A stretch of 64,000 nucleotides of DNA from Bacteroidota bacterium. GTDB lineage: Bacteria; Bacteroidota; Bacteroidia; Chitinophagales; LD1. The stretch spans positions 1-64,000 of the forward strand of contig CANJLD010000019.1 in the NCBI GenBank assembly GCA_947475165.1. The letters run 5' to 3'. Both the position numbers and the translations under genes were made by a program. The notes beneath the pieces are model-generated. The model searched no databases. It saw only the letters and a list, made by a program, of their open reading frames with translations, and was not told where the DNA came from. Below are positions 1 to 64,000 of this stretch, one piece after another (position 1 is the stretch's first letter; each line of letters opens with the position of its first letter).

Positions 1-54
1 GACCTGTCTTACGTCAATGAAAAAATCGAAGACGTACTCTCATTTTTAAAGTAA
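1..54 (+). CDS. C-terminal end of an unidentified protein (partial)
   Basis: Frame 1 is open from the window edge to a TAA at 52-54 and encodes the last 17 residues of a protein, ending in a short amphipathic segment (VNEKIEDVLSFLK). This is too little to name a family. It ends about 80 bp from the 3' end of a tRNA-Asp gene on the other strand. Such a spot is often used by integrases, but nothing visible here proves that this protein is one. Confidence 0.5.
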   Translation, partial: DLSYVNEKIEDVLSFLK

Positions 55-96
55 AAGTGTCGCTCGGTGTTTTACACCATGTTTTACACAAACAAA

Positions 97-125
97 AATC
101 CCCATTGATTTTGTCAATGGGGATT
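97..125 (-). terminator. Rho-independent terminator, probably bidirectional
   Basis: A perfect 12-bp stem (97-108 with 114-125, AATCCCCATTGA arm) closes a 5-nt loop. Read on the minus strand it is followed by TTTTTGTT, so it fits as the terminator of the tRNA-Asp transcript. It also lies between two converging genes, so it may serve both. Confidence 0.75.
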
Positions 126-133
126 CAAATTGT

Positions 134-210
134 TGGCGGACCGGACGGGACTCGAACCCGCGACCTCATCCGTGACAGGGATGCATTCTAACCAACTGAA
201 CTACCGGTCC
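134..210 (-). tRNA. tRNA-Asp (anticodon GTC)
   Basis: The minus strand gives a 77-nt cloverleaf. It has a GGACCGG/CCGGTCC acceptor stem, a D-loop with AGTTGGTTAGA, an anticodon loop CTGTCAC with GTC, a T-loop GGTTCGAGTCC and an encoded CCA end. The GTC anticodon assigns it to aspartate. A strong hairpin terminator follows at 97-125. No second tRNA is seen nearby, so it appears to be a single-gene unit. Confidence 0.97.
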
Positions 211-296
211 ATTATTTTAAGAACAATACCCTCTTTTTTAAATGGAGTGCAAATATATTCGCTTTTTGATTTTTGCCAAGCGCGCGCGAAATATTT

Positions 297-1652
297 TCAA
301 CTTCTGCGCAAATCGTACTTCTCAATCTTATTGTAAAGGTGACTCCGCTGAATGTCGAGCACCTCGGCAGTTTTAGAAACATTCCAGGCAAATTTCTTGA
401 GCTTGTGCTCAATGAAAAGCTTTTCGATATGCTCTTTAAAATCCTGAAACTTGTCGTATTGCTCGAACAAATCAGTAGGCGTATCTTTTGCTGTTGTGTT
501 GGTTACAAAATTCCGCACTTCTACTTCCGTAATTTTTTGGTCGGCAAGAATTACGAGACGCTCAATCACATTGCGCAGCTCGCGGATGTTTCCTTCCCAG
601 TTCATCGTTTTTAATTCTTCCAGTGCTTTTGGAGTAATCACTTTTTTAGGAATACCATAGTCTTCGCATATCTCCTTTACAAATCTTTCTGCCAGCAAAG
701 GAACATCATCTGTTCTTTCGTTCAGCGATGGAACATGAATTAGAATTACACCAATGCGATGATACAAATCCACGCGGAATCTTCCTTCTTCCACTTCTTT
801 TAATAAATCTTTATTGGTTGCTGCAATTACGCGCACATCTACAGGTATATCGCGGTCACCGCCAACACGGGTAATCCTGTTTTCTTGTAAAGCGCGAAGA
901 ACTTTTGCCTGTGCGCTTAAACTCATATCGCCAATTTCATCTAAGAAAAGAGTTCCGCTGTTGGCCTGTTCAAATTTACCTATGCGCTGTTTCATGGCAG
1001 AAGTAAACGCCCCTTTTTCGTGTCCGAACAATTCACTTTCAATTAACTCGCTTGGTATAGCTGCACAATTCACTTCTACCAGCGTGCCGTTTGCCCGGTT
1101 GCTGCGCTCGTGAATCCAACGCGCTACCAATTCCTTACCGGTTCCGTTTTCACCGGTTATTAAAACACGGGCTTCGGTTGGTGCAACGCGTTCAATGGTT
1201 TCTTTTATTTTTTGAATGGCTGGTGAGTCGCCAATCATTTCGCGCGTCTTACCAACTTTTCTTTTCAGCACTTTGGTTTCGGTAACCAAGGTTGATTTTT
1301 CGAACGCGTTGCGAACGGTAATCAGTAACCGGTTCAAATCTGGCGGCTTATTGATGAAATCGAACGCGCCTTTCTTAGTAGCCTCCACCGCGTTCTCTAC
1401 AGAACCATGACCGGAAATCATGATAATAGGCGTATCGCAATCGGTGCCCTGCAGTTTGGTGAGCACTTCCAGCCCGTCCATCTTCGGCATTTTAATATCG
1501 AGCAGGGCGCAATCGTAATCGCCATCGCGGAGCATTTCGAAGGCTTGCGCACCGTCCACAGCTTCTTCTACTTTGTAGCTTTCGTATTCCAGTATTTCGC
1601 GCAATGTTTTTCGGATGCTCTTTTCATCATCAGCTATGAGAATTTTTGCCAT
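297..1652 (-). CDS. Sigma-54-dependent response regulator, NtrC family
   Basis: Transcriptional activator of 451 residues with the classical three-part NtrC layout. An N-terminal receiver domain has acidic residues D8/D9, the predicted phosphorylated Asp52 (in LLDIKMP) and Lys102. A AAA+ sigma-54 interaction domain has Walker A GENGTGKE (167-174) and Walker B TLFLDEIGD (about 234-242). A C-terminal Fis-type helix-turn-helix covers about 405-445. The loop that contacts sigma-54 reads GAFTSA (214-219) rather than the usual GAFTGA; from memory this serine form is common in Bacteroidota. No histidine kinase is adjacent, so the cognate sensor must be elsewhere. The ATG start gives a standard receiver beginning (MAKILIADDE). 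The target regulon cannot be inferred here. Confidence 0.93.
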   Translation of the reverse strand: MAKILIADDEKSIRKTLREILEYESYKVEEAVDGAQAFEMLRDGDYDCALLDIKMPKMDGLEVLTKLQGTDCDTPIIMISGHGSVENAVEATKKGAFDFINKPPDLNRLLITVRNAFEKSTLVTETKVLKRKVGKTREMIGDSPAIQKIKETIERVAPTEARVLITGENGTGKELVARWIHERSNRANGTLVEVNCAAIPSELIESELFGHEKGAFTSAMKQRIGKFEQANSGTLFLDEIGDMSLSAQAKVLRALQENRITRVGGDRDIPVDVRVIAATNKDLLKEVEEGRFRVDLYHRIGVILIHVPSLNERTDDVPLLAERFVKEICEDYGIPKKVITPKALEELKTMNWEGNIRELRNVIERLVILADQKITEVEVRNFVTNTTAKDTPTDLFEQYDKFQDFKEHIEKLFIEHKLKKFAWNVSKTAEVLDIQRSHLYNKIEKYDLRRS

Positions 1653-1659
1653 GGTGTAA

Positions 1660-1694
1660 TAGTTAATAGTGAGTAGTAAATAACGAATAGTTAG
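1660..1694. repeat. Heptanucleotide tandem array, 5 degenerate units
   Basis: Five 7-bp units beginning mostly with TAG (TAGTTAA, TAGTGAG, TAGTAAA, TAACGAA, TAGTTAG) lie head to tail, just upstream of the sigma-54 regulator start. It belongs with the other 7-bp arrays found throughout this window. Confidence 0.6.
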
Positions 1695-1754
1695 ATACAG
1701 GTGTGTCGGCTGTATTTAGTATTCTATCTTCTGTTTAATCTTCAATCAAAAAAA

Positions 1755-2122
1755 GCTACATGCCTGTAAGCCGGATTCTGTTTCCTCCCGATATTAATCT
1801 GGAGAACCCTCATCATTTATCTGCGATACCGCTCGCGCGGCACCTGTTACGCTCAACCCCTCAGCATCGCGCGAGCCGCTCTCAAGCGCTGATATACGTG
1901 AGCTTTCAATCCGCAAGGTTTACCCGCTAATGATGTTACCACCACTAACCGTAGTCTCTTACACTACATTTTCACCCTTTCCCCGATAAATCGGGGTGGT
2001 CATTTTCTGCGGCACTATCTCTTTCACTTTTTCAAATGAAGCCACCCGTTAGGTGGTGCGGTGCCCTGTATTGTCCGGACTTTCCTTTCCTTTTTGCAAA
2101 GAACGATGAAGCAGCATGTAGC
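1755..2122 (-). ncRNA. rnpB: RNase P RNA (bacterial type A)
   Basis: RNA subunit of ribonuclease P, which matures tRNA 5' ends. On the minus strand the 5' part contains the conserved GAAAGTCCGGACAATACAGG block and the 3' end contains CAGAATCCGGCTTACAGG. The termini pair as the P1 helix (GCATGTAGC at 2114-2122 with GCTACATGC at 1755-1763). A run of seven T follows the 3' end, consistent with an intrinsic terminator. The length of about 368 nt is usual for bacterial rnpB. Upstream on the minus strand a TATTTTCG box near 2128-2140 is a possible -7 promoter element. Confidence 0.95.
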
Positions 2123-2219
2123 CGTTGGCGAAAATAGACGTTTAATTTAATGGACGAAGTTTAGTTTAGCGATTGTGGAAATCAAAACTTCTATTGTGGA
2201 TAGTTCCGCCTTGCGCCCA

Positions 2220-2927
2220 ATGAAATCGGTGCGCTGGAAGGTGGCACAATGGTTTGAACTTCTCTGGTGGAAGAATTACCTGCGCGGTAGGAACAAAGAG
2301 GAATATCTGGAGTGGAAGAAAAATTACTGGCTGAATATCCTTCGCATTGTGGGGACACCTACCCGTAAAACAGTTTGCGATTTAGGCTGCGGACCGGCTG
2401 GTGTTTTTATTGCACTGCCCGAAAACAAAGTAATTGCCGTTGACCCGCTAATTGATGAATACGAAAAGCAAACTCCGCTTTTTAATAAGAGCGATTACCC
2501 AAACGTGACCTTTGTAAAAAGCACAATTGAAGAATTTGAAATTTCAAGCGTCATTGCGAGGGAGGCTTTGCGACCGAAGCAATCTCCTGCAATGAAGGGG
2601 ATTGCTTCGCAGAGCCTCGCAATGACGTTTGATGTGGTATTTTGTATGAACTGTATTAATCACATTCATGATATTGAAAAGGGTTTTGAAAAGCTGAAAG
2701 AAGTTTGTGCCGATAAAGGCAGGTTGGTTCTTTCTATTGATGCCCACAATTTTTCTTTTTTCAAACACATCTTCCGTTTAGTGCCCGGAGATATTCTTCA
2801 TCCGCACCAATACGATTTAGAGGAATACAAAACCTTTTTAGAAAAGCAGGGATTTAAAATTCTGAAAACAGAATTGCTGAAGAAGGAATTCTTATTTGGG
2901 CATTATTTGCTGGTGGCATGGAAATAG
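2220..2927 (+). CDS. Class I SAM-dependent methyltransferase with an in-frame palindromic insertion
   Basis: Predicted methyltransferase of about 235 residues; the substrate is unknown. The SAM-binding motif I reads CDLGCGPAGVF, followed by the acidic end of strand beta-2 (VIAVDPLID), and motif II is in DVVFCMNCINH. I prefer the ATG at 2220 (MKSVRWKVAQWFE) because I recall relatives starting this way; the open frame extends to a GTG at 2175. A 79-bp palindromic element (2549-2627) lies inside the frame and adds about 27 residues just before strand beta-4 without breaking the frame. That residue stretch (REALRPKQSPAMKG and neighbours) has no place in the methyltransferase fold, so function may be retained or impaired. 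Confidence 0.8.
   Translation: MKSVRWKVAQWFELLWWKNYLRGRNKEEYLEWKKNYWLNILRIVGTPTRKTVCDLGCGPAGVFIALPENKVIAVDPLIDEYEKQTPLFNKSDYPNVTFVKSTIEEFEISSVIAREALRPKQSPAMKGIASQSLAMTFDVVFCMNCINHIHDIEKGFEKLKEVCADKGRLVLSIDAHNFSFFKHIFRLVPGDILHPHQYDLEEYKTFLEKQGFKILKTELLKKEFLFGHYLLVAWK
2549..2627. repeat. Palindromic repeat element inside a coding sequence
   Basis: The outer arms CGTCATTGCGAGG (2549-2561) and CCTCGCAATGACG (2615-2627) are a perfect 13-bp inverted repeat. Inner arms CGAAGCAATC (2575-2584) and GATTGCTTCG (2600-2609) form a second stem. The element resembles the CGTCATTGCGAGG-type intergenic repeats I recall from many bacterial genomes. A decayed relative is seen at 26978-27056. The insertion leaves the host methyltransferase frame open. 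Confidence 0.85.
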
Positions 2928-2964
2928 TTAAAATTATTCCCCTTCACCCCATCAATTTCCCACA

Positions 2965-3945
2965 TTACCTTATTGCCCAACCGGTATCTGTGCCTGTGGG
3001 CAAATAATATTCTGTTTTAGCCACAGAATCGGGAGCTAACCATAAGGTAGTTGTGTTGCGCCCGGGTATTTGTATAGCTGCCCAAACAGTAAAATCTCGG
3101 TGCAGGGCAAACTTAAATTTGAACCAGTTGGTATCTTCGGTTAAAAAAACATAGTTGGCAAACTAGGCCGAAATGTTTTTGCCTCTGCAAGTATCGCAAA
3201 TGGGGTTTACCGCAACATTGTCGAGGTAAGCAAGGCTATAGGTATCGGCAATAAATGTTTCGTTCACCAATTAATCGGGCAAACCAAACACCGGGGGTAC
3301 ATTAAACCACTTCACCGTTTCAGAATTTATTCTTTCAGTTCTGAGATACTCCAGAAAATCAACACGCTTATCATTTGCCATCATTCCCCATAAACCGTAT
3401 CCGTCGTCTGCAATCCAAGCGCGATTGTTGCGCGTGCGCAACATTAAAAAAGTGTGCCAACGCATTATATTGTATTCAATCATATCGGTAAAGCCTTCTG
3501 CTTTCAACAATTTTTCCAAAGCCTTGGTGCGCTGCCCACAAAACGTACCGCCCGAATCAAACTGTCCGTAATGGTACATTTCTTTCAGGCTTAGCGCTTC
3601 CCATTTCTCTAACGGGTAATTATCCTTACCGGTTCCTCCAAAATCGAACACGCGGTAAATGAATGCCGCATAAGTGTCTAGCGAATCAACATCCGTTTTG
3701 CAGCGCTGCAATTTATAGTGAAGAGCCCGCATGCCAATTTCGAACGAAGGAAGTGCCCTATTGCTTATTACTGCCTTACCATAAACTGCACCACCGGTGC
3801 ATAGTCGTTACCTTCATAATTCGAAAGGTCTTTAAAATCAGCAACCGGTGTTTTTTCTCCTTTGTTGAAATACTAAAACAAGGCTGCAATACCGAGCAAT
3901 GCGAGGCAAGCAGCATTCAAAGGGGTTTTGAAAAATGCGTTTCAT
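2965..3945 (-). pseudogene. Decayed transglutaminase-like protein gene
   Basis: The largest intact piece (3271-3732) encodes 153 residues. It carries the three transglutaminase-type catalytic positions in order: Cys in GGTFCGQRTK, His in RWHTFLML and Asp in AWIADDGYG. The rest of the gene can be read by joining frames. Upstream, an ATG at 3945-3943 begins MKRIF, a one-base insertion shifts into a membrane-anchor segment (NAACLALLGIAALF), and a TAG at 3873-3875 interrupts it. A one-base deletion near QFYGKAV then restores the main frame. Downstream the main frame continues past a TAA (3271-3273) and a TAG (3163-3165) to a final TAA at 2965. Two frameshifts plus three internal stops make expression of a full protein unlikely. 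The ATG overlaps the stop of the upstream DUF2279 gene (TAATG), which implies a former two-gene operon. Confidence 0.75.
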
Positions 3946-5012
3946 TATTTCCTTAAATACAAAGGCACATCCAGATTTAAAAAATACATAGGGTGAAACA
4001 CCACCTGCCCCAGCGTATTAAACTCCAACGCAGGCATAGGCAGTTTTACAATATTCAAAATACCAAGCACCATTTTACCGGCTTTTGAATTGGGTTTAAA
4101 CTTTGTAAAGTCGGCATCGAGCGAAATAAAAAATTTGCGGTATCGCTTTATATCGCTCCGGTCGTGATACACTCCGTTTTTGTCGGTCCATTTATTTTCG
4201 AAGCCGCCATACATGTTACCTGCACCGTAACCGAAAGCAATGTTCAGCCACTTTGGTTTTATGTTATGATTAAAGGAATAAAGATTAAAACTAACCCAGG
4301 TGGTAATACCATTATAGTCTTTCAGAATTTTTTCGCCAAAGCTGCTGCCGTATAATTCATTGGCCCGGTCGCGCAGTTCGCCCTTCGGATAATCAACAGC
4401 GTGTAACGAATACTTGATAGTAATGCGCTGTTCTTTCCAGATTAAATATTGTGTAGTAGCCAAAGCTGCACCACCAAAATTAAAAACCAAATCGCTCCAG
4501 CTTGCTCCGTATTTGTTGCTCATGCCATCGGGTATTTCAATGGCGGCAAGCGAAAGAAAACCAAACGCACCGGCAGTAAGTGCAGCGGGTGTGTTTTTCA
4601 TACCGCTCCACCGCAGCATGTTATAAGTAAACGTGGTAGTAAAGTATGGCACAAAAAAATGTCCTGCCTTATCTATCTGATTCCATTCCTTCTCATCACT
4701 AAACCAATGAAATTTTCCATTGGGTTGTTTGCCATACCACTCCACGCCAACTATTGCCATAAAAGCAGAATACACTCCAACGGTGCCAACAGTAACACCA
4801 GTTAACCGTTTCTTATTAATGTGGTCAGGAAAATCGAGAAAAGATTTTTTGAAGTTGATGGAGTCCTGTGCGGAAGAGAATAGCACGCTGATAACGCAGA
4901 TAATTATGATGAACGCTGATTTGATTTTGTCATTCCGAACGAAGGCTCTGCGAAGTGAGGAATCTTGTATTCCGCGCTTAATACAAATACAAGATGCTTC
5001 CTTCGTCAGCAT
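3945..5012 (-). CDS. DUF2279 family protein, exported
   Basis: Resembles the DUF2279 (YfiM-like) family of predicted periplasmic proteins; the function is unknown. The recognisable core is a segment with several hydrophobic helices (DKAGHFFVPYFTTTF, LTAGAFGFLSLAAIEIPDG, NFGGAALATTQYLIW) followed by a beta-rich C-terminal half typical of an outer-membrane-associated protein. A signal-peptide-like stretch (SAFIIIICVISVLFSSAQ) lies at about residues 33-50 rather than at the N terminus. The preceding 30 residues are encoded by a palindromic element (4928-5017) which also supplies the ATG. No ATG, GTG or TTG lies between that element and the signal peptide, so the original start may have been lost or is a rare codon. 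Its stop overlaps the start of the decayed gene downstream by one base. Confidence 0.75.
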   Translation of the reverse strand: MLTKEASCICIKRGIQDSSLRRAFVRNDKIKSAFIIIICVISVLFSSAQDSINFKKSFLDFPDHINKKRLTGVTVGTVGVYSAFMAIVGVEWYGKQPNGKFHWFSDEKEWNQIDKAGHFFVPYFTTTFTYNMLRWSGMKNTPAALTAGAFGFLSLAAIEIPDGMSNKYGASWSDLVFNFGGAALATTQYLIWKEQRITIKYSLHAVDYPKGELRDRANELYGSSFGEKILKDYNGITTWVSFNLYSFNHNIKPKWLNIAFGYGAGNMYGGFENKWTDKNGVYHDRSDIKRYRKFFISLDADFTKFKPNSKAGKMVLGILNIVKLPMPALEFNTLGQVVFHPMYFLNLDVPLYLRK

Positions 5013-5017
5013 GACAA
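4928..5017. repeat. Palindromic repeat element at a gene start
   Basis: The outer arms TTGTCAT...ACGAAGG (4928-4945) and CCTTCGTCAGCATGACAA (5000-5017) pair with a few mismatches. The inner arms AATCTTGTATT (4961-4971) and AATACAAGAT (4986-4995) pair almost perfectly. It has the same build as the element at 2549-2627 but a different sequence. It overlaps the first 30 codons of the DUF2279 open frame. Confidence 0.75.
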
Positions 5018-5029
5018 TAGCAGTTTAGT

Positions 5030-6436
5030 TTATCCTAACAAGGTCTTTCTTACTTTATCCAAAATAATCTGCACGCGCTCTTCGGTAGCGGCTTCTACAT
5101 AAACGCGAAGCACCGGTTCTGTTCCGCTGGCGCGAATCATTACGTTCTCTTCGTCTACCAAATAAAATTTGTAGCCGTCTAAATCTTCCACACCGCTTAC
5201 CGGTATGCCATCGAAGTCTTTGTAAACTCCGTTCTTGCAGTTTTCTACTATTTGTAATTTCTGTTCTTCTTTCAAATGCAAATCATCGCGGTTGTAAGAG
5301 AATTTTCCAACCACTTCATATACTTCATCAATCAGGTCTTGAAGTTTTTGTTCGTTCTTTACTAAGTGTTCAACAATTACCAATCCATCCCAGATTCCAT
5401 CGCGCTCCGGTATATGGCCTTTCACGGCAATGCCACCGCTCTCTTCTCCGCCAACTAAAACATCTTCATTCTGGATAATCTCGCAGATGTATTTAAAGCC
5501 AATCTTAGTTACCTCCAATGGAATTCCGTATTGCTCGCAAAGCTTTTTTACTTTGTTTGAAACAGAAAAAGCAATTACCACCTTACCAGTCATGCCTTTA
5601 TACTTATGCAGAATATGAATGAGGAGAAGAATGATATGATGCGCATCTACAAACTTGCCACCGGCATTGTATAAGCCAATCCGGTCAGCATCGCCATCGG
5701 TAGCAATAGCAATATCAACGTGTTTCATCTCCCGCAAATAAGTTTCCAACTCTTTCAGGTTCTTCGCAATAGGCTCCGGTGCCTGTCCGTAGAAAGAAGG
5801 GTTGTATTCGCAATGAAGAAAATCGGCATGAGGCATAATGCGCGGAAACACACTTTGACCGGCACCATACATGGCATCATAAGCAACTACTAATTCTGAA
5901 CTTTCATTAATAGCTTCTAAATCAAAATTCTCCTGCACGTGTTCAAAATACATGGTTTCCAAATCAACAAACTTCAGCAAACCTTTTGCTTCCCATTCTT
6001 CCAGCGTTAAGTCTTCCGTTTCATAACTATCCGGAATCAGTGCTTCTACTTCATTAATATATTTCTGCACCAGCGGACCACCGTGTTTCGATTTTAATTT
6101 GTAGCCATTGTAAGAAGGAGGGTTATGGCTTGCAGTAAGAATAACACCAAGTTCGCAACCCAGGTTTTTTGCACCGAGCGAAATCATAGGAGTAGAAACA
6201 AAATGCTTATCGAAATAAACTTTGATTCCGTGCTTGCAGAAAACATTGATAGCTGCTTGTGAAAACAAGCCACCACCAAAACGGCAATCGTAACCAATTA
6301 CAATTTTTGCATTGGCATCCTGCTTCTGCGCCCAGTCAGCCGTTGCTTTGGCTACGCGCTTTACATTATCAACCGTAAAATCTTTAGCAATAATTCCGCG
6401 CCAGCCGTCTGTTCCAAATTTTATTTTGTTCATCAT
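5030..6436 (-). CDS. Phosphoglucomutase / phosphomannomutase family protein
   Basis: Alpha-D-phosphohexomutase of 468 residues, which interconverts hexose 1- and 6-phosphates for glycogen, cell-wall and surface-polysaccharide precursors in the cytoplasm. The four family signatures are present. The phosphoserine loop TASHNPP has Ser103 as the phosphate carrier. The metal-binding loop DGDADR is at 247-252. A sugar-binding loop GGEESGGI follows, and the C-terminal phosphate-binding loop is RASGTEPVLRVY. The sequence alone does not decide between glucose and mannose specificity. The start MMNKIKFGTDGWRG is standard. It stands alone, divergent from pcm and 17 bp from the DUF2279 gene. Confidence 0.92.
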   Translation of the reverse strand: MMNKIKFGTDGWRGIIAKDFTVDNVKRVAKATADWAQKQDANAKIVIGYDCRFGGGLFSQAAINVFCKHGIKVYFDKHFVSTPMISLGAKNLGCELGVILTASHNPPSYNGYKLKSKHGGPLVQKYINEVEALIPDSYETEDLTLEEWEAKGLLKFVDLETMYFEHVQENFDLEAINESSELVVAYDAMYGAGQSVFPRIMPHADFLHCEYNPSFYGQAPEPIAKNLKELETYLREMKHVDIAIATDGDADRIGLYNAGGKFVDAHHIILLLIHILHKYKGMTGKVVIAFSVSNKVKKLCEQYGIPLEVTKIGFKYICEIIQNEDVLVGGEESGGIAVKGHIPERDGIWDGLVIVEHLVKNEQKLQDLIDEVYEVVGKFSYNRDDLHLKEEQKLQIVENCKNGVYKDFDGIPVSGVEDLDGYKFYLVDEENVMIRASGTEPVLRVYVEAATEERVQIILDKVRKTLLG

Positions 6437-6566
6437 AAAAAATTGAGCGGCTAAACTAAAAAAATGAATGAAGCGCAGAATGACTGTCCTATTTCATTAA
6501 GTGCATTATTAATTTGTGAAGAAGAAGAAAACATTCTCTGCAATTTTAGTTGTTGGTTTGCTTTGT

Positions 6567-7298
6567 ATGCAGCAGATAGACACATATAGGCATAAAGGAT
6601 TGCGTAAAGAGCTGATAGCTAAATTGCGCCTCAAAGGAATTACCGATGAGAATGTGCTGGCTGCTATTGAAAAAATTCCGCGTCATTTATTTTTCGGCAC
6701 CGATACTATTTTTCACGAAACAAAAGCATACGAGGATATTGCTTTCCCAATTGGCGATGAGCAAACCATTTCACGGCCACACACAGTCGCCCGACAAAGC
6801 GAACTATTAGAAATAAGGCCGGGTGAAAAAATTTTAGAAATAGGAACCGGTAGCGGTTATCAGGCACTTGTGCTAATGCTTCTAAAGGCGAAAGTTTATT
6901 CCATAGAACGGCACAAAAGCTTGTACGAGCGCACTTCTAAATTTATTCCGCAAGTTAAAGATTACCTAATAGCGCAAAAAGCCATAGCTACCGAACCGGT
7001 TAAGCGAACCTGGAAAAACGAACCCGAGTATTGGAACATCAAATGCTTTTTTGGCGATGGTTTTGAAGGATTACCGATGCATGCACCGTTCGATAAAATA
7101 ATTATCACGGCAGCCATACCTGAAATGCCGAAGAAACTTCTTGCTCAATTAGCCGTAGGAGGTAAAATAGTTTTGCCTTTCGGAACCGAGAACGATTGCG
7201 ACATGCTCCGCATAACCAAACATGCCGATGACCAGTATGAAACCGAGGAGTTTGAAAAATTTGCATTTGTTCCTATGCTGAAAGGGAAAGTTTCTTAA
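6567..7298 (+). CDS. pcm: Protein-L-isoaspartate O-methyltransferase
   Basis: Repairs isoaspartyl residues in damaged proteins by SAM-dependent methylation. Family signatures are the region DEQTISRPHTVA (about 64-75), the SAM-binding motif LEIGTGSGYQALVL (about 90-103), and a post-motif PFDKIIITAA followed by GGKIVLPFG. I prefer the ATG at 6567 (MQQIDTYRHKGLRKEL), which gives 243 residues. The frame also extends upstream to a GTG at 6516 with a hydrophobic stretch (TFSAILVVGLLCM) that could mimic a signal anchor, so a membrane-attached form cannot be excluded. It is followed 11 bp later by an OmpA-like gene in the same direction. Confidence 0.9.
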   Translation: MQQIDTYRHKGLRKELIAKLRLKGITDENVLAAIEKIPRHLFFGTDTIFHETKAYEDIAFPIGDEQTISRPHTVARQSELLEIRPGEKILEIGTGSGYQALVLMLLKAKVYSIERHKSLYERTSKFIPQVKDYLIAQKAIATEPVKRTWKNEPEYWNIKCFFGDGFEGLPMHAPFDKIIITAAIPEMPKKLLAQLAVGGKIVLPFGTENDCDMLRITKHADDQYETEEFEKFAFVPMLKGKVS

Positions 7299-7309
7299 AC
7301 CCAACATAC

Positions 7310-8008
7310 ATGCGAAGTTTTATTCTCTCCCTTGTTTGCGCATTAAGTATTCAAGTCAGTTATGCGCAGGAAACTTCCTTTCGCTTAGTAGTGTATAACA
7401 AAATGAATCGCGAGCCCATTGCAGGCGCAACGGTTAAATTGCAAGATTTGAATTCGCTCCGCGAATACAAAATGATTTCTAATGATTCAGGTATTGTAAA
7501 TTTCAAATTGGCCTCTGCGGCACGCTACCGGTTAGAAGTAAGCACCAAAGATGATGGCACCGGCACCGGTTACTTAAGCTACAATTACATGCTTTCAGAA
7601 AAAGAAGTGGCTTCAAAAAAAACATTTGAAGCAGAACTGGAGAAAGTAAAACATACCGATTCAGGTTTGTTGCCCGCCATGCATTTTGAATACAATAACC
7701 CAATGCTGAGCGCAGAAAATCAAGCAGCACTTGATAATGTTTTGAGGATGCTGAAGAGTTTTCCTTCGCTGCAAATTGAAATTGGCATTTATGCCGATTG
7801 CCACGAAAACGAGATGCTGGTTTCTAAACGCGCTGCTGCAATTGCAAATTATCTTGCAGGTAAAGGAGAAACTAAACGCGCTGCTGTAAAAGAATATGGA
7901 AACGTGCGCGCACTCAATCAATGCGATTGTAGTAATAAAAATTTCATTTGTTCGGAGGAGAAATATGCAGAGAACCGGAGAGCAGAATTTAAGGTGATTG
8001 CTTTCTGA
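7310..8008 (+). CDS. Exported OmpA-like domain protein
   Basis: A 232-residue protein with a clear signal peptide (MRSFILSLVCALSIQVSYAQ). An N-terminal beta-sandwich segment of the carboxypeptidase-regulatory kind follows (NREPIAGATVKLQD, about 30-100). The C-terminal OmpA/MotB-like region covers about 120-232. In that region the motif that binds peptidoglycan in this family is only partly kept: KRAAAIANYLAGKG and ENRRAEFKVIAF match, but the usual GHTD strand reads IGIYADCHE. It is probably a periplasmic or outer-membrane protein anchored to the cell wall. It lies directly behind pcm and may be cotranscribed. Confidence 0.75.
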   Translation: MRSFILSLVCALSIQVSYAQETSFRLVVYNKMNREPIAGATVKLQDLNSLREYKMISNDSGIVNFKLASAARYRLEVSTKDDGTGTGYLSYNYMLSEKEVASKKTFEAELEKVKHTDSGLLPAMHFEYNNPMLSAENQAALDNVLRMLKSFPSLQIEIGIYADCHENEMLVSKRAAAIANYLAGKGETKRAAVKEYGNVRALNQCDCSNKNFICSEEKYAENRRAEFKVIAF

Positions 8009-8011
8009 AAT

Positions 8012-8914
8012 TTATTTCGCATCTAATATCACCGGAGTATTTCCTTTCCCCATAATGATAATTTTTGTATTGGGCGATTTTGCTAATTCGTACTGCGCTT
8101 TTATGTTCTCGTATTGCAATTGCTTATCGGTAAGTCCGATGCTGATAATTCGCTGATAGTCGGCAATACCTTGTGCCTCTACTCTTTTACGTTCAGCTTC
8201 TTGCTTTTCTTTTTGCAAAACAAATTGCATTTTTTGTGCATCCTGCTCAGCATTTATTTTTGATTCAATAGTGGCTTTTACCGATTGTGGTAACGTAATA
8301 TTTCTCACTAACAATTGTTCCAGAATCAATCCGCGCTTTTTAAAGTCTTCCTCAATACTTTTATAAATGCGCGATTGAAATTCATCGCGTTTGGTAGAAT
8401 ACAATGCCACTGCATCGTAGTAAACCGAGTTATCGCGAATTTTAGTGCGCGTAATTGGGCGAACAATTTTATCGGTATAATTTACTCCTGTTTCGCGAAC
8501 TAAACGTGGTGCTTCGGTGGGTATTAAGCGAAACAAAACAGTAAGGTCGATGGTAACTTCCAATCCATCCGCAGTAAGAACACGAATAGCATCATCGCCA
8601 TCTTTTTGCCCTTCATCATGTATGCCGCTCATGGTGTAGTTCTCGGTCTTCACATCCATCTCGGTCACTTTCACCAACGGGTTCACAAAGTGCAATCCGC
8701 TTTCCAGAATATCATCTTCCACTTTTCCGAAAAGTGTTTTTACCCCTATCTGTCCGCTACCTATTTGCACAAAACATGAAGAGGCAAGACCAATAATTAC
8801 CAGCAATAAACCAACGCCCTGAAGCACCGGCATGATTTTTTTCAGCTGCTCCAAACTTCCTCTTAAAAAGAGCGAACTAATCATGAGTAGAATTCCAATT
8901 ACAACTAATACCAT
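8012..8914 (-). CDS. SPFH/prohibitin domain membrane protein
   Basis: A 300-residue prohibitin-like protein. Two hydrophobic N-terminal segments (about 1-17 and 28-48) precede the SPFH core (about 49-230: IGSGQIGVKTLFGKV ... GLHFVNPLVKV). A charged helical coiled-coil stretch follows (KEKQEAERKRVEAQGIADYQ). Proteins of this family assemble into ring-like scaffolds at the inner membrane and often work with FtsH-type proteases or organise membrane microdomains. Here the specific role is unknown. It converges with the OmpA-like gene, with 3 bp between the stop codons. Confidence 0.88.
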   Translation of the reverse strand: MVLVVIGILLMISSLFLRGSLEQLKKIMPVLQGVGLLLVIIGLASSCFVQIGSGQIGVKTLFGKVEDDILESGLHFVNPLVKVTEMDVKTENYTMSGIHDEGQKDGDDAIRVLTADGLEVTIDLTVLFRLIPTEAPRLVRETGVNYTDKIVRPITRTKIRDNSVYYDAVALYSTKRDEFQSRIYKSIEEDFKKRGLILEQLLVRNITLPQSVKATIESKINAEQDAQKMQFVLQKEKQEAERKRVEAQGIADYQRIISIGLTDKQLQYENIKAQYELAKSPNTKIIIMGKGNTPVILDAK

Positions 8915-8943
8915 AAAATTTGTTTTGAGTGAAACTAAGTATA

Positions 8944-9405
8944 CTATTTATATTTCTTCATCGCTCTGTCAACCTCGCGCTTAGTATCTTTCTCTTTCAG
9001 CGAATCGCGCTTGTCGAATTTCTTTTTACCGCGACCAACTCCAACTTCCAATTTTGCAAAGCCGCGGTCGCTCATAAACAAGCGAAGCGGAATAACGCTC
9101 AAACCTTTCTCGCGAATCTTCGAGTCAATTCTTCCTAATTCTCTTTTAGTCAATAAAAGTTTGCGCATTGTAACCGGTTCATGGTTCGAATATCCGCCAT
9201 GTGAGTACTCGGGAATGTTGATGTTCTTAATAAACAATTCGCCATCGCGCATTAAGCAAAATGCTTCGCTTATGCTACCGCCACCATTGCGGATGGCTTT
9301 TATTTCGCTGCCGCGCAAAACAATACCCGCTTCGTACCGGTCAATAATTTCGAACTCGTAACCGACTCTTTTATTCTGTATGTTAATCTTATTCTGCTCA
9401 ATCAT
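8944..9405 (-). CDS. smpB: SsrA-binding protein SmpB
   Basis: Partner of tmRNA in rescuing stalled ribosomes. The 153-residue sequence has the canonical core: NKRVGYEFEIIDRYEAGIVLRG split over the first strand, GSEIKAIRNGG, the KRELGRI segment and the C-terminal basic tail (KKFDKRDSLKEKDTKREVDR). The C-terminal tail places tmRNA in the decoding centre. Its ATG overlaps the stop of the upstream thioesterase gene by four bases (ATGA), so the two are translationally coupled. No tmRNA gene is seen in this window. Confidence 0.96.
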   Translation of the reverse strand: MIEQNKINIQNKRVGYEFEIIDRYEAGIVLRGSEIKAIRNGGGSISEAFCLMRDGELFIKNINIPEYSHGGYSNHEPVTMRKLLLTKRELGRIDSKIREKGLSVIPLRLFMSDRGFAKLEVGVGRGKKKFDKRDSLKEKDTKREVDRAMKKYK

Positions 9406-9797
9406 TTCTTCAAACTCTCAAATAGTTTCTCAATCTTCTCTTTCAACAAAATTTTTTGTCCGGTTCTGCCTTCGGCAATTAAACGCGCTCCAACTTTTGC
9501 CGTGAAAGAACAATTTACTTCGTTTCCTTTCAATTCATCAATCACAGCTTCAAATAAAATCGTATCGCCAATAAAAGCAGGCGAAACGTGTTTTACATTT
9601 ACAAAAGTACCAATGCCTTCTTCATTTTCTTCTTTCATTTCCAAAACAAACAAGCGGCTGCTCCATTCTGCATCGCGCGTTAAAGCAAAAGTAGCGTACA
9701 CCGAGTGCACAGTTCCACTTTCAAAAGCAGCAGTATCTTCTTCGCGCACAATGCGCTCAAAAGCTTTTTTATCTCCGGTTTTAAATTTGAAAATCAT
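9402..9797 (-). CDS. Hotdog-fold thioesterase family protein
   Basis: A small protein of 131 residues that fits the acyl-CoA thioesterase / fluoroacetyl-CoA thioesterase-like hotdog fold. There is an N-terminal strand, the central segment VNVKHVSPAFIGDTILFEAVID typical of the fold's long beta hairpin, and a C-terminal ARLIAEGRTGQKILL strand pair. The substrate is unknown. ATG 9797 (MIFKFKTGDKKAF) is preferred over an upstream TTG. A TACATTTG box lies six bases upstream of this ATG, so its mRNA may begin at or next to the start codon. It overlaps smpB by four bases. Confidence 0.75.
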   Translation of the reverse strand: MIFKFKTGDKKAFERIVREEDTAAFESGTVHSVYATFALTRDAEWSSRLFVLEMKEENEEGIGTFVNVKHVSPAFIGDTILFEAVIDELKGNEVNCSFTAKVGARLIAEGRTGQKILLKEKIEKLFESLKK

Positions 9798-9803
9798 GGA
9801 AGA

Positions 9804-9811
9804 CAAATGTA
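9804..9811 (-). promoter_or_regulatory. Candidate -7 promoter element TACATTTG
   Basis: It matches the Bacteroidota -7 consensus TAnnTTTG exactly on the minus strand and is separated from the thioesterase ATG by only six bases (TCTTCC). That predicts a leaderless or nearly leaderless thioesterase-smpB transcript. No good -33 TTTG is visible at the usual distance. Confidence 0.45.
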
Positions 9812-9833
9812 GAAATACTGGTGGGATGAAATT

Positions 9834-10097
9834 CTATTCTTCGTTGCCGAAAACCTTTTCGTATTTCCATGCACCGTAGCTTTTTGTCCAGCCGTTTGTT
9901 TTGGAGCGGTAATAAAAATGAAGTAGCAAACCCAAAAATGCGAGTACCGTAAAGAGAATCCACCAAGCCACATAATCATTCAGAAAATACAGCAGTGCAA
10001 TGATTACTATCCATTTAAGGATGCGAAACCATAAAGGTTGAGAGCCCAATGAGAAGGCTACTTTAAATTCTCTTGAGATCGTTTCTTTCCAATCCAT
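9834..10097 (-). CDS. Small hypothetical membrane protein
   Basis: An 87-residue protein with two transmembrane segments (about 28-44 FRILKWIVIIALLYFL and 46-66) and a positively charged C-terminal tail (YYRSKTNGWTKSYGAWKYEK). The function is not recognised. ATG 10097 (MDWKETISREFKVAF) sits 10 bp downstream of the NRAMP stop, so the two are likely cotranscribed; a longer frame would overlap the NRAMP gene. The context hints at an accessory role in metal transport, but nothing in the sequence shows it. Confidence 0.65.
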   Translation of the reverse strand: MDWKETISREFKVAFSLGSQPLWFRILKWIVIIALLYFLNDYVAWWILFTVLAFLGLLLHFYYRSKTNGWTKSYGAWKYEKVFGNEE

Positions 10098-10107
10098 TTT
10101 AAAAAGG

Positions 10108-11979
10108 TTAAACAACCAACACCGCACATTTTACTTTATGGCGAACTACCTGAATGGTTTCTCCAAAAATAATGTCCATAATACCTCCATGTCCGTGTCT
10201 GCCAATAACCAGAAGTTGAGCATCTAACTCTTCTGTAAATCTTGGTATCTCTTTCTTCGGGTCACCGAAACCTAGTTTCTCATTTACAAGGTAGCCCTGC
10301 TCTCTAAGTTTATTTCCATATGAATGAAGTTGAATCCAGTCTTCATTGGTTTCATAATCCTGAATTTCATCGCCAACTGTTCTGGCTCCCGCTGTTTCAA
10401 CAACATGCAAAAGATAAAACTCAGTTTTCATATCGCCATGTGAAACGCCTTCTGTAATTGCTTTGATATCGCTTTTCGAAAAATCAATGCAGATAGCCAC
10501 GCGTTCGTAAATTTTCTTCTCAATAAGCGGAATATCTTCTGCCTTGCCGTGTGGTGCCTGTGTTTCGCGCACAAAACGTTTGCCGGTGATGGCACACCAT
10601 ATCACATAAACAAGCAACAGCATTGCCATAACTATCACCGGAAGGATAATGAAATTGAAAGCCCATTCGTAACCGATAAGCGAAGCATGCCAAACGCTCA
10701 GTGTTTCAATTACCAACTTAATATTTAGCCCCACTATGATAACCGCTGAAAGCCATGCCAGCATTTTTATGAGATTGCTGATTGCAAATTTACCCATCTT
10801 CTCTTTGTCACTCACAAAATGTATAAGAGGTATAATGGCAAAGCCAAGTTGAATGCTCAATATCACTTGCGACAGAATCAACATATCGCCAATCTTATCC
10901 TCTCCCAATAACCAGATGACAAGGAAGGCAGGAACTACTGCAATCAATCGGGTAATCAATCTTCGTAGCCAAGGAGCAATCCGCAAATCGAGATACCCTT
11001 CCATTACAATTTGCCCCGCAAGAGTACCGGTAATGGTAGATGACTGACCAGATGCGATTAATGCCACCGCAAAAAGTATGGGAGCTAATTTTTTACCGAG
11101 CAAAGGCTGCAACATGTTGTGTGCATCCTGAATTTCAACAATATCGTGAAACCCGTTTTTGAAAAATACGGTTGCGGCAAGAATCAAAATAGATGCGTTG
11201 ACAAAAAACGCAAGATTCAATGCAATAGCCGAATCAATAAAATTGTATTTGAGTGCAGTAAGAATTCCCGCATCATCTTTTTTGTTTCTACGCGTTTGCA
11301 CCAGCGATGAATGCAGATACAAATTGTGTGGCATTACCGTTGCACCGATAATTCCAATAGCAATATATAGCGCACCGTTATCTTTTAAACCTGGAATAAA
11401 GCCGGTAACCAGTTCGCTCATATTTGGTTTTGCAAAAGCCAACTCAATAAAAAATGAAAGACCGATAATTGCTAACAGCGAGAAAATAAACGCTTCCATG
11501 TAGCGCATTCCTTTCTTCTGCAAATACAGAATCAGAAACGTATCGAGAATAGCAAGCGAAACTCCCCAAAGAATAGGGAGGTGAAAAAGCAAATTCAAAC
11601 CAATCGCCATTCCTAAAACTTCGGCAAGGTCGCAAGCGGCAATGGCAATTTCAGCAAGAACCCACAATGAATAATTGACGGCAGCAGGATATGTTTCGCG
11701 GCTTGCCTGCGCTAAATCTCTTCCGCGAACAATTCCTAAACGCGCGCTGAGTGTTTGCAGGAGCAATGCAATTAAATTGCTCATCAACAACACCCACAAC
11801 AAAGAGTAACCATACTTACTTCCTCCGGCAATATCTGTTGCCCAGTTGCCTGGGTCCATATAACCAACAGCAACTAGAAATGCAGGACCTGCAAATAGAA
11901 AAAAGCGTTTCCAGCCCCGCTGTGTTTGGGTAGTGTCTATGGTTTCGTGAACTTCTTCTAATGATTTATGCTGAGCCAA
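10108..11979 (-). CDS. NRAMP divalent-metal transporter fused to a universal stress protein domain
   Basis: Proton-coupled importer for Mn2+/Fe2+ of the MntH/NRAMP family, 623 residues. The metal-binding motif DPGN is at 42-45 in the first helix and MPHN is at 216-219 in the sixth. About eleven transmembrane segments run to about residue 465. After a linker, a UspA domain (about 480-623) ends in the ATP-binding signature GRHGHGG...GETIQVV, so ATP or another nucleotide may modulate transport; this is an inference. The start codon is TTG at 11979, because an in-frame TAA lies two codons upstream. A perfect inverted repeat overlapping a -7 box lies 10 bp upstream, which suggests metal repression by a DtxR/MntR-type regulator. 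Confidence 0.9.
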   Translation of the reverse strand: MAQHKSLEEVHETIDTTQTQRGWKRFFLFAGPAFLVAVGYMDPGNWATDIAGGSKYGYSLLWVLLMSNLIALLLQTLSARLGIVRGRDLAQASRETYPAAVNYSLWVLAEIAIAACDLAEVLGMAIGLNLLFHLPILWGVSLAILDTFLILYLQKKGMRYMEAFIFSLLAIIGLSFFIELAFAKPNMSELVTGFIPGLKDNGALYIAIGIIGATVMPHNLYLHSSLVQTRRNKKDDAGILTALKYNFIDSAIALNLAFFVNASILILAATVFFKNGFHDIVEIQDAHNMLQPLLGKKLAPILFAVALIASGQSSTITGTLAGQIVMEGYLDLRIAPWLRRLITRLIAVVPAFLVIWLLGEDKIGDMLILSQVILSIQLGFAIIPLIHFVSDKEKMGKFAISNLIKMLAWLSAVIIVGLNIKLVIETLSVWHASLIGYEWAFNFIILPVIVMAMLLLVYVIWCAITGKRFVRETQAPHGKAEDIPLIEKKIYERVAICIDFSKSDIKAITEGVSHGDMKTEFYLLHVVETAGARTVGDEIQDYETNEDWIQLHSYGNKLREQGYLVNEKLGFGDPKKEIPRFTEELDAQLLVIGRHGHGGIMDIIFGETIQVVRHKVKCAVLVV

Positions 11980-11988
11980 TTTTTACAA

Positions 11989-12004
11989 TTTAGACAAATC
12001 TAAA
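11989..12004 (-). promoter_or_regulatory. Candidate DtxR/MntR-type operator over the -7 box of the NRAMP gene
   Basis: TTTAGA-CAAA-TCTAAA is a perfect 6+4+6 inverted repeat ending 10 bp before the TTG start. Read on the minus strand, positions 12002-11995 are TAGATTTG, an exact TAnnTTTG -7 element, so a bound repressor would block the promoter. The shape matches DtxR/MntR operators (TTTAGGnnnnCCTAAA-like) that I recall; the regulator gene is not in this window. Confidence 0.6.
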
Positions 12005-12084
12005 ATTATTTTTTGATTTATTAAATTTTTGATAAACCAAATTATCACTGATTGTATTTTGAATTAATTGTCTTGCTTTGAAAA

Positions 12085-12756
12085 ATGAAAACGAAAACAT
12101 TTTTACTTGTTTTAATTTTCGTTGCTAATACATCTTTTATGAAAGAAGAAAAGAAACACACTATGCTTTGCCTCGGAGATTCTTACACCATTGGCGAAGC
12201 TGTAGAAGAAAGCGAACGCTTCCCTATGCAGGCAGTTGAGTTGTTGAAGAAAGAAAAAATTGATTTCGAAAAACCGGTCATTATTGCCAAAACCGGTTGG
12301 ACAACTGATGAATTGGCAACAGCTGTTAAAGAAAGAAATCCAACAGGAAAATATGATGTAGTCACTTTGCTGATAGGGGTAAACAACCAATACCGAGGAA
12401 GAGATTTAGAAAATTATCGTCAAGAATTTCACGAGTTACTAAACACTGCTATTGATTATGCGAACGGAAATGCTGTGCATATTTTTGTTCTTTCTGTTCC
12501 AGATTGGGGAGTAACTCCGTTTGCAGAAAACGATAAACGAGGGGAAAAGAAAATAGGAGAGGAGATTGATTTTTTCAACGCTATAAACAAAGAGGAAAGC
12601 CTAAAAGCAAAAGTTCATTATATAGATATTACACCGGTATCGCGCGAAGCGAAAAGTAATTCGACCTTAATTGCAACCGATGGTCTGCATCCTTCAGGAA
12701 AAATGTATGCAGAATGGGCGAAGAAATTGGTAAGGGAGATTAAGTTAATCTTCTAA
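12085..12756 (+). CDS. SGNH/GDSL family hydrolase
   Basis: A 223-residue esterase or lipase-type hydrolase. The block I nucleophile is Ser33 in CLGDSYTIGE. Block III is GVNNQYRG. The block V Asp199 and His202 are in DGLHPSG. The N terminus (MKTKTFLLVLIFVANTSF) looks like a signal peptide, so it is probably exported. The natural substrate is unknown. A CTTTG box precedes the ATG by four bases, like other possible leaderless genes here. It converges with and overlaps the xerC stop by four bases. Confidence 0.85.
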   Translation: MKTKTFLLVLIFVANTSFMKEEKKHTMLCLGDSYTIGEAVEESERFPMQAVELLKKEKIDFEKPVIIAKTGWTTDELATAVKERNPTGKYDVVTLLIGVNNQYRGRDLENYRQEFHELLNTAIDYANGNAVHIFVLSVPDWGVTPFAENDKRGEKKIGEEIDFFNAINKEESLKAKVHYIDITPVSREAKSNSTLIATDGLHPSGKMYAEWAKKLVREIKLIF

Positions 12757-13637
12757 GCTTTCGGATGTGCCTGCTTGTAAATGTTCTTCAACTTATCAAT
12801 AGTATTATGAGTATAAACCTGAGTAGCTGCTAAACTTGCATGACCAAGCAATTCTTTCACTGCATTTATATCGGCTCCGTTGTTCATTAAATGGGTAGCA
12901 AAAGTATGCCGCAGTGTGTGCGGGCTTTTCTTGTCAACCGTGGTTACCAAATTCAGATATTTCTTTACGCAATTGTAAACCGTTCCGGCATCCAATTTTT
13001 TTCCATTTGGGTTTACAATCAGAAAATTTCCTTGTGGGTCTGATACTGCTTTTCTTTTTTCTTCAATAAATATTTTGATAGAGGTCGTCAGCTTGTTATG
13101 GATAGGAATAATTCGCTCTTTGTTTCCCTTACCCAACACTTTAACCTGCGAAGCATAAGAATCGAAATCTGTTTCTTTAAGATTCATCAACTCGCTTCTT
13201 CGCATACCGGTTCCGTAGAAAAGTTCGATTATCATTTTATCGCGCGCACCTTCATATCCTTCTGGAAATTCAACCTGCGTTAAAAGTTTTTCAATACCAG
13301 GCAGTTCCACAAACACCGGCAGCCGTTTACTTGTTTTAGGCGTTTGAACTTTTGCCAGCGGGTTCTTTTTTATTTCTCCTTTCCTCAACAAAAATTTGAA
13401 GAACGATTGCAATGCAGAAATTTTCCGGTTAATAGAACGGGGAGTAATCTTTTGTTCCATCATACTCACCATCCAATTGCGGATATCAATATGTGTGGCT
13501 TGAGGTATTTCCTTTTCGTAAGGCTTTAGAAACGCTTCAAATTGCAGCAAATCGTTTGTGTACGATTCCAGCGTGTGCTTAGAGTATCGTTTTTCAAATT
13601 CAATGTAATTAAGGAATGACTGAACTTGCTTATGCAT
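12753..13637 (-). CDS. xerC: Tyrosine recombinase of the XerC/XerD type
   Basis: Site-specific recombinase of 294 residues, probably acting at dif to resolve chromosome dimers. An N-terminal SAM-like core-binding domain (about 1-90) precedes the catalytic domain. All catalytic residues are visible: Arg146 (GMRRSEL), Lys170 (LGKGNKER), His240 and Arg243 (HTLRHTFATH), His266 (LLGHASL) and Tyr275 (VYTH). The length and the lack of mobile-element neighbours favour the housekeeping Xer protein over a phage integrase. It lies next to rpsU, an arrangement I recall from Bacteroidota. A TACATTTG box sits four bases before the ATG. Confidence 0.92.
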   Translation of the reverse strand: MHKQVQSFLNYIEFEKRYSKHTLESYTNDLLQFEAFLKPYEKEIPQATHIDIRNWMVSMMEQKITPRSINRKISALQSFFKFLLRKGEIKKNPLAKVQTPKTSKRLPVFVELPGIEKLLTQVEFPEGYEGARDKMIIELFYGTGMRRSELMNLKETDFDSYASQVKVLGKGNKERIIPIHNKLTTSIKIFIEEKRKAVSDPQGNFLIVNPNGKKLDAGTVYNCVKKYLNLVTTVDKKSPHTLRHTFATHLMNNGADINAVKELLGHASLAATQVYTHNTIDKLKNIYKQAHPKA

Positions 13638-13641
13638 AAAT

Positions 13642-13649
13642 CAAATGTA
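13642..13649 (-). promoter_or_regulatory. Candidate -7 promoter element TACATTTG
   Basis: An exact TAnnTTTG on the minus strand, separated from the xerC ATG by ATTT only. Transcription starting the usual few bases downstream would begin at the start codon itself. Confidence 0.45.
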
Positions 13650-13719
13650 GAACGCATTTCTTCTTCCGCCATTGCACATTTCAACTTTTATTGTGGTGGT
13701 GTCCTTAAACTAAAAAACA

Positions 13720-13750
13720 AAAAGCCCACTCCGTAAGGAAATGGGCTTTT
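13720..13750 (-). terminator. Rho-independent terminator after rpsU
   Basis: AAAAGCCCA (13720-13728) pairs with TGGGCTTTT (13742-13750) around a 13-nt loop. On the minus strand it ends in a T-rich run, which fits termination of rpsU before xerC. Confidence 0.75.
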
Positions 13751-13774
13751 AATATATTGATAGGAATAGGAATA

Positions 13775-13969
13775 CTATCCTTGTAATTCTCTCTTAAGGT
13801 TTTCTACATAACCTGCATGAAGAACGGTTTGGCGTCTTTTAATGCTTGGCTTAATAAATACCTGGCGTTCGCGAAGCTGGCGAAGAATGCCTGCCTTCTC
13901 GAATTTCTTCTTGTACTTCTTAAGTGCTCTGTCAATTGATTCCGATTCTCTTGCGTCTACTATAAGCAT
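13775..13969 (-). CDS. rpsU: 30S ribosomal protein S21
   Basis: Small-subunit protein S21, 64 residues, which sits near the anti-Shine-Dalgarno end of 16S rRNA. The sequence MLIVDARESESIDRALKKYK followed by basic helices (RQLRERQVFIKPSIKRRQ) is diagnostic. The ATG at 13969 is preferred over a longer frame because every S21 I know begins with this motif. It has its own near-perfect promoter (13991-14021) and terminator (13720-13750), so it is a monocistronic unit. Confidence 0.95.
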   Translation of the reverse strand: MLIVDARESESIDRALKKYKKKFEKAGILRQLRERQVFIKPSIKRRQTVLHAGYVENLKRELQG

Positions 13970-13990
13970 GTTTATTAAAATTTTGGATGG

Positions 13991-14021
13991 CAAAAATAAA
14001 AAATACTTCGTATTCTCCAAA
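13991..14021 (-). promoter_or_regulatory. rpsU promoter, Bacteroidota -33/-7 type
   Basis: On the minus strand TTTG (14021-14018), a 19-bp spacer and TATTTTTG (13998-13991) match the Bacteroidota housekeeping consensus. The leader to the rpsU ATG is about 18 nt. The -33 box touches the last codon region of the acyl-CoA dehydrogenase gene. Confidence 0.7.
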
Positions 14022-15215
14022 CTAAATGTTCCCCTTCATTATTTCTCTCGAAATAACCAGTTTCTGAATTTCAGAAGTTCCCTCGCCAATAGTGCAAAGT
14101 TTACTGTCGCGGTAGAATTTTTCTACAGGGAAATCCTTGGTGTAACCGTAGCCGCCAAAAATCTGAACGGCATCGGTAGAAACCTGAACCGCAACCTCGC
14201 TGGTATAATACTTCGCAAAAGCAGATTCTTTAGTCATCTTCTTGTGCTCATTCTTTAAATAAGCTGCCTGCATAGTCAGGAGTTCACCTGCTTCAATCTT
14301 AGTTGCCATATCCGCTAATTTGAAAGCAATTGCCTGAAAATTGGCAATCGGCTGACCGAACTGTTCGCGCTCTTTCGCATATTTCACAGAAGCTTCGTAA
14401 GCACCTTTCGCAATTCCTAAACCAAGGGCAGCAATAGAAATTCTTCCGCCATCCAAAATCTGCATTGCTTGTTGAAAGCCTGTTCCCACTTTCGATTCGC
14501 CACCCACTACATTTTCATCGGGCACAAAGCAATCTTCAAAAATTACTTCCGCAGTTTCGCTTGCTCTCATGCCCAGTTTGTTCTCTTTCTTTCCTGCCAT
14601 TAAGCCTTTGGTTCCTCTTTCAATAATGAAAGCGGTCATCCCTTTTGTATCTAACAATTCTCCTGTACGAACAATGGCTACTACCACATCGCCAGTTGCT
14701 CCGTGAGTAATCCAGTTTTTATTGCCATTTAAAACCCAGCCGCCATCAACTTTCTTCGCGGTTACCTTCATGCGCATTGCGTCTGAACCCGTGTTGGCTT
14801 CTGTCAATGCCCATGCACCAATCCATTCACCGGTAGCCAGCTTTGGCAAATATTTTTTCTTCTGTTCTTCTGTTCCGTGGTAATAAATATGACCGGTGCA
14901 AAGCGAGTTATGTGCTGCCACCGAAAGACCAATAGAGCCGCAAACTTTCGAAATTTCAGAAACCACCGTTACATATTCGAAATACGAAAGACCCGAACCA
15001 TTGTATTTTTCAGGAACGTAAACGCCTAAAAAGCCAAGCTCACCCATCTTGTAAAACAAATCACGCGGGAAAGTTTGCGCTTCATCCCACAACATAATGT
15101 TAGGGCGAATTTCTTTTTCTGCAAAATCTTTAATGGTTTGCGCAATCATTATCTGATTCTCGCTGTATTCAAAGTTCATACCGGTCGAAGTGCCGGAGCT
15201 AGCTGTTGCGCCCAT
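14022..15215 (-). CDS. Acyl-CoA dehydrogenase
   Basis: FAD-dependent alpha,beta-dehydrogenation of acyl-CoA thioesters in fatty-acid or branched-chain amino-acid breakdown; 397 residues. Signatures include the flavin-binding region [25 protein letters not shown], the segment [26 protein letters not shown], and [20 protein letters not shown]. The catalytic-base position is in [10 protein letters not shown]. The ATG at 15215 adds twelve low-complexity residues ([12 protein letters not shown]) before [18 protein letters not shown] box upstream at 15238-15245 fits the longer form with a 16-20 nt leader, but ATG 15179 is also possible. Confidence 0.93.
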
Positions 15216-15237
15216 AAGTGTATCAATTTAAGCGGGG

Positions 15238-15245
15238 CGAATATA
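15238..15245 (-). promoter_or_regulatory. Candidate -7 element TATATTCG
   Basis: Fits the TAnnTTYG form seen repeatedly in this window and lies 22 bp before the ATG of the acyl-CoA dehydrogenase. No clear -33 TTTG is seen at 19-21 bp. Confidence 0.35.
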
Positions 15246-15276
15246 GAAATTTTGCCTGCCCGAAATGCGATGTGTT

Positions 15277-15816
15277 TTAAGAAAAGTTTATGGCAGAAAC
15301 TATGTTCTTTGAGTAGGGTGCAATCTTATCTCTCCCATTCAAAAAATCGAGTTCAGCGATAAATGAGAAACCTGCCACATTTCCTCCTTCCATCTTTACC
15401 AATTCAGCCGCTGCCATAGCGGTGCCACCGGTAGCGAGCAAATCATCATGTATCATCACATTCCAGTTCGGTTTAATTACATCGGTATGAATTTCAAGCG
15501 TTGCCGAACCGTATTCCAAATCGTAAGTGAACGACTTTGTTTTGGCAGGAAGTTTTCCGGCTTTGCGAACAGGAAAAAGAGGAATCTGCAATTTTTGTGC
15601 AATCAAAATTCCAAGAAAGAAGCCACGGCTTTCTATAGCACAAACGGCATCTATCTTTCCATGATTATGAAGGAAATTATTGATGATGTTCTCTGCTATT
15701 TCATCACACAGCTTCGCATCTAAAAATATAGGTGTAATGTCCTTGAACTGAATTCCAGGTTTAGGGAAATCAGGAACATTTCTGATAGCTAAATCAAGTT
15801 TATCTTTTAAAGTCAT
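15277..15816 (-). CDS. apt: Adenine phosphoribosyltransferase
   Basis: Purine salvage enzyme of 179 residues converting adenine and PRPP to AMP. The N-terminal segment VPDFPKPGIQFKDITPIF and the PRPP-binding loop VMIHDDLLATGGTAMAAAEL are diagnostic. The length is normal for Apt. Its ATG overlaps the stop of the upstream permease by four bases (ATGA), so the two form a coupled pair; the permease substrate is not known to be a purine. Confidence 0.95.
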   Translation of the reverse strand: MTLKDKLDLAIRNVPDFPKPGIQFKDITPIFLDAKLCDEIAENIINNFLHNHGKIDAVCAIESRGFFLGILIAQKLQIPLFPVRKAGKLPAKTKSFTYDLEYGSATLEIHTDVIKPNWNVMIHDDLLATGGTAMAAAELVKMEGGNVAGFSFIAELDFLNGRDKIAPYSKNIVSAINFS

Positions 15817-17321
15817 ACAGCAGTTGATTTATTTTTCCAATGGTAAAATACCGGCACCCCTATCGCCACAATCAACAACCCAGGCCAGCATGCAGAGAAT
15901 TTTACGATAAGTAGATTAACGCAAAACGCAGTAGCAAGCACTAAATAAAGAGCGGGAACTAAAGGATAACCCCATGCTTTATATGGACGCTCTGCATCCG
16001 GTTGTTTTTTACGAAGAATAAAAAGACCGGCAATGGTGAGAATGTAAAACAGCATGACAGAAAACATAACGTAATCAAGCAGGTCGCCATACTTGCCGCT
16101 TAAACAAAGTGCTGCAGACCAGATAAATTGAATCCACAATGCAAATCCCGGCACTCCGTTTTCGTTATTGTGTTTCATTTTTTCGAAGAACAAACCATCT
16201 TTCGCCATTGCCTGATAAACACGAACACTCGAAAGTATAATTCCGTTGTTACAGCCGAAAGTTGAAATCATTATCAGCACTGCCATGATAATTGCCGCTG
16301 CTCCGCCAAACATCATTTGCGCAGCTGCAGTTCCTACTCTTTCATTTTGCGCAAACTGAATTCCGCGCGCAAAAACATTCGCCCCATCGGGCGTTCCAGT
16401 AAGCGGAAGTAAATAGAGGAACGCAACGTTTGCTAATAGATAAAGCGAAACAACAATGATTGTCCCTATAGCCAGACTCAAAGGAATATTGCGCTTCGGG
16501 TTTTCAATATCGCCTGAAATAAACGTGACATTGTTCCATGCATCACTGCTGAAAAGCGAGCCAACTAAACCTACGCCTACTGCTGACATCAGCGCAATTG
16601 TTGAAAGATTGCTTTGAAACCATTTTCCATCAACACCTTTATCCCAATGCGATAAACTAAAAGCATCGCTCCAGTTCATGCTCCATGTTTCGGAACTTCC
16701 GTAAACAAAAACTCCAAGCACTATTATTCCGAACAAGGCAAGCAATTTGGCAGAAGTAAAAAGACGCAATACAATTTTTCCGTAGCTGATTCCTCTACTG
16801 TTGATGAGAGTGAGAACGAGAATTGAAAAAATACCAAAAAGCTGTGCAGCAGAAATTTTAAACTCGAATGTTTGAGAAGCTGTTTGAGAAAAAAGCAACA
16901 CGATAGATTGAACGACTTGCGGAATAGCAAATACATGCTCAAACAAAATGTTGTTCTCACTTAATACTGGAAACAACACACCAGTGTATTTAGCGAAAGC
17001 CACCGCCACTGCAGCGATAGTTCCGCATTGAACCACTAAAAAAATCGTCCAGCCATAAAGAAAACCTACAAGCGGGTTGTAAGCGTTCTTTAAATAAACG
17101 TATTGACCTCCTGCATGCGGAAACATACTTGCAAGTTCACCATAACTCAAGGCTGCAAAAAGTGTAATCACCCCTGAAATAATCCACGATAACAATAGCC
17201 AACCGGCTCCGCCTGTTTGTCGCGCAATGTCGGCACTAACAATAAAAATTCCGGAGCCAATCATGGAGCCGGAAACAATTAGCGTAGCATCGAGAAGGTT
17301 GAGTGATTTTTTTTCTGTCAT
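15813..17321 (-). CDS. APC-superfamily amino-acid permease
   Basis: Inner-membrane transporter of 502 residues with about twelve transmembrane helices. The first helix carries the APC signature with the unwound glycine stretch (SGSMIGSGIFIVSADIAR). SWIISGVITLFAALSYGELASMFP and GGQYVYLKNAY are typical of the amino acid/polyamine/choline family. The substrate is not determinable. It is translationally coupled to apt. A heptamer-built inverted repeat separates it from the second permease. Confidence 0.85.
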   Translation of the reverse strand: MTEKKSLNLLDATLIVSGSMIGSGIFIVSADIARQTGGAGWLLLSWIISGVITLFAALSYGELASMFPHAGGQYVYLKNAYNPLVGFLYGWTIFLVVQCGTIAAVAVAFAKYTGVLFPVLSENNILFEHVFAIPQVVQSIVLLFSQTASQTFEFKISAAQLFGIFSILVLTLINSRGISYGKIVLRLFTSAKLLALFGIIVLGVFVYGSSETWSMNWSDAFSLSHWDKGVDGKWFQSNLSTIALMSAVGVGLVGSLFSSDAWNNVTFISGDIENPKRNIPLSLAIGTIIVVSLYLLANVAFLYLLPLTGTPDGANVFARGIQFAQNERVGTAAAQMMFGGAAAIIMAVLIMISTFGCNNGIILSSVRVYQAMAKDGLFFEKMKHNNENGVPGFALWIQFIWSAALCLSGKYGDLLDYVMFSVMLFYILTIAGLFILRKKQPDAERPYKAWGYPLVPALYLVLATAFCVNLLIVKFSACWPGLLIVAIGVPVFYHWKNKSTAV

Positions 17322-17328
17322 AATAAAC

Positions 17329-17411
17329 GGTTAGTGGTTAAAAGCGAGTGGCGAGTGGTGAACAGCAAAAATGCCTTTCACTACTCGCCACTCACTACTT
17401 GCTATTTACTT
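17329..17411. repeat. Two heptamer arrays forming an inverted repeat
   Basis: Five 7-bp units at 17329-17363 (GGTTAGT, GGTTAAA, AGCGAGT, GGCGAGT, GGTGAAC) face five at 17377-17411 (TTCACTA, CTCGCCA, CTCACTA, CTTGCTA, TTTACTT). As a result 17346-17362 and 17377-17393 are inverted copies matching at 16 of 17 positions. The right array reaches into the stop codon of the second permease. It may act as a terminator-like hairpin. Confidence 0.65.
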
Positions 17412-18857
17412 ATTTCTCAACTTGCTTCTTTTTGCGCTATAGCCAAAATAAATTGCCAAGCCCACTGCCATCCAAATAACCAAACGTAACCAAGTATCAC
17501 CAGGTAAAAATACCATCATGCCAAAGCAAACAAGAATACCTAAGATAGGAACCACTGGAACAAACGGTGTTTTGAAAACACGTGGAGCATCAGGCATTTT
17601 GTAACGCATGTAAAGCACACCGGCACAAACAATAATGAAAGCCAACAGCGTTCCGATACTTGTCATTTCGCCAACAACGCGTGCAGGAACAAATGCAGCA
17701 AACAAACTTACAAAGAGCATGAAAAGTAAATTCGATTTATATGGAGTTTTGAATTTGGTATGCACTTCCGAAAATACTTTCGGTAGTAAACCATCTTTAC
17801 TCATGCTAAAGAAAACACGCGATTGTCCCATCAACATAACCATGATTACAGAAGAGTATCCTGCGAGAATAGCGATGATAACTGCCTGCTGCAACCAAAT
17901 GTATGGTGTGTGTCGAATAGCAACTGCCACTGGTGCAATTCCGTCTTGCCCTTGAAACTCTGTATAATTTGCAAGACCGGTCATTACGTGTGCAAACAAA
18001 ATATAGAGCACCGTGCAAATAGCGAGTGAAACGAGAATTCCAATCGGCATCCCTTTAGCCGGATTTTTTGCTTCTTGTGCGGCTGTGCTCACTGCATCAA
18101 AACCGATGTAAGCGAAGAAGATAATTCCCGCAGCGCGAATAATTCCGCTCCAGCCAAACTCGCCAAACTTGCCAATGTTTTCAGGAATGTATGGAGTGTA
18201 ATTAGCGGTATTGATATACGCCCACCCCAATCCTATAAACACAATAACAACAGTAACCTTTAGCAACACAATAATATTATTTACAAAAGCCGATTCGCGC
18301 GTGCCTTTAATAAGAAGTAACGAAACCACTATTACAATAAACACTGCCGGAATATTTATCATTCCATGAACAATCGTTCCATCTCCGCAGGTTACAGCAT
18401 CAAATGGCGACATCACCATTTGAGCCGGAAGATATATTTCGTAATACTCCAGCAACTTAATTAAGTAACGTGACCAACTGATAGCAACCGTTGCCCCGCC
18501 TACTGCATATTCCAATACTAAATCCCAACCAATTACCCATGCAATAAATTCGCCCATGGTTGCGTATGCGTAAGTGTAAGCACTTCCTGCCACCGGTATC
18601 ATGCTGGCAAACTCTGCGTAACATAATCCTGCGAAAGCGCAGCCAAGTGCCGCAATTATAAACGAAATAGTTACTGCCGGACCTGCATTGTTAGCGGCTG
18701 CACCACCGGTTATAGAAAACAAACCTGCACCGATAATGGCGCCAATCCCCAGCGTAACCAAATTGAAAGAAGACAACGTGCGGTGAAGTGCGTGTTCGCC
18801 ACCTTCGGACTCACTAATTAGTTGGGGAATGGATTTTCTTTTAAAGTAATCTGCCAT
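17406..18857 (-). CDS. APC-superfamily amino-acid permease (cationic amino-acid type)
   Basis: A 483-residue permease with about twelve helices. It starts with a charged cytoplasmic tail (KRKSIPQLISESEGGEHALHRTL), then LVTLGIGAIIGAGLFSITGG, the first-helix substrate-binding motif. ELA-like FAGLCYAEFASMIPVAGSAYTYAYATMGE and FFAYIGFDAVSTAAQEAKNP are typical of the CAT/YfnA subgroup. Sequence identity to the neighbouring permease appears low, so this is not a recent duplication. The exact amino acid is unknown. Confidence 0.87.
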   Translation of the reverse strand: MADYFKRKSIPQLISESEGGEHALHRTLSSFNLVTLGIGAIIGAGLFSITGGAAANNAGPAVTISFIIAALGCAFAGLCYAEFASMIPVAGSAYTYAYATMGEFIAWVIGWDLVLEYAVGGATVAISWSRYLIKLLEYYEIYLPAQMVMSPFDAVTCGDGTIVHGMINIPAVFIVIVVSLLLIKGTRESAFVNNIIVLLKVTVVIVFIGLGWAYINTANYTPYIPENIGKFGEFGWSGIIRAAGIIFFAYIGFDAVSTAAQEAKNPAKGMPIGILVSLAICTVLYILFAHVMTGLANYTEFQGQDGIAPVAVAIRHTPYIWLQQAVIIAILAGYSSVIMVMLMGQSRVFFSMSKDGLLPKVFSEVHTKFKTPYKSNLLFMLFVSLFAAFVPARVVGEMTSIGTLLAFIIVCAGVLYMRYKMPDAPRVFKTPFVPVVPILGILVCFGMMVFLPGDTWLRLVIWMAVGLAIYFGYSAKRSKLRNK

Positions 18858-18932
18858 AGAATAGTTTGTGGTTATGGATGAGTGCTAAACGATAATTGGT
18901 AAATGTATTGAAATATTTGAGCGAAGAAAATT

Positions 18933-19694
18933 TCAGATTTTAATTTTCAAACCATCATACGCTACGCGAACATTTGCCGGAAGTTTTTTCTCTGTTTCCG
19001 AGTGCAAACCAAACTGATGACTCATGTGAATGAAGTAAGTAAACTCCGGTTTTACATCAGCAACTAATTCCAACGCTTCATCAATTGTAAAATGTGAGTA
19101 GTGATTTTCAGGGCGAAGCGCATTCACCACTAAAATTTTTGTGCCGCGAATTTTATCGCGTTCTTCTTTAGCAATTGTTTTTGCATCGGTGATGTAAGTA
19201 AAATCTCCGAACCGGTAACCAAGTACCGGCATAGTAGCGTGCATTACTTGTATTGGTTGAACTGCCAAATTCTGAATTCTGAATTCTGAATCTTGAATTC
19301 TGTGAAAATTCATTTTAGGTAAATACGGATAATCTGTTTCTGTAAACGCGTAAGAGTATTGTTCTTTTATTCCAAGTTCTGTTGGTAAATCGCAATACAC
19401 ATCAATTGCCTTTTTGTTGATGAAGTTAAATGCACGGATATCATCAAAGCCACCGGTGTGGTCGCGGTGCGCGTGAGTCATCAAGATGGCATCAATCGAA
19501 CGAACATCTTCCCTCAACATTTGCTGACGGAAATCCGGTCCGCAATCAACCGCAATAGTTAAATCGTTTGTTTGAATAAGAATGGAAGTGCGCAAACGTT
19601 TATCGCGCGGGTCGGTACTTTTACAAACCTCACACTGACAGCCAATCAGCGGAACTCCGCCTGAGGTGCCTGTGCCGAGGAAAGTAACTTCCAT
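18933..19694 (-). CDS. MBL-fold metallo-hydrolase (RNase Z / PhnP-like)
   Basis: A 253-residue beta-lactamase-fold hydrolase. The metal-binding motif is HAHRDH (74-79). GTGTSGGVPLIGCQCEVCKS at the N terminus has the extra cysteines typical of the PhnP/lipoyltransferase-associated branch. A further His in FIHMSHQFG is a likely ligand. The substrate is probably a phosphodiester but is not determined. Residues 131-142 are encoded by a heptamer array (19268-19302) and look like an inserted surface loop that keeps the frame. Confidence 0.85.
   Translation of the reverse strand: MEVTFLGTGTSGGVPLIGCQCEVCKSTDPRDKRLRTSILIQTNDLTIAVDCGPDFRQQMLREDVRSIDAILMTHAHRDHTGGFDDIRAFNFINKKAIDVYCDLPTELGIKEQYSYAFTETDYPYLPKMNFHRIQDSEFRIQNLAVQPIQVMHATMPVLGYRFGDFTYITDAKTIAKEERDKIRGTKILVVNALRPENHYSHFTIDEALELVADVKPEFTYFIHMSHQFGLHSETEKKLPANVRVAYDGLKIKI
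19268..19302. repeat. Heptanucleotide tandem array inside a coding sequence, 5 units
   Basis: AATTCTG is repeated five times without indels (the fourth unit is AATCTTG). It encodes a low-complexity insert (RIQDSEFRIQN) in the metallo-hydrolase. Because 7 is not a multiple of 3, gain or loss of one unit would break the reading frame. Confidence 0.85.
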
Positions 19695-19728
19695 GTTTTA
19701 CAATTGGAAATGGATAATTGAAAGTATA

Positions 19729-20013
19729 TTACTTAGAAAAAAGAGATTCCTTCTCAGTCTTTATTTGCTGATAAAGTTGCATGCTTTCGCTCGAAAGATT
19801 TTCTAATTCCAAATCTGATGAATTGATAAGAATCTCCACCATCGAATTTACTTTGGCTTCCGGTTCGTGAAATTTATTGATAACCACTACTCTTCTCTTT
19901 TCTAAAACACAGTAACCGTTTTGGAAATTTCCCTTCTCGTAACGAATGGTATATCCGCCTTCTTTGAAAATATCTTCTACCTTCTTTAGTAAGTTTATGT
20001 TGTATTTAAGCAT
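19729..20013 (-). CDS. Conserved hypothetical protein
   Basis: A 94-residue soluble protein with no signal peptide or membrane segment. An N-terminal helix (LLKKVEDIFKEGGYTI) is followed by a beta strand pair (GYCVLEKRRVVVINKFHE) and two C-terminal helices. I recall similar short proteins in other Bacteroidota but no assigned function. It lies 34 bp upstream of the metallo-hydrolase start in the same direction and is likely cotranscribed with it. Confidence 0.7.
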   Translation of the reverse strand: MLKYNINLLKKVEDIFKEGGYTIRYEKGNFQNGYCVLEKRRVVVINKFHEPEAKVNSMVEILINSSDLELENLSSESMQLYQQIKTEKESLFSK

Positions 20014-20059
20014 ATTCGTTTAGTATTAATTGAAACCGGAGCCGGTGAATTTTATTTCT

Positions 20060-20091
20060 TTTGCTCCGAAAAATCTGAACGAAAATATTTG
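20060..20091 (+). promoter_or_regulatory. Candidate promoter of the beta-barrel gene
   Basis: TTTG (20060-20063), a 20-bp spacer and AATATTTG (20084-20091) match the Bacteroidota consensus except for the first base of the -7 box. The predicted leader to ATG 20108 is about 10-14 nt. Confidence 0.5.
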
Positions 20092-20107
20092 TCTGAAATT
20101 GTATAGC

Positions 20108-20932
20108 ATGAAGAAGAAACTAACATTGTGGATATTCTTATTGCCTTTTGTAGCATTTGCACAAACACAATACAATAAAGACGGCAGCATTTCTATCGAT
20201 TTCGGGAAAAAGAAGCCGCAACCGGTAGATACTCCAAAAACTGAAAAGTTTGTTTATCCAAGCGATGAAGAAGAAGCTGAAGAAGAAACTCCGAAACAAA
20301 AAAGAGAGAAACGCAAAGCAAGCACCGAAAACAAAGACGATTTCAATTTCAAGCGCGATGGTTTGTTTAAAGGTTTGTTCAATGTTGGTTTAAATGCTTG
20401 TCAGGTTGATGGCGATAATCAGGCGGGATATAGATATTTAGGATTTCATGGTGGTGTGGGTGTAATGGTGCGGTATCATAAATATTTATCTACCAGCATA
20501 GAGATAAATTATTCTATGAAAGGTGCGAAAGAAAAAATTGTCCCCAACCCAAATCCAAACAGTGGACAGCTATATCAAATGCAATTGGACTATATTGATA
20601 TTCCAATTTCGTTACTTAATGTTCACGATAAAAAACTGGTGATGTTTAGCTTAGGGCTTACTCCTTCAGTCTTAGTTCGGTATAAAGAAATAAATGGTGC
20701 AGGATTTAATGTAACCGATAACCCGCCCTACGGTCAACCTAAGCGATTTGATTTAAGTGGCTTTGCCGGTTTTGGTTTTGTTGTTAAGCAACAATTTTAT
20801 TTAGGTGGCAAATTCTCGTATTCATTTATAAAAATGCGGGGTGCATACCCTGGCACTAAAACAAATGGTCAGTATAACAATGTTATTACTTTCCGGTTTA
20901 TGTATATTCTGAGTTCGATTAAGAAGAAGTAA
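20108..20932 (+). CDS. Outer-membrane beta-barrel protein (PorT-like)
   Basis: A 274-residue exported protein starting at the ATG before a signal peptide (KKKLTLWIFLLPFVAFAQ); the longer upstream frame begins at a TTG and would bury the signal. A charged linker (EEEAEEETPKQKREKRKA) is followed from about residue 90 by alternating hydrophobic strands with barrel features (NVGLNACQVDGDNQAGYRYLGFHGGVGV ... LGGKFSYSFIKMRG). It ends in a short aromatic-rich strand (NVITFRFMYIL). It is probably a small 8-stranded barrel of the PorT/OmpW-like kind; the role is unknown. Confidence 0.75.
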   Translation: MKKKLTLWIFLLPFVAFAQTQYNKDGSISIDFGKKKPQPVDTPKTEKFVYPSDEEEAEEETPKQKREKRKASTENKDDFNFKRDGLFKGLFNVGLNACQVDGDNQAGYRYLGFHGGVGVMVRYHKYLSTSIEINYSMKGAKEKIVPNPNPNSGQLYQMQLDYIDIPISLLNVHDKKLVMFSLGLTPSVLVRYKEINGAGFNVTDNPPYGQPKRFDLSGFAGFGFVVKQQFYLGGKFSYSFIKMRGAYPGTKTNGQYNNVITFRFMYILSSIKKK

Positions 20933-21892
20933 CTATTTCACATCAGCCGTATGCATGGCTTCGATATTCACGAGCATATCCTTTGTCATCTTCTCCAAAT
21001 CAAATTCAGGTTTCCAGTTCCAGTCTTTTTGTGCGACTGAATCGTCAATACTTTGTGGCCAGCTATCTGCTATCGGCTGACGAAAATCGGGTTTATAAGT
21101 AACTGAAAAATTAGGAATTGTTTTTTGGATTTCAGTCGCCAAATCTTTAGGCGAAAAACTGAACCCCGAAAAATTATAACCGGAGCGGCAGGAAATTTTT
21201 TCTGCCGGTGCTTCCATCAACGCAATCGTTCCGCGAATGGCATCGGGCATATACATCATTGGCAGAACAGTATCTTCTTTCAAAAAGCATTCGTAAGTTT
21301 TCTTTTCTACCGCTTCAAAGAAAATATCTACTGCATAATCAGTAGTTCCTCCACCGGCTTTTGTTTTGTAACTAATCAGCCCGGGATAACGAATAGAACG
21401 AACATCCAATCCTCGCTTTTGAAAATACCAATCGCACCAACGCTCACCGGCTTGTTTACTGATGCCATAAATGGTGTTGGGTTCCATCACTGTGTATTGC
21501 GGAGTATTTACCTTTGGTGTAGATGGACCAAACACGGCAATGGTGGATGGGAAAAATAATTTCTTGACTTTGTTCTCCACGCAAACATCCAACACATTTC
21601 GCAAGCCCTTCATGTTAATTCGCCAGGCCATCTCCGGATTTTTTTCACCGGTAGCAGATAGAATTGCCGCTAGGTGATAAATCTGCGTTACATTAAACCG
21701 CTTTACACAATCTGCTAAGCCATTTTTGTAAAGAACATCCAAACGGATAAACTCACCGCCAGTTTTCAATTCAGCAGAACCGTCTTTTAAATCAGAAGCA
21801 ATTACATTTTTATAAATCTTCCGAAGAGCCAGAACTAACTCTGTTCCTATCTGTCCGCCTGCACCGGTTACAAGTATCGTGTCGTTTTCCAT
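20933..21892 (-). CDS. tdh: L-threonine 3-dehydrogenase, GalE-like SDR type
   Basis: NAD-dependent oxidation of L-threonine to 2-amino-3-ketobutyrate. About 319 residues of the extended short-chain dehydrogenase family: a Rossmann glycine motif GAGGQIGTEL near the N terminus, a catalytic Ser/Tyr/Lys set with YGISKQAGE, and SIRYPGLISY. The segments RYPGLISYKTKAGGGTTDYA and PMMYMPDAIRGT match the SDR-type threonine dehydrogenases known from Flavobacterium and Cupriavidus. The ATG at 21892 (MENDTILVTGAGG) is used; the frame also allows a TTG two codons earlier. A TATTTTTG -7 box lies at 21913-21920. Confidence 0.85.
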   Translation of the reverse strand: MENDTILVTGAGGQIGTELVLALRKIYKNVIASDLKDGSAELKTGGEFIRLDVLYKNGLADCVKRFNVTQIYHLAAILSATGEKNPEMAWRINMKGLRNVLDVCVENKVKKLFFPSTIAVFGPSTPKVNTPQYTVMEPNTIYGISKQAGERWCDWYFQKRGLDVRSIRYPGLISYKTKAGGGTTDYAVDIFFEAVEKKTYECFLKEDTVLPMMYMPDAIRGTIALMEAPAEKISCRSGYNFSGFSFSPKDLATEIQKTIPNFSVTYKPDFRQPIADSWPQSIDDSVAQKDWNWKPEFDLEKMTKDMLVNIEAMHTADVK

Positions 21893-21945
21893 AATCAACT
21901 GATGAATAAAAACAAAAATAAAAAGTTTGACTTCCTAACATCTTC

Positions 21946-21977
21946 TAATCAAGTAATCACCTAATCGGCTAATTATT
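21946..21977. repeat. Octanucleotide tandem array, 4 units
   Basis: TAATCAAG, TAATCACC, TAATCGGC and TAATTATT lie head to tail in the divergent intergenic region between tdh and the YfhO-like gene. It is related in style to the 7-bp arrays but has a period of eight. Confidence 0.6.
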
Positions 21978-22003
21978 ATTTTCGGGCGCAATAAACACCA
22001 CTC

Positions 22004-24514
22004 ATGAAAAAAAGAATTCTGCCTCACTTAGCCGCAGTGCTCGCTTTCGCTTTACTAACGGTTATTTATTTCTACCCGTATTATAAAGGTATGACCTTAG
22101 GTGCGCACGATACAACGCAATGGAAAGCAATGGCGCAGGAAACAATTGCCTGGAAAGAAAAAACCGGTGAGCAAGCCTTATGGACAAACAGCATGTTTGG
22201 GGGAATGCCAACATTTCAGATTTCGGTAATTTATCCGGGCAATTGGATTGATTATTTGCCAAAAATGTTGCAGGCGGTTTTTCCTGAAGCTTCGGCTTTG
22301 CTGTTTTTCATGTTTGCAGGGTTCTACATTTTACTTTTGTGTTTTGGCGTAAACAGTTGGCTTGCATTGGCAGGTTCACTCGCATATGGGCTCGCTTCAT
22401 TCAATTTAATTAGCATAGAGGCCGGACACAATACCAAAGTAATGGCAATGGCGTTGATGGCTCCTGCTATTGGAGGAATAGTGTTGGCCTATCGGGGAAA
22501 AATTTTGATGGGCGGAGCAATCACCGCTTTGTTTTTATCGCTCAATATTGATGCGAATCACTTTCAGATTACATACTATCTATTGCTTACCATGGGCTTG
22601 CTTGGAATTTATTTTCTCATAGAAAGTATTTTAGAAAAGAAGATTGTTGAGTTTAGTAAAGCAACTGCTGTATTGATACTCGCAGCTGGCTTATCGTTTG
22701 TTCCTAACGTAGCAAACTTATGGAGCACATGGGAATATGGCAAACAAACCATGCGTGGAGGTGGAAGTCAGTTGATTGAAAAGAAAAGCACATCAACCGG
22801 TGGTGGATTAGATTTTGAATACGCAACACGATGGAGTCAAGGTTTTTCGGATGGAGAAATTTTTACCATACTGATTCCGAACCTTAAAGGCGGTGCATCA
22901 CAAACAGGTCTTTCAACCAACTCGCATACGTACAAAGACTTGATTACGAAAACCGGAAATGCTGATGAGTTGATTAAAAACATGCCGATGTATTTCGGTG
23001 AGCAACCTGGTACTTCCGGTCCAGTTTATTTCGGTGCAGCAATTTTATTTTTCGCACTGCTTGGACTTTTCATTGTGAAATCTCGAATTAAATGGATGCT
23101 ACTCGGTATCTCATTTTTCTTCATTATGCTATCGTTTGGTCACAACACTCCGTTCTTTAAACTTTTCTTTGATTATCTGCCCGTGTTCAACAAATTTAGA
23201 ACACCAACAATGGCTCTTGTAATTCCACAGTTATGTTTTCCGTTGCTCGCACTTCTTGCATTGAACGAAATTATTTCGGGTGGAATAGATGCAAAAAATT
23301 TGACGAAGAAAATGCTTATCTCAGCGGGAATTCTTGGTACAATTATCTTGTTGTTTGGATTTTTTGGTGTAGGCGCAAGTTATGTGGCGAAAGGTGATGC
23401 AGGCTTAGTAAAATATTATCCCGATTGGTTGATTGCCGATATTCAGAAAGACCGCGCGGGAATGGTTCAATCGGACGCTTTAAGAACTTTGTTTTTTATC
23501 GCTCTCGCTTTTGGAACCGTTTGGTTATTGATGCGCAAAACTATTTCAACCAATCTTTTTGCATTTGCAATTGCGGTTATTTTTTTATTGGATGGATGGT
23601 TAGTGGCTAACCGGTATTTGAATTCTGATGACTTTCAGGAAAATACAGAAGTGGCAAAAAGTTTTCAGCCATCGCAAACTGATTTGCAAATTTTAGATGA
23701 CAAGGATTATTATCGTGTGTTCGAAACAGGGGACCCATTTAACAACGCATCGCCTGCGTACTTTCACAAATTAGTCGGTGGATATAGCCCCGCAAAACTT
23801 CAGATTTATCAGGATTTAATTGAGCGACAAATTTCAAATAACAATAGGAAAGTGTTTGCTATGCTCAATACAAAATACTTTATACTTTCTGATGATAAAG
23901 GAAATAAGCAAGCATTTCGGGACACATCTAAGTATGCTTTGGGTATGGCTGCCCTAGGAAATGTTTGGTTCGTAAAAAATATTCTTCATGTGAATTCTGC
24001 TGATGAAGAAATTGATACGCTTGGTGCTCTCGCTTTCAATCCTGGTAGTACAGCGGTTATTCATAAGGAGTTTGATGCTTTGGTTTCTGATAAATCTTTA
24101 GGAAATGATTCTGCTGCTTCTATTAAGTTAGATACTTATACTCCAAACAAACTCACTTACTCTTATTCATCATCAACACCACAGGTGGCTGTGTTCTCTG
24201 AAATTTATTATGCCGGTGAACATGGATGGAAAGCCTATGTAGATGGAAAAGAGCAGCCGCATTTCCGTTGCAATTATGTTTTGCGCGGCATGGCATTATC
24301 GGAAGGCAAACACACCGTTGAATTCCTCTTTGAACCGAAATCGTATTACACCGGTAATAAAATTGCCTACGCAGGTTCATTCCTTTTGCTTGCGTTTGTG
24401 TTCGGAACACTTGGGTTTGCTGGGTATAAAAAGATGAAAGAAATTGAAGCAGAGCCAAAGCCGGAAGTAAAACAGGCAGCACCAAAAGCAAAGCCAACAA
24501 CAAAAAAGAAGTGA
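22004..24514 (+). CDS. YfhO-family multi-pass membrane protein
   Basis: An 836-residue integral membrane protein of the YfhO kind, a GT-C-like family linked in other bacteria to glycosylation of teichoic acids or lipids. About fourteen hydrophobic segments are visible, starting with LPHLAAVLAFALLTVIYFYPYY. A motif GAHDTTQWKAMAQE follows in the first periplasmic loop, and the repeated acidic/aromatic loops are typical of lipid-linked sugar transferases. A soluble region runs from about 555 to 780, followed by a last helix and a Lys/Pro-rich tail (KPEVKQAAPKAKPTTKKK). Its stop overlaps the GTG of a glycosyltransferase gene by four bases, so the two are coupled and probably act in the same glycan pathway. 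Confidence 0.8.
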   Translation: MKKRILPHLAAVLAFALLTVIYFYPYYKGMTLGAHDTTQWKAMAQETIAWKEKTGEQALWTNSMFGGMPTFQISVIYPGNWIDYLPKMLQAVFPEASALLFFMFAGFYILLLCFGVNSWLALAGSLAYGLASFNLISIEAGHNTKVMAMALMAPAIGGIVLAYRGKILMGGAITALFLSLNIDANHFQITYYLLLTMGLLGIYFLIESILEKKIVEFSKATAVLILAAGLSFVPNVANLWSTWEYGKQTMRGGGSQLIEKKSTSTGGGLDFEYATRWSQGFSDGEIFTILIPNLKGGASQTGLSTNSHTYKDLITKTGNADELIKNMPMYFGEQPGTSGPVYFGAAILFFALLGLFIVKSRIKWMLLGISFFFIMLSFGHNTPFFKLFFDYLPVFNKFRTPTMALVIPQLCFPLLALLALNEIISGGIDAKNLTKKMLISAGILGTIILLFGFFGVGASYVAKGDAGLVKYYPDWLIADIQKDRAGMVQSDALRTLFFIALAFGTVWLLMRKTISTNLFAFAIAVIFLLDGWLVANRYLNSDDFQENTEVAKSFQPSQTDLQILDDKDYYRVFETGDPFNNASPAYFHKLVGGYSPAKLQIYQDLIERQISNNNRKVFAMLNTKYFILSDDKGNKQAFRDTSKYALGMAALGNVWFVKNILHVNSADEEIDTLGALAFNPGSTAVIHKEFDALVSDKSLGNDSAASIKLDTYTPNKLTYSYSSSTPQVAVFSEIYYAGEHGWKAYVDGKEQPHFRCNYVLRGMALSEGKHTVEFLFEPKSYYTGNKIAYAGSFLLLAFVFGTLGFAGYKKMKEIEAEPKPEVKQAAPKAKPTTKKK

Positions 24515-25800
24515 GTAAGAAGGTTCTAATCTTCACCTATTATTTTCCGCCTGCCGGTGGTGTTGCTGTGCAGCGTTTTCTAAAGTTTTCGAAATACTTA
24601 CCGGAGTTTGGCTGGGAGCCGATTATTGTAACGGTTGCCAACGGCAGTTATCCTTATTTCGATGAATCGTTATTGAAAGAAATTTCTCCCTCGCTTAAAG
24701 TTTACCGCACCAAAACCTTTGAACCGTTTGAGTTTTATAATATGCTGAAAGGGAAGAAAGGCAAAGCTATGCCGGTTGTTTCGGTGGGTTCGCATCAGAA
24801 CAAATCTTTCTTTCAAAAAATATCGGAATACATCCGCGCTAACTTTTTTGTTCCTGATGCACGAATGGGCTGGGTGACTTATGCGGTTAAGCAAGCTGAG
24901 GAAATAATAAAGAGCGAAAAGATAAATGCCATTATTACAACCGGTCCTCCACACTCTACTCATCTAATCGGTTTAGAATTAAAAGAAAAGTTCGGTTTGA
25001 AATGGATTGCAGATTTCCGTGACCCGTGGACAGGTATTTTCTACAACAACATTTTACCTCGCACAGAATCAACTAAACAAAAGGATAAGACGCTTGAAAC
25101 AAAAGTTTTGCAAACTGCCGATTTAGTTACAGTGATTAGCCCGGGAATGAAGCATGAGTTTGAAGATAGAGCTAAGAAGATTGAAGTGGTGATGAATGGG
25201 TTTGATGAAGAAGATTTTCTGAAGTCAGAAGTCAGAAATCAGAAATCAGAGGTGTTCACTATCCGGTATGTTGGCAATTTGATGGCGAGTCAGAATGTTG
25301 AAGTGTTTTGGAAAGCGATTAGAGAATTGCGGATTGCGAATTTTGAATTGCGGATTGAATTTATAGGACGGGTTGACGATGCGGTGAAGAAAAGCATTTC
25401 GGAAAACGGTTTGAATGATTGCGTTACCTATATAGATTTTGTTGACCATAACAAAGCCGTTCAACTTATGCAGGAAGCAAGCATGTTGCTGTTTGTGATT
25501 CCAGATGTGAAGGACAATGCGCTTATTTTAACCGGTAAGTTGTTTGAATACCTTGCTTCGAAGAGTGAGATGATTTCGATTGGTCCGGTTAATGGAAATG
25601 CTGATGAAGTATTGAAGCAAACAGGTAGGAAAGCAATGATTGGTTTTGCAGATGAAGCAGAAACTAAAAGGCAATTACAAGCTGCTATTAATTGTTTCAC
25701 TCAGACAAAAGCTGCTTATAAATACAGCGATAACAGCGAACAGGTTTTCAGCAGAAGAAATCAAACGAGCATTTTATCTCAACTGCTTCAGTCGTTATAG
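24511..25800 (+). CDS. Glycosyltransferase, GT4-like
   Basis: A 429-residue cytoplasmic glycosyltransferase of the GT-B fold. The N-terminal domain starts with KVLIFTYYFPPAGGVAVQRFLKF, the typical glycine-rich acceptor loop. The C-terminal nucleotide-sugar domain contains FTIRYVGNLMASQNVEVFW and the SMLLFVIPDVKDNALILTGKLFEYLAS region with the conserved acid. The start is a GTG overlapping the YfhO stop. Two heptamer arrays (25221-25248 and 25324-25358) encode low-complexity inserts (SEVRNQKSEV and RELRIANFELRIE) at two loop positions around 238-247 and 272-283. Donor and acceptor are unknown. Confidence 0.85.
   Translation: MSKKVLIFTYYFPPAGGVAVQRFLKFSKYLPEFGWEPIIVTVANGSYPYFDESLLKEISPSLKVYRTKTFEPFEFYNMLKGKKGKAMPVVSVGSHQNKSFFQKISEYIRANFFVPDARMGWVTYAVKQAEEIIKSEKINAIITTGPPHSTHLIGLELKEKFGLKWIADFRDPWTGIFYNNILPRTESTKQKDKTLETKVLQTADLVTVISPGMKHEFEDRAKKIEVVMNGFDEEDFLKSEVRNQKSEVFTIRYVGNLMASQNVEVFWKAIRELRIANFELRIEFIGRVDDAVKKSISENGLNDCVTYIDFVDHNKAVQLMQEASMLLFVIPDVKDNALILTGKLFEYLASKSEMISIGPVNGNADEVLKQTGRKAMIGFADEAETKRQLQAAINCFTQTKAAYKYSDNSEQVFSRRNQTSILSQLLQSL
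25221..25248. repeat. Heptanucleotide tandem array in a coding sequence, 4 units
   Basis: GAAGTCA, GAAGTCA, GAAATCA, GAAATCA, in frame in the glycosyltransferase, just before the nucleotide-sugar domain. Confidence 0.85.
25324..25358. repeat. Heptanucleotide tandem array in a coding sequence, 5 units
   Basis: GAATTGC, GGATTGC, GAATTTT, GAATTGC, GGATTGA, in frame, about 75 bp after the previous array in the same gene. Confidence 0.75.
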
Positions 25801-26868
25801 TCTTTTGCAAAGCGCAAGCAGTTTCTCTTTGCGCTTTTCTAAAGTATAGTTCTCCGTAATTCTTAATCGGGCTTTATTGCGGAGAGTGTCTTTTTCTGCA
25901 CTCAATGCCTGTTGAATGATTTGAGTTAATTCATTTACACTTCTGTTCTTCAATACAAAACCGCTATCACCAATTATTTCTGGAATAGAAAACACGTTGG
26001 AGCCGATAGGAATACATTCGCACAACATAGCTTCGCAAAGTGAATTGGGGAACCCCTCTGCCATGGAAAGCTGTAAATAGAATTCGCATTCACTGAAGAT
26101 ATCTATCAACTCCTCGTTCTTCACCGCAGGAAGAATTTTTACGTTGGGTGATTTAGTTTGAATACGGTTTTTATCGTCAACACCCAAAATAATAAACTCA
26201 CAATCGGGAAAGGATGTTGCTACTTCCAAAATTAAATCAATGCCTTTCAACTGTTGCTGAAAGTGATACTCCCACGCACCGCTCACGGTGATAAAAGTGT
26301 TTTTCTTTCCTTGCCTGCCGGCAGGCAGGTTCTCTTTCGTGCAATGCCATTTAACCGTGTCGTAGCCGTTAGTGATTTCTGTAAAAGGAGTTTTCAATTG
26401 CGGCAAACGCGCATAAATACCTTGTTGACTCGGCTCGCTCTTATCATAAGTATAATCGCATTGCATCAATGTTTTGTGCTTGGGTGCAATGTGCGAGCAC
26501 AACTGAAAAGATGCCTTTGTAAACCAACTCAGGAATTTCTTTTGCCAGTTACCATAACCAATCTTCGGAAAGTAATGTGCATCGGTTCCACCGGAGATGA
26601 TTAAACAGGGCTTGCCGAATATTCTTGCATAAAGAGCGGGAAGAAAAGAATGATAACCGGCAAACTGTATGACAATTAAATCTGCAGACCATATGTAACG
26701 CAACAGAAATAACTTCTGTGCGCTGAAGCTGAATGGAGTTTGCCATTTCTTCTTCGGCAGAAAGTCGTGCTGCTGAACGTTGAATTCGGAGGAAAGGATT
26801 TCCAAATCCTTTTTAATAAAGGAGGAAAAGTGATTGTAGAACAATAAAATGTTCTTTCGGTGGCTCAA
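25795..26868 (-). CDS. Glycosyltransferase, GT4-like
   Basis: A 357-residue GT-B-type glycosyltransferase that converges with the previous one and overlaps it by six bases. The C-terminal domain shows FITVSGAWEYHFQQQLKGIDL, ILGVDDKNR and the acidic motif SMAEGFPNSLCEAMLCECIPIGSNV, where the EGFPNSLCEAM segment corresponds to the E-x7-E retaining-GT4 signature. The start is probably the TTG at 26868 (SHRKNILLFYNHFS). A 14-bp palindrome (26313-26326) inserts LPAGRQG into the interdomain region. The substrate is unknown; it is likely a surface-glycan enzyme. Confidence 0.82.
   Translation of the reverse strand: MSHRKNILLFYNHFSSFIKKDLEILSSEFNVQQHDFLPKKKWQTPFSFSAQKLFLLRYIWSADLIVIQFAGYHSFLPALYARIFGKPCLIISGGTDAHYFPKIGYGNWQKKFLSWFTKASFQLCSHIAPKHKTLMQCDYTYDKSEPSQQGIYARLPQLKTPFTEITNGYDTVKWHCTKENLPAGRQGKKNTFITVSGAWEYHFQQQLKGIDLILEVATSFPDCEFIILGVDDKNRIQTKSPNVKILPAVKNEELIDIFSECEFYLQLSMAEGFPNSLCEAMLCECIPIGSNVFSIPEIIGDSGFVLKNRSVNELTQIIQQALSAEKDTLRNKARLRITENYTLEKRKEKLLALCKRL
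26313..26326. repeat. GCCTGCCGGCAGGC palindrome within a glycosyltransferase gene
   Basis: A perfect 14-bp palindrome of 86 percent G+C in an otherwise AT-rich gene, followed by AGG. It encodes the insert LPAGRQG. I recall the same peptide stretch interrupting unrelated proteins in Bacteroidota genomes, so it looks like a dispersed short repeat. Confidence 0.65.
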
Positions 26869-26977
26869 TTATGTTCTGCTTTAACCTGTTCTTTCTTTCG
26901 CATCTTGAAGTAGGATGACCGAAAATAAAATTATTTGACATTGAACGAGGCAGTGTGGTGCGCAACACAATCCGTAA

Positions 26978-27056
26978 TTGTGATTGCGAAGCTTTGCTAA
27001 ACAACCCCCTATTGCATGGAGATTACTTCGTCCTCAGAGCCATCATCGCAATGACG
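26978..27056. repeat. Degenerate palindromic element
   Basis: The left arm TGTGATTGCGAAGCTTTGC and the right arm TCGCAATGACG resemble the arms of the element at 2549-2627, and an inner GAGATTACTTCG echoes its inner stem. It ends exactly at the stop codon of the following small gene. The 188-bp stretch 26869-27056 holds nothing else recognisable. Confidence 0.55.
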
Positions 27057-27374
27057 CTACTTCTCCCAGCCATAATCTCTTTCTACCAAACACACTCTTA
27101 GTTTATACTGCGCATACCATTTTTCTTTGCCTTGTTTTTGCGCCTCTAAATGTTCCATGTTCATTTTCCAGTTGCGGATGCTTTCTAAGTCTTTCCAGTA
27201 AGAAACGGTTATAGCAGTTTCCTGCCTTGCTGATTCTATTCCTAAGTAACCGGGTTGCTGTTTGGCGAGTTCTTCCATGCGGTCTGCCATTTCTGAATAG
27301 CCGTAGTTGCCTTCGGTGCGCAGGCTGGTGAAGATTACTGCATAGTAAGGTGCCGGTGGTGTTTGTGCTATCAT
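27057..27374 (-). CDS. Antibiotic biosynthesis monooxygenase (ABM) domain protein
   Basis: A 105-residue dimeric alpha/beta-barrel-type protein. The N-terminal strand YYAVIFTSLRT, the helix MADRMEELAKQQPGYLGIES and the strand ITVSYWKDLESIRNWKMNMEHLEAQKQGKEKWY match the ABM fold. Such proteins can be heme-degrading or quinone monooxygenases, or simple dimeric domains; the residues needed to choose are not evident. It lies 8 bp downstream of the 27382 gene in the same minus-strand order reversed, i.e. it begins just after the end of that frame's neighbour. Confidence 0.8.
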   Translation of the reverse strand: MIAQTPPAPYYAVIFTSLRTEGNYGYSEMADRMEELAKQQPGYLGIESARQETAITVSYWKDLESIRNWKMNMEHLEAQKQGKEKWYAQYKLRVCLVERDYGWEK

Positions 27375-27381
27375 TTTAAAT

Positions 27382-28275
27382 TTATTGAACCACTAATTTA
27401 CCCGAACCCATCTTGTTTTCAAACGAGGTTACCGTGTATACATACAAACCCTTGCTTATTTCATTCAAAGGCACTGTAGTTTCTTTACCGGTTAGTTGTT
27501 TTTGCAAAACCATTCTGCCGGTTATATCGAAAAGCTGAAAAACCCCATCACTTTCTGTTTGAATGGTGATGAAGTTTTGAGTGACAGGATTTGGGATAAG
27601 TTGAATAACAGAACTAGCTATTTCCTTTATTCCAGTAAAAACAATAGTATCAATATCGCAGTAGTTATAGTTCGGGTTAGAATAAACCAATTGATTTTGC
27701 TCATAATAACATAGGAGTGTTTCCAGCCATAGTAAACCACCTTCTTCAATTGAATCACTTCCAGGATGCACCAAATAAGAATATAAGCTTCCAATTCCAT
27801 CTACCCATACATCCGGATGATAAAGCTCATCTAAGTATTGCCCGCAGGACATAAACATTCTCTTTCTGTAATGCCCTAAATTAACGCTGTCAATAGAGTC
27901 AACGTGACAGACAATTGAATAGGAGTTACTCAAATGGTCATAAATTCTAACTGTGTCGGCTTTGCTTAAACCAAAATCATAAATCAAATTTTCGATTGAG
28001 TCTGAGGATTCTAACAACCAAACTTTGCTGAGAGTATCCTTTCTGATATAGAATTCTGTACCTGCTGCATGCGATACATCCTGATAAGCATTACCATAAA
28101 TTATGTGCGTTCCTCCAATAAAAAATTCGTTCGTGAAATAATGTTCAACTCCGGGGGCTATTGTTTCTTCTAATGTAATCCACTGCGCAGTAGAATCAGC
28201 AAACCGGAAATTAGTTTGAGCAAAGAGCCCACCAGTTGTAACTGCAAGAACAATAAAGAGTAAAAGTTTTTTCAT
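27382..28275 (-). CDS. Secreted protein with T9SS type A sorting domain
   Basis: A 297-residue exported protein with signal peptide MKKLLLFIVLAVTTGGLFAQ. The middle region (about 20-210) is an unrecognised beta-rich domain. The C-terminal 80 residues form a T9SS type A sorting domain (VIQLIPNPVTQNFITIQTES ... FQLFDITGRMVLQKQL ... GLYVYTVTSFENKMGSGKLVV), which directs export through the outer membrane and attachment to the cell surface. The function of the cargo part is unknown. It is transcribed toward the ABM gene and may be cotranscribed with it. Confidence 0.85.
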   Translation of the reverse strand: MKKLLLFIVLAVTTGGLFAQTNFRFADSTAQWITLEETIAPGVEHYFTNEFFIGGTHIIYGNAYQDVSHAAGTEFYIRKDTLSKVWLLESSDSIENLIYDFGLSKADTVRIYDHLSNSYSIVCHVDSIDSVNLGHYRKRMFMSCGQYLDELYHPDVWVDGIGSLYSYLVHPGSDSIEEGGLLWLETLLCYYEQNQLVYSNPNYNYCDIDTIVFTGIKEIASSVIQLIPNPVTQNFITIQTESDGVFQLFDITGRMVLQKQLTGKETTVPLNEISKGLYVYTVTSFENKMGSGKLVVQ

Positions 28276-28418
28276 GCTTTATCTACTCTGCAAGATAAAA
28301 GGAATAAGCATAGGCGTATTTATTCCCCTAAAAAATGACATTTCCATGACAATTCTCGCTTGCAAATAAGCGAATCTGTTTTTTCTTTTGCAGGTACACT
28401 AAAAATCAATTATTCACT

Positions 28419-28664
28419 ATGAAAACACCACTTCTTGCTCCCCGCGAAAAGGCGGGAATGCTCCTGCTTGCCTGCGGCCTGAGCGAAACACAGACGGGCG
28501 AAAAATTAGGCGTAAGCCAGTCAACCATTCATGACGACCGGGGCATAACCTACAAGAAACTAAAAGCCAATTGCTTTGTAGTAGCTGTTGTTAAAGCCCT
28601 GCTGCTTGGCGAAATTACCTTAGAGGAACTTCGCTTTTTGTATGTAAGCATGGGAGCCATTTAA
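28419..28664 (+). CDS. Small helix-turn-helix protein (LuxR/sigma-70 region 4-like)
   Basis: An 81-residue protein dominated by one DNA-binding fold. LAPREKAGMLLLACGLSETQTGEKLGVSQSTIHDDRGITYKKLKA matches the four-helix GerE/region-4 pattern (REKxxLLLxAxGLSxxxxxxxLGVSxxTIxxxRxxxxxKL). No receiver or sensor domain is present. It stands alone in front of the first 21-bp tandem array (28820-29008), so it is tempting to see the array as its target, but nothing proves this. A hairpin-like CGCTTGCAAATAAGCG lies in its upstream region. Confidence 0.7.
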   Translation: MKTPLLAPREKAGMLLLACGLSETQTGEKLGVSQSTIHDDRGITYKKLKANCFVVAVVKALLLGEITLEELRFLYVSMGAI

Positions 28665-28720
28665 CATAAACAGCTATTTAGGTTATTGACCATTATTTAA
28701 AAGCTGCGCACCTTCGTTTT

Positions 28721-29122
28721 ATGAAATTGATGAAGACGGAGCCGGCTATCCTTTTGCTTTTTCTACCGGTAATGAACCGGTTGGTTCTAAGTAGCAATTA
28801 TTTTAAAGCAAGTAAAGGTAAGTTTATACAAACCTTTCATAAGTTCTCACAAAATATCACTCAGGAACTACTAAGTATCTATAAGTTTCTTCAAAGTATC
28901 CGTCAGTTTCTCCAAACCCTGAATAAGTTCTTCCAAAGTATCTGTAGGGAACTACAAACCTTCAATAAGTTTCTCCAAACCTTGAATAAGTTCCTCCAAA
29001 GTATGCGCAATGATTCATCTTTTGGGCAAAAAGCTTCAAAAACAGGGGAGGTTAGTCAAAACTCCTTCAACTCTTTTTTATTCTTTAATCAATTAAATAA
29101 ACACTTATGGCAAAATTTGTAA
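28721..29122 (+). CDS. Possible protein made of heptad repeats (array ORF)
   Basis: A 133-codon open frame runs through the 21-bp array and ends inside the next gene, overlapping it by 16 bases. It opens with a hydrophobic stretch (PAILLLFLPVMNRLVL) and then has nine 7-residue repeats of the type KFLQTLN / KFFQSIC, an amphipathic heptad pattern that could form a coiled coil. The upstream box CACCTTCG four bases before the ATG, with TTG 20 bp further up, resembles the promoter geometry of other genes here. An array of period 21 keeps any stop-free frame open automatically, so the ORF may be accidental. Confidence 0.3.
   Translation: MKLMKTEPAILLLFLPVMNRLVLSSNYFKASKGKFIQTFHKFSQNITQELLSIYKFLQSIRQFLQTLNKFFQSICRELQTFNKFLQTLNKFLQSMRNDSSFGQKASKTGEVSQNSFNSFLFFNQLNKHLWQNL
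28820..29008. repeat. Tandem array, nine exact 21-bp units
   Basis: Nine consecutive degenerate units begin every 21 bp (28820, 28841 ... 28988) with no insertion or deletion; the typical unit is AAGTTTCTCCAAACCTTGAAT. Positions AAGTT, CAAA and the final AT are the best kept. The array ends 98 bp before the start of the two-module hypothetical gene. On the minus strand it presents TTTGGAG once per unit. Confidence 0.9.
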
Positions 29123-30186
29123 GGGTGGACATGCCCGTTAACAGCCCGAAAGAAACTCTTTCGTTATGCGTAGAAATTATTGAACGCGATACCCTGCTTG
29201 GCGCGGCAAGCCCGCTGGCAGGCTTTGTAGATATGGCGGTGTTTGCCACCAAGCACACCAACGCCAACACCAAGCAAAAGGCGGGCAACAAAAGCGCTGA
29301 CGATGCGCAGACTACTTATAACATGTGTTCCAGCAAATGCGGGCTTGCAGCCGGGCAAACTAAGGATACCGAAAACAAGGTGTATTGGTTTGTGGTGCAG
29401 ATACGCGATATTCTGCTGCTTAAATACAAGGGCGTAGAAGAAACGCTGAGCCAGTATGGGTTTAATGTGGTGATTTCGCAAACCGGTGCGCGCAAGAACG
29501 TGCGGGTAGATATGCCCACCAAACCCGAAACTATGCTGGAGTTAGCCGATGCCATTATTGAAAAACATACCGAGCTTGGTGTGGCAAGTCCGCTAACCGC
29601 AGCATTGGTTGATATGACTGCCTTTGAAACTTTGGTAACCGAGGCTAATACTTTGCTTGATGACTGGAAAAGTTTTACGGAAGATGCGCAGACTTTCCAC
29701 AATCAGGCACAGGTTATTCTGGGTTATGCCGATGGGCAAACCAGCGAAACCGAAGGCACTATCTATTATTATCTGTGCATTATCCGCGACCGGTTGCTGC
29801 AAAAGTATCAGGGCACCGAAGAGGCACTTGCCCAGTGGGGTTTTAAAGTAGTTATCAGCAGCAAGCAAACAGGCCCTAAAAAAACCGAGCCTATAGTAAT
29901 AGAAGGCGAAGTAAATGCCGGTGCTACGGCTAACATTGACCTGAACAATACGGGCGTACAGGGCGATACAAAAATAAAGCTCGAAAACCCGGGCAGTACG
30001 GTGCTGCAGTATTATTTCACCAATGTAATAAACGGCATACCGGTGGGTGCTTTTGTAGAAGTGCAACCCGGTGAAACCAAAACCAAAACACCTATTGAAT
30101 TAGGCGCCAGTCAGTTTAATCTGTTTTTTACCGTGCGCAGTTTGGGCGTAGTAAAGGGACTATTTAAGGTAACAGTTGGGGTGTGA
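29107..30186 (+). CDS. Hypothetical protein with two tandem helical modules and a beta domain
   Basis: A 359-residue protein without signal peptide. Residues about 2-131 and 132-258 are two copies of one module: each begins VRVDMP, continues with an AIIEKHTELGVASPL-type helix, then a DAQ...GY/GLADGQT segment, and ends IRDxLLxKYxGxEExLxxxGFxVVIS. The last 100 residues (EPIVIEGEVNAGATANIDL onward) look like a beta sandwich. I recall similar modules in hypothetical proteins of Bacteroidota but no function. It follows the 21-bp array and is closed by a clear terminator at 30212-30242. G+C in this gene is visibly higher than in its flanks. Confidence 0.75.
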   Translation: MAKFVRVDMPVNSPKETLSLCVEIIERDTLLGAASPLAGFVDMAVFATKHTNANTKQKAGNKSADDAQTTYNMCSSKCGLAAGQTKDTENKVYWFVVQIRDILLLKYKGVEETLSQYGFNVVISQTGARKNVRVDMPTKPETMLELADAIIEKHTELGVASPLTAALVDMTAFETLVTEANTLLDDWKSFTEDAQTFHNQAQVILGYADGQTSETEGTIYYYLCIIRDRLLQKYQGTEEALAQWGFKVVISSKQTGPKKTEPIVIEGEVNAGATANIDLNNTGVQGDTKIKLENPGSTVLQYYFTNVINGIPVGAFVEVQPGETKTKTPIELGASQFNLFFTVRSLGVVKGLFKVTVGV

Positions 30187-30211
30187 TAAGTTGGCAGTAA
30201 TACTGTTTAAT

Positions 30212-30242
30212 TCCGCATCGGGTTACCGGTGCGGATTTTTTT
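30212..30242 (+). terminator. Rho-independent terminator
   Basis: TCCGCATCGG and CCGGTGCGGA form a 10-bp stem (one G-T pair) with loop GTTA, followed by seven T. It closes the 29107-30186 gene. Confidence 0.85.
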
Positions 30243-30263
30243 GTTTAGAAGAAAACTATATTT

Positions 30264-30281
30264 CTTCTCCTTCAGGAGAAG
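30264..30281. repeat. Short palindrome CTTCTCCT-TC-AGGAGAAG
   Basis: A perfect 8-bp inverted repeat with a 2-nt spacer, followed by GGTACCCGAACGGTGGATGA. This combination resembles an intergenic repeat of Bacteroidota that I recall; it lies between two converging genes. Confidence 0.45.
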
Positions 30282-30310
30282 GTACCCGAACGGTGGATGA
30301 GGTTGTATTC

Positions 30311-30994
30311 TTACTCCGAAATAATTCTCACCTCCGTTCTGCGGTTTTTTTGTTTACCGGCAGCGGTGGCGTTATCGGCAGTAGGTTGAGTATCGCCATA
30401 GCCTTTTGCTATAACACGCGCGGGTGCAATGCCTTTACTTTCTAAATATTTTTTTACTGCCTTAGCGCGGTCTTCCGAAAGTTTTTGATTGGCTTCGGCT
30501 TCGCCTACATTATCGGTATGCCCGGCAATTTCAATAAACAAAGTTTTTTGAATGTTCATGTATTCAGCCAATTCATTCAACTCCTTATTCGATTCAGCCC
30601 GCAGTGTAGATTTACCGGAATCGAAAAACACATTATCAAGCGTAAACGTGCGGGGCGGAGTGGCTGTAATGGTATACTCAAAAGTGTAAGGACCGGCAGC
30701 CGAAGGCATGTCGAGCACGAGGTCGCTCTGCACGGTGGTAAACAATTTGTATTTCACTTTATACTTCTGTGCCGGTGGAATAAGTATTTGAAACTTACCG
30801 GAAGCATCGGTAGTGCCGCTGAATTCCTTACCATCTTTTATAGAAGTAAAGGTGACCAGCTTACCGGTTTGCGGTTTGCCTTTATCATCTACCACTTCCA
30901 CTTTTAAAAGTGCCTGTGTCATAGTAGCTTTAAGTTCCTGTGCAGATAAATGCGCGGTAATAAGTATAAAGGCGAAGAGCAATATTTTTTTCAT
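30311..30994 (-). CDS. OmpA family outer-membrane / peptidoglycan-binding protein
   Basis: A 227-residue exported protein (signal MKKILLFAFILITAHLSAQ). A carboxypeptidase-regulatory-like beta domain covers about 25-115 (VEVVDDKGKPQTGKLVTF). A complete OmpA domain covers about 118-227: VFFDSGKSTLRAESNKEL, then IEIAGHTDNVGEAEANQKLSEDRAKAV and AKGYGDTQPTADN...NRRTEVRI. The Asp and Arg that bind diaminopimelate are kept. It anchors to the cell wall and probably sits in the outer-membrane space. It lies 6 bp downstream of the SUMF1-type gene and is likely cotranscribed with it. Confidence 0.9.
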   Translation of the reverse strand: MKKILLFAFILITAHLSAQELKATMTQALLKVEVVDDKGKPQTGKLVTFTSIKDGKEFSGTTDASGKFQILIPPAQKYKVKYKLFTTVQSDLVLDMPSAAGPYTFEYTITATPPRTFTLDNVFFDSGKSTLRAESNKELNELAEYMNIQKTLFIEIAGHTDNVGEAEANQKLSEDRAKAVKKYLESKGIAPARVIAKGYGDTQPTADNATAAGKQKNRRTEVRIISE

Positions 30995-31000
30995 GTTTTT

Positions 31001-31786
31001 TTAATTTTCTAATACTTGTGCAAAATATCTAAAACCTACAAAGGCTTGTGCGTTTCCATCGTATTTATATTTAGTGGCAATGGCTAAATATTCTGATTTA
31101 TCTCTCCAACTGCCGCCTTTTACAATTCCTTTTTCATTTATCATTTCAGCCACATTACCACTCATGTTATACAGCCCGAAATTATTTTTGTAATACGAAC
31201 CCACCGGTGCCGTTATGTCAGCACCTATAGGCGGCTTTCCTTTAAATTTTATGGTGTCATTTAATTCCTGTTTAAAATTACACATCGCCTCACCGGTTTT
31301 GTTGTGCAGGTCGTTCCCTTGCCACGGATAAGTGGCAGAATTATCTCCTGCCTGTGCTGCCATTATCCATTCGCTTTCTGAAGGAAGCTGAAAAAGCACT
31401 TTCTTGAATTTTCTTTTTGGGTCGGCATTATATTGCGCAGTCAGCCATTCGCAAAACAGTTTCGCTGCTTCATAATTTATACATACCACCGGATAGTTTT
31501 GATACGCAGGGTGCTTATGATAGTGTTGAATATAGGGTTCATTGTAACTGTATTTATCTCTCCATCTTAAAGTATCAATTTGAGCAATAGTCAGCAAACC
31601 GGTATCGTTTGAATTCTTTAAAGAACTCAGAAACGTCATATACAGTTTGTTCGAAACTTCATACTTAGAAGCATACAGTCCATCCTCAATCTTTACTAAA
31701 GATTTATTGATTTCCTTGATGTCAATCTGCGCAAAAGCTGTAAAGCATAATAAGGCAGAGAAGGTAATGGAGGATAGTTTTTTCAT
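31001..31786 (-). CDS. SUMF1/formylglycine-generating-enzyme-fold protein, exported
   Basis: A 261-residue exported protein (signal MKKLSSITFSALLCFTAFA) with the C-type-lectin-like FGE-sulfatase fold: YEVSNKLYMTFL, YPVVCINYEAAKLFCEWL, QLPSESEWIMAAQAG, YNMSGNVAEMI and KGGSWRD. The cysteine pair needed by true formylglycine-generating enzymes is not seen in the usual place, so this is more likely a structural or GldK/GldJ-like relative, several of which support gliding and T9SS in this phylum. It is cotranscribed with the OmpA gene. Confidence 0.82.
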   Translation of the reverse strand: MKKLSSITFSALLCFTAFAQIDIKEINKSLVKIEDGLYASKYEVSNKLYMTFLSSLKNSNDTGLLTIAQIDTLRWRDKYSYNEPYIQHYHKHPAYQNYPVVCINYEAAKLFCEWLTAQYNADPKRKFKKVLFQLPSESEWIMAAQAGDNSATYPWQGNDLHNKTGEAMCNFKQELNDTIKFKGKPPIGADITAPVGSYYKNNFGLYNMSGNVAEMINEKGIVKGGSWRDKSEYLAIATKYKYDGNAQAFVGFRYFAQVLEN

Positions 31787-31925
31787 TCTGTCTGTTTAAG
31801 TGGGTGGCTAAATGTTAAGCTTAGCTTGCAGCACACGCAAATCTTCGCTTTCATGCAACTAAGTTTTACATAAAACACAGAAGCAGACAATAAGTAACAG
31901 AATAGTTGTGTGAAAATTTATTGCA

Positions 31926-32249
31926 CTAAACCTTGATAGCAAATACAGCAAGTAATTTTTCATCTACCTTTTTCAAATCGGCAGCTGATAAACTTCCAAG
32001 TTCTCCAAGCGCAAGGTCTTTATCTATAGTGGCAAGTTTACTCAACTTTATAAGCGAGTCAACTTTCAATCCGTTTGCAGAAGTTGCAATTACGTCCACA
32101 TCATTTATCTCCTGTTTCACCACTTTAGAAGTAATGAAAGCAACAGTAACATCAAATTGGTCGGCAACTAAAACTAAGGCAGGTCGTGTTTTTAAACCCG
32201 AAAAATCAGTAAAGGGAAAAGGTATTAAAACAATATCTCCCTTCTTCAT
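31926..32249 (-). CDS. Type II toxin, MazF/PemK family
   Basis: A 107-residue predicted mRNA interferase. The N-terminal signature KKGDIVLIPFPFTDFSGLKTRPALVL contains the conserved Arg of the active site and the PFxD loop of the family, and FITSKV follows in the second strand. It forms a pair with the antitoxin gene whose stop it overlaps by four bases (ATGA). Toxin second in the operon is the usual order, which keeps antitoxin in excess. Confidence 0.9.
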   Translation of the reverse strand: MKKGDIVLIPFPFTDFSGLKTRPALVLVADQFDVTVAFITSKVVKQEINDVDVIATSANGLKVDSLIKLSKLATIDKDLALGELGSLSAADLKKVDEKLLAVFAIKV

Positions 32250-32476
32250 TTTCCGTACTTTACTTTCAGGTCGTTTACGGTGTACAGGTCAGTATCTTCT
32301 TCCAAAAATTTATAAGAGGCAGAAGATGCATTAACCTGAGTTACTTCTTCCGACAATATTTTGTGATGAATTTTAGATAAAAGAAATTCTGCAAAGTCAT
32401 GAATCTCTTTCAATTCATCTTCGGGCAGTTGATTTAAATTAGTAAGCGTTTTTTCTATCAGTTCTGTTTTGCTCAT
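32246..32476 (-). CDS. Antitoxin of the MazF-type module (DUF2281-like)
   Basis: A 76-residue partner of the toxin. LIEKTLTNLNQLPEDELKEIHDFAEFLLSK resembles the DUF2281 antitoxin helix pair (LPexxlxevxdFaeFL). The acidic C-terminal part (FLEEDTDLYTVNDLKVKYGK) is a plausible toxin-binding tail. It is preceded by a strong promoter at 32492-32524 and likely represses it, as is common for type II antitoxins. Confidence 0.85.
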   Translation of the reverse strand: MSKTELIEKTLTNLNQLPEDELKEIHDFAEFLLSKIHHKILSEEVTQVNASSASYKFLEEDTDLYTVNDLKVKYGK

Positions 32477-32491
32477 CGCTTAATATTTGTT

Positions 32492-32524
32492 CAAAGATAA
32501 GTGATTTGTTTTTCTTAAAACAAA
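32492..32524 (-). promoter_or_regulatory. Promoter of the toxin-antitoxin operon
   Basis: On the minus strand TTTG (32524-32521), a 21-bp spacer and TATCTTTG (32499-32492) match the Bacteroidota consensus fully. The -33 box lies within the last codons of ruvB, so the module is packed directly against it. Confidence 0.7.
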
Positions 32525-33534
32525 CTTCCACCAACCGTTGGAGGAGTTTTGCCGAGGTGCTTATACGCCAGCTCAGTTACTTCGCGCCCGCGCGGAGTGC
32601 GCTTAATAAAACCTTCTTTAATCAGGAAGGGCTCATACACTTCTTCAATAGTCCCCGGTTCTTCGTGAACTGCGGTGGCAATTGTGGTAAGCCCCACCGG
32701 TCCGCCTTTAAATTTTTCTATAATGGCGAGAAGAATCCGGTTGTCCATTTCATCCAACCCGAACAAATCTACGTTTAGTGCTTCGAGTGCATACTTCGTA
32801 ATCTTGAGGGTAATGCTTCCATCGCCTTTCACCTGTGCAAAATCGCGCACTCTGCGCAAAAGTAAATTGGCAATACGCGGAGTACCGCGGCTTCTGCGCG
32901 CAATTTCAAAAGCGGCATCTTCATTTATTTCTGCTTTCAGAATTTTTGCCGAGCGTTTAATAATGTTCTTCAGCACCTCAGCATCGTAATACTCCATGCG
33001 CATGGTAATACCAAAGCGTGAGCGCAAAGGTGCAGTAAGCAAACCGGAACGTGTAGTAGCACCAACAAGTGTAAAAGGATTTAAACTGATTTGAACCGTG
33101 CGCGCGTTCGGACCGGTGTCAATCATAATGTCAATCTTGTAATCTTCCATCGCGCTGTAGAGGTATTCCTCCACAACCGGACTTAGGCGGTGAATTTCAT
33201 CAATGAATAAAACATCATTCGGCTCAAGGTTCGTAAGCAAACCTGCAAGATCACCGGGCTTTTCCAGCACCGGTCCGGAAGTAATTTTAATGCTCACATT
33301 CATTTCGTTCGCTACGATATAACTAAGGGTAGTTTTGCCCAAACCCGGAGGCCCATGCAATAAAACATGATCAAGTGCTTCGTTACGTTGCTTGGCTGCT
33401 TCAATAAACACAAACAGATTGTCAACTATCTTAGGCTGACCCATAAAATCGTCAATAGCTTTCGGGCGCAGGGCACGTTCTACTTCCTGTTCGGAAGAGG
33501 AGAGTTCTTTATCAGGGTCGAGATTCGGATTCAT
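32515..33534 (-). CDS. ruvB: Holliday junction branch migration helicase RuvB
   Basis: AAA+ motor that drives branch migration with RuvA during recombination repair; 339 residues. Walker A is GPPGLGKTT (61-69, Lys67), Walker B is LFIDEIHRL (Asp112, Glu113), sensor 1 is in GATTRSGLL, and the C-terminal winged helix covers about 260-335 ([17 protein letters not shown]). Length and motifs are standard. A TACATTCG box upstream at 33556-33563 predicts a leader of about 15 nt. Confidence 0.97.
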
Positions 33535-33555
33535 ATCTTGTATTGAAATACTTGG

Positions 33556-33563
33556 CGAATGTA
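33556..33563 (-). promoter_or_regulatory. Candidate -7 element TACATTCG of ruvB
   Basis: A TAnnTTYG box 22 bp upstream of the ruvB ATG on the minus strand. It is identical to the box in front of asnB. Confidence 0.4.
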
Positions 33564-33587
33564 AGTAATTGATATTTTCAATTCAGA

Positions 33588-34646
33588 ATGAAAAATAATT
33601 TTGCTTTTCTGTTGTCCATTGTCTTCGGTCTGTTGTCTGTTTCTTCTTGTAAAACCGATTCCGCTTTTCTTTGCAACCGCCCGGTACATGGCGAGCCAAC
33701 CGGTACTATTTCAAAAATTGCTTTTGGCTCCTGTTCATCAGAAAATAAAGAACAGCCTATTTTGAATGCTGTAGCTGCGAAGCAAAATGACATGTTCGTT
33801 TATCTGGGCGATAATATCTATGGCGATACACAAGACATGAATGTGCTACTCACTAAATATGGCAAGCTGAGTTGCAAACCCGAGTTTCAGAATCTTCTAA
33901 AATCGTGCAAAGTAGTTGCCACCTGGGACGATCACGATTACGGTGTGAACGATGGTGGTGTGGAATACGCGAAGAAAGAAGAATCGAAAAATATTTTTCT
34001 GAGCTTTTGGAACGAACCGGCAGTTTCCGAAAGAAGAAATCATGCGGGGATTTATACCTCTTATTGCTATGGCGATTCAGCACATCGTGTGCAGATAATT
34101 TTAATGGATTTAAGAACTTTCCGAACGCATTTAATTACCGATGCGAATGATAATTACATTCCCAATACAGATTCTTCAGCCACTATGTTAGGCGTAGAGC
34201 AATGGAACTGGATGAAGAATGAATTATTGAAGCCCGCACAAATACGAATCATCGGCAGCAGCACACAATTTGCACGTTCGCTCGATGGTTATGAAGCATG
34301 GGAAAACTTTCCGCTCGAGCAACAAAAAATGTTTCAAACCATTCGTGATGCAAATGCTAACGGGGTAGTTTTTATTTCAGGCGATGTTCACCTCGCTGAA
34401 TTATCTAAACGCACCGAGCAGAATCTTTATCCGGTTTACGATTTAACTTCGAGCGGCATAACGCAATTGGAAGGAGTTGACATTCCAAATACTAACCGCA
34501 TTGGAAATGTAGTGCTCGATTACAACACAGGTGCTATAGAAATTGACTGGCAACAAACCGACCCCGAAATATTTTTTAAAATTTATGGATTGAATGGAGA
34601 AGAACTATTCACTCAATCAATTCACTTAAGTGAATTGCATTTTTAA
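33588..34646 (+). CDS. PhoD-like alkaline phosphatase family lipoprotein
   Basis: A 352-residue metallophosphoesterase. The lipobox is at LLSVSSCKT (lipidated Cys near residue 21). FGSCSSENKEQPILNAV, YLGDNIYGDT, TWDDHDYGVNDGG and FISGDVHLAEL carry the metal ligands of the PhoD fold. It is probably anchored in a periplasm-facing membrane, releasing phosphate from esters, possibly phospholipids. The signal peptide (residues 8-19) is encoded by a five-unit heptamer array (33609-33643), an unusual place for such a repeat. It converges with the proline dehydrogenase gene with a four-base overlap. Confidence 0.85.
   Translation: MKNNFAFLLSIVFGLLSVSSCKTDSAFLCNRPVHGEPTGTISKIAFGSCSSENKEQPILNAVAAKQNDMFVYLGDNIYGDTQDMNVLLTKYGKLSCKPEFQNLLKSCKVVATWDDHDYGVNDGGVEYAKKEESKNIFLSFWNEPAVSERRNHAGIYTSYCYGDSAHRVQIILMDLRTFRTHLITDANDNYIPNTDSSATMLGVEQWNWMKNELLKPAQIRIIGSSTQFARSLDGYEAWENFPLEQQKMFQTIRDANANGVVFISGDVHLAELSKRTEQNLYPVYDLTSSGITQLEGVDIPNTNRIGNVVLDYNTGAIEIDWQQTDPEIFFKIYGLNGEELFTQSIHLSELHF
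33609..33643. repeat. Heptanucleotide tandem array encoding part of a signal peptide, 5 units
   Basis: CTGTTGT, CCATTGT, CTTCGGT, CTGTTGT, CTGTTTC. It encodes LLSIVFGLLSVSS, the hydrophobic core of the lipoprotein signal. A change of one unit would abolish translation of the mature enzyme. Confidence 0.75.
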
Positions 34647-35821
34647 TTACACTTTCTGCGTTTCAATTCTTTTTTAATCAGCGCAAACTCGCGGCTGGTT
34701 TGCCCGGAAACAGAAGTGTTTTCGTTGGCTCTGCGGATGAGATACGGAATAACATCCTTCACCGGGCCGTAAGGCAAATACTTAGTGGCGTGAAAACCGA
34801 GCTTGGCAAGATTGAATGTGATGTTGTCACCCATGCCATATAGCTGCGAAAAGATAATGCGCTCTGATGTTCTTTCAATTTTCTTTTTATCAATCTGCTG
34901 AATGGCAAGCAGGTTGCTCTCCTCGCTCTGCGAGGCTACACAAACAAAAAGGGCTTCAAGATTATCCAGACAAATGTTTACTGCTTCATCAAAATCTTCA
35001 TCAACCGCTTTTTTGTTTTTATGGATGGGAGATTTATAATTCAATTCTTTAGCACGCTCTCTTTCCTTCTCCATATAAGCACCGCGCACCAGCTTTGCTC
35101 CAAGTAAATAATTACCGGCCTTTGCTTTTTCTATTTGAGCTTTCAGATAATCCAATCTATCCCACCGGTACATCTGAAACGTGTTGAACACAATGCAATG
35201 CTTTCGGTTGTGTTTCTCCATCATCTCTTCCACCATTTCATCAAGCGGATTTTGAATCCAGCTTTCTTCAGCATCTACATAAATGGCTACTTCGTTTCGC
35301 TCAGCTACTTCACACAACTTCTCGAAACGCTTTTTTACTTTCAGCAATTCTTTCTTCTCCGCAACACTCAATGGCTCTTTGTTCTGAATCTTTTCAAACA
35401 AAGCAAACCTCCCGAAGCCGGTTATCTTAACACATATAGCTTTTATCGACTTGTTCTTTCCCGCAAATTCAAGTGCTTCAATATTCTTGGCGATGGTTTT
35501 GTCAAAATCTTCTTCGGTTTCTTTTAACTCTACTCCGTAGTTAAGCAGCACGCCAACATTACTTTTTTGTAAATCGTGAATAGTGTCTTTACACTCATCA
35601 AAAGTTTCGCCACCGCAAAAATGATTGTAAACTGTAAAGCGGAACAAAGGTGAAACCGGAAGATGAAGCGAGAGCGCAAAAGAGGCAAGAGAACTGCCGA
35701 GATTAACCAGCGAATTATTTCCCATCAATTGAAACATCACCTTCGCTTTCTGCAAATCGCCAATGCTTTTAGTGGCGTAAGCGGTTTCGGTATCTTCAAA
35801 AATATCGGGGAAAATTTTCAT
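34643..35821 (-). CDS. Proline dehydrogenase
   Basis: FAD-dependent oxidation of L-proline to pyrroline-5-carboxylate, the first step of proline breakdown. 392 residues in the stand-alone (non-PutA) form. TIM-barrel signatures: GVLLNYGVEL, VKITGFGRFALFEKI, YVDAEESWIQNPLDEM (flavin/substrate region), YLLGAKLVRGAYMEKER and the C-terminal LPYGPVKDVIPYLIRRANENTSV. The R-R-A-N-E-N motif binds the substrate carboxylate. The partner P5C dehydrogenase is not adjacent; the ALDH at 49.4 kb is of another subfamily. Confidence 0.92.
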   Translation of the reverse strand: MKIFPDIFEDTETAYATKSIGDLQKAKVMFQLMGNNSLVNLGSSLASFALSLHLPVSPLFRFTVYNHFCGGETFDECKDTIHDLQKSNVGVLLNYGVELKETEEDFDKTIAKNIEALEFAGKNKSIKAICVKITGFGRFALFEKIQNKEPLSVAEKKELLKVKKRFEKLCEVAERNEVAIYVDAEESWIQNPLDEMVEEMMEKHNRKHCIVFNTFQMYRWDRLDYLKAQIEKAKAGNYLLGAKLVRGAYMEKERERAKELNYKSPIHKNKKAVDEDFDEAVNICLDNLEALFVCVASQSEESNLLAIQQIDKKKIERTSERIIFSQLYGMGDNITFNLAKLGFHATKYLPYGPVKDVIPYLIRRANENTSVSGQTSREFALIKKELKRRKCN

Positions 35822-35906
35822 TCAATTGAATTCGCGGGCGAAGTTGAAAATTATTTTCAATCTGATGAGTATTGCTATTTTTAAAATTCAAACTCACGGA
35901 ACCGGA

Positions 35907-37220
35907 ATGAATATTTTATTTCTGATTATTGGATTGGCTGTAGGCTTTGCTCTCGCCTTTTTGTTTTTAAAAGGCAAAAGCGAAAGCTCATTAAGCACAG
36001 CCAATGAAAAGGCTCGGTTGCTGGAGGCAAATACCTTTGAACTGAAGAACGAAATGCGGTTACTGACAGAAAATTCTGAAAGCAAGCTACACGAAGAAAG
36101 AAGGAAAGCAGAATGGCTTCATTCCACCGTTGCTTCGTCTAAAACGGAAAACGAAAACCTGAAGCAAAAACTAACTGAACAGAAAAGCGAACTGGAACAA
36201 CTAAATCAGAAGTTCACTAAAGAGTTTGAGAACTTAGCCAACCGGATACTGGATGAGAAAAGCCAGAAGTTTACCGAGCAAAACAAAACTAACCTTGATA
36301 TTATTCTGAATCCTCTAAAAGATAGAATCAAAGAATTTGAAGCAAAGGTTGATAAGACCTATAAAGATGAATCGGCAGAGCGAATTACGCTTAAAACCGA
36401 AATCAAAAACCTGATTGACCTCAATAAGCAAATCAGCGAGGAGGCAAACAATCTGGCTACCGCACTTAAAGGCGATAATAAACAACAAGGCAACTGGGGA
36501 GAAATGGTTTTAGAAAAAGTTCTCGAGCGTAGCGGACTGAAGTTAGGCGATGAATACAGAATGGAGTATGCCACCACAAACGCAGAGAACGAAAGAATAC
36601 GACCGGATGCGGTTATTTTCCTTCCCGATAACAAGCATGTGATTGTAGATTCAAAAGTTTCTTTGGTTGCTTATTCCGCTTGCGTGAATGCGGCAAACGA
36701 AGATGACCGGATGAGATTTTTGAAAGCGCATATTGAATCGCTTCGCAATCACGTAAGACTATTGAGTGATAAAAATTATCAATCAGCAGTAGGTTTAGAA
36801 TCACCTGATTTCGTTTTGTTGTTTGTGCCTATTGAATCATCATTCAGTTTAGCCGTGCAGGGTGATGCAGAGTTATTCAATTACGCATGGGACAGAAAAA
36901 TCGTAATTGTTAGTCCGTCAACTTTACTCGCTACTTTAAGAACAATTGCATCTATCTGGAAACAGGAAAGACAAACGCGCAACGCTATTGAAATTGCAGA
37001 AGAAGGCGGAAAACTTTACGACAAGTTTGTCGGCTTCTATGAAGATTTAGTGAAGGTTGGAAAGAAAATGGATGATGCCAAAGGCGATTACTCAGAAGCC
37101 ATGAAGAAACTATATGATGGTTCAGGAAATTTAGTGAGACGCGCAGAAAAAATGAAAGAGCTTGGAGCAAAAACCGCCAAGCAATTACCACAAACAATTA
37201 TTGACAGAGCCAAAGAATAA
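35907..37220 (+). CDS. rmuC: DNA recombination protein RmuC homologue
   Basis: A 437-residue predicted endonuclease-like protein that limits inversions and recombination between repeats. An N-terminal membrane anchor (MNILFLIIGLAVGFALAFLFL) is followed by a long coiled coil (about 30-130). The RmuC nuclease-like domain has GNWGEMVLEKVLERSGL, PDAVIFLPDNKHVIVDSKVSL and FVLLFVPIESSFSLA. The ATG at 35907 is chosen because it begins exactly at the membrane anchor; the frame extends 27 codons further up. A membrane-protein gene follows with no gap. Confidence 0.92.
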   Translation: MNILFLIIGLAVGFALAFLFLKGKSESSLSTANEKARLLEANTFELKNEMRLLTENSESKLHEERRKAEWLHSTVASSKTENENLKQKLTEQKSELEQLNQKFTKEFENLANRILDEKSQKFTEQNKTNLDIILNPLKDRIKEFEAKVDKTYKDESAERITLKTEIKNLIDLNKQISEEANNLATALKGDNKQQGNWGEMVLEKVLERSGLKLGDEYRMEYATTNAENERIRPDAVIFLPDNKHVIVDSKVSLVAYSACVNAANEDDRMRFLKAHIESLRNHVRLLSDKNYQSAVGLESPDFVLLFVPIESSFSLAVQGDAELFNYAWDRKIVIVSPSTLLATLRTIASIWKQERQTRNAIEIAEEGGKLYDKFVGFYEDLVKVGKKMDDAKGDYSEAMKKLYDGSGNLVRRAEKMKELGAKTAKQLPQTIIDRAKE

Positions 37221-37766
37221 ATGTTCTCATTCATCATATACATTCTTATTGCAGCCATCGGTTTTATGATGGGCTTTTTGTATAAAAGGTCATTTACCAC
37301 TGCTCAGTTTTTTCAGGTAGAGCCGAAGAAACTGTTGCGGGTTTTTACGATTGTATTTGTCGTAGCAGTAGTTTTAACCTTTGCACTTTCCTGGTGGACA
37401 ATGCACGTATTGGGCAACATAACAATTCCTGATGAGAGCTCAATGAAGTACAAGGACACGAAATCCATCATGATATTTCTGCTTAATCTTTTCTTTCTCG
37501 TGCTGATGGTTATAGCCAACTTGTATTCACAAGCGCGGAAAAAGGTAGCCTTGATTCCGTATTTATTGGTGCTTGGTTTTTATGCTTTGTTTATTTTAAA
37601 AGATGCGTACTACATCTCCGATTACTTCAGCATGTGGCAAAAATCGTTGCAATTATTGAAAGGAGACTTACCCGATTTTCACAGCACCGGTTGGATGAAA
37701 AGCGGTTTAGCTTTAATAGTTACTTCGTTTAATGCCGTAATGATTTGGTGGGGACTTAGAAAGTGA
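37221..37766 (+). CDS. Hypothetical four-helix membrane protein
   Basis: A 181-residue protein with four predicted transmembrane helices (about 1-20, 41-62, 85-105, 112-135) and a short C-terminal hydrophobic segment. It is not recognised. Its ATG follows the rmuC stop directly, so it is cotranscribed with rmuC. A functional link is not shown by the sequence. Confidence 0.65.
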   Translation: MFSFIIYILIAAIGFMMGFLYKRSFTTAQFFQVEPKKLLRVFTIVFVVAVVLTFALSWWTMHVLGNITIPDESSMKYKDTKSIMIFLLNLFFLVLMVIANLYSQARKKVALIPYLLVLGFYALFILKDAYYISDYFSMWQKSLQLLKGDLPDFHSTGWMKSGLALIVTSFNAVMIWWGLRK

Positions 37767-37769
37767 ATT

Positions 37770-38495
37770 TCACGAATTCCAAATCTCCCAACTTTTCTTC
37801 GCTTGCAATTGCAGCATCTCTAAACCGTTTTTTGTTTTTGTTCCGCGAAGTTTCCCGAGTTTTAAAAATTCTGTTTCTTCGGGATTGTAAACAAGGTCGA
37901 AGAGAAAATTATTTTCAGAAAGTAATTCATAAGGAATTTCCGGAGCTGAACTCACATCCGGAAACATACCCAGCGGAGTGGTGTTGATGAAAAGGTTTTC
38001 CGATTTCATTTCCTGTGCAATTTCTGCATAAGAAATACAACCCGCTTTTTTCTCTCTTGAAACCTTAACGAAAGGAAGATTCAATTTCCTTAAAACAAAC
38101 TCAACGGCTTTTGACGAGCCACCGGTGCCTAGCACAAACACATGTGCGGGAATTGCAATAAAATTTTGCAAAGATTGTTCAAATCCAAAAACATCCGTAT
38201 TGTATCCGGTTAACAGTCCGTCAATAATCTTTACACAGTTTACAGCCCCTATCTGCTTTGCTTCTTCAGAAATAAAATCCAAAAAAGGCATTGCAGATTC
38301 TTTGTAAGGAATTGTAATATTCAAACCAACTAATTCGGAATTGGATTTTATAAGTGAAGGAAGTTCTTCAATACTTTTCAGTTCAAACAAATCGTAACTG
38401 CAATCTGCAATTTGTTCACGTTTAAACTTTTCTTCAAAATATTTTTTGGAGAAGGAGTGAGAGAGAGGGAATCCTATCAATCCAAATTTTCTCAT
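37770..38495 (-). CDS. aroE: Shikimate dehydrogenase
   Basis: NADP-dependent reduction of 3-dehydroshikimate in aromatic amino-acid synthesis; 241 residues. The N terminus FGLIGFPLSHSFSKKYFEEKF carries the shikimate-binding SxS motif. NITIPYKESAMPFLD contains the catalytic Lys. VLGTGGSSKAVEFVL is the NADP-binding glycine loop, and NGLEMLQLQAKKSWEIW is the C-terminal helix. Its ATG overlaps the stop of dedA by four bases. Confidence 0.93.
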   Translation of the reverse strand: MRKFGLIGFPLSHSFSKKYFEEKFKREQIADCSYDLFELKSIEELPSLIKSNSELVGLNITIPYKESAMPFLDFISEEAKQIGAVNCVKIIDGLLTGYNTDVFGFEQSLQNFIAIPAHVFVLGTGGSSKAVEFVLRKLNLPFVKVSREKKAGCISYAEIAQEMKSENLFINTTPLGMFPDVSSAPEIPYELLSENNFLFDLVYNPEETEFLKLGKLRGTKTKNGLEMLQLQAKKSWEIWNS

Positions 38496-39145
38496 GCTTG
38501 CTTACTGGCAAACTTCGTTTTAATCACCTGCCATACAATTGGCAAAACTGAAACGAAAATTATTCCAAGCACAACAAATTCGAAATTCTTCTTCACCGGT
38601 TCGTAATTTCCAAACAGATAACCTAACGAAGTAATTCCTGCCACCCATAAAATTGCTCCTGAAATACAGAACAAAATATAACGTGAGTAGCTCATACTTC
38701 CTGCGCCTGCAACAAAAGGTGCAATAGTTCTTACAATAGGAACAAAACGCGCCATGATAACTGTTTTACCTCCGTGCTTGGCGTAAAACGCTTCAGTTTC
38801 ATCAATGTATTGCCGTTTTAAAAAGAGAATTCTATCACGCGATTTAATTTGTTTACTAAAAAACTTTCCTACAAAATAATTTACGTTGTCACCCATTAAT
38901 GCCGCCACAATCAATAAAGGAATAATAATTGCAACGCTCAAATGATTTTCCGGCATAGCAGCCAACGCTCCGGCTGCAAATAACAATGAATCTCCGGGCA
39001 GTAAGGGCATCACTATTAATCCGGTTTCAACAAAAATTATCAGAAATAAAATTCCGTAAGTAAGAGTGCCGTATTGAGTAAGAAGGTCTGCAAGATGTTT
39101 GTCGAGATGCAGAAAAAAATCGAGCGCAAATTTTATAAAGTCCAT
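38492..39145 (-). CDS. DedA family membrane protein (VTT domain)
   Basis: A 217-residue DedA/SNARE-associated (VTT) protein with about five or six membrane segments, including two re-entrant ones. The family signature is ETGLIVMPLLPGDSLLFAAG, with GDNVNYFVGKFF and FVPIVRTIAPFVAGAGSMSY. Members are undecaprenyl-phosphate or phospholipid flippases, so it may recycle the lipid carrier. The ATG at 39145 (MDFIKFALDFFLHLD) is preferred over an upstream TTG. A TACTTTCG box sits six bases upstream. It is coupled to aroE. Confidence 0.88.
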   Translation of the reverse strand: MDFIKFALDFFLHLDKHLADLLTQYGTLTYGILFLIIFVETGLIVMPLLPGDSLLFAAGALAAMPENHLSVAIIIPLLIVAALMGDNVNYFVGKFFSKQIKSRDRILFLKRQYIDETEAFYAKHGGKTVIMARFVPIVRTIAPFVAGAGSMSYSRYILFCISGAILWVAGITSLGYLFGNYEPVKKNFEFVVLGIIFVSVLPIVWQVIKTKFASKQA

Positions 39146-39151
39146 ATGCTG

Positions 39152-39159
39152 CGAAAGTA
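39152..39159 (-). promoter_or_regulatory. Candidate -7 element TACTTTCG of dedA-aroE
   Basis: A TAnnTTYG box separated from the ATG by CAGCAT, six bases, the same distance as for the thioesterase and asnB genes. It implies a leaderless transcript. Confidence 0.4.
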
Positions 39160-39222
39160 AAATAATTGCGACAGATGAATGATACAACCAATCGGCATGA
39201 AAATTTATCTTTACTCTGACAC

Positions 39223-42200
39223 ATGAAGAAATTTTACGCGCTCGTTTTATTTATTGGATTCTGTCTGCAAACCTTTTCTCAAAGACAAGCGAACATTTGG
39301 TATTTTGGACTTAATGCCGGTCTGGACTTCAATAGCGGCTCACCAGTAGCCCTTACAAATGGTGCACTAGCCACAAGCGAAGGTTCTGCAACTATCAGCG
39401 ATAAAAACGGAAATCTTCTTTTTTACACTGATGGAATCAACGTATGGAATCGCAATCATGTTCAAATGGCGAATGGTTTTGGAATGTTGGGCGACCCCTC
39501 ATCCGCACAATCAGCTTTGATTGTGCCAAAACCGGGTAACCAAAATTGGTATTACATTTTTACTGTTTCTGCCGCAGGTGGTGGTGGTGGATTTTGCTAT
39601 AGCGAAGTTGACATGACACAAAATGGAGGATTTGGCGATGTAGTTCCAGCTACTAAAAACACATCATTGTTTACTCCATCTGCCGAAAAATGTACGGCCG
39701 TAAAACATGCTAACGGCTTATATGTTTGGGTAATTGCTCACGGATTTAATGATAATACGTATCATTCTTATTTGGTGGATTGTAATGGTGTAGGTGCGGC
39801 AATAAATACAAACGTTGGTCAGTCAGACGGATGGCCCGGTTGGGGATGCTTACAATCATCACCGAACGGTCAAAAGCTTGCAAGTGCCGTACGTAATTCA
39901 GGCTTTGAAATGCTTGACTTTAATAATGCCACCGGTGTTGTTTCAAACCCGATTAACCTTGGTTTAGGTGGCGATGATTATGGTGTTTCGTTTTCGCCTG
40001 ATAATAATCTTTTGTATGGCCTACGCATTACACCGGGCACCATTTACCAATGGAATTTACAAGCCGGCACACCGGCTGCTGTTGTTGCTTCAGTAGTTAC
40101 GCTTGGAACAGCCGGTGGCATAGGTGCTCCTTACAATGGCGGCACCATGCAATTGGGTCCCGATGGAAAACTATATATCTGTCAATATCAGCAAGCTTTT
40201 TTAAGTGTAATAAATTCTCCTAACACAGTTGGGGCAGGTTGTAATCTTCAGTTTAATGCGGTCAATTTATCGGGCAGAAATTCTGTTCTTGGTCTTCCGC
40301 CTTTTATTCAGAGTTATTTTGATACAACAGCAGTTATTCAATTCGGAAGTCCGAACTGTTTAGGTCAACCTGAAGCTTTTACCATTAGCGGCAATACTGC
40401 TTACCTCGATTCGGTAAAATGGAATTTTGGAGATGCAGCAACCGGTGCACAGAATTTCTCAACTCTGCTTTCACCCAATCACATTTTTTCTTATTCTGGG
40501 AATTTTAATGTTCAGTTGATACGATTTGTAGGATGTATTTCTGATACAGCGTACCAAAGTATTGATATTACAGGTCAGGTTACCTCTGTTCAAAACATAA
40601 CTATCTGTCCTAACTCAACTTTTACCACTCCATCAGGAAATATAGTTTCTAACGTAGGAACTTATCTTGATACCATTCCCTCATCAACCGGATGCGATAG
40701 TATTATCACTAGCAATCTTTCAATAGCATCATTAAATATTGATGCAGGAAATAACACTTCAATTTGCTACGGAAGCGCCACTCAATTAAACGCCACAGGT
40801 GGCTTAATTTATTCGTGGACACCCACATCAGGGTTGAGTAATCCTAATATTTCTAACCCGGTTGCATCGCCAACCACTACCACAACTTATACTGTTTCAT
40901 CGCAATCACCAATTGGAAATTTAATTGTGAACGGAGATTTCATTGCAGGCAACACGGGCTTTTCATCTGGCTATGCTTATACTCTTCCTCCAAATAGTAA
41001 TCAAGGTCAATATTGGGTTTCTACAAATGCTCAGATTTGGAATGGAGGAATGGCAGCATGTGGCGACCATACAACCGGTAATGGAAATATGTTACTTGTA
41101 AACGGTGCGACAACTACTAACGTTTCTTTCTATTGCGAAACGGTAAATGTTTTGCCCAACACAGATTATGCCTTTACCACTTGGCTGGCAACTTTAACTG
41201 CCGGTAATCTTGCCCAACTTCAATTTTCAATCAACGGCAATTTACTCGGTTCAACTTTTACTGCTCCAGCAACACTCTGCACTTGGCAACAGTTTTACAC
41301 CGTTTGGAATTCGGGTAGTAATACCACAGCAACCATTTGCGTAGTAAATCAAAATACCAATGCCGGTGCAAACGATTATGCGCTGGATGATATTTCGTTC
41401 GCTCAATTATGCACGGCTACCGATTCAGTAATTGTTACTGTAAATCAGGTTTATAACAATACGATAAATGCTTCAATCTGCCAGAATCAGAATTATACTT
41501 TGCCTGACGGAAGCATAACAAACGCGGCAGGAATTTATATCAATACTCTGCCAACAGTAAATGGCTGCGACAGTATTATTACAACTAACCTTATCGTTAG
41601 CCCAACATATTCTTACTCTGTAACTCAAACGATTTGTCCAAGTGATATTTACATTTTACCAAGCGGAAATCCAGTAAATACCACCGGTGTTTATATTGAT
41701 ACACTTTCAACCGTAAACGGATGCGACAGTATTATTACAACTAACCTCACTGTTGTTCCTCCAAGCATTACTCTTTCAAACGATACGCAAATTTGTTTGG
41801 GTTCATCAGTTCAATTAAATGCAAGCGGAGGATTAATTTCTTATTCGTGGACACCGATGGCAGGTTTAAGTGATCCGAACATTGCAAATCCTGTAGCTAC
41901 GCCAACGCAAACAACTTCTTATATCGTAACTACCCAAGTTGCCAGTGGCGATTTAATCGGCAATGGAAATTTTGAAGGCGGCAACGCAGGATTCAGCAGC
42001 ACTTATGTTTACCAAAGCGACCTTACACCCGAGGGAACATATTATGTGGGAACAAATCCGAATACTTATCACGGTGGTTTTTCTGCGTGCCCTGACCACA
42101 CCACCAGTTCAGGTAATTTGATGATAGTAAACGGAGCAGGAAGCCCAAATTCAAGTATTTGGTGCGAAACCATTAATGTGGTGCCGAATACAAATTATGC

Positions 42201-43953
42201 TTTTGGGTGTTGGGGAGAAAGTGTTGCAGCAGGTAGCCCCGCTATTCTTCAGTTCTCCATTAATGGAAATTTGCTTGGCTCACCTTTCAATGTTCCGACA
42301 GCAGTTTGTCAATGGCAACAATTTTATTCCATCTGGAATTCCGGTGCTAATACCACCGCTACCATTTGCATTATCAATCAAAACACAACTTTGGGCGGAA
42401 ATGATTTTGCGGTAGATGATATTACGTTTATCGGCTTGTGTAACGTAAGTGATACTGTGACAATTATCGTTCATAATCCAACAACTACGAATGTAAATAC
42501 TTCGGTTTGTCAGGGAACAACTTATACTTTCCCGAGCGGAGCAACTTCTACTGTTTCTGTTATTGATACTTCCATGCTCTTCGACCAATTCGGCTGCGAC
42601 AGCAATATCATCACCAATCTAACAGTCAATCCAACTTTTCTTGTCAATGTTTTCGACACTATCTGCTCTAATCAAAACTACGTTTTGCCTTCCGGAAATC
42701 AAGTGAACGCAACCGGAGTTTACACCGATACACTAACAACTGTTTTTGGTTGCGATAGTATTATTATAACTGACCTGACAGTTCATTCAACTTCTGCAAC
42801 AACAGTTTTTGATACTATTTGCAATGGTTCGTCTTTCACGCTTCCTGATGGAAGCAATGCAAACACTACAGGTAGCTATCCGGTAACATTATTTAATCAA
42901 CATGGATGCGACAGTGTAGTCATTACAAATCTCACGGTGATAGCTGTTGCGCTTGCTCTACAAAAAACTGATGTGCTTTGCAACGGAGGAAACTCAGGAA
43001 GCATTTTATCAACTGCAATCGGTGGAGTTTCGCCTTGCAATTACGATTTATTGAATGGTGGAGTTATCGTTTCTAATAACTCCACCGGAAGTTTCACCTT
43101 GCTTGTTACCGGAAACTATTCAGTAAATGCAACAGATGGTTTTGGTTGCACAGCAGTTTTGTCGATCGTAATTAATGAACCAACACCACTTGTAATTTCT
43201 GATACAGTAAAGAATGTGCATTGCTTTGGTGAAGACAATGGAGAGATTTTTATTTCAGCCACTGGTGGGACTCCAAATTATTCTTTCAATCTGAATAATC
43301 AATCGAGTAACTCAACAGGATTTTTCTCTTCGCTTGTTGCAGGAAATTATTCTTACACCGTTACCGATTCTCGTGATTGTGTGGATTCTTCCAACACAAT
43401 TATCACAGAACCATTAGCAGTTACAATCAATCTGAATCCCGATCCGGTAGTGATTAATTTGAGCGAAGTAGTTACACTAAATGCATCTTCAAATTACGAC
43501 CCGAGTGCTACTTATTTATGGACACCAAGTGTTGGTTTAAGTTGCTACACTTGTCCGCACCCAACAGTTGAATCTTACAACAGTATTGATTACACTTTAG
43601 AAGTAACCGCCAACATAAACGGCAGCGATTGTTCGGCTGAAACAGAAGTGTCAGTAACAGTTATTCCTAACTACGATATTTTTATTCCAAACACTTTCAC
43701 TCCTAACGGTGATGGCAACAATGACTTGTTCCAAATTTTTGGAAACCTTCCTGCATTAAAATATCTCGATGTAGAAATCTTTGACCGTATTGGCGAAAAG
43801 GTTTTCGAAAGCAATGACCTGAATTTTAAATGGGATGGAAACTATAAAGGCAAACCGCTTCAACCTGCAGTATTTATTTATACTCTTCGTGTAGTATTTA
43901 TTGATAACCACAGCGAAAAAATTTACAAAGGAAGTTTGACGCTGTTGAAATAA
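39223..43953 (+). CDS. Giant secreted repeat protein with T9SS type B sorting domain
   Basis: A 1576-residue surface or secreted protein. The signal peptide is MKKFYALVLFIGFCLQTFS. Residues about 20-370 form a WD40/beta-propeller-like domain (NIWYFGLNAGLDF, NGNLLFYTDGINVWN). A PKD-like segment covers about 380-455. A roughly 45-residue unit with paired cysteines (TICxxxxYxLPSGxxxNxTGxYxDTLxTxxGCDSIIxTNLTV) occurs six times. It is interleaved with two copies of a lectin-like/Ig pair starting SWTPxxGLSxPNIxNPVA. Two SprB-type repeats follow (about 1247-1400). The gliding-associated C-terminal domain (about 1485-1576, IPNTFTPNGDGNNDLFQIFG) is type B. It is probably an adhesin; the ligand is unknown. 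Confidence 0.88.
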   Translation: MKKFYALVLFIGFCLQTFSQRQANIWYFGLNAGLDFNSGSPVALTNGALATSEGSATISDKNGNLLFYTDGINVWNRNHVQMANGFGMLGDPSSAQSALIVPKPGNQNWYYIFTVSAAGGGGGFCYSEVDMTQNGGFGDVVPATKNTSLFTPSAEKCTAVKHANGLYVWVIAHGFNDNTYHSYLVDCNGVGAAINTNVGQSDGWPGWGCLQSSPNGQKLASAVRNSGFEMLDFNNATGVVSNPINLGLGGDDYGVSFSPDNNLLYGLRITPGTIYQWNLQAGTPAAVVASVVTLGTAGGIGAPYNGGTMQLGPDGKLYICQYQQAFLSVINSPNTVGAGCNLQFNAVNLSGRNSVLGLPPFIQSYFDTTAVIQFGSPNCLGQPEAFTISGNTAYLDSVKWNFGDAATGAQNFSTLLSPNHIFSYSGNFNVQLIRFVGCISDTAYQSIDITGQVTSVQNITICPNSTFTTPSGNIVSNVGTYLDTIPSSTGCDSIITSNLSIASLNIDAGNNTSICYGSATQLNATGGLIYSWTPTSGLSNPNISNPVASPTTTTTYTVSSQSPIGNLIVNGDFIAGNTGFSSGYAYTLPPNSNQGQYWVSTNAQIWNGGMAACGDHTTGNGNMLLVNGATTTNVSFYCETVNVLPNTDYAFTTWLATLTAGNLAQLQFSINGNLLGSTFTAPATLCTWQQFYTVWNSGSNTTATICVVNQNTNAGANDYALDDISFAQLCTATDSVIVTVNQVYNNTINASICQNQNYTLPDGSITNAAGIYINTLPTVNGCDSIITTNLIVSPTYSYSVTQTICPSDIYILPSGNPVNTTGVYIDTLSTVNGCDSIITTNLTVVPPSITLSNDTQICLGSSVQLNASGGLISYSWTPMAGLSDPNIANPVATPTQTTSYIVTTQVASGDLIGNGNFEGGNAGFSSTYVYQSDLTPEGTYYVGTNPNTYHGGFSACPDHTTSSGNLMIVNGAGSPNSSIWCETINVVPNTNYAFGCWGESVAAGSPAILQFSINGNLLGSPFNVPTAVCQWQQFYSIWNSGANTTATICIINQNTTLGGNDFAVDDITFIGLCNVSDTVTIIVHNPTTTNVNTSVCQGTTYTFPSGATSTVSVIDTSMLFDQFGCDSNIITNLTVNPTFLVNVFDTICSNQNYVLPSGNQVNATGVYTDTLTTVFGCDSIIITDLTVHSTSATTVFDTICNGSSFTLPDGSNANTTGSYPVTLFNQHGCDSVVITNLTVIAVALALQKTDVLCNGGNSGSILSTAIGGVSPCNYDLLNGGVIVSNNSTGSFTLLVTGNYSVNATDGFGCTAVLSIVINEPTPLVISDTVKNVHCFGEDNGEIFISATGGTPNYSFNLNNQSSNSTGFFSSLVAGNYSYTVTDSRDCVDSSNTIITEPLAVTINLNPDPVVINLSEVVTLNASSNYDPSATYLWTPSVGLSCYTCPHPTVESYNSIDYTLEVTANINGSDCSAETEVSVTVIPNYDIFIPNTFTPNGDGNNDLFQIFGNLPALKYLDVEIFDRIGEKVFESNDLNFKWDGNYKGKPLQPAVFIYTLRVVFIDNHSEKIYKGSLTLLK

Positions 43954-43956
43954 ACT

Positions 43957-44001
43957 AAAAAAAAGAGGCGTATTGCAATGCTGCGGGACGCCTCTTTTTT
44001 T
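43957..44001. terminator. Bidirectional Rho-independent terminator
   Basis: A long A/T-flanked stem (AAAAAAGAGGCGT with ACGCCTCTTTTTT) with a 16-nt loop between two converging genes. It has T-runs in both directions. Confidence 0.85.
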
Positions 44002-44028
44002 ACATCATCAAATCCTCATATCGTCAAA

Positions 44029-45444
44029 TTAATTTCTGTATTGTTCAATCACTTGTATCACCGCACCATCATCCAACAGCGAATCATCCATTTCAAAAAT
44101 CATTATGTGCTCGTCAAAATTCATCAACAAGCCGCGCTCTAAATTCAGCAACGCTTCGTGACGGTTGCCTACCTGAAAATAAAACACTGCTTTTATGTAA
44201 AAAATATCAGCACTGCTTTCATATTTTAATTCCGCTTCGTTCAATACCTGAAACGCTTTGCGGTAATTTTCTACATTAAAATAAGCGGTGGCAAGGTTTA
44301 TCCAGTTCTGTTTCGTTTGCGTGTCGAGCTGAAAAATGCGTTCGAAAATTTCTAAGGCCAATTCACCTTCATCTACGCTCATATAAGCATCTGCCAATGC
44401 AGCGAGGTAATCAAGGTTTTCTTTATTCAGTTTTACCGCGCGCTCGAACGATGAAATTGCTTTCATCCATTTTTCTTCTAACCGGTAAGTTTCTCCTATG
44501 CGGTAAAACGCTTCATCAAAATAAGGGTCTACGCCAATTGATTTGCGCAAATACGAACGCGACTTTGCAAACTCACCTAACTTCTCATAACACTCTGCAG
44601 TTTTTAAATACAATTCCTTGTTAGGCTTCGAAAGCTTAATAGCATCAAGATAAAAATTGACACTCTCCTCATACCGCTCCATATTGTAAAGCACATCTCC
44701 ACTGCAAATGTAAGCTGCATCAAAAGCATCATCAATTGCTATCACATAGCTGAATGCTTCAAGTGATTTTTCATACAACTGCAAACCGGCAAACGCATGA
44801 CCTAAATTAAACCATGCTAAATGCGAATACGGACTCGCTTCAATCAACTCTTCGTGAAACTTTACACTCTCCTCATAATTCTCGGTCAACTCGGTGCAAA
44901 ACCAAAACCGGTTCAACCCTTCTTCGCTTTCCGGATTCATGCGCAATGCATCTTTCAATGCAATTACTACATCGGCATATTTCTCCTGGTCTTCATATAT
45001 ATCCGCCAACTCTAAATACAGTTCGCATTTGTCCTCCGACTCGCAAGGTATGGTGAGCGCGTAATCCATATATCCTTTTGCTTCCTCATGTTTGCCTTGC
45101 CACATAGCCACATCAGCGCGAATCAAAAATATATTGATGTCGTTAGGGTCAAGTTTCTGCGCTTCGTCAAGAGATAGTAACGCCTCCGTAAAATGTTTTT
45201 GATTGGCGAGAATTTCCGCCTTTTTAGTATAGAAAAAAGAAGAGAACGAAAATTGTTCCAACGCGCTTTCTATTACACGCAATGCTTTATTGTGTTCGCG
45301 ACTATCCTGATAAAATTGAATTATCTGCTCAAAATCTTCCTCTTCTAAAAAAACCTGATGATGCTCCTTAACCGACTCTTCATACTTCTTTACCAAGTCA
45401 ACTATCTCACCGAAGCTCGGTTCCATGAATTCATTTTCTTCCAT
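44029..45444 (-). CDS. Tetratricopeptide repeat protein
   Basis: A 471-residue cytoplasmic-looking protein (no signal peptide) made almost entirely of TPR helices: about eleven to twelve 34-residue units such as AWFNLGHAFAGLQLYEKSLEAFSYVIAIDD and AFYRIGETYRLEEKWMKAISSFERAVKL. The N terminus (about 1-45) is charged and probably helical. TPR arrays mediate protein-protein contacts; the partner is unknown. A TACTTTCG box near 45520-45527 could be its -7 element with a leader of about 75 nt. Confidence 0.85.
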   Translation of the reverse strand: MEENEFMEPSFGEIVDLVKKYEESVKEHHQVFLEEEDFEQIIQFYQDSREHNKALRVIESALEQFSFSSFFYTKKAEILANQKHFTEALLSLDEAQKLDPNDINIFLIRADVAMWQGKHEEAKGYMDYALTIPCESEDKCELYLELADIYEDQEKYADVVIALKDALRMNPESEEGLNRFWFCTELTENYEESVKFHEELIEASPYSHLAWFNLGHAFAGLQLYEKSLEAFSYVIAIDDAFDAAYICSGDVLYNMERYEESVNFYLDAIKLSKPNKELYLKTAECYEKLGEFAKSRSYLRKSIGVDPYFDEAFYRIGETYRLEEKWMKAISSFERAVKLNKENLDYLAALADAYMSVDEGELALEIFERIFQLDTQTKQNWINLATAYFNVENYRKAFQVLNEAELKYESSADIFYIKAVFYFQVGNRHEALLNLERGLLMNFDEHIMIFEMDDSLLDDGAVIQVIEQYRN

Positions 45445-45625
45445 ATCCTGAATTTACGTGAAAGAATCAATTTATCGATGCCGCTAATAAAGAACGTTGC
45501 AATTTTCTTAACGACCTACCGAAAGTAAATTTCTGAAATTCTTTTATCAATCTCTCTTTTCAACAAATATTTTTTTGCGTGTATAAATTTTATACGGATT
45601 GATACTGCTTAAAAACTGTAAAATG

Positions 45626-45655
45626 AAAAAGGCGTGAATCTCTTAACGCCTTTTT
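45626..45655 (-). terminator. Rho-independent terminator
   Basis: AAAAAGGCGT (45626-45635) pairs with ACGCCTTTTT (45646-45655), with a 10-nt loop and a T-run on the minus strand. It terminates the 45689-46207 gene. Confidence 0.75.
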
Positions 45656-45688
45656 CTGTATTAAGTCCTCTTCAGAGGATTTAGGGTT

Positions 45689-46207
45689 TTACGACATCGG
45701 TAAATTCACAGTTATATTCTGCACACTTCCTCTTATTACAAATACCGGAACAAACTCTTCCATGATATAAGGCTTTTGCACTTTGCAAAAAATATCTGCA
45801 CTCATCACAAAACCTCTTTTACCGGGATTCCATTTCATTTTTGTAACGCTCATAAAAGCAGAGCCTGCCAACAGATTATATTTTTGGTTGTTGTACTCAT
45901 ACGTTGCCTTGGTTACGTTTACCTCACCCAAAGCAGCATCTCTTATTACATATTCAATTTCAATTCGTGTAGGCAGTTCCTTTCCGTCTTTGGTGCGCAA
46001 AGCATTTCCAAAAAAAGTGAGCGTTGCTTTTGGCTCATCATAGTTAAGTTGGGCTGAATAGCTATTTACAGTCATAGCATCAAAAGGAGCACCATCAACA
46101 GTAAAATTGTAAGCGGGCGCATTTTTGGGTGCAGAAGTTTTACCGGTAAAAGATTCGCTCAGCAGCAATACAGCAGCGAGCAATGTGAGAGCGAAAATTT
46201 TTTTCAT
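45689..46207 (-). CDS. Hypothetical exported protein
   Basis: A 172-residue protein beginning at the ATG that opens the signal peptide (MKKIFALTLLAAVLLLSESFTG); the longer frame adds 13 charged residues. The remainder is beta-rich (YNFTVDGAPFDAMTVNSYSA, KATLTFFGNAL, IEIEYVIRDAALGEVN), resembling a DUF6252-like or lipocalin-type small periplasmic protein, but no family is certain. It stands alone with its own terminator. Confidence 0.65.
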   Translation of the reverse strand: MKKIFALTLLAAVLLLSESFTGKTSAPKNAPAYNFTVDGAPFDAMTVNSYSAQLNYDEPKATLTFFGNALRTKDGKELPTRIEIEYVIRDAALGEVNVTKATYEYNNQKYNLLAGSAFMSVTKMKWNPGKRGFVMSADIFCKVQKPYIMEEFVPVFVIRGSVQNITVNLPMS

Positions 46208-46359
46208 GTCTTTGGTTTTTGGTTTATACTTTTCATTACGATACATGTTTTAAAAGGTTTCACTTGTTGGCAACAAGTATTTACCTGTAATTTCTGTTCT
46301 AAAGCCAATCTTCTATTTTCGTTTCAGTTGCAGTAGCTATAGCGAAGGCAAATCATATT

Positions 46360-49300
46360 ATGAAAAAACTCTTTACGCTTATTTGTATTTACTGCTCATT
46401 AATCGCTCAATCACAAACCGCCAATTACTGGCAACAGCAAACCGATTACAAGATTGAAGTAACACTCAACGACACAGTGCACGAACTGGATGGCTTTATT
46501 ACGATTGATTACAAAAACAATTCTCCCGAAACACTCAACTATATATTTTTTCATCTCTGGCCCAATGCGTATAAAGACCAGACAACACCTTTTGCAAAAC
46601 AATTACTTGAAAACGGCAAAACAAGTTTTTGGTTTAGCAAGCCTTTGCAACGTGGTTTTATTGATAAGCTCGATTTTAAAGCCAATGCAGAAGTTTGTAA
46701 AGTGGATTACGATTCATCAACAGATGAAATCTGCAAAGTAATTTTAAACAAACCGCTGAAGACCGGTGAGAGCGTTCGCATCTCTACTCCGTTTCATGTA
46801 AAACTTCCTGAAACATTTTCGCGCATGGGGCATGTGGGGCAGAGCTATCAGATTTCGCAGTGGTACCCCAAGCCTGCGGTGTTCGATAAATACGGTTGGC
46901 ATCCAATTCCGTATTTAGATCAAGGGGAATTTTACAGCGAGTATGGTTCGTTTGATGTGAGCATTACTCTGCCGAAAAATTATGTGGTGGGTGCCACCGG
47001 TGATTTACAAAATGCAGAAGAATCAAAATGGCTCGATTCAATTTCGGAAGCAACAAAGGAGATTGATATGTATTCCGGTGATATGAGTTTTCCTGCTTCA
47101 TCTAAAGAAGCAAAAACGCTTCGCTACACACAAACTAATATTCACGATTTCGGTTGGTTTGCCGATAAGCGTTACCATGTTTTAAAAGGCGAAGTGGAAT
47201 TGCCTTACAGCAAAAAGAAAGTAACCACATGGAGTTTGTTCACCAATAATCAGGCAGACCTTTGGAACAAAGCACCGGAGTATCTGCATGATGCTATTTT
47301 TTATTACAGCAAATGGATTGGCGAATATCCTTACGTGCAGGTTACTGCGGTAGATGGCGCATTGAGTGCCGGTGGCGGTATGGAATACCCCAACGTAACG
47401 GTAATTGGTGAAGAGCGCAGCGCGTTTTCGCTTGATGAAGTGATAACGCATGAAGTGGGTCACAATTGGTTTTACGGAATGCTCGGCAGCAACGAGCGCG
47501 ACCACGCGTGGATGGATGAAGGCATAAACTCTTACTATGAGTATAGATATATAAGAACAAAATATCCTGAGCGAAAACTGATTGGCAAATTTCCCGAAGG
47601 CATTGCAAAATCATTTGACCTGCTGCAATACAAACACAAATACATGATGGATTTGGGTTATCAGTTTATGGCGCGCGAAAACCGTGACGAGCCATTGGAG
47701 CAAACCTCCTCTAAGTTCACCGATTTTAATTATGGTGTTTGTGTTTACGGAAAATCAATGTTGATTTTCGATTACCTTGAAGCATATCTCGGCACAGACA
47801 AGTTTGATTTTATTATGCAGAAATATTTTTTGCTGTGGCAATACAAGCATCCGCAGCCCGAAGACATTCGTAAAGTTTTTGAAACCGAAACCGGAAAAGA
47901 TTTGGCTTGGTTTTTTGATGATTTGATTAAGACTAAGAAGAAGATTGACTATAAGATTTCAAAACTGCAAATACTTGGCGGTAATCATTTGCGGTATAAA
48001 ATGGTGAATTTAAAAATTAAGAATGCTGGGGATATTGCCTCACCGGTAAGTGTTTCATTTATTTCAGGAGATTTATCTCAAACGGTTTGGTTAGAGGGAT
48101 TTCGCAAAGACACTATTATTCATCTCGGTACTCCACAGCCGGATAAAATTCAAATCGACCCACTTCTTCAAATTCCAGAAATCAACCGAAAGAACAATAC
48201 TTACAAGCTGAACAAATTGGCTCATCGGTTCGAAAAGGTGCGTTTTCAGTTTCTTGGCTCTATAGAAAATCAAAATCGTACTCAGGTTTATTGGGCTCCT
48301 TATATTGGCTGGAATAATTACGATAAGTTTCAAATTGGTCTCGCACTTTACAACTCGCTGTTGCCCGCGCGCAAATTCAATTACTTAGTTGTGCCGATTA
48401 TAGGCACCGGCTCAAAACAGTTCAACGGATTTGCGCGATTGAATTACAATTTCTATTCTGAAACTGTTCAGCGGTTTACCGTGGGTGTATTTGGTAAACG
48501 GTTCTCTTATATCCTGTTTCCAAAACCTTTGTTGTTCAACAAAGTTGAACCATACATCCATATAGAATTTAAAAATAAAAACTCGCGCAGTCCTTATACG
48601 CACACGCTAAACATGCGCAGCGTTATAGTTTGGCTCGACTGGATTCGCTTTGATACCAAGAAGAAAGAAACACAGCGTTACTTTGTAAATGAGTTTAAAT
48701 ACCGCGTGGAGAGGAACTCTACCCTAAATCCGTTTAACGTGCAGGTAACAGCTCGGGAAGGAAACAAGTTTGTAAATCTTTCTGCTGAAGCAAACTTCCT
48801 GATTAGTTACAAACGAAAAGGCGAAGGTTTTTTTGTTCGCGTGTTTGCCGGTGGTTTCCTGGTTAACTCCAAATCTAACTCAGAAATTACTGCACCAAAT
48901 CCGCGCATTTATTTGAGTACTGCCACCACTAACAATTTTGCATACTGGCTGCAGAAAGATTACATGTTCGATGAAAACTTCTTAGACCGCAATGGCCGCG
49001 ATCCTAATCTGAGCAGACAGATTGCAAAAACAGACGGAGCGTTTCGTTCGTTCACCAACTTTGGTGCAACCAACAAATTTTTGATGTCGGTTAATTTGAC
49101 TTCATCTACGCACCGGTTCTTCCCGATTAATCCTTTTGTGAACGCTGCGTTTATTGTAAGCGATTTAAACAAACCGCAGTTTGCAGCAGAGTTTGGATTG
49201 AGTGCAATCATCCTGCGCGATATGGTTGAAATTCATTTGCCGCTTGTTACTACCAAAAATATTTCCGACAACCAAAAAGTAATGGGTATTACCAAGTGGT

Positions 49301-49371
49301 ATCAGAAATTCAGTTTCACTTTAAAGTTCCAATTGCAGAAACCGATGGATTTGATTCGCAGATTTTTCTAA
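46360..49371 (+). CDS. M1 family zinc metallopeptidase, exported
   Basis: A 1003-residue exported aminopeptidase-like enzyme (signal MKKLFTLICIYCSLIAQSQ). The zinc site is HEVGH (364-368) with the third ligand Glu387, i.e. HExxH-x18-E. The exopeptidase-loop equivalent is GGGMEYPNVT at about 337-346. The N-terminal beta domain (about 20-240) matches M1 topology. The region after about residue 620 is a long C-terminal beta-rich part (WAPYIGWNNYDKFQIGL ... FVRVFAGGFL ... FSFTLKFQLQKP) that looks like an outer-membrane barrel domain, suggesting a surface-anchored peptidase. The ALDH gene follows 12 bp later. Confidence 0.88.
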   Translation: MKKLFTLICIYCSLIAQSQTANYWQQQTDYKIEVTLNDTVHELDGFITIDYKNNSPETLNYIFFHLWPNAYKDQTTPFAKQLLENGKTSFWFSKPLQRGFIDKLDFKANAEVCKVDYDSSTDEICKVILNKPLKTGESVRISTPFHVKLPETFSRMGHVGQSYQISQWYPKPAVFDKYGWHPIPYLDQGEFYSEYGSFDVSITLPKNYVVGATGDLQNAEESKWLDSISEATKEIDMYSGDMSFPASSKEAKTLRYTQTNIHDFGWFADKRYHVLKGEVELPYSKKKVTTWSLFTNNQADLWNKAPEYLHDAIFYYSKWIGEYPYVQVTAVDGALSAGGGMEYPNVTVIGEERSAFSLDEVITHEVGHNWFYGMLGSNERDHAWMDEGINSYYEYRYIRTKYPERKLIGKFPEGIAKSFDLLQYKHKYMMDLGYQFMARENRDEPLEQTSSKFTDFNYGVCVYGKSMLIFDYLEAYLGTDKFDFIMQKYFLLWQYKHPQPEDIRKVFETETGKDLAWFFDDLIKTKKKIDYKISKLQILGGNHLRYKMVNLKIKNAGDIASPVSVSFISGDLSQTVWLEGFRKDTIIHLGTPQPDKIQIDPLLQIPEINRKNNTYKLNKLAHRFEKVRFQFLGSIENQNRTQVYWAPYIGWNNYDKFQIGLALYNSLLPARKFNYLVVPIIGTGSKQFNGFARLNYNFYSETVQRFTVGVFGKRFSYILFPKPLLFNKVEPYIHIEFKNKNSRSPYTHTLNMRSVIVWLDWIRFDTKKKETQRYFVNEFKYRVERNSTLNPFNVQVTAREGNKFVNLSAEANFLISYKRKGEGFFVRVFAGGFLVNSKSNSEITAPNPRIYLSTATTNNFAYWLQKDYMFDENFLDRNGRDPNLSRQIAKTDGAFRSFTNFGATNKFLMSVNLTSSTHRFFPINPFVNAAFIVSDLNKPQFAAEFGLSAIILRDMVEIHLPLVTTKNISDNQKVMGITKWYQKFSFTLKFQLQKPMDLIRRFF

Positions 49372-49383
49372 ACACATATAGAT

Positions 49384-50910
49384 ATGAAAGACGTTTTAAA
49401 ACAACTCGGCATTAGTGCCACCAATACCGGAACTTCTACCGGTAACAAATGGATTAAAAGTAAAGGAGAACAACTCAAATCTTACTCACCGGTTGATGGA
49501 AAGGTGATTGGTTCGGTTACTTCTACCACCGAAAATGAATATCAAGAGGTTATTCGTGCAGCACAAAAGGCTTTTGTGGTTTGGAGAAATATTCCTGCGC
49601 CTAAGCGCGGAGAGATTGTAAGACAGATTGGCGATGAGTTGCGTGCCTATAAAGAACCGCTCGGCAAATTAGTTTCATACGAAATGGGAAAGAGTTTGCA
49701 GGAAGGTTTGGGCGAAGTGCAGGAGATGATTGACATCTGCGATTTTGCTGTTGGTCTTTCGCGCCAGCTTCATGGATTGACCATGCACAGCGAACGCCCG
49801 AACCACAGAATGTATGAACAATGGCACCCAATGGGAATTGTGGGAATTATTTCTGCGTTTAACTTCCCGGTGGCGGTATGGAGTTGGAACAGTATGCTGG
49901 CTTGGGTATGTGGCGATGTATGTGTATGGAAGCCATCGGAGAAAACTCCTTTGTGTGGCATAGCGTGTCAAAACATTGTAGCGAAAGTTTTCAAGCGAAA
50001 TAGTTTACCGGAAGGAATTAGTGGGTTGGTGAATGGAGATTACAAAATAGGCGAGTTGCTATCGAACGATAAAGATATTCCGCTGGTTTCAGCCACCGGT
50101 TCTACAAGAATGGGAAAAGCAGTAGCGCAAAATGTAGCTGCTCGTTTGGGAAGAAGCCTGCTTGAGTTAGGCGGCAACAATTCCATCATTATTACACCGG
50201 ATGCTGATTTGAATATTGCGATGGTGGCAACGGTGTTTGGCGCAGTAGGAACAGCCGGACAACGCTGCACTACTACCAGACGTTTAATTATTCACGAAAG
50301 TAAATATGCAGAAGTGAAGAAGCGTTTAGTAAAAGCTTATTTGCAACTGAGCATAGGCAATCCTTTGAATGAAAAAAACCATCTAGGACCATTGATTGAT
50401 AAGCAGGCGGTGAAGTTTTATGAAGAGGCCATTGTAGCTGCAAAGAAACAAGGAGGTAAGGTATTAGTAGAAGGCGGTGTGCTGAAAGGAAAAAATTACG
50501 AAAGCGGATGCTATGTAAAGCCATGTGTAATTGAAGCAAACAACGATATGCCGATTGTGCAGCACGAAACATTTGCTCCTATTCTTTACATCATGAAATA
50601 CAAAACACTTGAAGAAGCCGTTGCTTTGCAAAACGGTGTGGTGCAAGGATTATCTTCTTCTATTATGACTATGAACATGCGCGAGGCAGAAGAGTTTCTC
50701 TCAGCCAACGGCAGCGATTGTGGTATTGCCAACGTAAACATAGGAACAAGCGGTGCAGAAATTGGCGGTGCGTTTGGGGGTGAAAAAGAAACCGGTGGCG
50801 GACGCGAGAGCGGAAGCGATGCCTGGAAGAACTACATGCGCAGGCAAACAAATACGATTAATTACGGAAAAACTCTACCGTTGGCGCAGGGAATCAGATT
50901 CGACTTGTAA
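49384..50910 (+). CDS. Aldehyde dehydrogenase, ALDH7 type (aminoadipate-semialdehyde dehydrogenase-like)
   Basis: A 508-residue NAD(P)-dependent aldehyde dehydrogenase. The catalytic Cys295 is in GTAGQRCTTTRRL and the general base Glu261 is in LLELGGNNS. The N-terminal signature (GEQLKSYSPVDGKVIGSVTSTTENEYQ) and IGTSGAEIGGAFGGEKETGGGRESGSDAWKNYMRRQT at the C terminus are characteristic of ALDH7 (antiquitin / piperideine-6-carboxylate dehydrogenase), which oxidises alpha-aminoadipic semialdehyde in lysine breakdown. It is probably cotranscribed with the peptidase gene; a metabolic link is an inference. Confidence 0.88.
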   Translation: MKDVLKQLGISATNTGTSTGNKWIKSKGEQLKSYSPVDGKVIGSVTSTTENEYQEVIRAAQKAFVVWRNIPAPKRGEIVRQIGDELRAYKEPLGKLVSYEMGKSLQEGLGEVQEMIDICDFAVGLSRQLHGLTMHSERPNHRMYEQWHPMGIVGIISAFNFPVAVWSWNSMLAWVCGDVCVWKPSEKTPLCGIACQNIVAKVFKRNSLPEGISGLVNGDYKIGELLSNDKDIPLVSATGSTRMGKAVAQNVAARLGRSLLELGGNNSIIITPDADLNIAMVATVFGAVGTAGQRCTTTRRLIIHESKYAEVKKRLVKAYLQLSIGNPLNEKNHLGPLIDKQAVKFYEEAIVAAKKQGGKVLVEGGVLKGKNYESGCYVKPCVIEANNDMPIVQHETFAPILYIMKYKTLEEAVALQNGVVQGLSSSIMTMNMREAEEFLSANGSDCGIANVNIGTSGAEIGGAFGGEKETGGGRESGSDAWKNYMRRQTNTINYGKTLPLAQGIRFDL

Positions 50911-50913
50911 AGC

Positions 50914-50941
50914 GGCAGTAGGCAGCAGCAGTAGGCACTGT
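50914..50941. repeat. Heptanucleotide array between genes
   Basis: GGCAGTA, GGCAGCA, GCAGTAG, GCACTGT occur in the 34-bp gap between two converging genes. The pattern is less regular than the other arrays. Confidence 0.45.
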
Positions 50942-50944
50942 CGT

Positions 50945-52828
50945 TTACAACTTCACCAGCTTCTTCAAATAAGTATTCTTGCCGGAACTTATCTTCAGCA
51001 TATATACTCCGCTTGCAACACTCAATCGTATTTCCGATTTCTGATTTCCGATTTCTGATTTCCAGATTGACTTACCGGTTACATCGGTTACTTCTATTTC
51101 TTTCCCCACTAAATCATTACTAACTGCTAATTGCCAATTGCCTGTTGCATTCGGATTGGGATAAATGCTGAATGCTGAATGCTGAATGCCGAATTCTTCA
51201 ATGCCCGTTGTAATAGCAAGTGGATTAGAAAGCGCGGTGCATCCGTTGCTATCGGTTACCTGTACAGTATAACTTCCCGACTGAGTAGCGATATAAGTAC
51301 TGGTGTATGCATTTATAATTTGATTGCCGTTAAAATACCATTGATATGCTACCGCATTAAACGCATTCAGCGTATCACCATTTACGCTTACCGAAACAGA
51401 CGGCACCGGATAAACCGAAACTGCCACATGGTTAGAAGTAGAAGAGCAATTGGCATTATCGGTAACGGTTAAATAGTAGTTGCCTGCCAACGATGGATGA
51501 ATACATTCGGTTGCTGCACCGTTGTTCCATAAATAAGTAGTGTAACCGGTGGGGGCACAAATCTCTGCACTATCAGTAGCGCAGATTTGGTTTTGCGCAG
51601 CGGTAATAGTAATGTTACCTGCACCGGATGTGTTGACTACACTACTACCGGTGGCAGAACAACCGGCCGCATCGTTTACCGTAACGGTATAGGTGGCTCC
51701 GGCAAGGCTGGTAATAGTGTCTGTGTTTCCACTATTGCTCCACAAGTAAGTGAAAGGCGAAGTGCCGTTGCTGGGTGTTACGCTTGCCTCACCGTTGTTT
51801 AAACCGCAAGTAGTGTTTACCGATGCCGTAGTAACGGTAATATCAAGTGAGTAAACATTCACTGCAACGGTGGCAGAGCAAGTGCCGTTGGTTACGGTTA
51901 CGGCATACGTGCCTACTCCATTTACAGCGAGGGTTTGTGCGGTGGTGTTATCGCTCCATAAGTAAGTTGCTCCGCTATTGCCTGCGTTAAGTGTAAGTGT
52001 TTGACCGGTGCAGAGGGAAGTATCGTTTCCTAAACTTACTACCGGTGCCGGTAAAACGGTTACTCTAACAGTATCTGTCATGGTGCCGCTACCGGTTATG
52101 CTAATTTCATCTAAAGCAAAATCGTTTCCGTTGCCTGCTATAGTAGGGTCAACGATGCAGAAGGTAGCAGAGGTATTGATGCCGCTGTTCCAGGTGGCTT
52201 GTGCTTGTGTCCAGAAACAAACAAAGAAAATAGCCTGTGTGGCGTTACCTGCATTCACTCCGTTCACTGTCCATTGCACTTTAGGATAGTTCTGATTATG
52301 CAATTCCTGAATGTAAGCCGAGAGATTGTAAGTGGTGTTAGGGTTAACCGGAAGGGTTTGGCACCATACCGGTGTATTGGCTGTAAGCGCACCGTTGGCA
52401 ATAAGCATATTAGAATCTACATCAGTATTACGGTCGCTGCAATTAGACATATTAGGATTCCAGTGTGGGGCACTGCCGCCAACAAAGTAAGAACCGGAGC
52501 CTAAGGTATTAACAGGAACTTCGTATTGATAAGAACTGGTGAAACCGGTATTGCCCTGTGCAAAACTGCCGTTGACTACAATGTTGGCATTGCTTAATGG
52601 CGAGCTTACTACATAAGTAGTAGTGCCAACCGGTGGAGTAGCAATAGGGTTAGCAGATGTTGAACTGCTAAGCGTATTAGAAGGTGTCCAGGTATAAGTA
52701 GTGCCACCGGTAACGTTTAACTGCACCAGCTGACCGGCACAGATTGTAGTATCGTTAGAGGCAGATAGTTGTGCGAAGATGTTGCTGAACAAAGCTATTG
52801 CAAATAATAGGGAGAGTAGTTTTTTCAT
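50945..52828 (-). CDS. Secreted repeat protein with T9SS type A sorting domain
   Basis: A 627-residue exported protein (signal MKKLLSLLFAIALFSNIFAQ at ATG 52828). An Ig-like domain opens with NDTTICAGQLVQLNVTGG, followed by a lectin-like unit (ANIVVNGSFAQGNTGFTSSY ... NGNDFALDEISI). Both are homologous to the interleaved units of the 1576-residue protein. Three short PKD/SprB-like repeats follow, and the type A sorting domain starts at about 555 (FSIYPNPNATGNWQLAVSN). A four-unit heptamer array (51167-51194) encodes the stretch just before the sorting domain, and a five-unit array (51029-51063) lies within it. Confidence 0.85.
   Translation of the reverse strand: MKKLLSLLFAIALFSNIFAQLSASNDTTICAGQLVQLNVTGGTTYTWTPSNTLSSSTSANPIATPPVGTTTYVVSSPLSNANIVVNGSFAQGNTGFTSSYQYEVPVNTLGSGSYFVGGSAPHWNPNMSNCSDRNTDVDSNMLIANGALTANTPVWCQTLPVNPNTTYNLSAYIQELHNQNYPKVQWTVNGVNAGNATQAIFFVCFWTQAQATWNSGINTSATFCIVDPTIAGNGNDFALDEISITGSGTMTDTVRVTVLPAPVVSLGNDTSLCTGQTLTLNAGNSGATYLWSDNTTAQTLAVNGVGTYAVTVTNGTCSATVAVNVYSLDITVTTASVNTTCGLNNGEASVTPSNGTSPFTYLWSNSGNTDTITSLAGATYTVTVNDAAGCSATGSSVVNTSGAGNITITAAQNQICATDSAEICAPTGYTTYLWNNGAATECIHPSLAGNYYLTVTDNANCSSTSNHVAVSVYPVPSVSVSVNGDTLNAFNAVAYQWYFNGNQIINAYTSTYIATQSGSYTVQVTDSNGCTALSNPLAITTGIEEFGIQHSAFSIYPNPNATGNWQLAVSNDLVGKEIEVTDVTGKSIWKSEIGNQKSEIRLSVASGVYMLKISSGKNTYLKKLVKL
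51029..51063. repeat. Heptanucleotide tandem array within a T9SS sorting domain, 5 units
   Basis: TATTTCC, GATTTCT, GATTTCC, GATTTCT, GATTTCC on the plus strand. It encodes SEIGNQKSEIR in the sorting domain of the 50945-52828 gene. Confidence 0.85.
51167..51194. repeat. Heptanucleotide tandem array at a sorting-domain junction, 4 units
   Basis: GCTGAAT three times then GCCGAAT. It encodes FGIQHSAFS directly before the first strand of the sorting domain (IYPNPN). Confidence 0.85.
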
Positions 52829-52860
52829 AGCACAAGGATAAAGAACATAGCGCAAAATAC

Positions 52861-52929
52861 AACCCCTAAATCCCCTAAAGGGGAGTTGAAAGGCAAACAG
52901 TCCGATTTGTATTTAAGTCCTTAGGGGTT
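52861..52929. repeat. CCCCTAAA-type repeat element
   Basis: AACCCCTAA (52861-52869) is repeated inverted as TTAGGGGTT (52921-52929), with an inner palindrome TCCCCTAAAGGGGA (52871-52884). Its right arm provides the last codons and stop (K-N-P-stop) of the neighbouring T9SS gene. A related half copy lies at 55195-55218. Confidence 0.65.
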
Positions 52930-55161
52930 CTTTACCAACTTAACCGATGCATTTTGTTCTTGATTATAAATGTGCATTACATACACACCGGTGGCTGCAT
53001 CAAAACTCAATGCCGAGTTCGGAATGCTTATTTCGGATTTGAATACCAATCTGCCTTCTGCATCAAATACTTCTACTTTACTACCGAGCCAAGCTTCTGT
53101 TACCTGTAACTGCCAATTGCCGGTTGAGTTAGGATTCGGGAAAATGCGGATTGCGGATTGCGGATTGCGCAATTCTGAAATGCCGGTAACATTAATTGGA
53201 TTAGAGATAGCACTACATCCGTTAGTATCTGTAACTTCTACCGAATAGCTGCCTGCTTGGTTGGCAATATAAATACCTGTGTTTGCTCCGCCAATCAAGT
53301 TGCCGTTTAAATACCATTGGTAACTGACTGCATTATAGGCGTTAAGCGTATCGCCATTTACGCTGATAGAAACCGGTGGAAGCTGATGAACAGTAATAGC
53401 CAGGTGATTAGATTCTGCCGTACATCCGTTAGCATCGGTAACGGTTACATAGTAATTACCGGCAAGCGAAGTGCTGATACAGCCGGTAGTGGCACCGGTG
53501 TTCCATAAATAAGAACTGAAACCGGAGGTGGCGCATATCTGCGCGCTGTCGCTGGCGCAGAAAACGGTTTGATTGGCATGAATAGTATCTGCCGGTAGCG
53601 TACCGGAGGTAAGTATAAATTGATTCGATTCGGCTGTGCAGTTATTGGCATTGCTTACCGTTACCGTATAAGTGCCGGGCTGCGAAGTGCTGATGCACTC
53701 GGTAGTATCACCGGTGCTCCAGCTGTAAGAAACAAAGTTTTGCGTGGCGCACAAAGTTGCCGTATTGCCTGCGCATATACCGGGCGCATCGGAAGTAATG
53801 GTAACCGACAGCGGGTTAACAACCGGTAACGAAACAGAAGAAGTAAGCGATGTACCGAGCGAATCGGTAACGGTAATATAGTAGGTGTTTCCTGCGCATA
53901 AACCGGTGGTAGTGGCGGTAGTATCGCCTGATGACTGCCAGAGATAGTAGTAAGGTGGTGTGCCACCGGTAGCGGTTGCTGTGGCACTGCCGTTGCAAAC
54001 ACCATAGCAAGTAGCATAGGTAGGTGTGGCAGTCATTTGTAAAGTAGAAGGCACCTGCGGAACATTGCAAGTAGAGCATAAACTAAGCACCAAGCCCGTG
54101 TTGCCGGAAGGAATGGTGCCTATAATTAACCAGGTGTTACCGGCTTGAGAACCGGTGGCGGTAAACGAAATAGTATTGGTGGTCCAGCTGGTGCCAACAG
54201 CAGGCATTTGCCCCAGCGAGTAAGCACCGGATAGAGAAGAAGTATTGTTGGTATAAATGTATGGCGCAAAAGAACCGTAGCTGTATTGCCCGTGGCTTAC
54301 ATAGGTAAAGTCAAATGAATACTGCTGACCGGCTACCAATGGTTGCGATAACCGCAAACTGAAACTTTCGCCACCGGTGGTCCATTCGCTGTCGTTGCCT
54401 ATAAACATAGCGCGGCAGCCGGTGGTATTGGATGGAGGTGGCAAGGTTACGTTAGCACCGGTCCAGGCACCGGTCCAGGCAGAACCGGTCCATTCCATTA
54501 AATCGGCATCGCCATTTTGCAAATCGCTGCTGCCGAAAAAGCTGGTGCCTGAAGCAGCCGAGGTAAAACAGGAGTCAACTATTTGTGTAGTAGCAGGTGT
54601 ACCGTTAGGTGTAAGCACAAAATCATCAACGTGTGTCCAACTGTAAGCATTGCCAACTACATGCGCGGTTATGTAGGTAGCAGCAACGGTGGCAGTAAAG
54701 GTAACGGTGCGTTGTGCCCAGGTGGTTGTAGGAGTAGGCGAAAGATATACCTGTGTGCCAAACGCAGTGGATGAAGTAGAAATACCAATCTCTACCGGGT
54801 TAGTGGCGTAAGTCGGATTCTTACTATCATAGTAAGTAAGCGTGTATGAGTTGCCAATAACAAGCGGTGCAGAAAGTGCGAGCGAAAATGCATCGGTCAT
54901 GGTGCCGTTAATGTCGCAGGCCATGCCTACCATCCAGCTTCCGTTTTGCGGTGTGCCGTAACCACAACCGGCATCCATAATATCTAACTGGCTGGCAGTG
55001 CCAAAGCCAACCGAGTTCTGCATACTGCTGTTGTAAGTAGCATTAGCAATATTAAGCTGACAACCACCGCTGGTGTTTTCGAAACTGCCGTTGATGATGG
55101 TTTGCGCGAGTATATGTTGATTGAAGAAGAAAGTAATGATGGATAGGAGAAGTGTTTTCAT
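52921..55161 (-). CDS. Secreted repeat protein with T9SS type A sorting domain
   Basis: A 746-residue exported protein starting at ATG 55161 (MKTLLLSIITFFFNQHILAQ). Two related N-terminal beta domains (about 21-185 and 186-365, beginning INGSFENTSGG and CFTSAASGTSFFG) precede four PKD/SprB-type repeats with CxxxxGxCNGSATATATGGTPPYYYLW and GNYYVTVTDANGCTAESN units. A type A sorting domain begins at about 673 (IRIFPNPNSTGNWQLQVTE). A four-unit heptamer array (53146-53173) encodes the seven to nine residues before it, and a dispersed repeat forms its last residues (KNP). Confidence 0.85.
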   Translation of the reverse strand: MKTLLLSIITFFFNQHILAQTIINGSFENTSGGCQLNIANATYNSSMQNSVGFGTASQLDIMDAGCGYGTPQNGSWMVGMACDINGTMTDAFSLALSAPLVIGNSYTLTYYDSKNPTYATNPVEIGISTSSTAFGTQVYLSPTPTTTWAQRTVTFTATVAATYITAHVVGNAYSWTHVDDFVLTPNGTPATTQIVDSCFTSAASGTSFFGSSDLQNGDADLMEWTGSAWTGAWTGANVTLPPPSNTTGCRAMFIGNDSEWTTGGESFSLRLSQPLVAGQQYSFDFTYVSHGQYSYGSFAPYIYTNNTSSLSGAYSLGQMPAVGTSWTTNTISFTATGSQAGNTWLIIGTIPSGNTGLVLSLCSTCNVPQVPSTLQMTATPTYATCYGVCNGSATATATGGTPPYYYLWQSSGDTTATTTGLCAGNTYYITVTDSLGTSLTSSVSLPVVNPLSVTITSDAPGICAGNTATLCATQNFVSYSWSTGDTTECISTSQPGTYTVTVSNANNCTAESNQFILTSGTLPADTIHANQTVFCASDSAQICATSGFSSYLWNTGATTGCISTSLAGNYYVTVTDANGCTAESNHLAITVHQLPPVSISVNGDTLNAYNAVSYQWYLNGNLIGGANTGIYIANQAGSYSVEVTDTNGCSAISNPINVTGISELRNPQSAIRIFPNPNSTGNWQLQVTEAWLGSKVEVFDAEGRLVFKSEISIPNSALSFDAATGVYVMHIYNQEQNASVKLVKNP
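53146..53173. repeat. Heptanucleotide tandem array at a sorting-domain junction, 4 units
   Basis: GCGGATT three times then GCGCAAT. It encodes LRNPQSAIR immediately before FPNPN, the same position as the array at 51167-51194 but with an unrelated unit sequence. Confidence 0.85.
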
Positions 55162-55194
55162 GTGTGTGGCTTGTGTGGCTAAAGTAAGAAAAAC

Positions 55195-55218
55195 AACCCC
55201 TAAATCCCCTAAAGGGGA
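55195..55218. repeat. Second CCCCTAAA-type repeat copy
   Basis: AACCCCTAAATCCCCTAAAG followed by GGGA repeats the left part of the element at 52861-52884, 34 bp upstream of the T9SS gene start. Confidence 0.65.
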
Positions 55219-55368
55219 CTTAACAGCCGATAGCCGGTGATGCATCTGTACTTGTTGGTGTCGATTATCTCTTCTATTTATTTAATGATGACCTGCATAG
55301 CTGAGTCGCGAGCCACCTCCTCAAGATAGAACAAGGAGTTGCCTTTCTGTTTTAATGCAATACCCATT

Positions 55369-55641
55369 TTCGGTAGTGTCATAATTAATTTCGGTGATGT
55401 AACAGTTGTATTCGGCAGCGTTAAGTTTTATTTCGATGATGCACTTGTTTTTTTCGGGGATGTAAATATTGATTCTAACAATGTCACAATCAATTATGGT
55501 GATGTAACAGTTATTTTGGGAGTTGTCAACTTTAATTTCGGTAGTGTAAGAGTCTTTTTCGGTGACGGAACATTTAATTTCGGTGATGTAACATTTGTTT
55601 TCGGTGGTGGCCTATTAATTTTCGAGGTTTTATTGGTGATT
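55369..55641. repeat. Tandem array, at least twelve exact 21-bp units
   Basis: Units begin at 55369, 55390, 55411 and every 21 bp to 55600, with a thirteenth weak copy at 55621; there are no indels. The typical unit is TTCGGTGATGTAACATTTAAT. A TTG-initiated open frame (55339-55650) crosses it and would encode 7-residue repeats of the type FGDVTVV / FGSVKFY, an alternating pattern that suits beta strands. The array ends about 60-80 bp before the next hypothetical gene. The rest of the 540-bp stretch 55162-55701 shows only the repeat copy at 55195-55218. Confidence 0.9.
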
Positions 55642-55701
55642 TTTGAATAGATTTTATGGAATTTGTTGGGAATTGCATCTGTTAATTAAAGACTAACAGC
55701 T

Positions 55702-56586
55702 ATGAAACAGCGAGATAATAACCGAATTAATATGGTTAACGCGGTGATAGGTTTCTGCGATAATCATTCTGCCGATACTTCCGGCATTCCTGCTTTTGCT
55801 AATACACTTTCTGTAATTAAGACGAAAATGGTTTTGGTGAATTCTTTAAACCAAATTGGAAGTGGTAATACGAAGGGTGTAACTGCAGATACGAATTTGC
55901 TGCGACAGACGATGACTGACCTTGCGCTGAAGTGCGGGAGTGCTACGCTTGCGTTTGCGAATTCGCAGCATAATAATACGCTTGCTGCGCTGGTGAATTT
56001 TACGAGGAACAAGCTGAATAAATTAAAGAAGGAGGATGTGGATGATGTGTGCCAGGGAATGAAGGATGCTACTGCAGGAAATATTGCAGGTGCGATGAGT
56101 TATGGTGTGGGGGCGAGTGATGTGAGTGATTTGCAGGCTGCGATTGATTTGTACCGGCAGAAGGTTCAGAGCCCGAGGCAGGCGATTATCAGCCGGAGCC
56201 AGGCGAAGAAGCAGGTGAGTGCGATGGTGCGGGAGGTGATTGATTTTTTGCTGGAGCAGCAGTTGGATGTGATGGTGAATACGCTGGAGATTGGGAATAA
56301 GAATTTTTGTGCCGGGTATGAGCTGGCGCGGGAGATTATTGATTTGGGAACTGTGCATACGAAAGTGAAGGGTGATGTGCGGGATGTGAATGATGTGCCG
56401 CTTGCGGGTGTGCTGTTTAGTGTGTTTGAAGCTGGGACTACTAACCTTATTGCGAAGGTGTTGACGAGTAAGAAGGGGAGGTATAGTGTGACGAAGTTGC
56501 CGCATGGAATTTTAATTTGCGTTGGGAGTTGGAGGGGTATGAGACGGTTAGCGAGAGTGATGTTCATATTAAGTTGGGGAGGGTGA
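55702..56586 (+). CDS. Hypothetical protein with carboxypeptidase-regulatory-like C terminus, probably frameshifted
   Basis: A 294-residue reading as found. Residues 1 to about 215 are helical and polar without a recognised family (MKQRDNNRINMVNAVIGFC). From about 223 a carboxypeptidase-regulatory-like beta domain starts (VKGDVRDVNDVPLAGVLFSV ... KKGRYSVTKLPHG). After PHG the frame turns to unlikely residues (ILICVGSWRGMRR). One added base near 56508 would instead continue NFNLRWELEGYETVSESDVH and end at a TAA at 56619-56621, as expected for this domain. So a one-base deletion, or a read error, truncates it. It follows the second 21-bp array. Its G-rich codons (GCG, GTG, GGG) differ from neighbours. 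Confidence 0.65.
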   Translation: MKQRDNNRINMVNAVIGFCDNHSADTSGIPAFANTLSVIKTKMVLVNSLNQIGSGNTKGVTADTNLLRQTMTDLALKCGSATLAFANSQHNNTLAALVNFTRNKLNKLKKEDVDDVCQGMKDATAGNIAGAMSYGVGASDVSDLQAAIDLYRQKVQSPRQAIISRSQAKKQVSAMVREVIDFLLEQQLDVMVNTLEIGNKNFCAGYELAREIIDLGTVHTKVKGDVRDVNDVPLAGVLFSVFEAGTTNLIAKVLTSKKGRYSVTKLPHGILICVGSWRGMRRLARVMFILSWGG

Positions 56587-56621
56587 AGCAACGCAAAGTC
56601 GTGATGGTTGCCATTGGATAA

Positions 56622-57025
56622 TATTGTTCTTTTGGCTTGAACCAAAAGAACCAAAAGTTCAAGGCTGTGTGAATTTTATTCGTAGCTCTAACTGATTTTC
56701 AAAGGAACTCATGAATGCTTGAGGCATTTGGCTAAAAATCATTCCTCTACGCTAAACTAAAAGAACTCGCGCAGGACAGGTTGACGTGATTGATAGATTT
56801 GGTTGGCGCTCAAACAGCTTTTAGTTTACTCACCATCATATTTATTTTCAAAGGAGGTCGTGAATCCATTTGCTATGTTTATTTAAAGGAAGCAAATGGA
56901 TTTGTAACGCTCCGTTACATGATTTTTTTAACGCCAAAATTCACAAGGCCGGAGGGAAGGCGGAAAGGCAAAACAGCAGGGTCCCGAGGCGGAGACCCTG
57001 CTGGAAAGAAAAGGGACTTAAATGC
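56622..57025. other. Intergenic stretch with repeat remnants
   Basis: No supported gene. CTTTTGG (56629-56635) faces CCAAAAG (56642-56648) and the block ACCAAAAG is repeated, a combination I recall from Bacteroidota intergenic DNA. A strong GC-rich hairpin CAGCAGGGTC (56974-56983) / GACCCTGCTG (56994-57003) lies in an otherwise AT-rich setting. A short open frame (56790-57101) shows no protein-like composition. Confidence 0.5.
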
Positions 57026-57053
57026 AAAAGGCAACTCGTTGGAGTTGCCTTTT
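57026..57053. terminator. Rho-independent terminator
   Basis: AAAAGGCAACTC and GAGTTGCCTTTT form a perfect 12-bp stem with loop GTTG. T-runs on both sides suit the converging genes. Confidence 0.85.
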
Positions 57054-57075
57054 GTTGTTTTAGGGTTTGCATCTT

Positions 57076-58479
57076 TTACTGCAACACTACGCGCTTGGTA
57101 ATTTCGGTGTTGTCTGTTTTATCGGTTATTTTAATCAGGTAAGTTCCTCTTGGCATACCGTTCACATTAATAATGGCGGTGTTTCTTTCACCTTTCTTTT
57201 CGCTTATCAATTTGCCCTCTACATCGTAAACAGCAATGTCATACAAATTGCCGTTAGCATATGCCACATTAATTAAACCATTGGTTGGGTTAGGATAAAT
57301 GCGAAGGCGCGTATCGTTATCGGCTACTACTTTTATTTCATTAACAATCTGAATTACACAGCTTGGTTTAGGTACACCAATTTTACTTACCAAACCTGCA
57401 TCAACCGTTTTAGGAGAAAGATTAATAGCCGTACCGTTATAGTTACAGCCGTTGCCAAGCGTGTTCGGATTAGCAATAACACCAATGTTGCTGCTGAAAG
57501 TTGGCACTACATAAATCTTGTCGTCTGGCCCAAGCTGCATATAACCGCCACGGTAAGTTGCCCATGAGGCCGGTATAATACCCACCGTAGTTGCCGAATT
57601 GGCAATAGCACTTTGCGTATAAGTAGATAAATCGAACTGCACTATATCGGTAGCCAGCAAACCGGTTTCATACAATTTACTGCCATCTGGCGAAAACTCA
57701 ATGCCAATTGCCTCATTGTAACCGGTAATGGTAATAGGATTAGAAACAAAGCCGAGGTAATTATTGAAATCAAGCAACTCAATTTTACCGGCACTATACA
57801 ATGCAACCGCAAGACGGTTTCCTTGTTTGTTCACCGTTAACTGACCAAGAAAATCTGAACCACCGGTGTAAGAACTGCCCACACTCGAAACGATAGGTGT
57901 AGTTTGAAACCCTACCGGTGTAAGCAAATAAGCACGGAAGGTATTGTTACCATTTTCGTGTGTTACAATCCAAATGTTAGTGCCATCGCCATGCAGTATG
58001 GGAACCACCTTTTCGGTATTGTTGGCAAGAACGGGAACATTTTTTTGAGCAGCTACCACATCGCCTAAGCCACCGTTTAAGTTCATATTCACCACACTGT
58101 AACCAAAGCCGTATACATTGGTAAAACCATCATCGTTGGTAAATACATAATACAAACTATCGTTGCCCGGTTGTTTTAAAATAGTGGCAGAATTACCACC
58201 CGTGCTATCTCCATATAAGCCATTACCGTTAGGCATCAGGTTACCGTTTTTGTCATATATCTTTTCACCATTGGTAAAGAAGAGCAGATTGCCGAGAGAG
58301 TCGGCAATACTTGCCGTGTTATCCCAACCGTTAATTGTACTGCTGATGACAGTAGGTGTGCCGCTGGTGAAATCTATTCCAAGGCCGTTTCCGAAAATCC
58401 ATTTGTCAAATTCGTGCTGGCTGAAAACGAACGAAGCCGAAGCAACCAGTAATAGGAAAGAGGTAAATAATTTTTTCAT
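57076..58479 (-). CDS. Secreted beta-propeller-like protein with T9SS type A sorting domain
   Basis: A 467-residue exported protein (signal MKKLFTSFLLLVASASFVFS at ATG 58479). Residues about 20-370 match the N-terminal propeller-like domain of the 1576-residue protein (KWIFGNGLGIDFTSGTP, LGNLLFFTNGEKIYD, GYMQLGPDDKIYV). The C-terminal 85 residues are a type A sorting domain (LRIYPNPTNGLINVAYANG ... GTYLIKITDKTDNTEITKRVVL). It has a near-perfect promoter (58510-58540) with a leader of about 25-30 nt and the terminator at 57026-57053, so it is monocistronic. Confidence 0.85.
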   Translation of the reverse strand: MKKLFTSFLLLVASASFVFSQHEFDKWIFGNGLGIDFTSGTPTVISSTINGWDNTASIADSLGNLLFFTNGEKIYDKNGNLMPNGNGLYGDSTGGNSATILKQPGNDSLYYVFTNDDGFTNVYGFGYSVVNMNLNGGLGDVVAAQKNVPVLANNTEKVVPILHGDGTNIWIVTHENGNNTFRAYLLTPVGFQTTPIVSSVGSSYTGGSDFLGQLTVNKQGNRLAVALYSAGKIELLDFNNYLGFVSNPITITGYNEAIGIEFSPDGSKLYETGLLATDIVQFDLSTYTQSAIANSATTVGIIPASWATYRGGYMQLGPDDKIYVVPTFSSNIGVIANPNTLGNGCNYNGTAINLSPKTVDAGLVSKIGVPKPSCVIQIVNEIKVVADNDTRLRIYPNPTNGLINVAYANGNLYDIAVYDVEGKLISEKKGERNTAIINVNGMPRGTYLIKITDKTDNTEITKRVVLQ

Positions 58480-58509
58480 GAGTTTTGTTTTTGTTATTGA
58501 ATAGGTTGC

Positions 58510-58540
58510 CAAAAGTAACCCGTCAGTTTATTAAACCAAG
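58510..58540 (-). promoter_or_regulatory. Promoter of the 57076-58479 gene
   Basis: On the minus strand CTTG (58540-58537), a 19-bp spacer and TACTTTTG (58517-58510). The -7 box matches TAnnTTTG exactly and the -33 box differs at one base. Confidence 0.6.
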
Positions 58541-58584
58541 ACGTTAATTTTTCAATTATTAGAAGTCGCTTCTGCACGTATAAC

Positions 58585-58617
58585 AGACGTTCCACTTCTT
58601 TAAGAAGTGGAACGTCT
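58585..58617. repeat. REP palindrome, left copy
   Basis: AGACGTTCCACTTCTT and its exact reverse complement with one central base, 33 bp in total. It lies 15 bp after the stop codon of the REP-associated transposase gene and matches the right copy at 59289-59317. Confidence 0.9.
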
Positions 58618-58632
58618 TGTCTTGTAACGCAA

Positions 58633-59250
58633 CTAATCGTCTTCAATCATCCACCCATTTATATCCTTCAAACTTTGCTCACGATTATGAAAGGTTTCAA
58701 AACTCTGTTTGCTTCCAAACCATTCCAATGTTTCTTTCCGCAGAAGTTTAGTTGGCTTTTCAGATAGAATGCTTGTGTATGAACTGTATGGATATTTTTT
58801 GAAATCTTCTACAATTCCATGCCGCTGAGGGTTAGCATGTATGTAATAAATCAATTGGTTAAAATAAAACTCATTGCTAACTACTATTCGTTTAAAGTTT
58901 TTCTGAAATAAACTGCCTGTTCTTTCCTCCTGTTTATTTATAGCTTTAGCGTAGCCTGTAAATAACCTGCGGAATAGCTCGCTTACAATTTCATTAGGTT
59001 CAGTAAGCGTTTTTAAGCCCTTTTTTAATTCTATTTTTTGCTTATTAAAATCCTTTACTCTGACCAACAAGTGAAAATGATTAGGCAAAAGGCAATAAGC
59101 ATACGTTTCGAGATAATTGCTCAAGTAATAATCGTATTGCTGTAGGAAATACAAATAATTATCGTGTTTGTAAAAGAGATTTTCGCTGTTGTTACCTCTA
59201 TTAAAAATGTGATAGCAATTATTAGAATACAATGGCGGGTAATAGTCCAT
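58633..59250 (-). CDS. REP-associated tyrosine transposase (RAYT, Y1/HUH family)
   Basis: A 205-residue single-domain HUH endonuclease. The metal-binding pair is H58 and H60 in CLLPNHFHLLVRV. The candidate nucleophile tyrosine is in LIYYIHANPQRHG (135 or 136). YHIFNRGNNSENLFY at the N terminus and TGSLFQKNFKR are typical for TnpA-REP proteins. It is flanked on both sides by the same REP palindrome, the arrangement expected if it mobilises such elements; known members are single-copy and vertically kept. It is probably cytoplasmic and not a composite transposon. Confidence 0.92.
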   Translation of the reverse strand: MDYYPPLYSNNCYHIFNRGNNSENLFYKHDNYLYFLQQYDYYLSNYLETYAYCLLPNHFHLLVRVKDFNKQKIELKKGLKTLTEPNEIVSELFRRLFTGYAKAINKQEERTGSLFQKNFKRIVVSNEFYFNQLIYYIHANPQRHGIVEDFKKYPYSSYTSILSEKPTKLLRKETLEWFGSKQSFETFHNREQSLKDINGWMIEDD

Positions 59251-59288
59251 AGTCTAAAAATAAAATAGAAATCTGCTTCTTAAAAAAG

Positions 59289-59317
59289 ACGTTCCACTTC
59301 TTTGAGAAGTGGAACGT
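59289..59317. repeat. REP palindrome, right copy
   Basis: ACGTTCCACTTCT (59289-59301), spacer TTG, AGAAGTGGAACGT (59305-59317). It is identical to the left copy except for the central bases and the outermost pairs, and lies 38 bp upstream of the transposase start. Confidence 0.9.
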
Positions 59318-59337
59318 ATAGCTGTGGAATGTGTGGC

Positions 59338-60801
59338 TTACCTCTCCCAAGGCAGATACTTATGAAACTCAGGAACAATCTTAAGCAGATAAGTAAGCAA
59401 CAGAAACGTGCCGCCTAACACTAAGCTTTTAAAAACAATATTCAGCACAGCTGAATCAAACACCGGTAACATAAAGTTGAGCGATAGACAAAGCATCAGA
59501 ATAAAAATAGTCTTCACCGTATCCATAGTATATGGCATAAAGCCAAACCTGCGGTAAATAAGAAACAGTTTAATACCGGTATACAACAGCGATGAAATAG
59601 CAGTGCTCATAGCCGCACCGTTAATGCCATACATCGGAATCAAAATCATGTTGCTGGCAAAAGTGATAATGACTAACAGCAGTAAAAGCAAAGCCCCCTG
59701 CCAGTATTTAGAAGAATAGAAGATGATAGAAGTGTTGGCACCGCCCATCATGTTTATTAATGCACCAACCGAAATAATCCATACCACTTCAAAGCCCTGC
59801 TCAAAGTCCTTACCCACCAAATGCAGCAGGTAAGTAATGTTGCAATTAATGCCAACAAAAAGCAACGCACCAATCAGCGAAAGATATTTTACCGATTTGT
59901 AAAAAACATCGCGCACATCGTCCATATCGTTCTCTACTACCGCATGTGCCACCTTAGCGGTAACAATCCGGTCAAGCGCATTAAGCGGAGTTTCGATAAT
60001 GGTGGGAATGAAAGAGGCAATGGCATAAATACCTACAAAGCTTAAGGGAAGAAATTTTCCAATCAAAACTGAATCAAGGGTCTTTAACCCAAGTGCAGCA
60101 ATACTTGAAAGCGAAAGCAGCAAACCAAAGCTCACCATCTCGCGCAGGCCTTGTTTTTTAAAGAAGCTCCAGTCAATGCTCAGCGAAGGTTTGTCTACAC
60201 GCAACAGGTAAAAAATAAGCAACAGTGTTTGCAGCGCGTAAACGCCCACATAACCGCCAATGAACTGCGGAAGGGTAAGCACTTTAAAATAGTAAGCGAA
60301 GATGAGCGCGAGATAAGCTACACGTACATATACATCATTAAGATACGAAGGCACGGTAGATTTAAAAAGCGAAATGAGATAAGTAGTGATAACCGTTCCG
60401 AAAGCGATGAATAAGCTGAACGGAAAAATGTAATAGAAGTAATCGATAATAAGCGGGCTCTCTCTGCGATACTGCGCAATAATAAAATCATGAAACACCA
60501 GCAAGCCAATTACCGATAGCGCAAAACCAATTAAAGGGAAGATGAGCATGAAACCAAAGAACCCGTGATGACCATTCTTTGCATTGCGGAAATGCGGAAA
60601 GTATTTAATGGTCATATTGGTTACACCAATAGGAATAAAGCTGGCAATTAAAGTAGCAAAGGCAAACATCACGCGCGCGAGGCCAATCTCTTCGGGCTTC
60701 AAAAACTTAGGCTGAATAATAATAAGCGATACAAAGCCGAGCATAATGCCCGCATAAGAACTGAGTGTGTTTTTAATGCCTTGTCGCTGTATTATGCCCA
60801 T
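59338..60801 (-). CDS. Polysaccharide flippase-like membrane protein (MOP/Wzx family)
   Basis: A 487-residue protein with about fourteen transmembrane helices; LSSYAGIMLGFVSLIIIQPKFL at the N terminus and SFGLLLSLSSIAALGLKTLDSVLIGKFL in the middle match the Wzx/MATE-like export family. It most likely flips lipid-linked sugars across the inner membrane. Its ATG (60801) overlaps the end of the upstream asparagine synthetase gene by ten bases, so the two are cotranscribed. Confidence 0.88.
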   Translation of the reverse strand: MGIIQRQGIKNTLSSYAGIMLGFVSLIIIQPKFLKPEEIGLARVMFAFATLIASFIPIGVTNMTIKYFPHFRNAKNGHHGFFGFMLIFPLIGFALSVIGLLVFHDFIIAQYRRESPLIIDYFYYIFPFSLFIAFGTVITTYLISLFKSTVPSYLNDVYVRVAYLALIFAYYFKVLTLPQFIGGYVGVYALQTLLLIFYLLRVDKPSLSIDWSFFKKQGLREMVSFGLLLSLSSIAALGLKTLDSVLIGKFLPLSFVGIYAIASFIPTIIETPLNALDRIVTAKVAHAVVENDMDDVRDVFYKSVKYLSLIGALLFVGINCNITYLLHLVGKDFEQGFEVVWIISVGALINMMGGANTSIIFYSSKYWQGALLLLLLVIITFASNMILIPMYGINGAAMSTAISSLLYTGIKLFLIYRRFGFMPYTMDTVKTIFILMLCLSLNFMLPVFDSAVLNIVFKSLVLGGTFLLLTYLLKIVPEFHKYLPWER

Positions 60802-62681
60802 TGCTTATACCATAGTTGAAACAAAAACAAATAACTCAACCGCTGAAACTCTACCGGTTCACCGGCAAGGTATTTATCGCGCAGCTTTATTACACGCTCT
60901 TCATTAAATATATTCTGTTCGCGCAATGTTTGCTCGTTCAGCACATCAAGCAATACATCTTTCAGCTCTTTGCGCAGCCAACTTTCGAGCGGTACTCCAA
61001 AGCCCATCTTAGGTCGCTCCATCATTTCGCGCGGCACGTAAGAGTGCACAATGTCTTTTAATATGTATTTAGTTATGCCGTTTTTGTATTTGTAAGAAGA
61101 TGGAAGCTTTGCCGCAAACTCAATAATGCGCTGGTCGAGGAATGGCTCGCGGCCTTCTAAACTGATGCTCATGGTGGCACGGTCTACCTTCTGCAAAATG
61201 TCATCAACCATGTAAGTCTTATACTCCGTTGCTTGAAATTTTGAAAGCAAATCGTTGGTGTTGTTCAGCTTTGCGCCTTCATCAAACGGAGTGTTCAGTG
61301 AAGTAATATCTTTATTAAACAACTGCTGCGTTTCATAAAACGTCATCGCCTGGCTGATAATGTCAAAACGCTTTACTGCATCGGTGTGTTGCATAAAGTC
61401 ATTCAGCTTGCTCAGTTTGTTTTGCGATGAAGTTTCCGCCATGCCCATAAACGGCTTGCTCAACATCTCCGCCAAACAACCAAGCACCGGTGGTATTGCA
61501 TTCAGTTTATCAATCCGGCTGAGCGCATTAAAATATTTCGGATAGCCTGCAAAAATTTCATCGCCACCATCGGCAGAAAGCGCAACGGTAACTTTCTCCC
61601 TCGCCATGCGGCTTACTAATGTGGTTGGAATGGCAGATGTATCACCAAAAGGCTCATCATATATATGAGGCAACTCGTCCACCATATCCAGTGCATCTTT
61701 ATAGGTGCAGATGTGCTCGTAATGCTCGGTGCCTAAATATTCAGCTACGTTTTTTGCGTGATGCGCTTCATTAAACTTCGGGTCTTCGAAACCGATGGTG
61801 AATGTCTTTATCTTCTGTGTGCTGTTCTTTTGTAGTAAAGCCGTAACAGCAGTTGAATCATAACCGCCACTTAAAAATACACCCACCGGTACATCGGCAA
61901 TCATCCGGTATTGAAAAGCGGAGAGCATCAACCGTTCTGTTTCTTTCTTTGCTTCTTCGTAACTAATATCAAGCTTAGGCTGATTGTAGCAATCAACAAC
62001 ATCCCAATACTTCTGCTCGGTAACCTTCTTTGTATTTAAATCAATCTCCAGCGTGTGACCGGGCAATAACTTAAAAGTGTTTTCGAAAATAGTATGCGGT
62101 GCAGAAATATATCCGCGCTGAAAGTAAAGGGACAGCGCGCTGTAATTAATCTGCTTTTTAAACTGCGGATGCGCATGGAATATTTTTAACTCTGAACCGA
62201 ACAATAACAAATCTCCCGACCGGTAATAGAACAGCGGCTTAACACCGGCACGGTCGCGGAACAAAATCACTTTCGACTTCTTCGCATCATACAAGGCAAT
62301 GGCAAACATACCTATGAACCGGTCAACACAATTCACTCCCCACTTGGCGTAGCTCTTTAATATCACCTCCGTATCTGAATGCGATTTGAAAGTGTAGCCA
62401 CTCTCCTCCAGTTCTTTTCGTATTTCCTGATAGTTGTAAATCTCTCCGTTAAAGATAACGGTGAGTCCCTCCTCCTCAAACTTCATGGGCTGGTGTCCGA
62501 GCGCAGATAGCTCTATAATAGATAATCGCCTGAAGCCTAAACCTACATTTGCCGCACCGGTGTCGAACAACTCATGTCCGCTGTCGTCAGGTCCGCGATG
62601 CAGAATAGTGTCGCTCATCTTTTTGAGCAAGTCTAAATTCCCGTTCTTGTTGAAATCAATAAACCCGGCTATTCCGCACAT
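60792..62681 (-). CDS. asnB: Asparagine synthase, glutamine-hydrolysing
   Basis: A 629-residue amidotransferase. The start at 62681 gives MCGIAGF, so Cys2 becomes the N-terminal nucleophile of the glutaminase domain (about 1-200); the longer open frame would hide it. The synthetase domain carries the ATP-binding SGGYDSTAV loop at about residue 269 and DGGDEIFAGYPKY. Next to flippase and methyltransferase genes, it may amidate a sugar acid of a surface polysaccharide rather than make free asparagine; this is an inference. A TACATTCG box lies six bases before the ATG. Confidence 0.9.
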   Translation of the reverse strand: MCGIAGFIDFNKNGNLDLLKKMSDTILHRGPDDSGHELFDTGAANVGLGFRRLSIIELSALGHQPMKFEEEGLTVIFNGEIYNYQEIRKELEESGYTFKSHSDTEVILKSYAKWGVNCVDRFIGMFAIALYDAKKSKVILFRDRAGVKPLFYYRSGDLLLFGSELKIFHAHPQFKKQINYSALSLYFQRGYISAPHTIFENTFKLLPGHTLEIDLNTKKVTEQKYWDVVDCYNQPKLDISYEEAKKETERLMLSAFQYRMIADVPVGVFLSGGYDSTAVTALLQKNSTQKIKTFTIGFEDPKFNEAHHAKNVAEYLGTEHYEHICTYKDALDMVDELPHIYDEPFGDTSAIPTTLVSRMAREKVTVALSADGGDEIFAGYPKYFNALSRIDKLNAIPPVLGCLAEMLSKPFMGMAETSSQNKLSKLNDFMQHTDAVKRFDIISQAMTFYETQQLFNKDITSLNTPFDEGAKLNNTNDLLSKFQATEYKTYMVDDILQKVDRATMSISLEGREPFLDQRIIEFAAKLPSSYKYKNGITKYILKDIVHSYVPREMMERPKMGFGVPLESWLRKELKDVLLDVLNEQTLREQNIFNEERVIKLRDKYLAGEPVEFQRLSYLFLFQLWYKQWA

Positions 62682-62687
62682 TGGGGA

Positions 62688-62695
62688 CGAATGTA
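62688..62695 (-). promoter_or_regulatory. Candidate -7 element TACATTCG of asnB
   Basis: A TAnnTTYG box followed by TCCCCA and the ATG. It confirms the chosen start and predicts a leaderless asnB-flippase transcript. Confidence 0.45.
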
Positions 62696-62760
62696 GAGAA
62701 ATCGGCAAATCGGGAATGAAACGCAACGAATAATTTTATTTTCGGGCTTCATATTTCAAG

Positions 62761-63699
62761 ATGATAGATTTCGTTTCTCCCAAGTCGGGCAAAATACTTA
62801 CAGCACAGCAAAGTGAATTGATTTCAGAAGCAGGAGAGAAATTTCCGGTGGTGAACGGCATTCCCCGCTTTGTGCCGCAGGATAACTATGCCAGTGCTTT
62901 TGGTTTACAGTGGAAGAACTTTGCCAAAACACAGTTGGACAGTTTCAATGGCACAAAGATTTCGCAGGAGAGATTAGAACGCTGCCTCGGCTTTCCCATC
63001 GAACAACTAAGAGGAAAGAACCTGCTGGAAGTAGGCAGCGGTGCAGGAAGATTTACCGAGTTGTTTGTAAAAGGCGGTGCACATGTTCATACCGTTGACT
63101 TAAGTGTAGCCGTAGAAGTAAACAAAGAGAACATCGGCAATGCCGACAATTATAAAATAGCGCAGGCAAGTGTGTATGAACTGCCCTTTGCAAAAGAGAG
63201 TTTTGATGTAGTTATGTGTTTGGGCGTAATACAACACACCCCCGATAGCGAAAAGACGATAGAGGCTTTGTGGCAAATGGTGAAGCCCGGTGGCTTGCTG
63301 GTGATAGACCATTATATCTGGCGCATTAATTATTATTTCAACCCTGCCACTTACTACCGGTTAGTGTTGAAAGAACTGAAACCGAAAACATCGAAGAAGA
63401 TTGTAGATGCACTGGTTAACTTTTTCTTTCCGCTGCACTGGGCGTTCCGCAACATTGCTCCGCTTGAGTGGCTGCTGAAAAGAGTTTCTCCTTTAATTAC
63501 TTTTATGAAGCCGCACCCCGAGTTGAGCCGACAGGAGCATTTTGAATGGGCGCGTTTAGATACCTATGATTCGTTGACCGACTACTACAAACATTTGCGC
63601 ACACCGGAAGAAATAAAAACAGAGTTGGAGAAATTAGGAGCAAAGAACATCTGGATAAACAAAGGCGGAAACGGGGTGGAGGCACGGGCAACAAAATAA
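62761..63699 (+). CDS. Class I methyltransferase with Trm112-like N terminus
   Basis: A 312-residue SAM-dependent methyltransferase. The first 45 residues (IDFVSPKSGKILTAQQSELIS ... FPVVNGIPRFVP) resemble a Trm112-like small domain, though the zinc cysteines are absent. Motif I is LLEVGSGAGRFTELF, motif II is HVHTVDLS and motif IV is DVVMCLGVIQHTPDSEKTIE. Location in a surface-glycan region suggests a sugar or lipid acceptor; the substrate is unknown. A TATTTTCG box at about 62736-62743 may be its -7 element. Confidence 0.85.
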   Translation: MIDFVSPKSGKILTAQQSELISEAGEKFPVVNGIPRFVPQDNYASAFGLQWKNFAKTQLDSFNGTKISQERLERCLGFPIEQLRGKNLLEVGSGAGRFTELFVKGGAHVHTVDLSVAVEVNKENIGNADNYKIAQASVYELPFAKESFDVVMCLGVIQHTPDSEKTIEALWQMVKPGGLLVIDHYIWRINYYFNPATYYRLVLKELKPKTSKKIVDALVNFFFPLHWAFRNIAPLEWLLKRVSPLITFMKPHPELSRQEHFEWARLDTYDSLTDYYKHLRTPEEIKTELEKLGAKNIWINKGGNGVEARATK

Positions 63700-63701
63700 A
63701 T

Positions 63702-63775
63702 AAGCCACGAATTGCACGAATTATTATCGGTGCATTAAAATTATTTTTCGTGTTAATTAGTGAAATTAGTGGCTT
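63702..63775. repeat. Imperfect inverted repeat between two methyltransferase genes
   Basis: AAGCCACGAATTGCACGAATT (21 bp, 63702-63722) and its reverse at 63755-63775 match at 18 of 21 positions. It fills most of the 92-bp gap and resembles an intergenic repeat of Bacteroidota that I recall. Confidence 0.6.
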
Positions 63776-63791
63776 GAATTAAAATTACAAC

Positions 63792-64000
63792 ATGGCAGAG
63801 AAAGAACAGGTTTCGGAATACTACGATAAGTTATGGGATGAATACGAGCAGACCAAACTCAGTAAACCCAACAGCCGTCACCGCACTATCTTAAAGAATT
63901 TGAAGAAGGCGGGATTGAAAAGCAATTCCAGCGTAATTGAGATTGGTTGTGGTATCGGTTCACTTTCCGGTTTAATTATCAGCTATATCACGGATGGCTT
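63792..64000 (+). CDS. Class I SAM-dependent methyltransferase (partial)
   Basis: The first 69 codons of a methyltransferase cut by the window end. The N-terminal helix (EKEQVSEYYDKLWDEYEQ) and motif I (VIEIGCGIGSLSGLI) are visible. It follows another methyltransferase in the same direction within the polysaccharide region. The substrate cannot be told. Confidence 0.8.
   Translation, partial: MAEKEQVSEYYDKLWDEYEQTKLSKPNSRHRTILKNLKKAGLKSNSSVIEIGCGIGSLSGLIISYITDG

Follow-up and report, generated by a model that had tools for sequence, protein, structure and literature searches.

Arrays of constant 21-bp period and variable sequence lie upstream of two gene families in Bacteroidia

On plasmids, operator, iteron and centromere arrays are helically phased and are located beside the gene of their binding protein. 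Among bacterial tandem repeats, a group whose length is constant (20-21 or 52 nt) but whose sequence varies was called enigmatic by Subirana and Messeguer (PMC8161180), who, in the part of the paper drawn on here, noted the two helical turns and proposed a DNA-polymerising protein or small RNAs. In the Borg tandem repeats, according to the section of PMC9879509 cited here, 14-38% of the intergenic units are divisible by three and unit lengths vary. The locus described below, in a 64,000-nt stretch of a Bacteroidota genome (contig CANJLD010000019.1 of assembly GCA_947475165.1; hereafter, the window), carries two arrays of 21-bp units, each in front of a gene. Its features are as follows, with the basis of each in parentheses.

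28419-28664, + strand: small GerE-type helix-turn-helix (HTH) gene, 81 aa (ORF)
28721-29122, + strand: open frame across the array, 133 codons, judged non-coding (dN/dS against the G010 relative)
28820-29008, no strand: array of nine 21-bp units (lag identity)
29107-30186, + strand: companion gene, family 1 with C-terminal domain, 359 aa (ORF, AlphaFold model)
30205-30242, + strand: terminator-like inverted repeat followed by a T run, 3' of the companion gene (by eye)
55368-55624, no strand: second array, about 12 units of 21 bp (lag identity)
55702-56586, + strand: family-2 gene behind the second array (family alignment)

The first array consists of nine units that follow one another in register with zero indels, as the original prediction, made from the window alone, had claimed; its coordinates for the HTH ORF, the open frame and the 29107 gene, the 98-bp gap between the array end and the ATG of that gene, and the location of the HTH gene directly upstream of the array were likewise correct. 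The lag-21 identity of the array is 0.595, whereas mononucleotide shuffles reached at most 0.44 (n = 2000) and Markov-1 sequences at most 0.42 (n = 20,000; z = 8.7). Because the identities at lags 63 (0.675) and 84 (0.686) exceed that at lag 21, the array contains a four-unit super-repeat. To its left, weaker units continue to about 28787, and a lag-84 block extends over 28787-29000. When the window was scanned at lags 15-50, the top stretches were the two arrays, with 0.643 (lag 42) and 0.635 (lag 21), and the third-ranked lag reached 0.46. The second array, which the original prediction did not mention, is of the same kind and ends 77 bp upstream of the family-2 gene, the final part of which diverges from its family, as after a frameshift. 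The window also contains an RNase P RNA (class A) at 1751-2122 and a tRNA gene at 137-210, both on the - strand.

The open frame through the first array had been predicted to encode an amphipathic heptad (KFLQTLN), and this claim was not supported. We compared the locus with that of G010, the one relative in which the HTH gene, array and companion gene are kept in order within a different neighbourhood. The frame at 28721-29122 gave dN 0.63 and dS 0.76 (dN/dS about 0.83), compared with dN 0.31 and dS 1.33 (dN/dS 0.24) for the 29107 gene. Moreover, 13 of 49 array rows, a set that holds three loci twice (L007/L052, L009/L124 and L020/L056), have no open frame. The frames of the window and G010 (133 and 126 codons) do have matching ends, and 75 open frames were counted over the 49 rows versus 60 expected from column permutation, which is a mild excess; even so, an array encoding a heptad-repeat protein is extremely improbable, and the arrays are mostly non-coding.

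In the AlphaFold model of the 29107 protein (pLDDT 90), the two modules foreseen in the original prediction are each of a beta-4alpha-beta type (residues about 1-125 and 128-258), and the model adds a C-terminal beta domain (about 260-359). The relatives of this protein split into two families, between which no profile similarity was detectable with hhalign; a common ancestry of families 1 and 2 was rejected for want of support from the same comparison. Family 1 proteins have one or two modules, each about 130 aa, and at times a C-terminal domain. Family 2 proteins, of about 230-430 aa, have an N-terminal helical domain, a CarboxypepD_reg domain in most aligned members and, at times, a C-terminal domain similar to that of family 1. 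Within the order, 19 of 396 genomes contained family 1, as did 18 of 395 drawn from the class, and the N-terminal domain of family 2 was present in 53 of 395 genomes of the class; a further count (274 of 396 genomes) is inflated by the common CarboxypepD_reg domain. The carriers with names are Bacteroidetes MAGs and one Sphingobacteriales MAG. One broken family-1 copy with stops occurs beside a weak array in the genome of the window (G000:C9 124860-125245).

Among known protein families, the window protein and family 1 had no match save stray weak matches in single members, and the CarboxypepD_reg part was the sole match of family 2. In the fold search, the C-terminal domain (253-359) was similar to chains of jelly-roll or cupin-like type (3x0t: Z 10.4, rmsd 3.0, 98 aligned residues), a likeness of fold only. 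Because this domain filled the match list, the helical modules were hardly covered; Pfam, with the modules' fold thus scarcely probed, returned no toxin family, the ToxN/CptN type included. Searches of plasmid and phage records with a single protein of each family found no family member, and a single pattern scan for family 2 across viral contigs found no relative.

To quantify the association of arrays with these genes, we used a detector that called an array when the ungapped lag match reached 0.60 or more over 84 bp, at periods 10-100, within 1 kb of the gene. The original prediction had made a search for arrays before homologues of the 29107 protein its check, and the outcome was positive: with both families pooled, 73 of 92 scored genes had a period-21n array (hereafter, 21n array) within 1 kb upstream, compared with 14 of 671 control genes. 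Downstream 21n arrays were found for 2 of the 92. The upstream frequencies were 19/23 in the first set and 12/17 in the class-level hold-out for family 1, and 21/25 and 21/27, respectively, for family 2. The controls comprise 2/471 in samples of ten other genomes and 12/200 on contig C1 of the window's genome (G000), a contig that itself bears three family genes. Across 20 regions that surround family genes (about 327 kb from 11 genomes), all 18 of the 21n arrays were those upstream of family genes, and three of the regions had no 21n array at the detector threshold. The distance from array to gene ranged from 2 to 639 bp.

The scored genes without an array were L006, L015, L022 and L127; L190, L194, L200, L201 and L210; L096, L102, L104 and L108; and L248-L251, L255 and L257. 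Weak arrays below the detector threshold are present at L006, L015 and L022. Eight clear family members lie outside the 92, and their addition gives an upstream array in 76 of 100: L029, L031 and L053 have one, and L105, L109, L112, L017 and L023 have none upstream, with a 21n array downstream at L105 and L109 and a period-62 array downstream at L112. Also outside the 92 are C-terminal-domain-only or weak matches (L010, L011, L013, L132-L136, L145, L147, L202-L204, L214 and L215), loci at a contig end or with <250 bp of upstream DNA (L005, L113, L114, L116, L193 and L207), L117, whose match is confined to the common CarboxypepD_reg domain, L206, which nearly duplicates L192, and L238, the same DNA as L055 (100% over 1421 bp). 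Loci retrieved twice were counted once, and matches without a retrieved locus were left unscored except for three paralogues in G401; the G401 paralogues had arrays in 5/5 (threshold 0.56), three of them beyond the scored set. In a third group with weak family-1 similarity or cut genes (L132, L135, L203, L214 and L215), a 21n array lies directly 3' of the stop codon.

The arrays are not confined to family genes throughout. On G000 contig C1 (318 kb), 12 of 19 arrays were of the 21n type, and several were located between convergent genes or before ordinary genes. Such arrays far from family genes could be orphans of lost cassettes or could reflect another use of such arrays. On the same contig, a hypothetical gene of 247 aa outside families 1 and 2 (9218-9961, - strand) lies about 90 bp behind a 21n array. 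Arrays with a period of 41/82, not 42, also occur, at L062-L066 (G005:C1 35518-35913 and 87366-87851) and at G000:C1 124879-125148.

The unit sequence varies from array to array, whereas the repeat length is constant. Across 53 arrays with 604 units, we counted 3312 substitutions from the unit consensus against 33 indel bases, and 40 of the 53 arrays were indel-free. A laxer gap penalty raised the number of indel bases to 419, most of them in insertions paired with deletions, and the true indel:substitution ratio is somewhat higher than counted because the detector favours indel-free arrays. With this bias borne in mind, the counts support the earlier suggestion that spacing is selected over sequence. 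The G+C content of the arrays ranges from 10% to 59% (n = 52), and no core word (6-8-mer) beyond chance was shared across 17 G000 arrays. Measured from a conserved left anchor, the ATG lies 386 bp away in the window and 365 bp away in its G010 relative, a difference of exactly 21 bp. Likewise, two 93% identical paralogues in G401 have spacers that are alike by eye and units that are different, with a period of 21 in both. The period is compatible with two helical turns. A-tract phasing was considered and rejected, since the W autocorrelation has no helical peak, and a promoter scan with a Bacteroidetes consensus revealed no consistent position.

Constancy of this kind might also arise through neutral minisatellite turnover, in which an ancestral cassette was inherited and in-register exchange homogenised the units and transmitted the period, with no selection. 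In-register exchange by itself maintains a repeat period, and the units within an array are more alike than the units of paralogues, as in concerted evolution. Yet the sequence has been randomised across loci and the period is still 21, and simulated arrays were indel-free in 6/31 cases at an indel:substitution ratio of 0.05 and in 0/21 at a ratio of 0.1, compared with the 40/53 observed under the bias of the detector. A symmetry tied to protein type, described next, would also be unexpected. We therefore regard neutral turnover as an unlikely explanation.

Dyad symmetry of the arrays, assessed by column permutation (P < 0.05), went with the architecture of the linked protein. The arrays of module-only genes were symmetric in 19 of 26 cases, in contrast to 5 of 45 for family 2 together with the module genes that have a C-terminal domain (Fisher, 1.6e-7). 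This rule was derived from the first set and then applied to the hold-out, where it was weaker (5/10 versus 2/22, P = 0.019); because the rows are phylogenetically non-independent, these P values are to be read as guides. The window array, whose gene encodes a C-terminal domain, is not dyad-symmetric (z = -1.75), as the rule predicts.

The position of the repeats directly before the gene raises the question of whether the array acts as RNA; a transcribed repeat leader or trailer might then bind the linked protein or regulate it, much as in type III toxin-antitoxin systems. The ATG lies 2 to 60 bp beyond the end of several arrays, which are thus probably transcribed. Against such a role, the symmetric positions showed no excess of covariation (the family-2 part covers 19 of 24 rows) and no G-T bias, with a G-T : A-C mismatch ratio of 0.856 versus 0.875 expected from composition. 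There was no loop at either symmetry axis, complementarity continuing without a drop near the axes. The Rfam matches in the window at the gathering threshold were the RNase P and tRNA only, and the linked proteins matched no toxin family. RNA hairpins were rejected as the source of the symmetry on the grounds of covariation and G-T bias; the pattern points to a property of duplex DNA, and a function as RNA seems distinctly improbable.

Array similarity tracked protein similarity (Mantel r = 0.54 and 0.41, values reached by 0 of 2000 permutations), although the correlation no doubt derives partly from shared descent. Between L026 and L124, 19 of 21 consensus bases were kept at dS 1.62; the spacer was conserved above chance (0.73 versus 0.56) and the left flank was at chance. 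By contrast, the arrays of the close paralogues L195 and L208 were similar only at the chance level (10/21) at dS 0.52, which is hard to reconcile with a sequence-specific binder. In family 2, the conserved columns were clustered within the unit, as in a binding site (lag-1 autocorrelation 0.198 versus -0.053, sd 0.031), and no such clustering was seen in family 1.

The HTH gene offers a further candidate, in line with the original prediction: a GerE-type protein that would bind the array as its operator at the loci that have it. Six homologues were detected among 60 genomes, and in four of them (the window, G010, G017 and G004), a 21n array begins just behind the gene; no array was seen behind the homologues in G046 and G009. 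In G017 and G004, the ORFs that come after the homologue and its 21n array belong to neither family 1 nor family 2 (L169, 1402-2736, and L171, 1474-3103, respectively, each with HTH homologue, array and ORF in a row); they possibly represent further companion families. The HTH gene is under purifying selection, with dN 0.55 and dS 1.24 against G010 (dN/dS 0.44). However, when a profile of the four HTH genes was run near the family loci, it matched the window and G010 genes and made one weak further match, so the HTH protein cannot serve most arrays. The sites of GerE-type dimers are typically dyad-symmetric, which the window array is not. The HTH protein thus genuinely accompanies some of the arrays, where it is a candidate binder, and its use of the array as an operator even there is quite doubtful.

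The interval between PorP and rsmE is 39 bp in G017, whereas in G000 it holds an array, a family-1 gene and a terminator-like repeat, indicating that the two were acquired or lost here as one unit. In G004 (L175), a 21n array alone lies upstream of rsmE, where G000 has the array plus the family-1 gene. L192 (G458) and L206 (G659), from two species, differ at one position in 831 bp, array included, and this block sits in a near-identical stretch of about 1.2 kb, which suggests a recent transfer of the cassette.

Our best explanation, given somewhat less than an even chance, takes the array to be a non-coding DNA element that acts in cis and constitutes a unit together with the adjacent gene; on this view, it carries a nucleoprotein lattice made by the linked protein or a partner. 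From the association with the two families, the held period and the symmetry rule, we infer that a DNA-binding partner might assemble on the array so that each 21 bp takes one protomer or dimer, which would place neighbours on the same helix face about two turns apart. Contacts between neighbours along one face would be in keeping with a period that stays constant over unrelated sequences. If sequence read-out were weak and locus-specific, the unit sequence could drift and the spacing could not. The linked protein is the likeliest binder because the symmetry of the array goes with its architecture: module-only proteins may sit on the units as symmetric dimers, and proteins with a C-terminal domain and family-2 proteins may be arranged head to tail. 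The lattice would then regulate the gene linked to it or organise the DNA locally; the variable array-gene distance and the arrays 3' of genes in the third group argue against a simple promoter element.

Several findings tell against this explanation. The pI of the companion proteins spans 4.7 to 9.8, and none matched a known DNA-binding family, which would allow for a partner, for instance the HTH protein at the loci that carry it. Some 21n arrays of G000 lie apart from family genes, the 17 G000 arrays compared lack a core word, and the distance between array and gene is variable. A stronger form of the lattice explanation, possible and yet more doubtful than not, is that of a two-part cassette widespread in Bacteroidia, consisting of a 21-bp lattice and its own lattice-binding protein from an unnamed family, which would sense spacing and symmetry more than sequence; each copy of the cassette could then keep a private, fast-changing array. 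If so, the enigmatic constant-length repeats of other bacteria may have comparable, undescribed partners. If the lattice is real, the arrays would be a clear case of selection on DNA spacing and symmetry and not on sequence. Specific families beside enigmatic repeats, together with a checkable symmetry rule, make a reader of such repeats directly testable.

Like plasmid operator, iteron and centromere arrays, the present arrays adjoin the gene of a candidate binder; unlike them, they are chromosomal, occur in several different copies per genome and are linked to a protein with no recognised DNA-binding fold. They share with the Borg repeats, as far as the cited section of PMC9879509 describes these, the occurrence of many fast-evolving arrays that are partly intergenic, and differ in having one unit length and fixed neighbour genes. 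Type III toxin-antitoxin systems (ToxIN and CptIN), as presented in the relevant part of PMC4627078, similarly carry short, highly locus-variable tandem repeats directly upstream of a gene, a position seen here, at variable distance, for 73 of the 92 scored genes. In those systems, the repeats measure about 36-45 nt and function as folded RNA, whereas the present ones are 21 bp with a symmetry that fits duplex DNA; in addition, no toxin family was matched here, and the third group has its arrays after the gene.

The closest resemblance is to the repeats of PMC8161180, which, in the part of that paper used here, are also non-coding and 20-21 nt long, with unit sequences that are unrelated and a length that is constant, as in our 53 arrays with their 33 indel bases. 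In the literature searched, including that part of PMC8161180, no description of the linked gene families or of the symmetry rule was found, and that part names no partner of the repeats. The same part of the paper reports short sequences conserved across the arrays of a species, in contrast to the 17 G000 arrays, which share no core word. Unlike the repeats as they are described there, the present arrays are tied to two gene families, and their symmetry goes with the type of protein encoded next to them.
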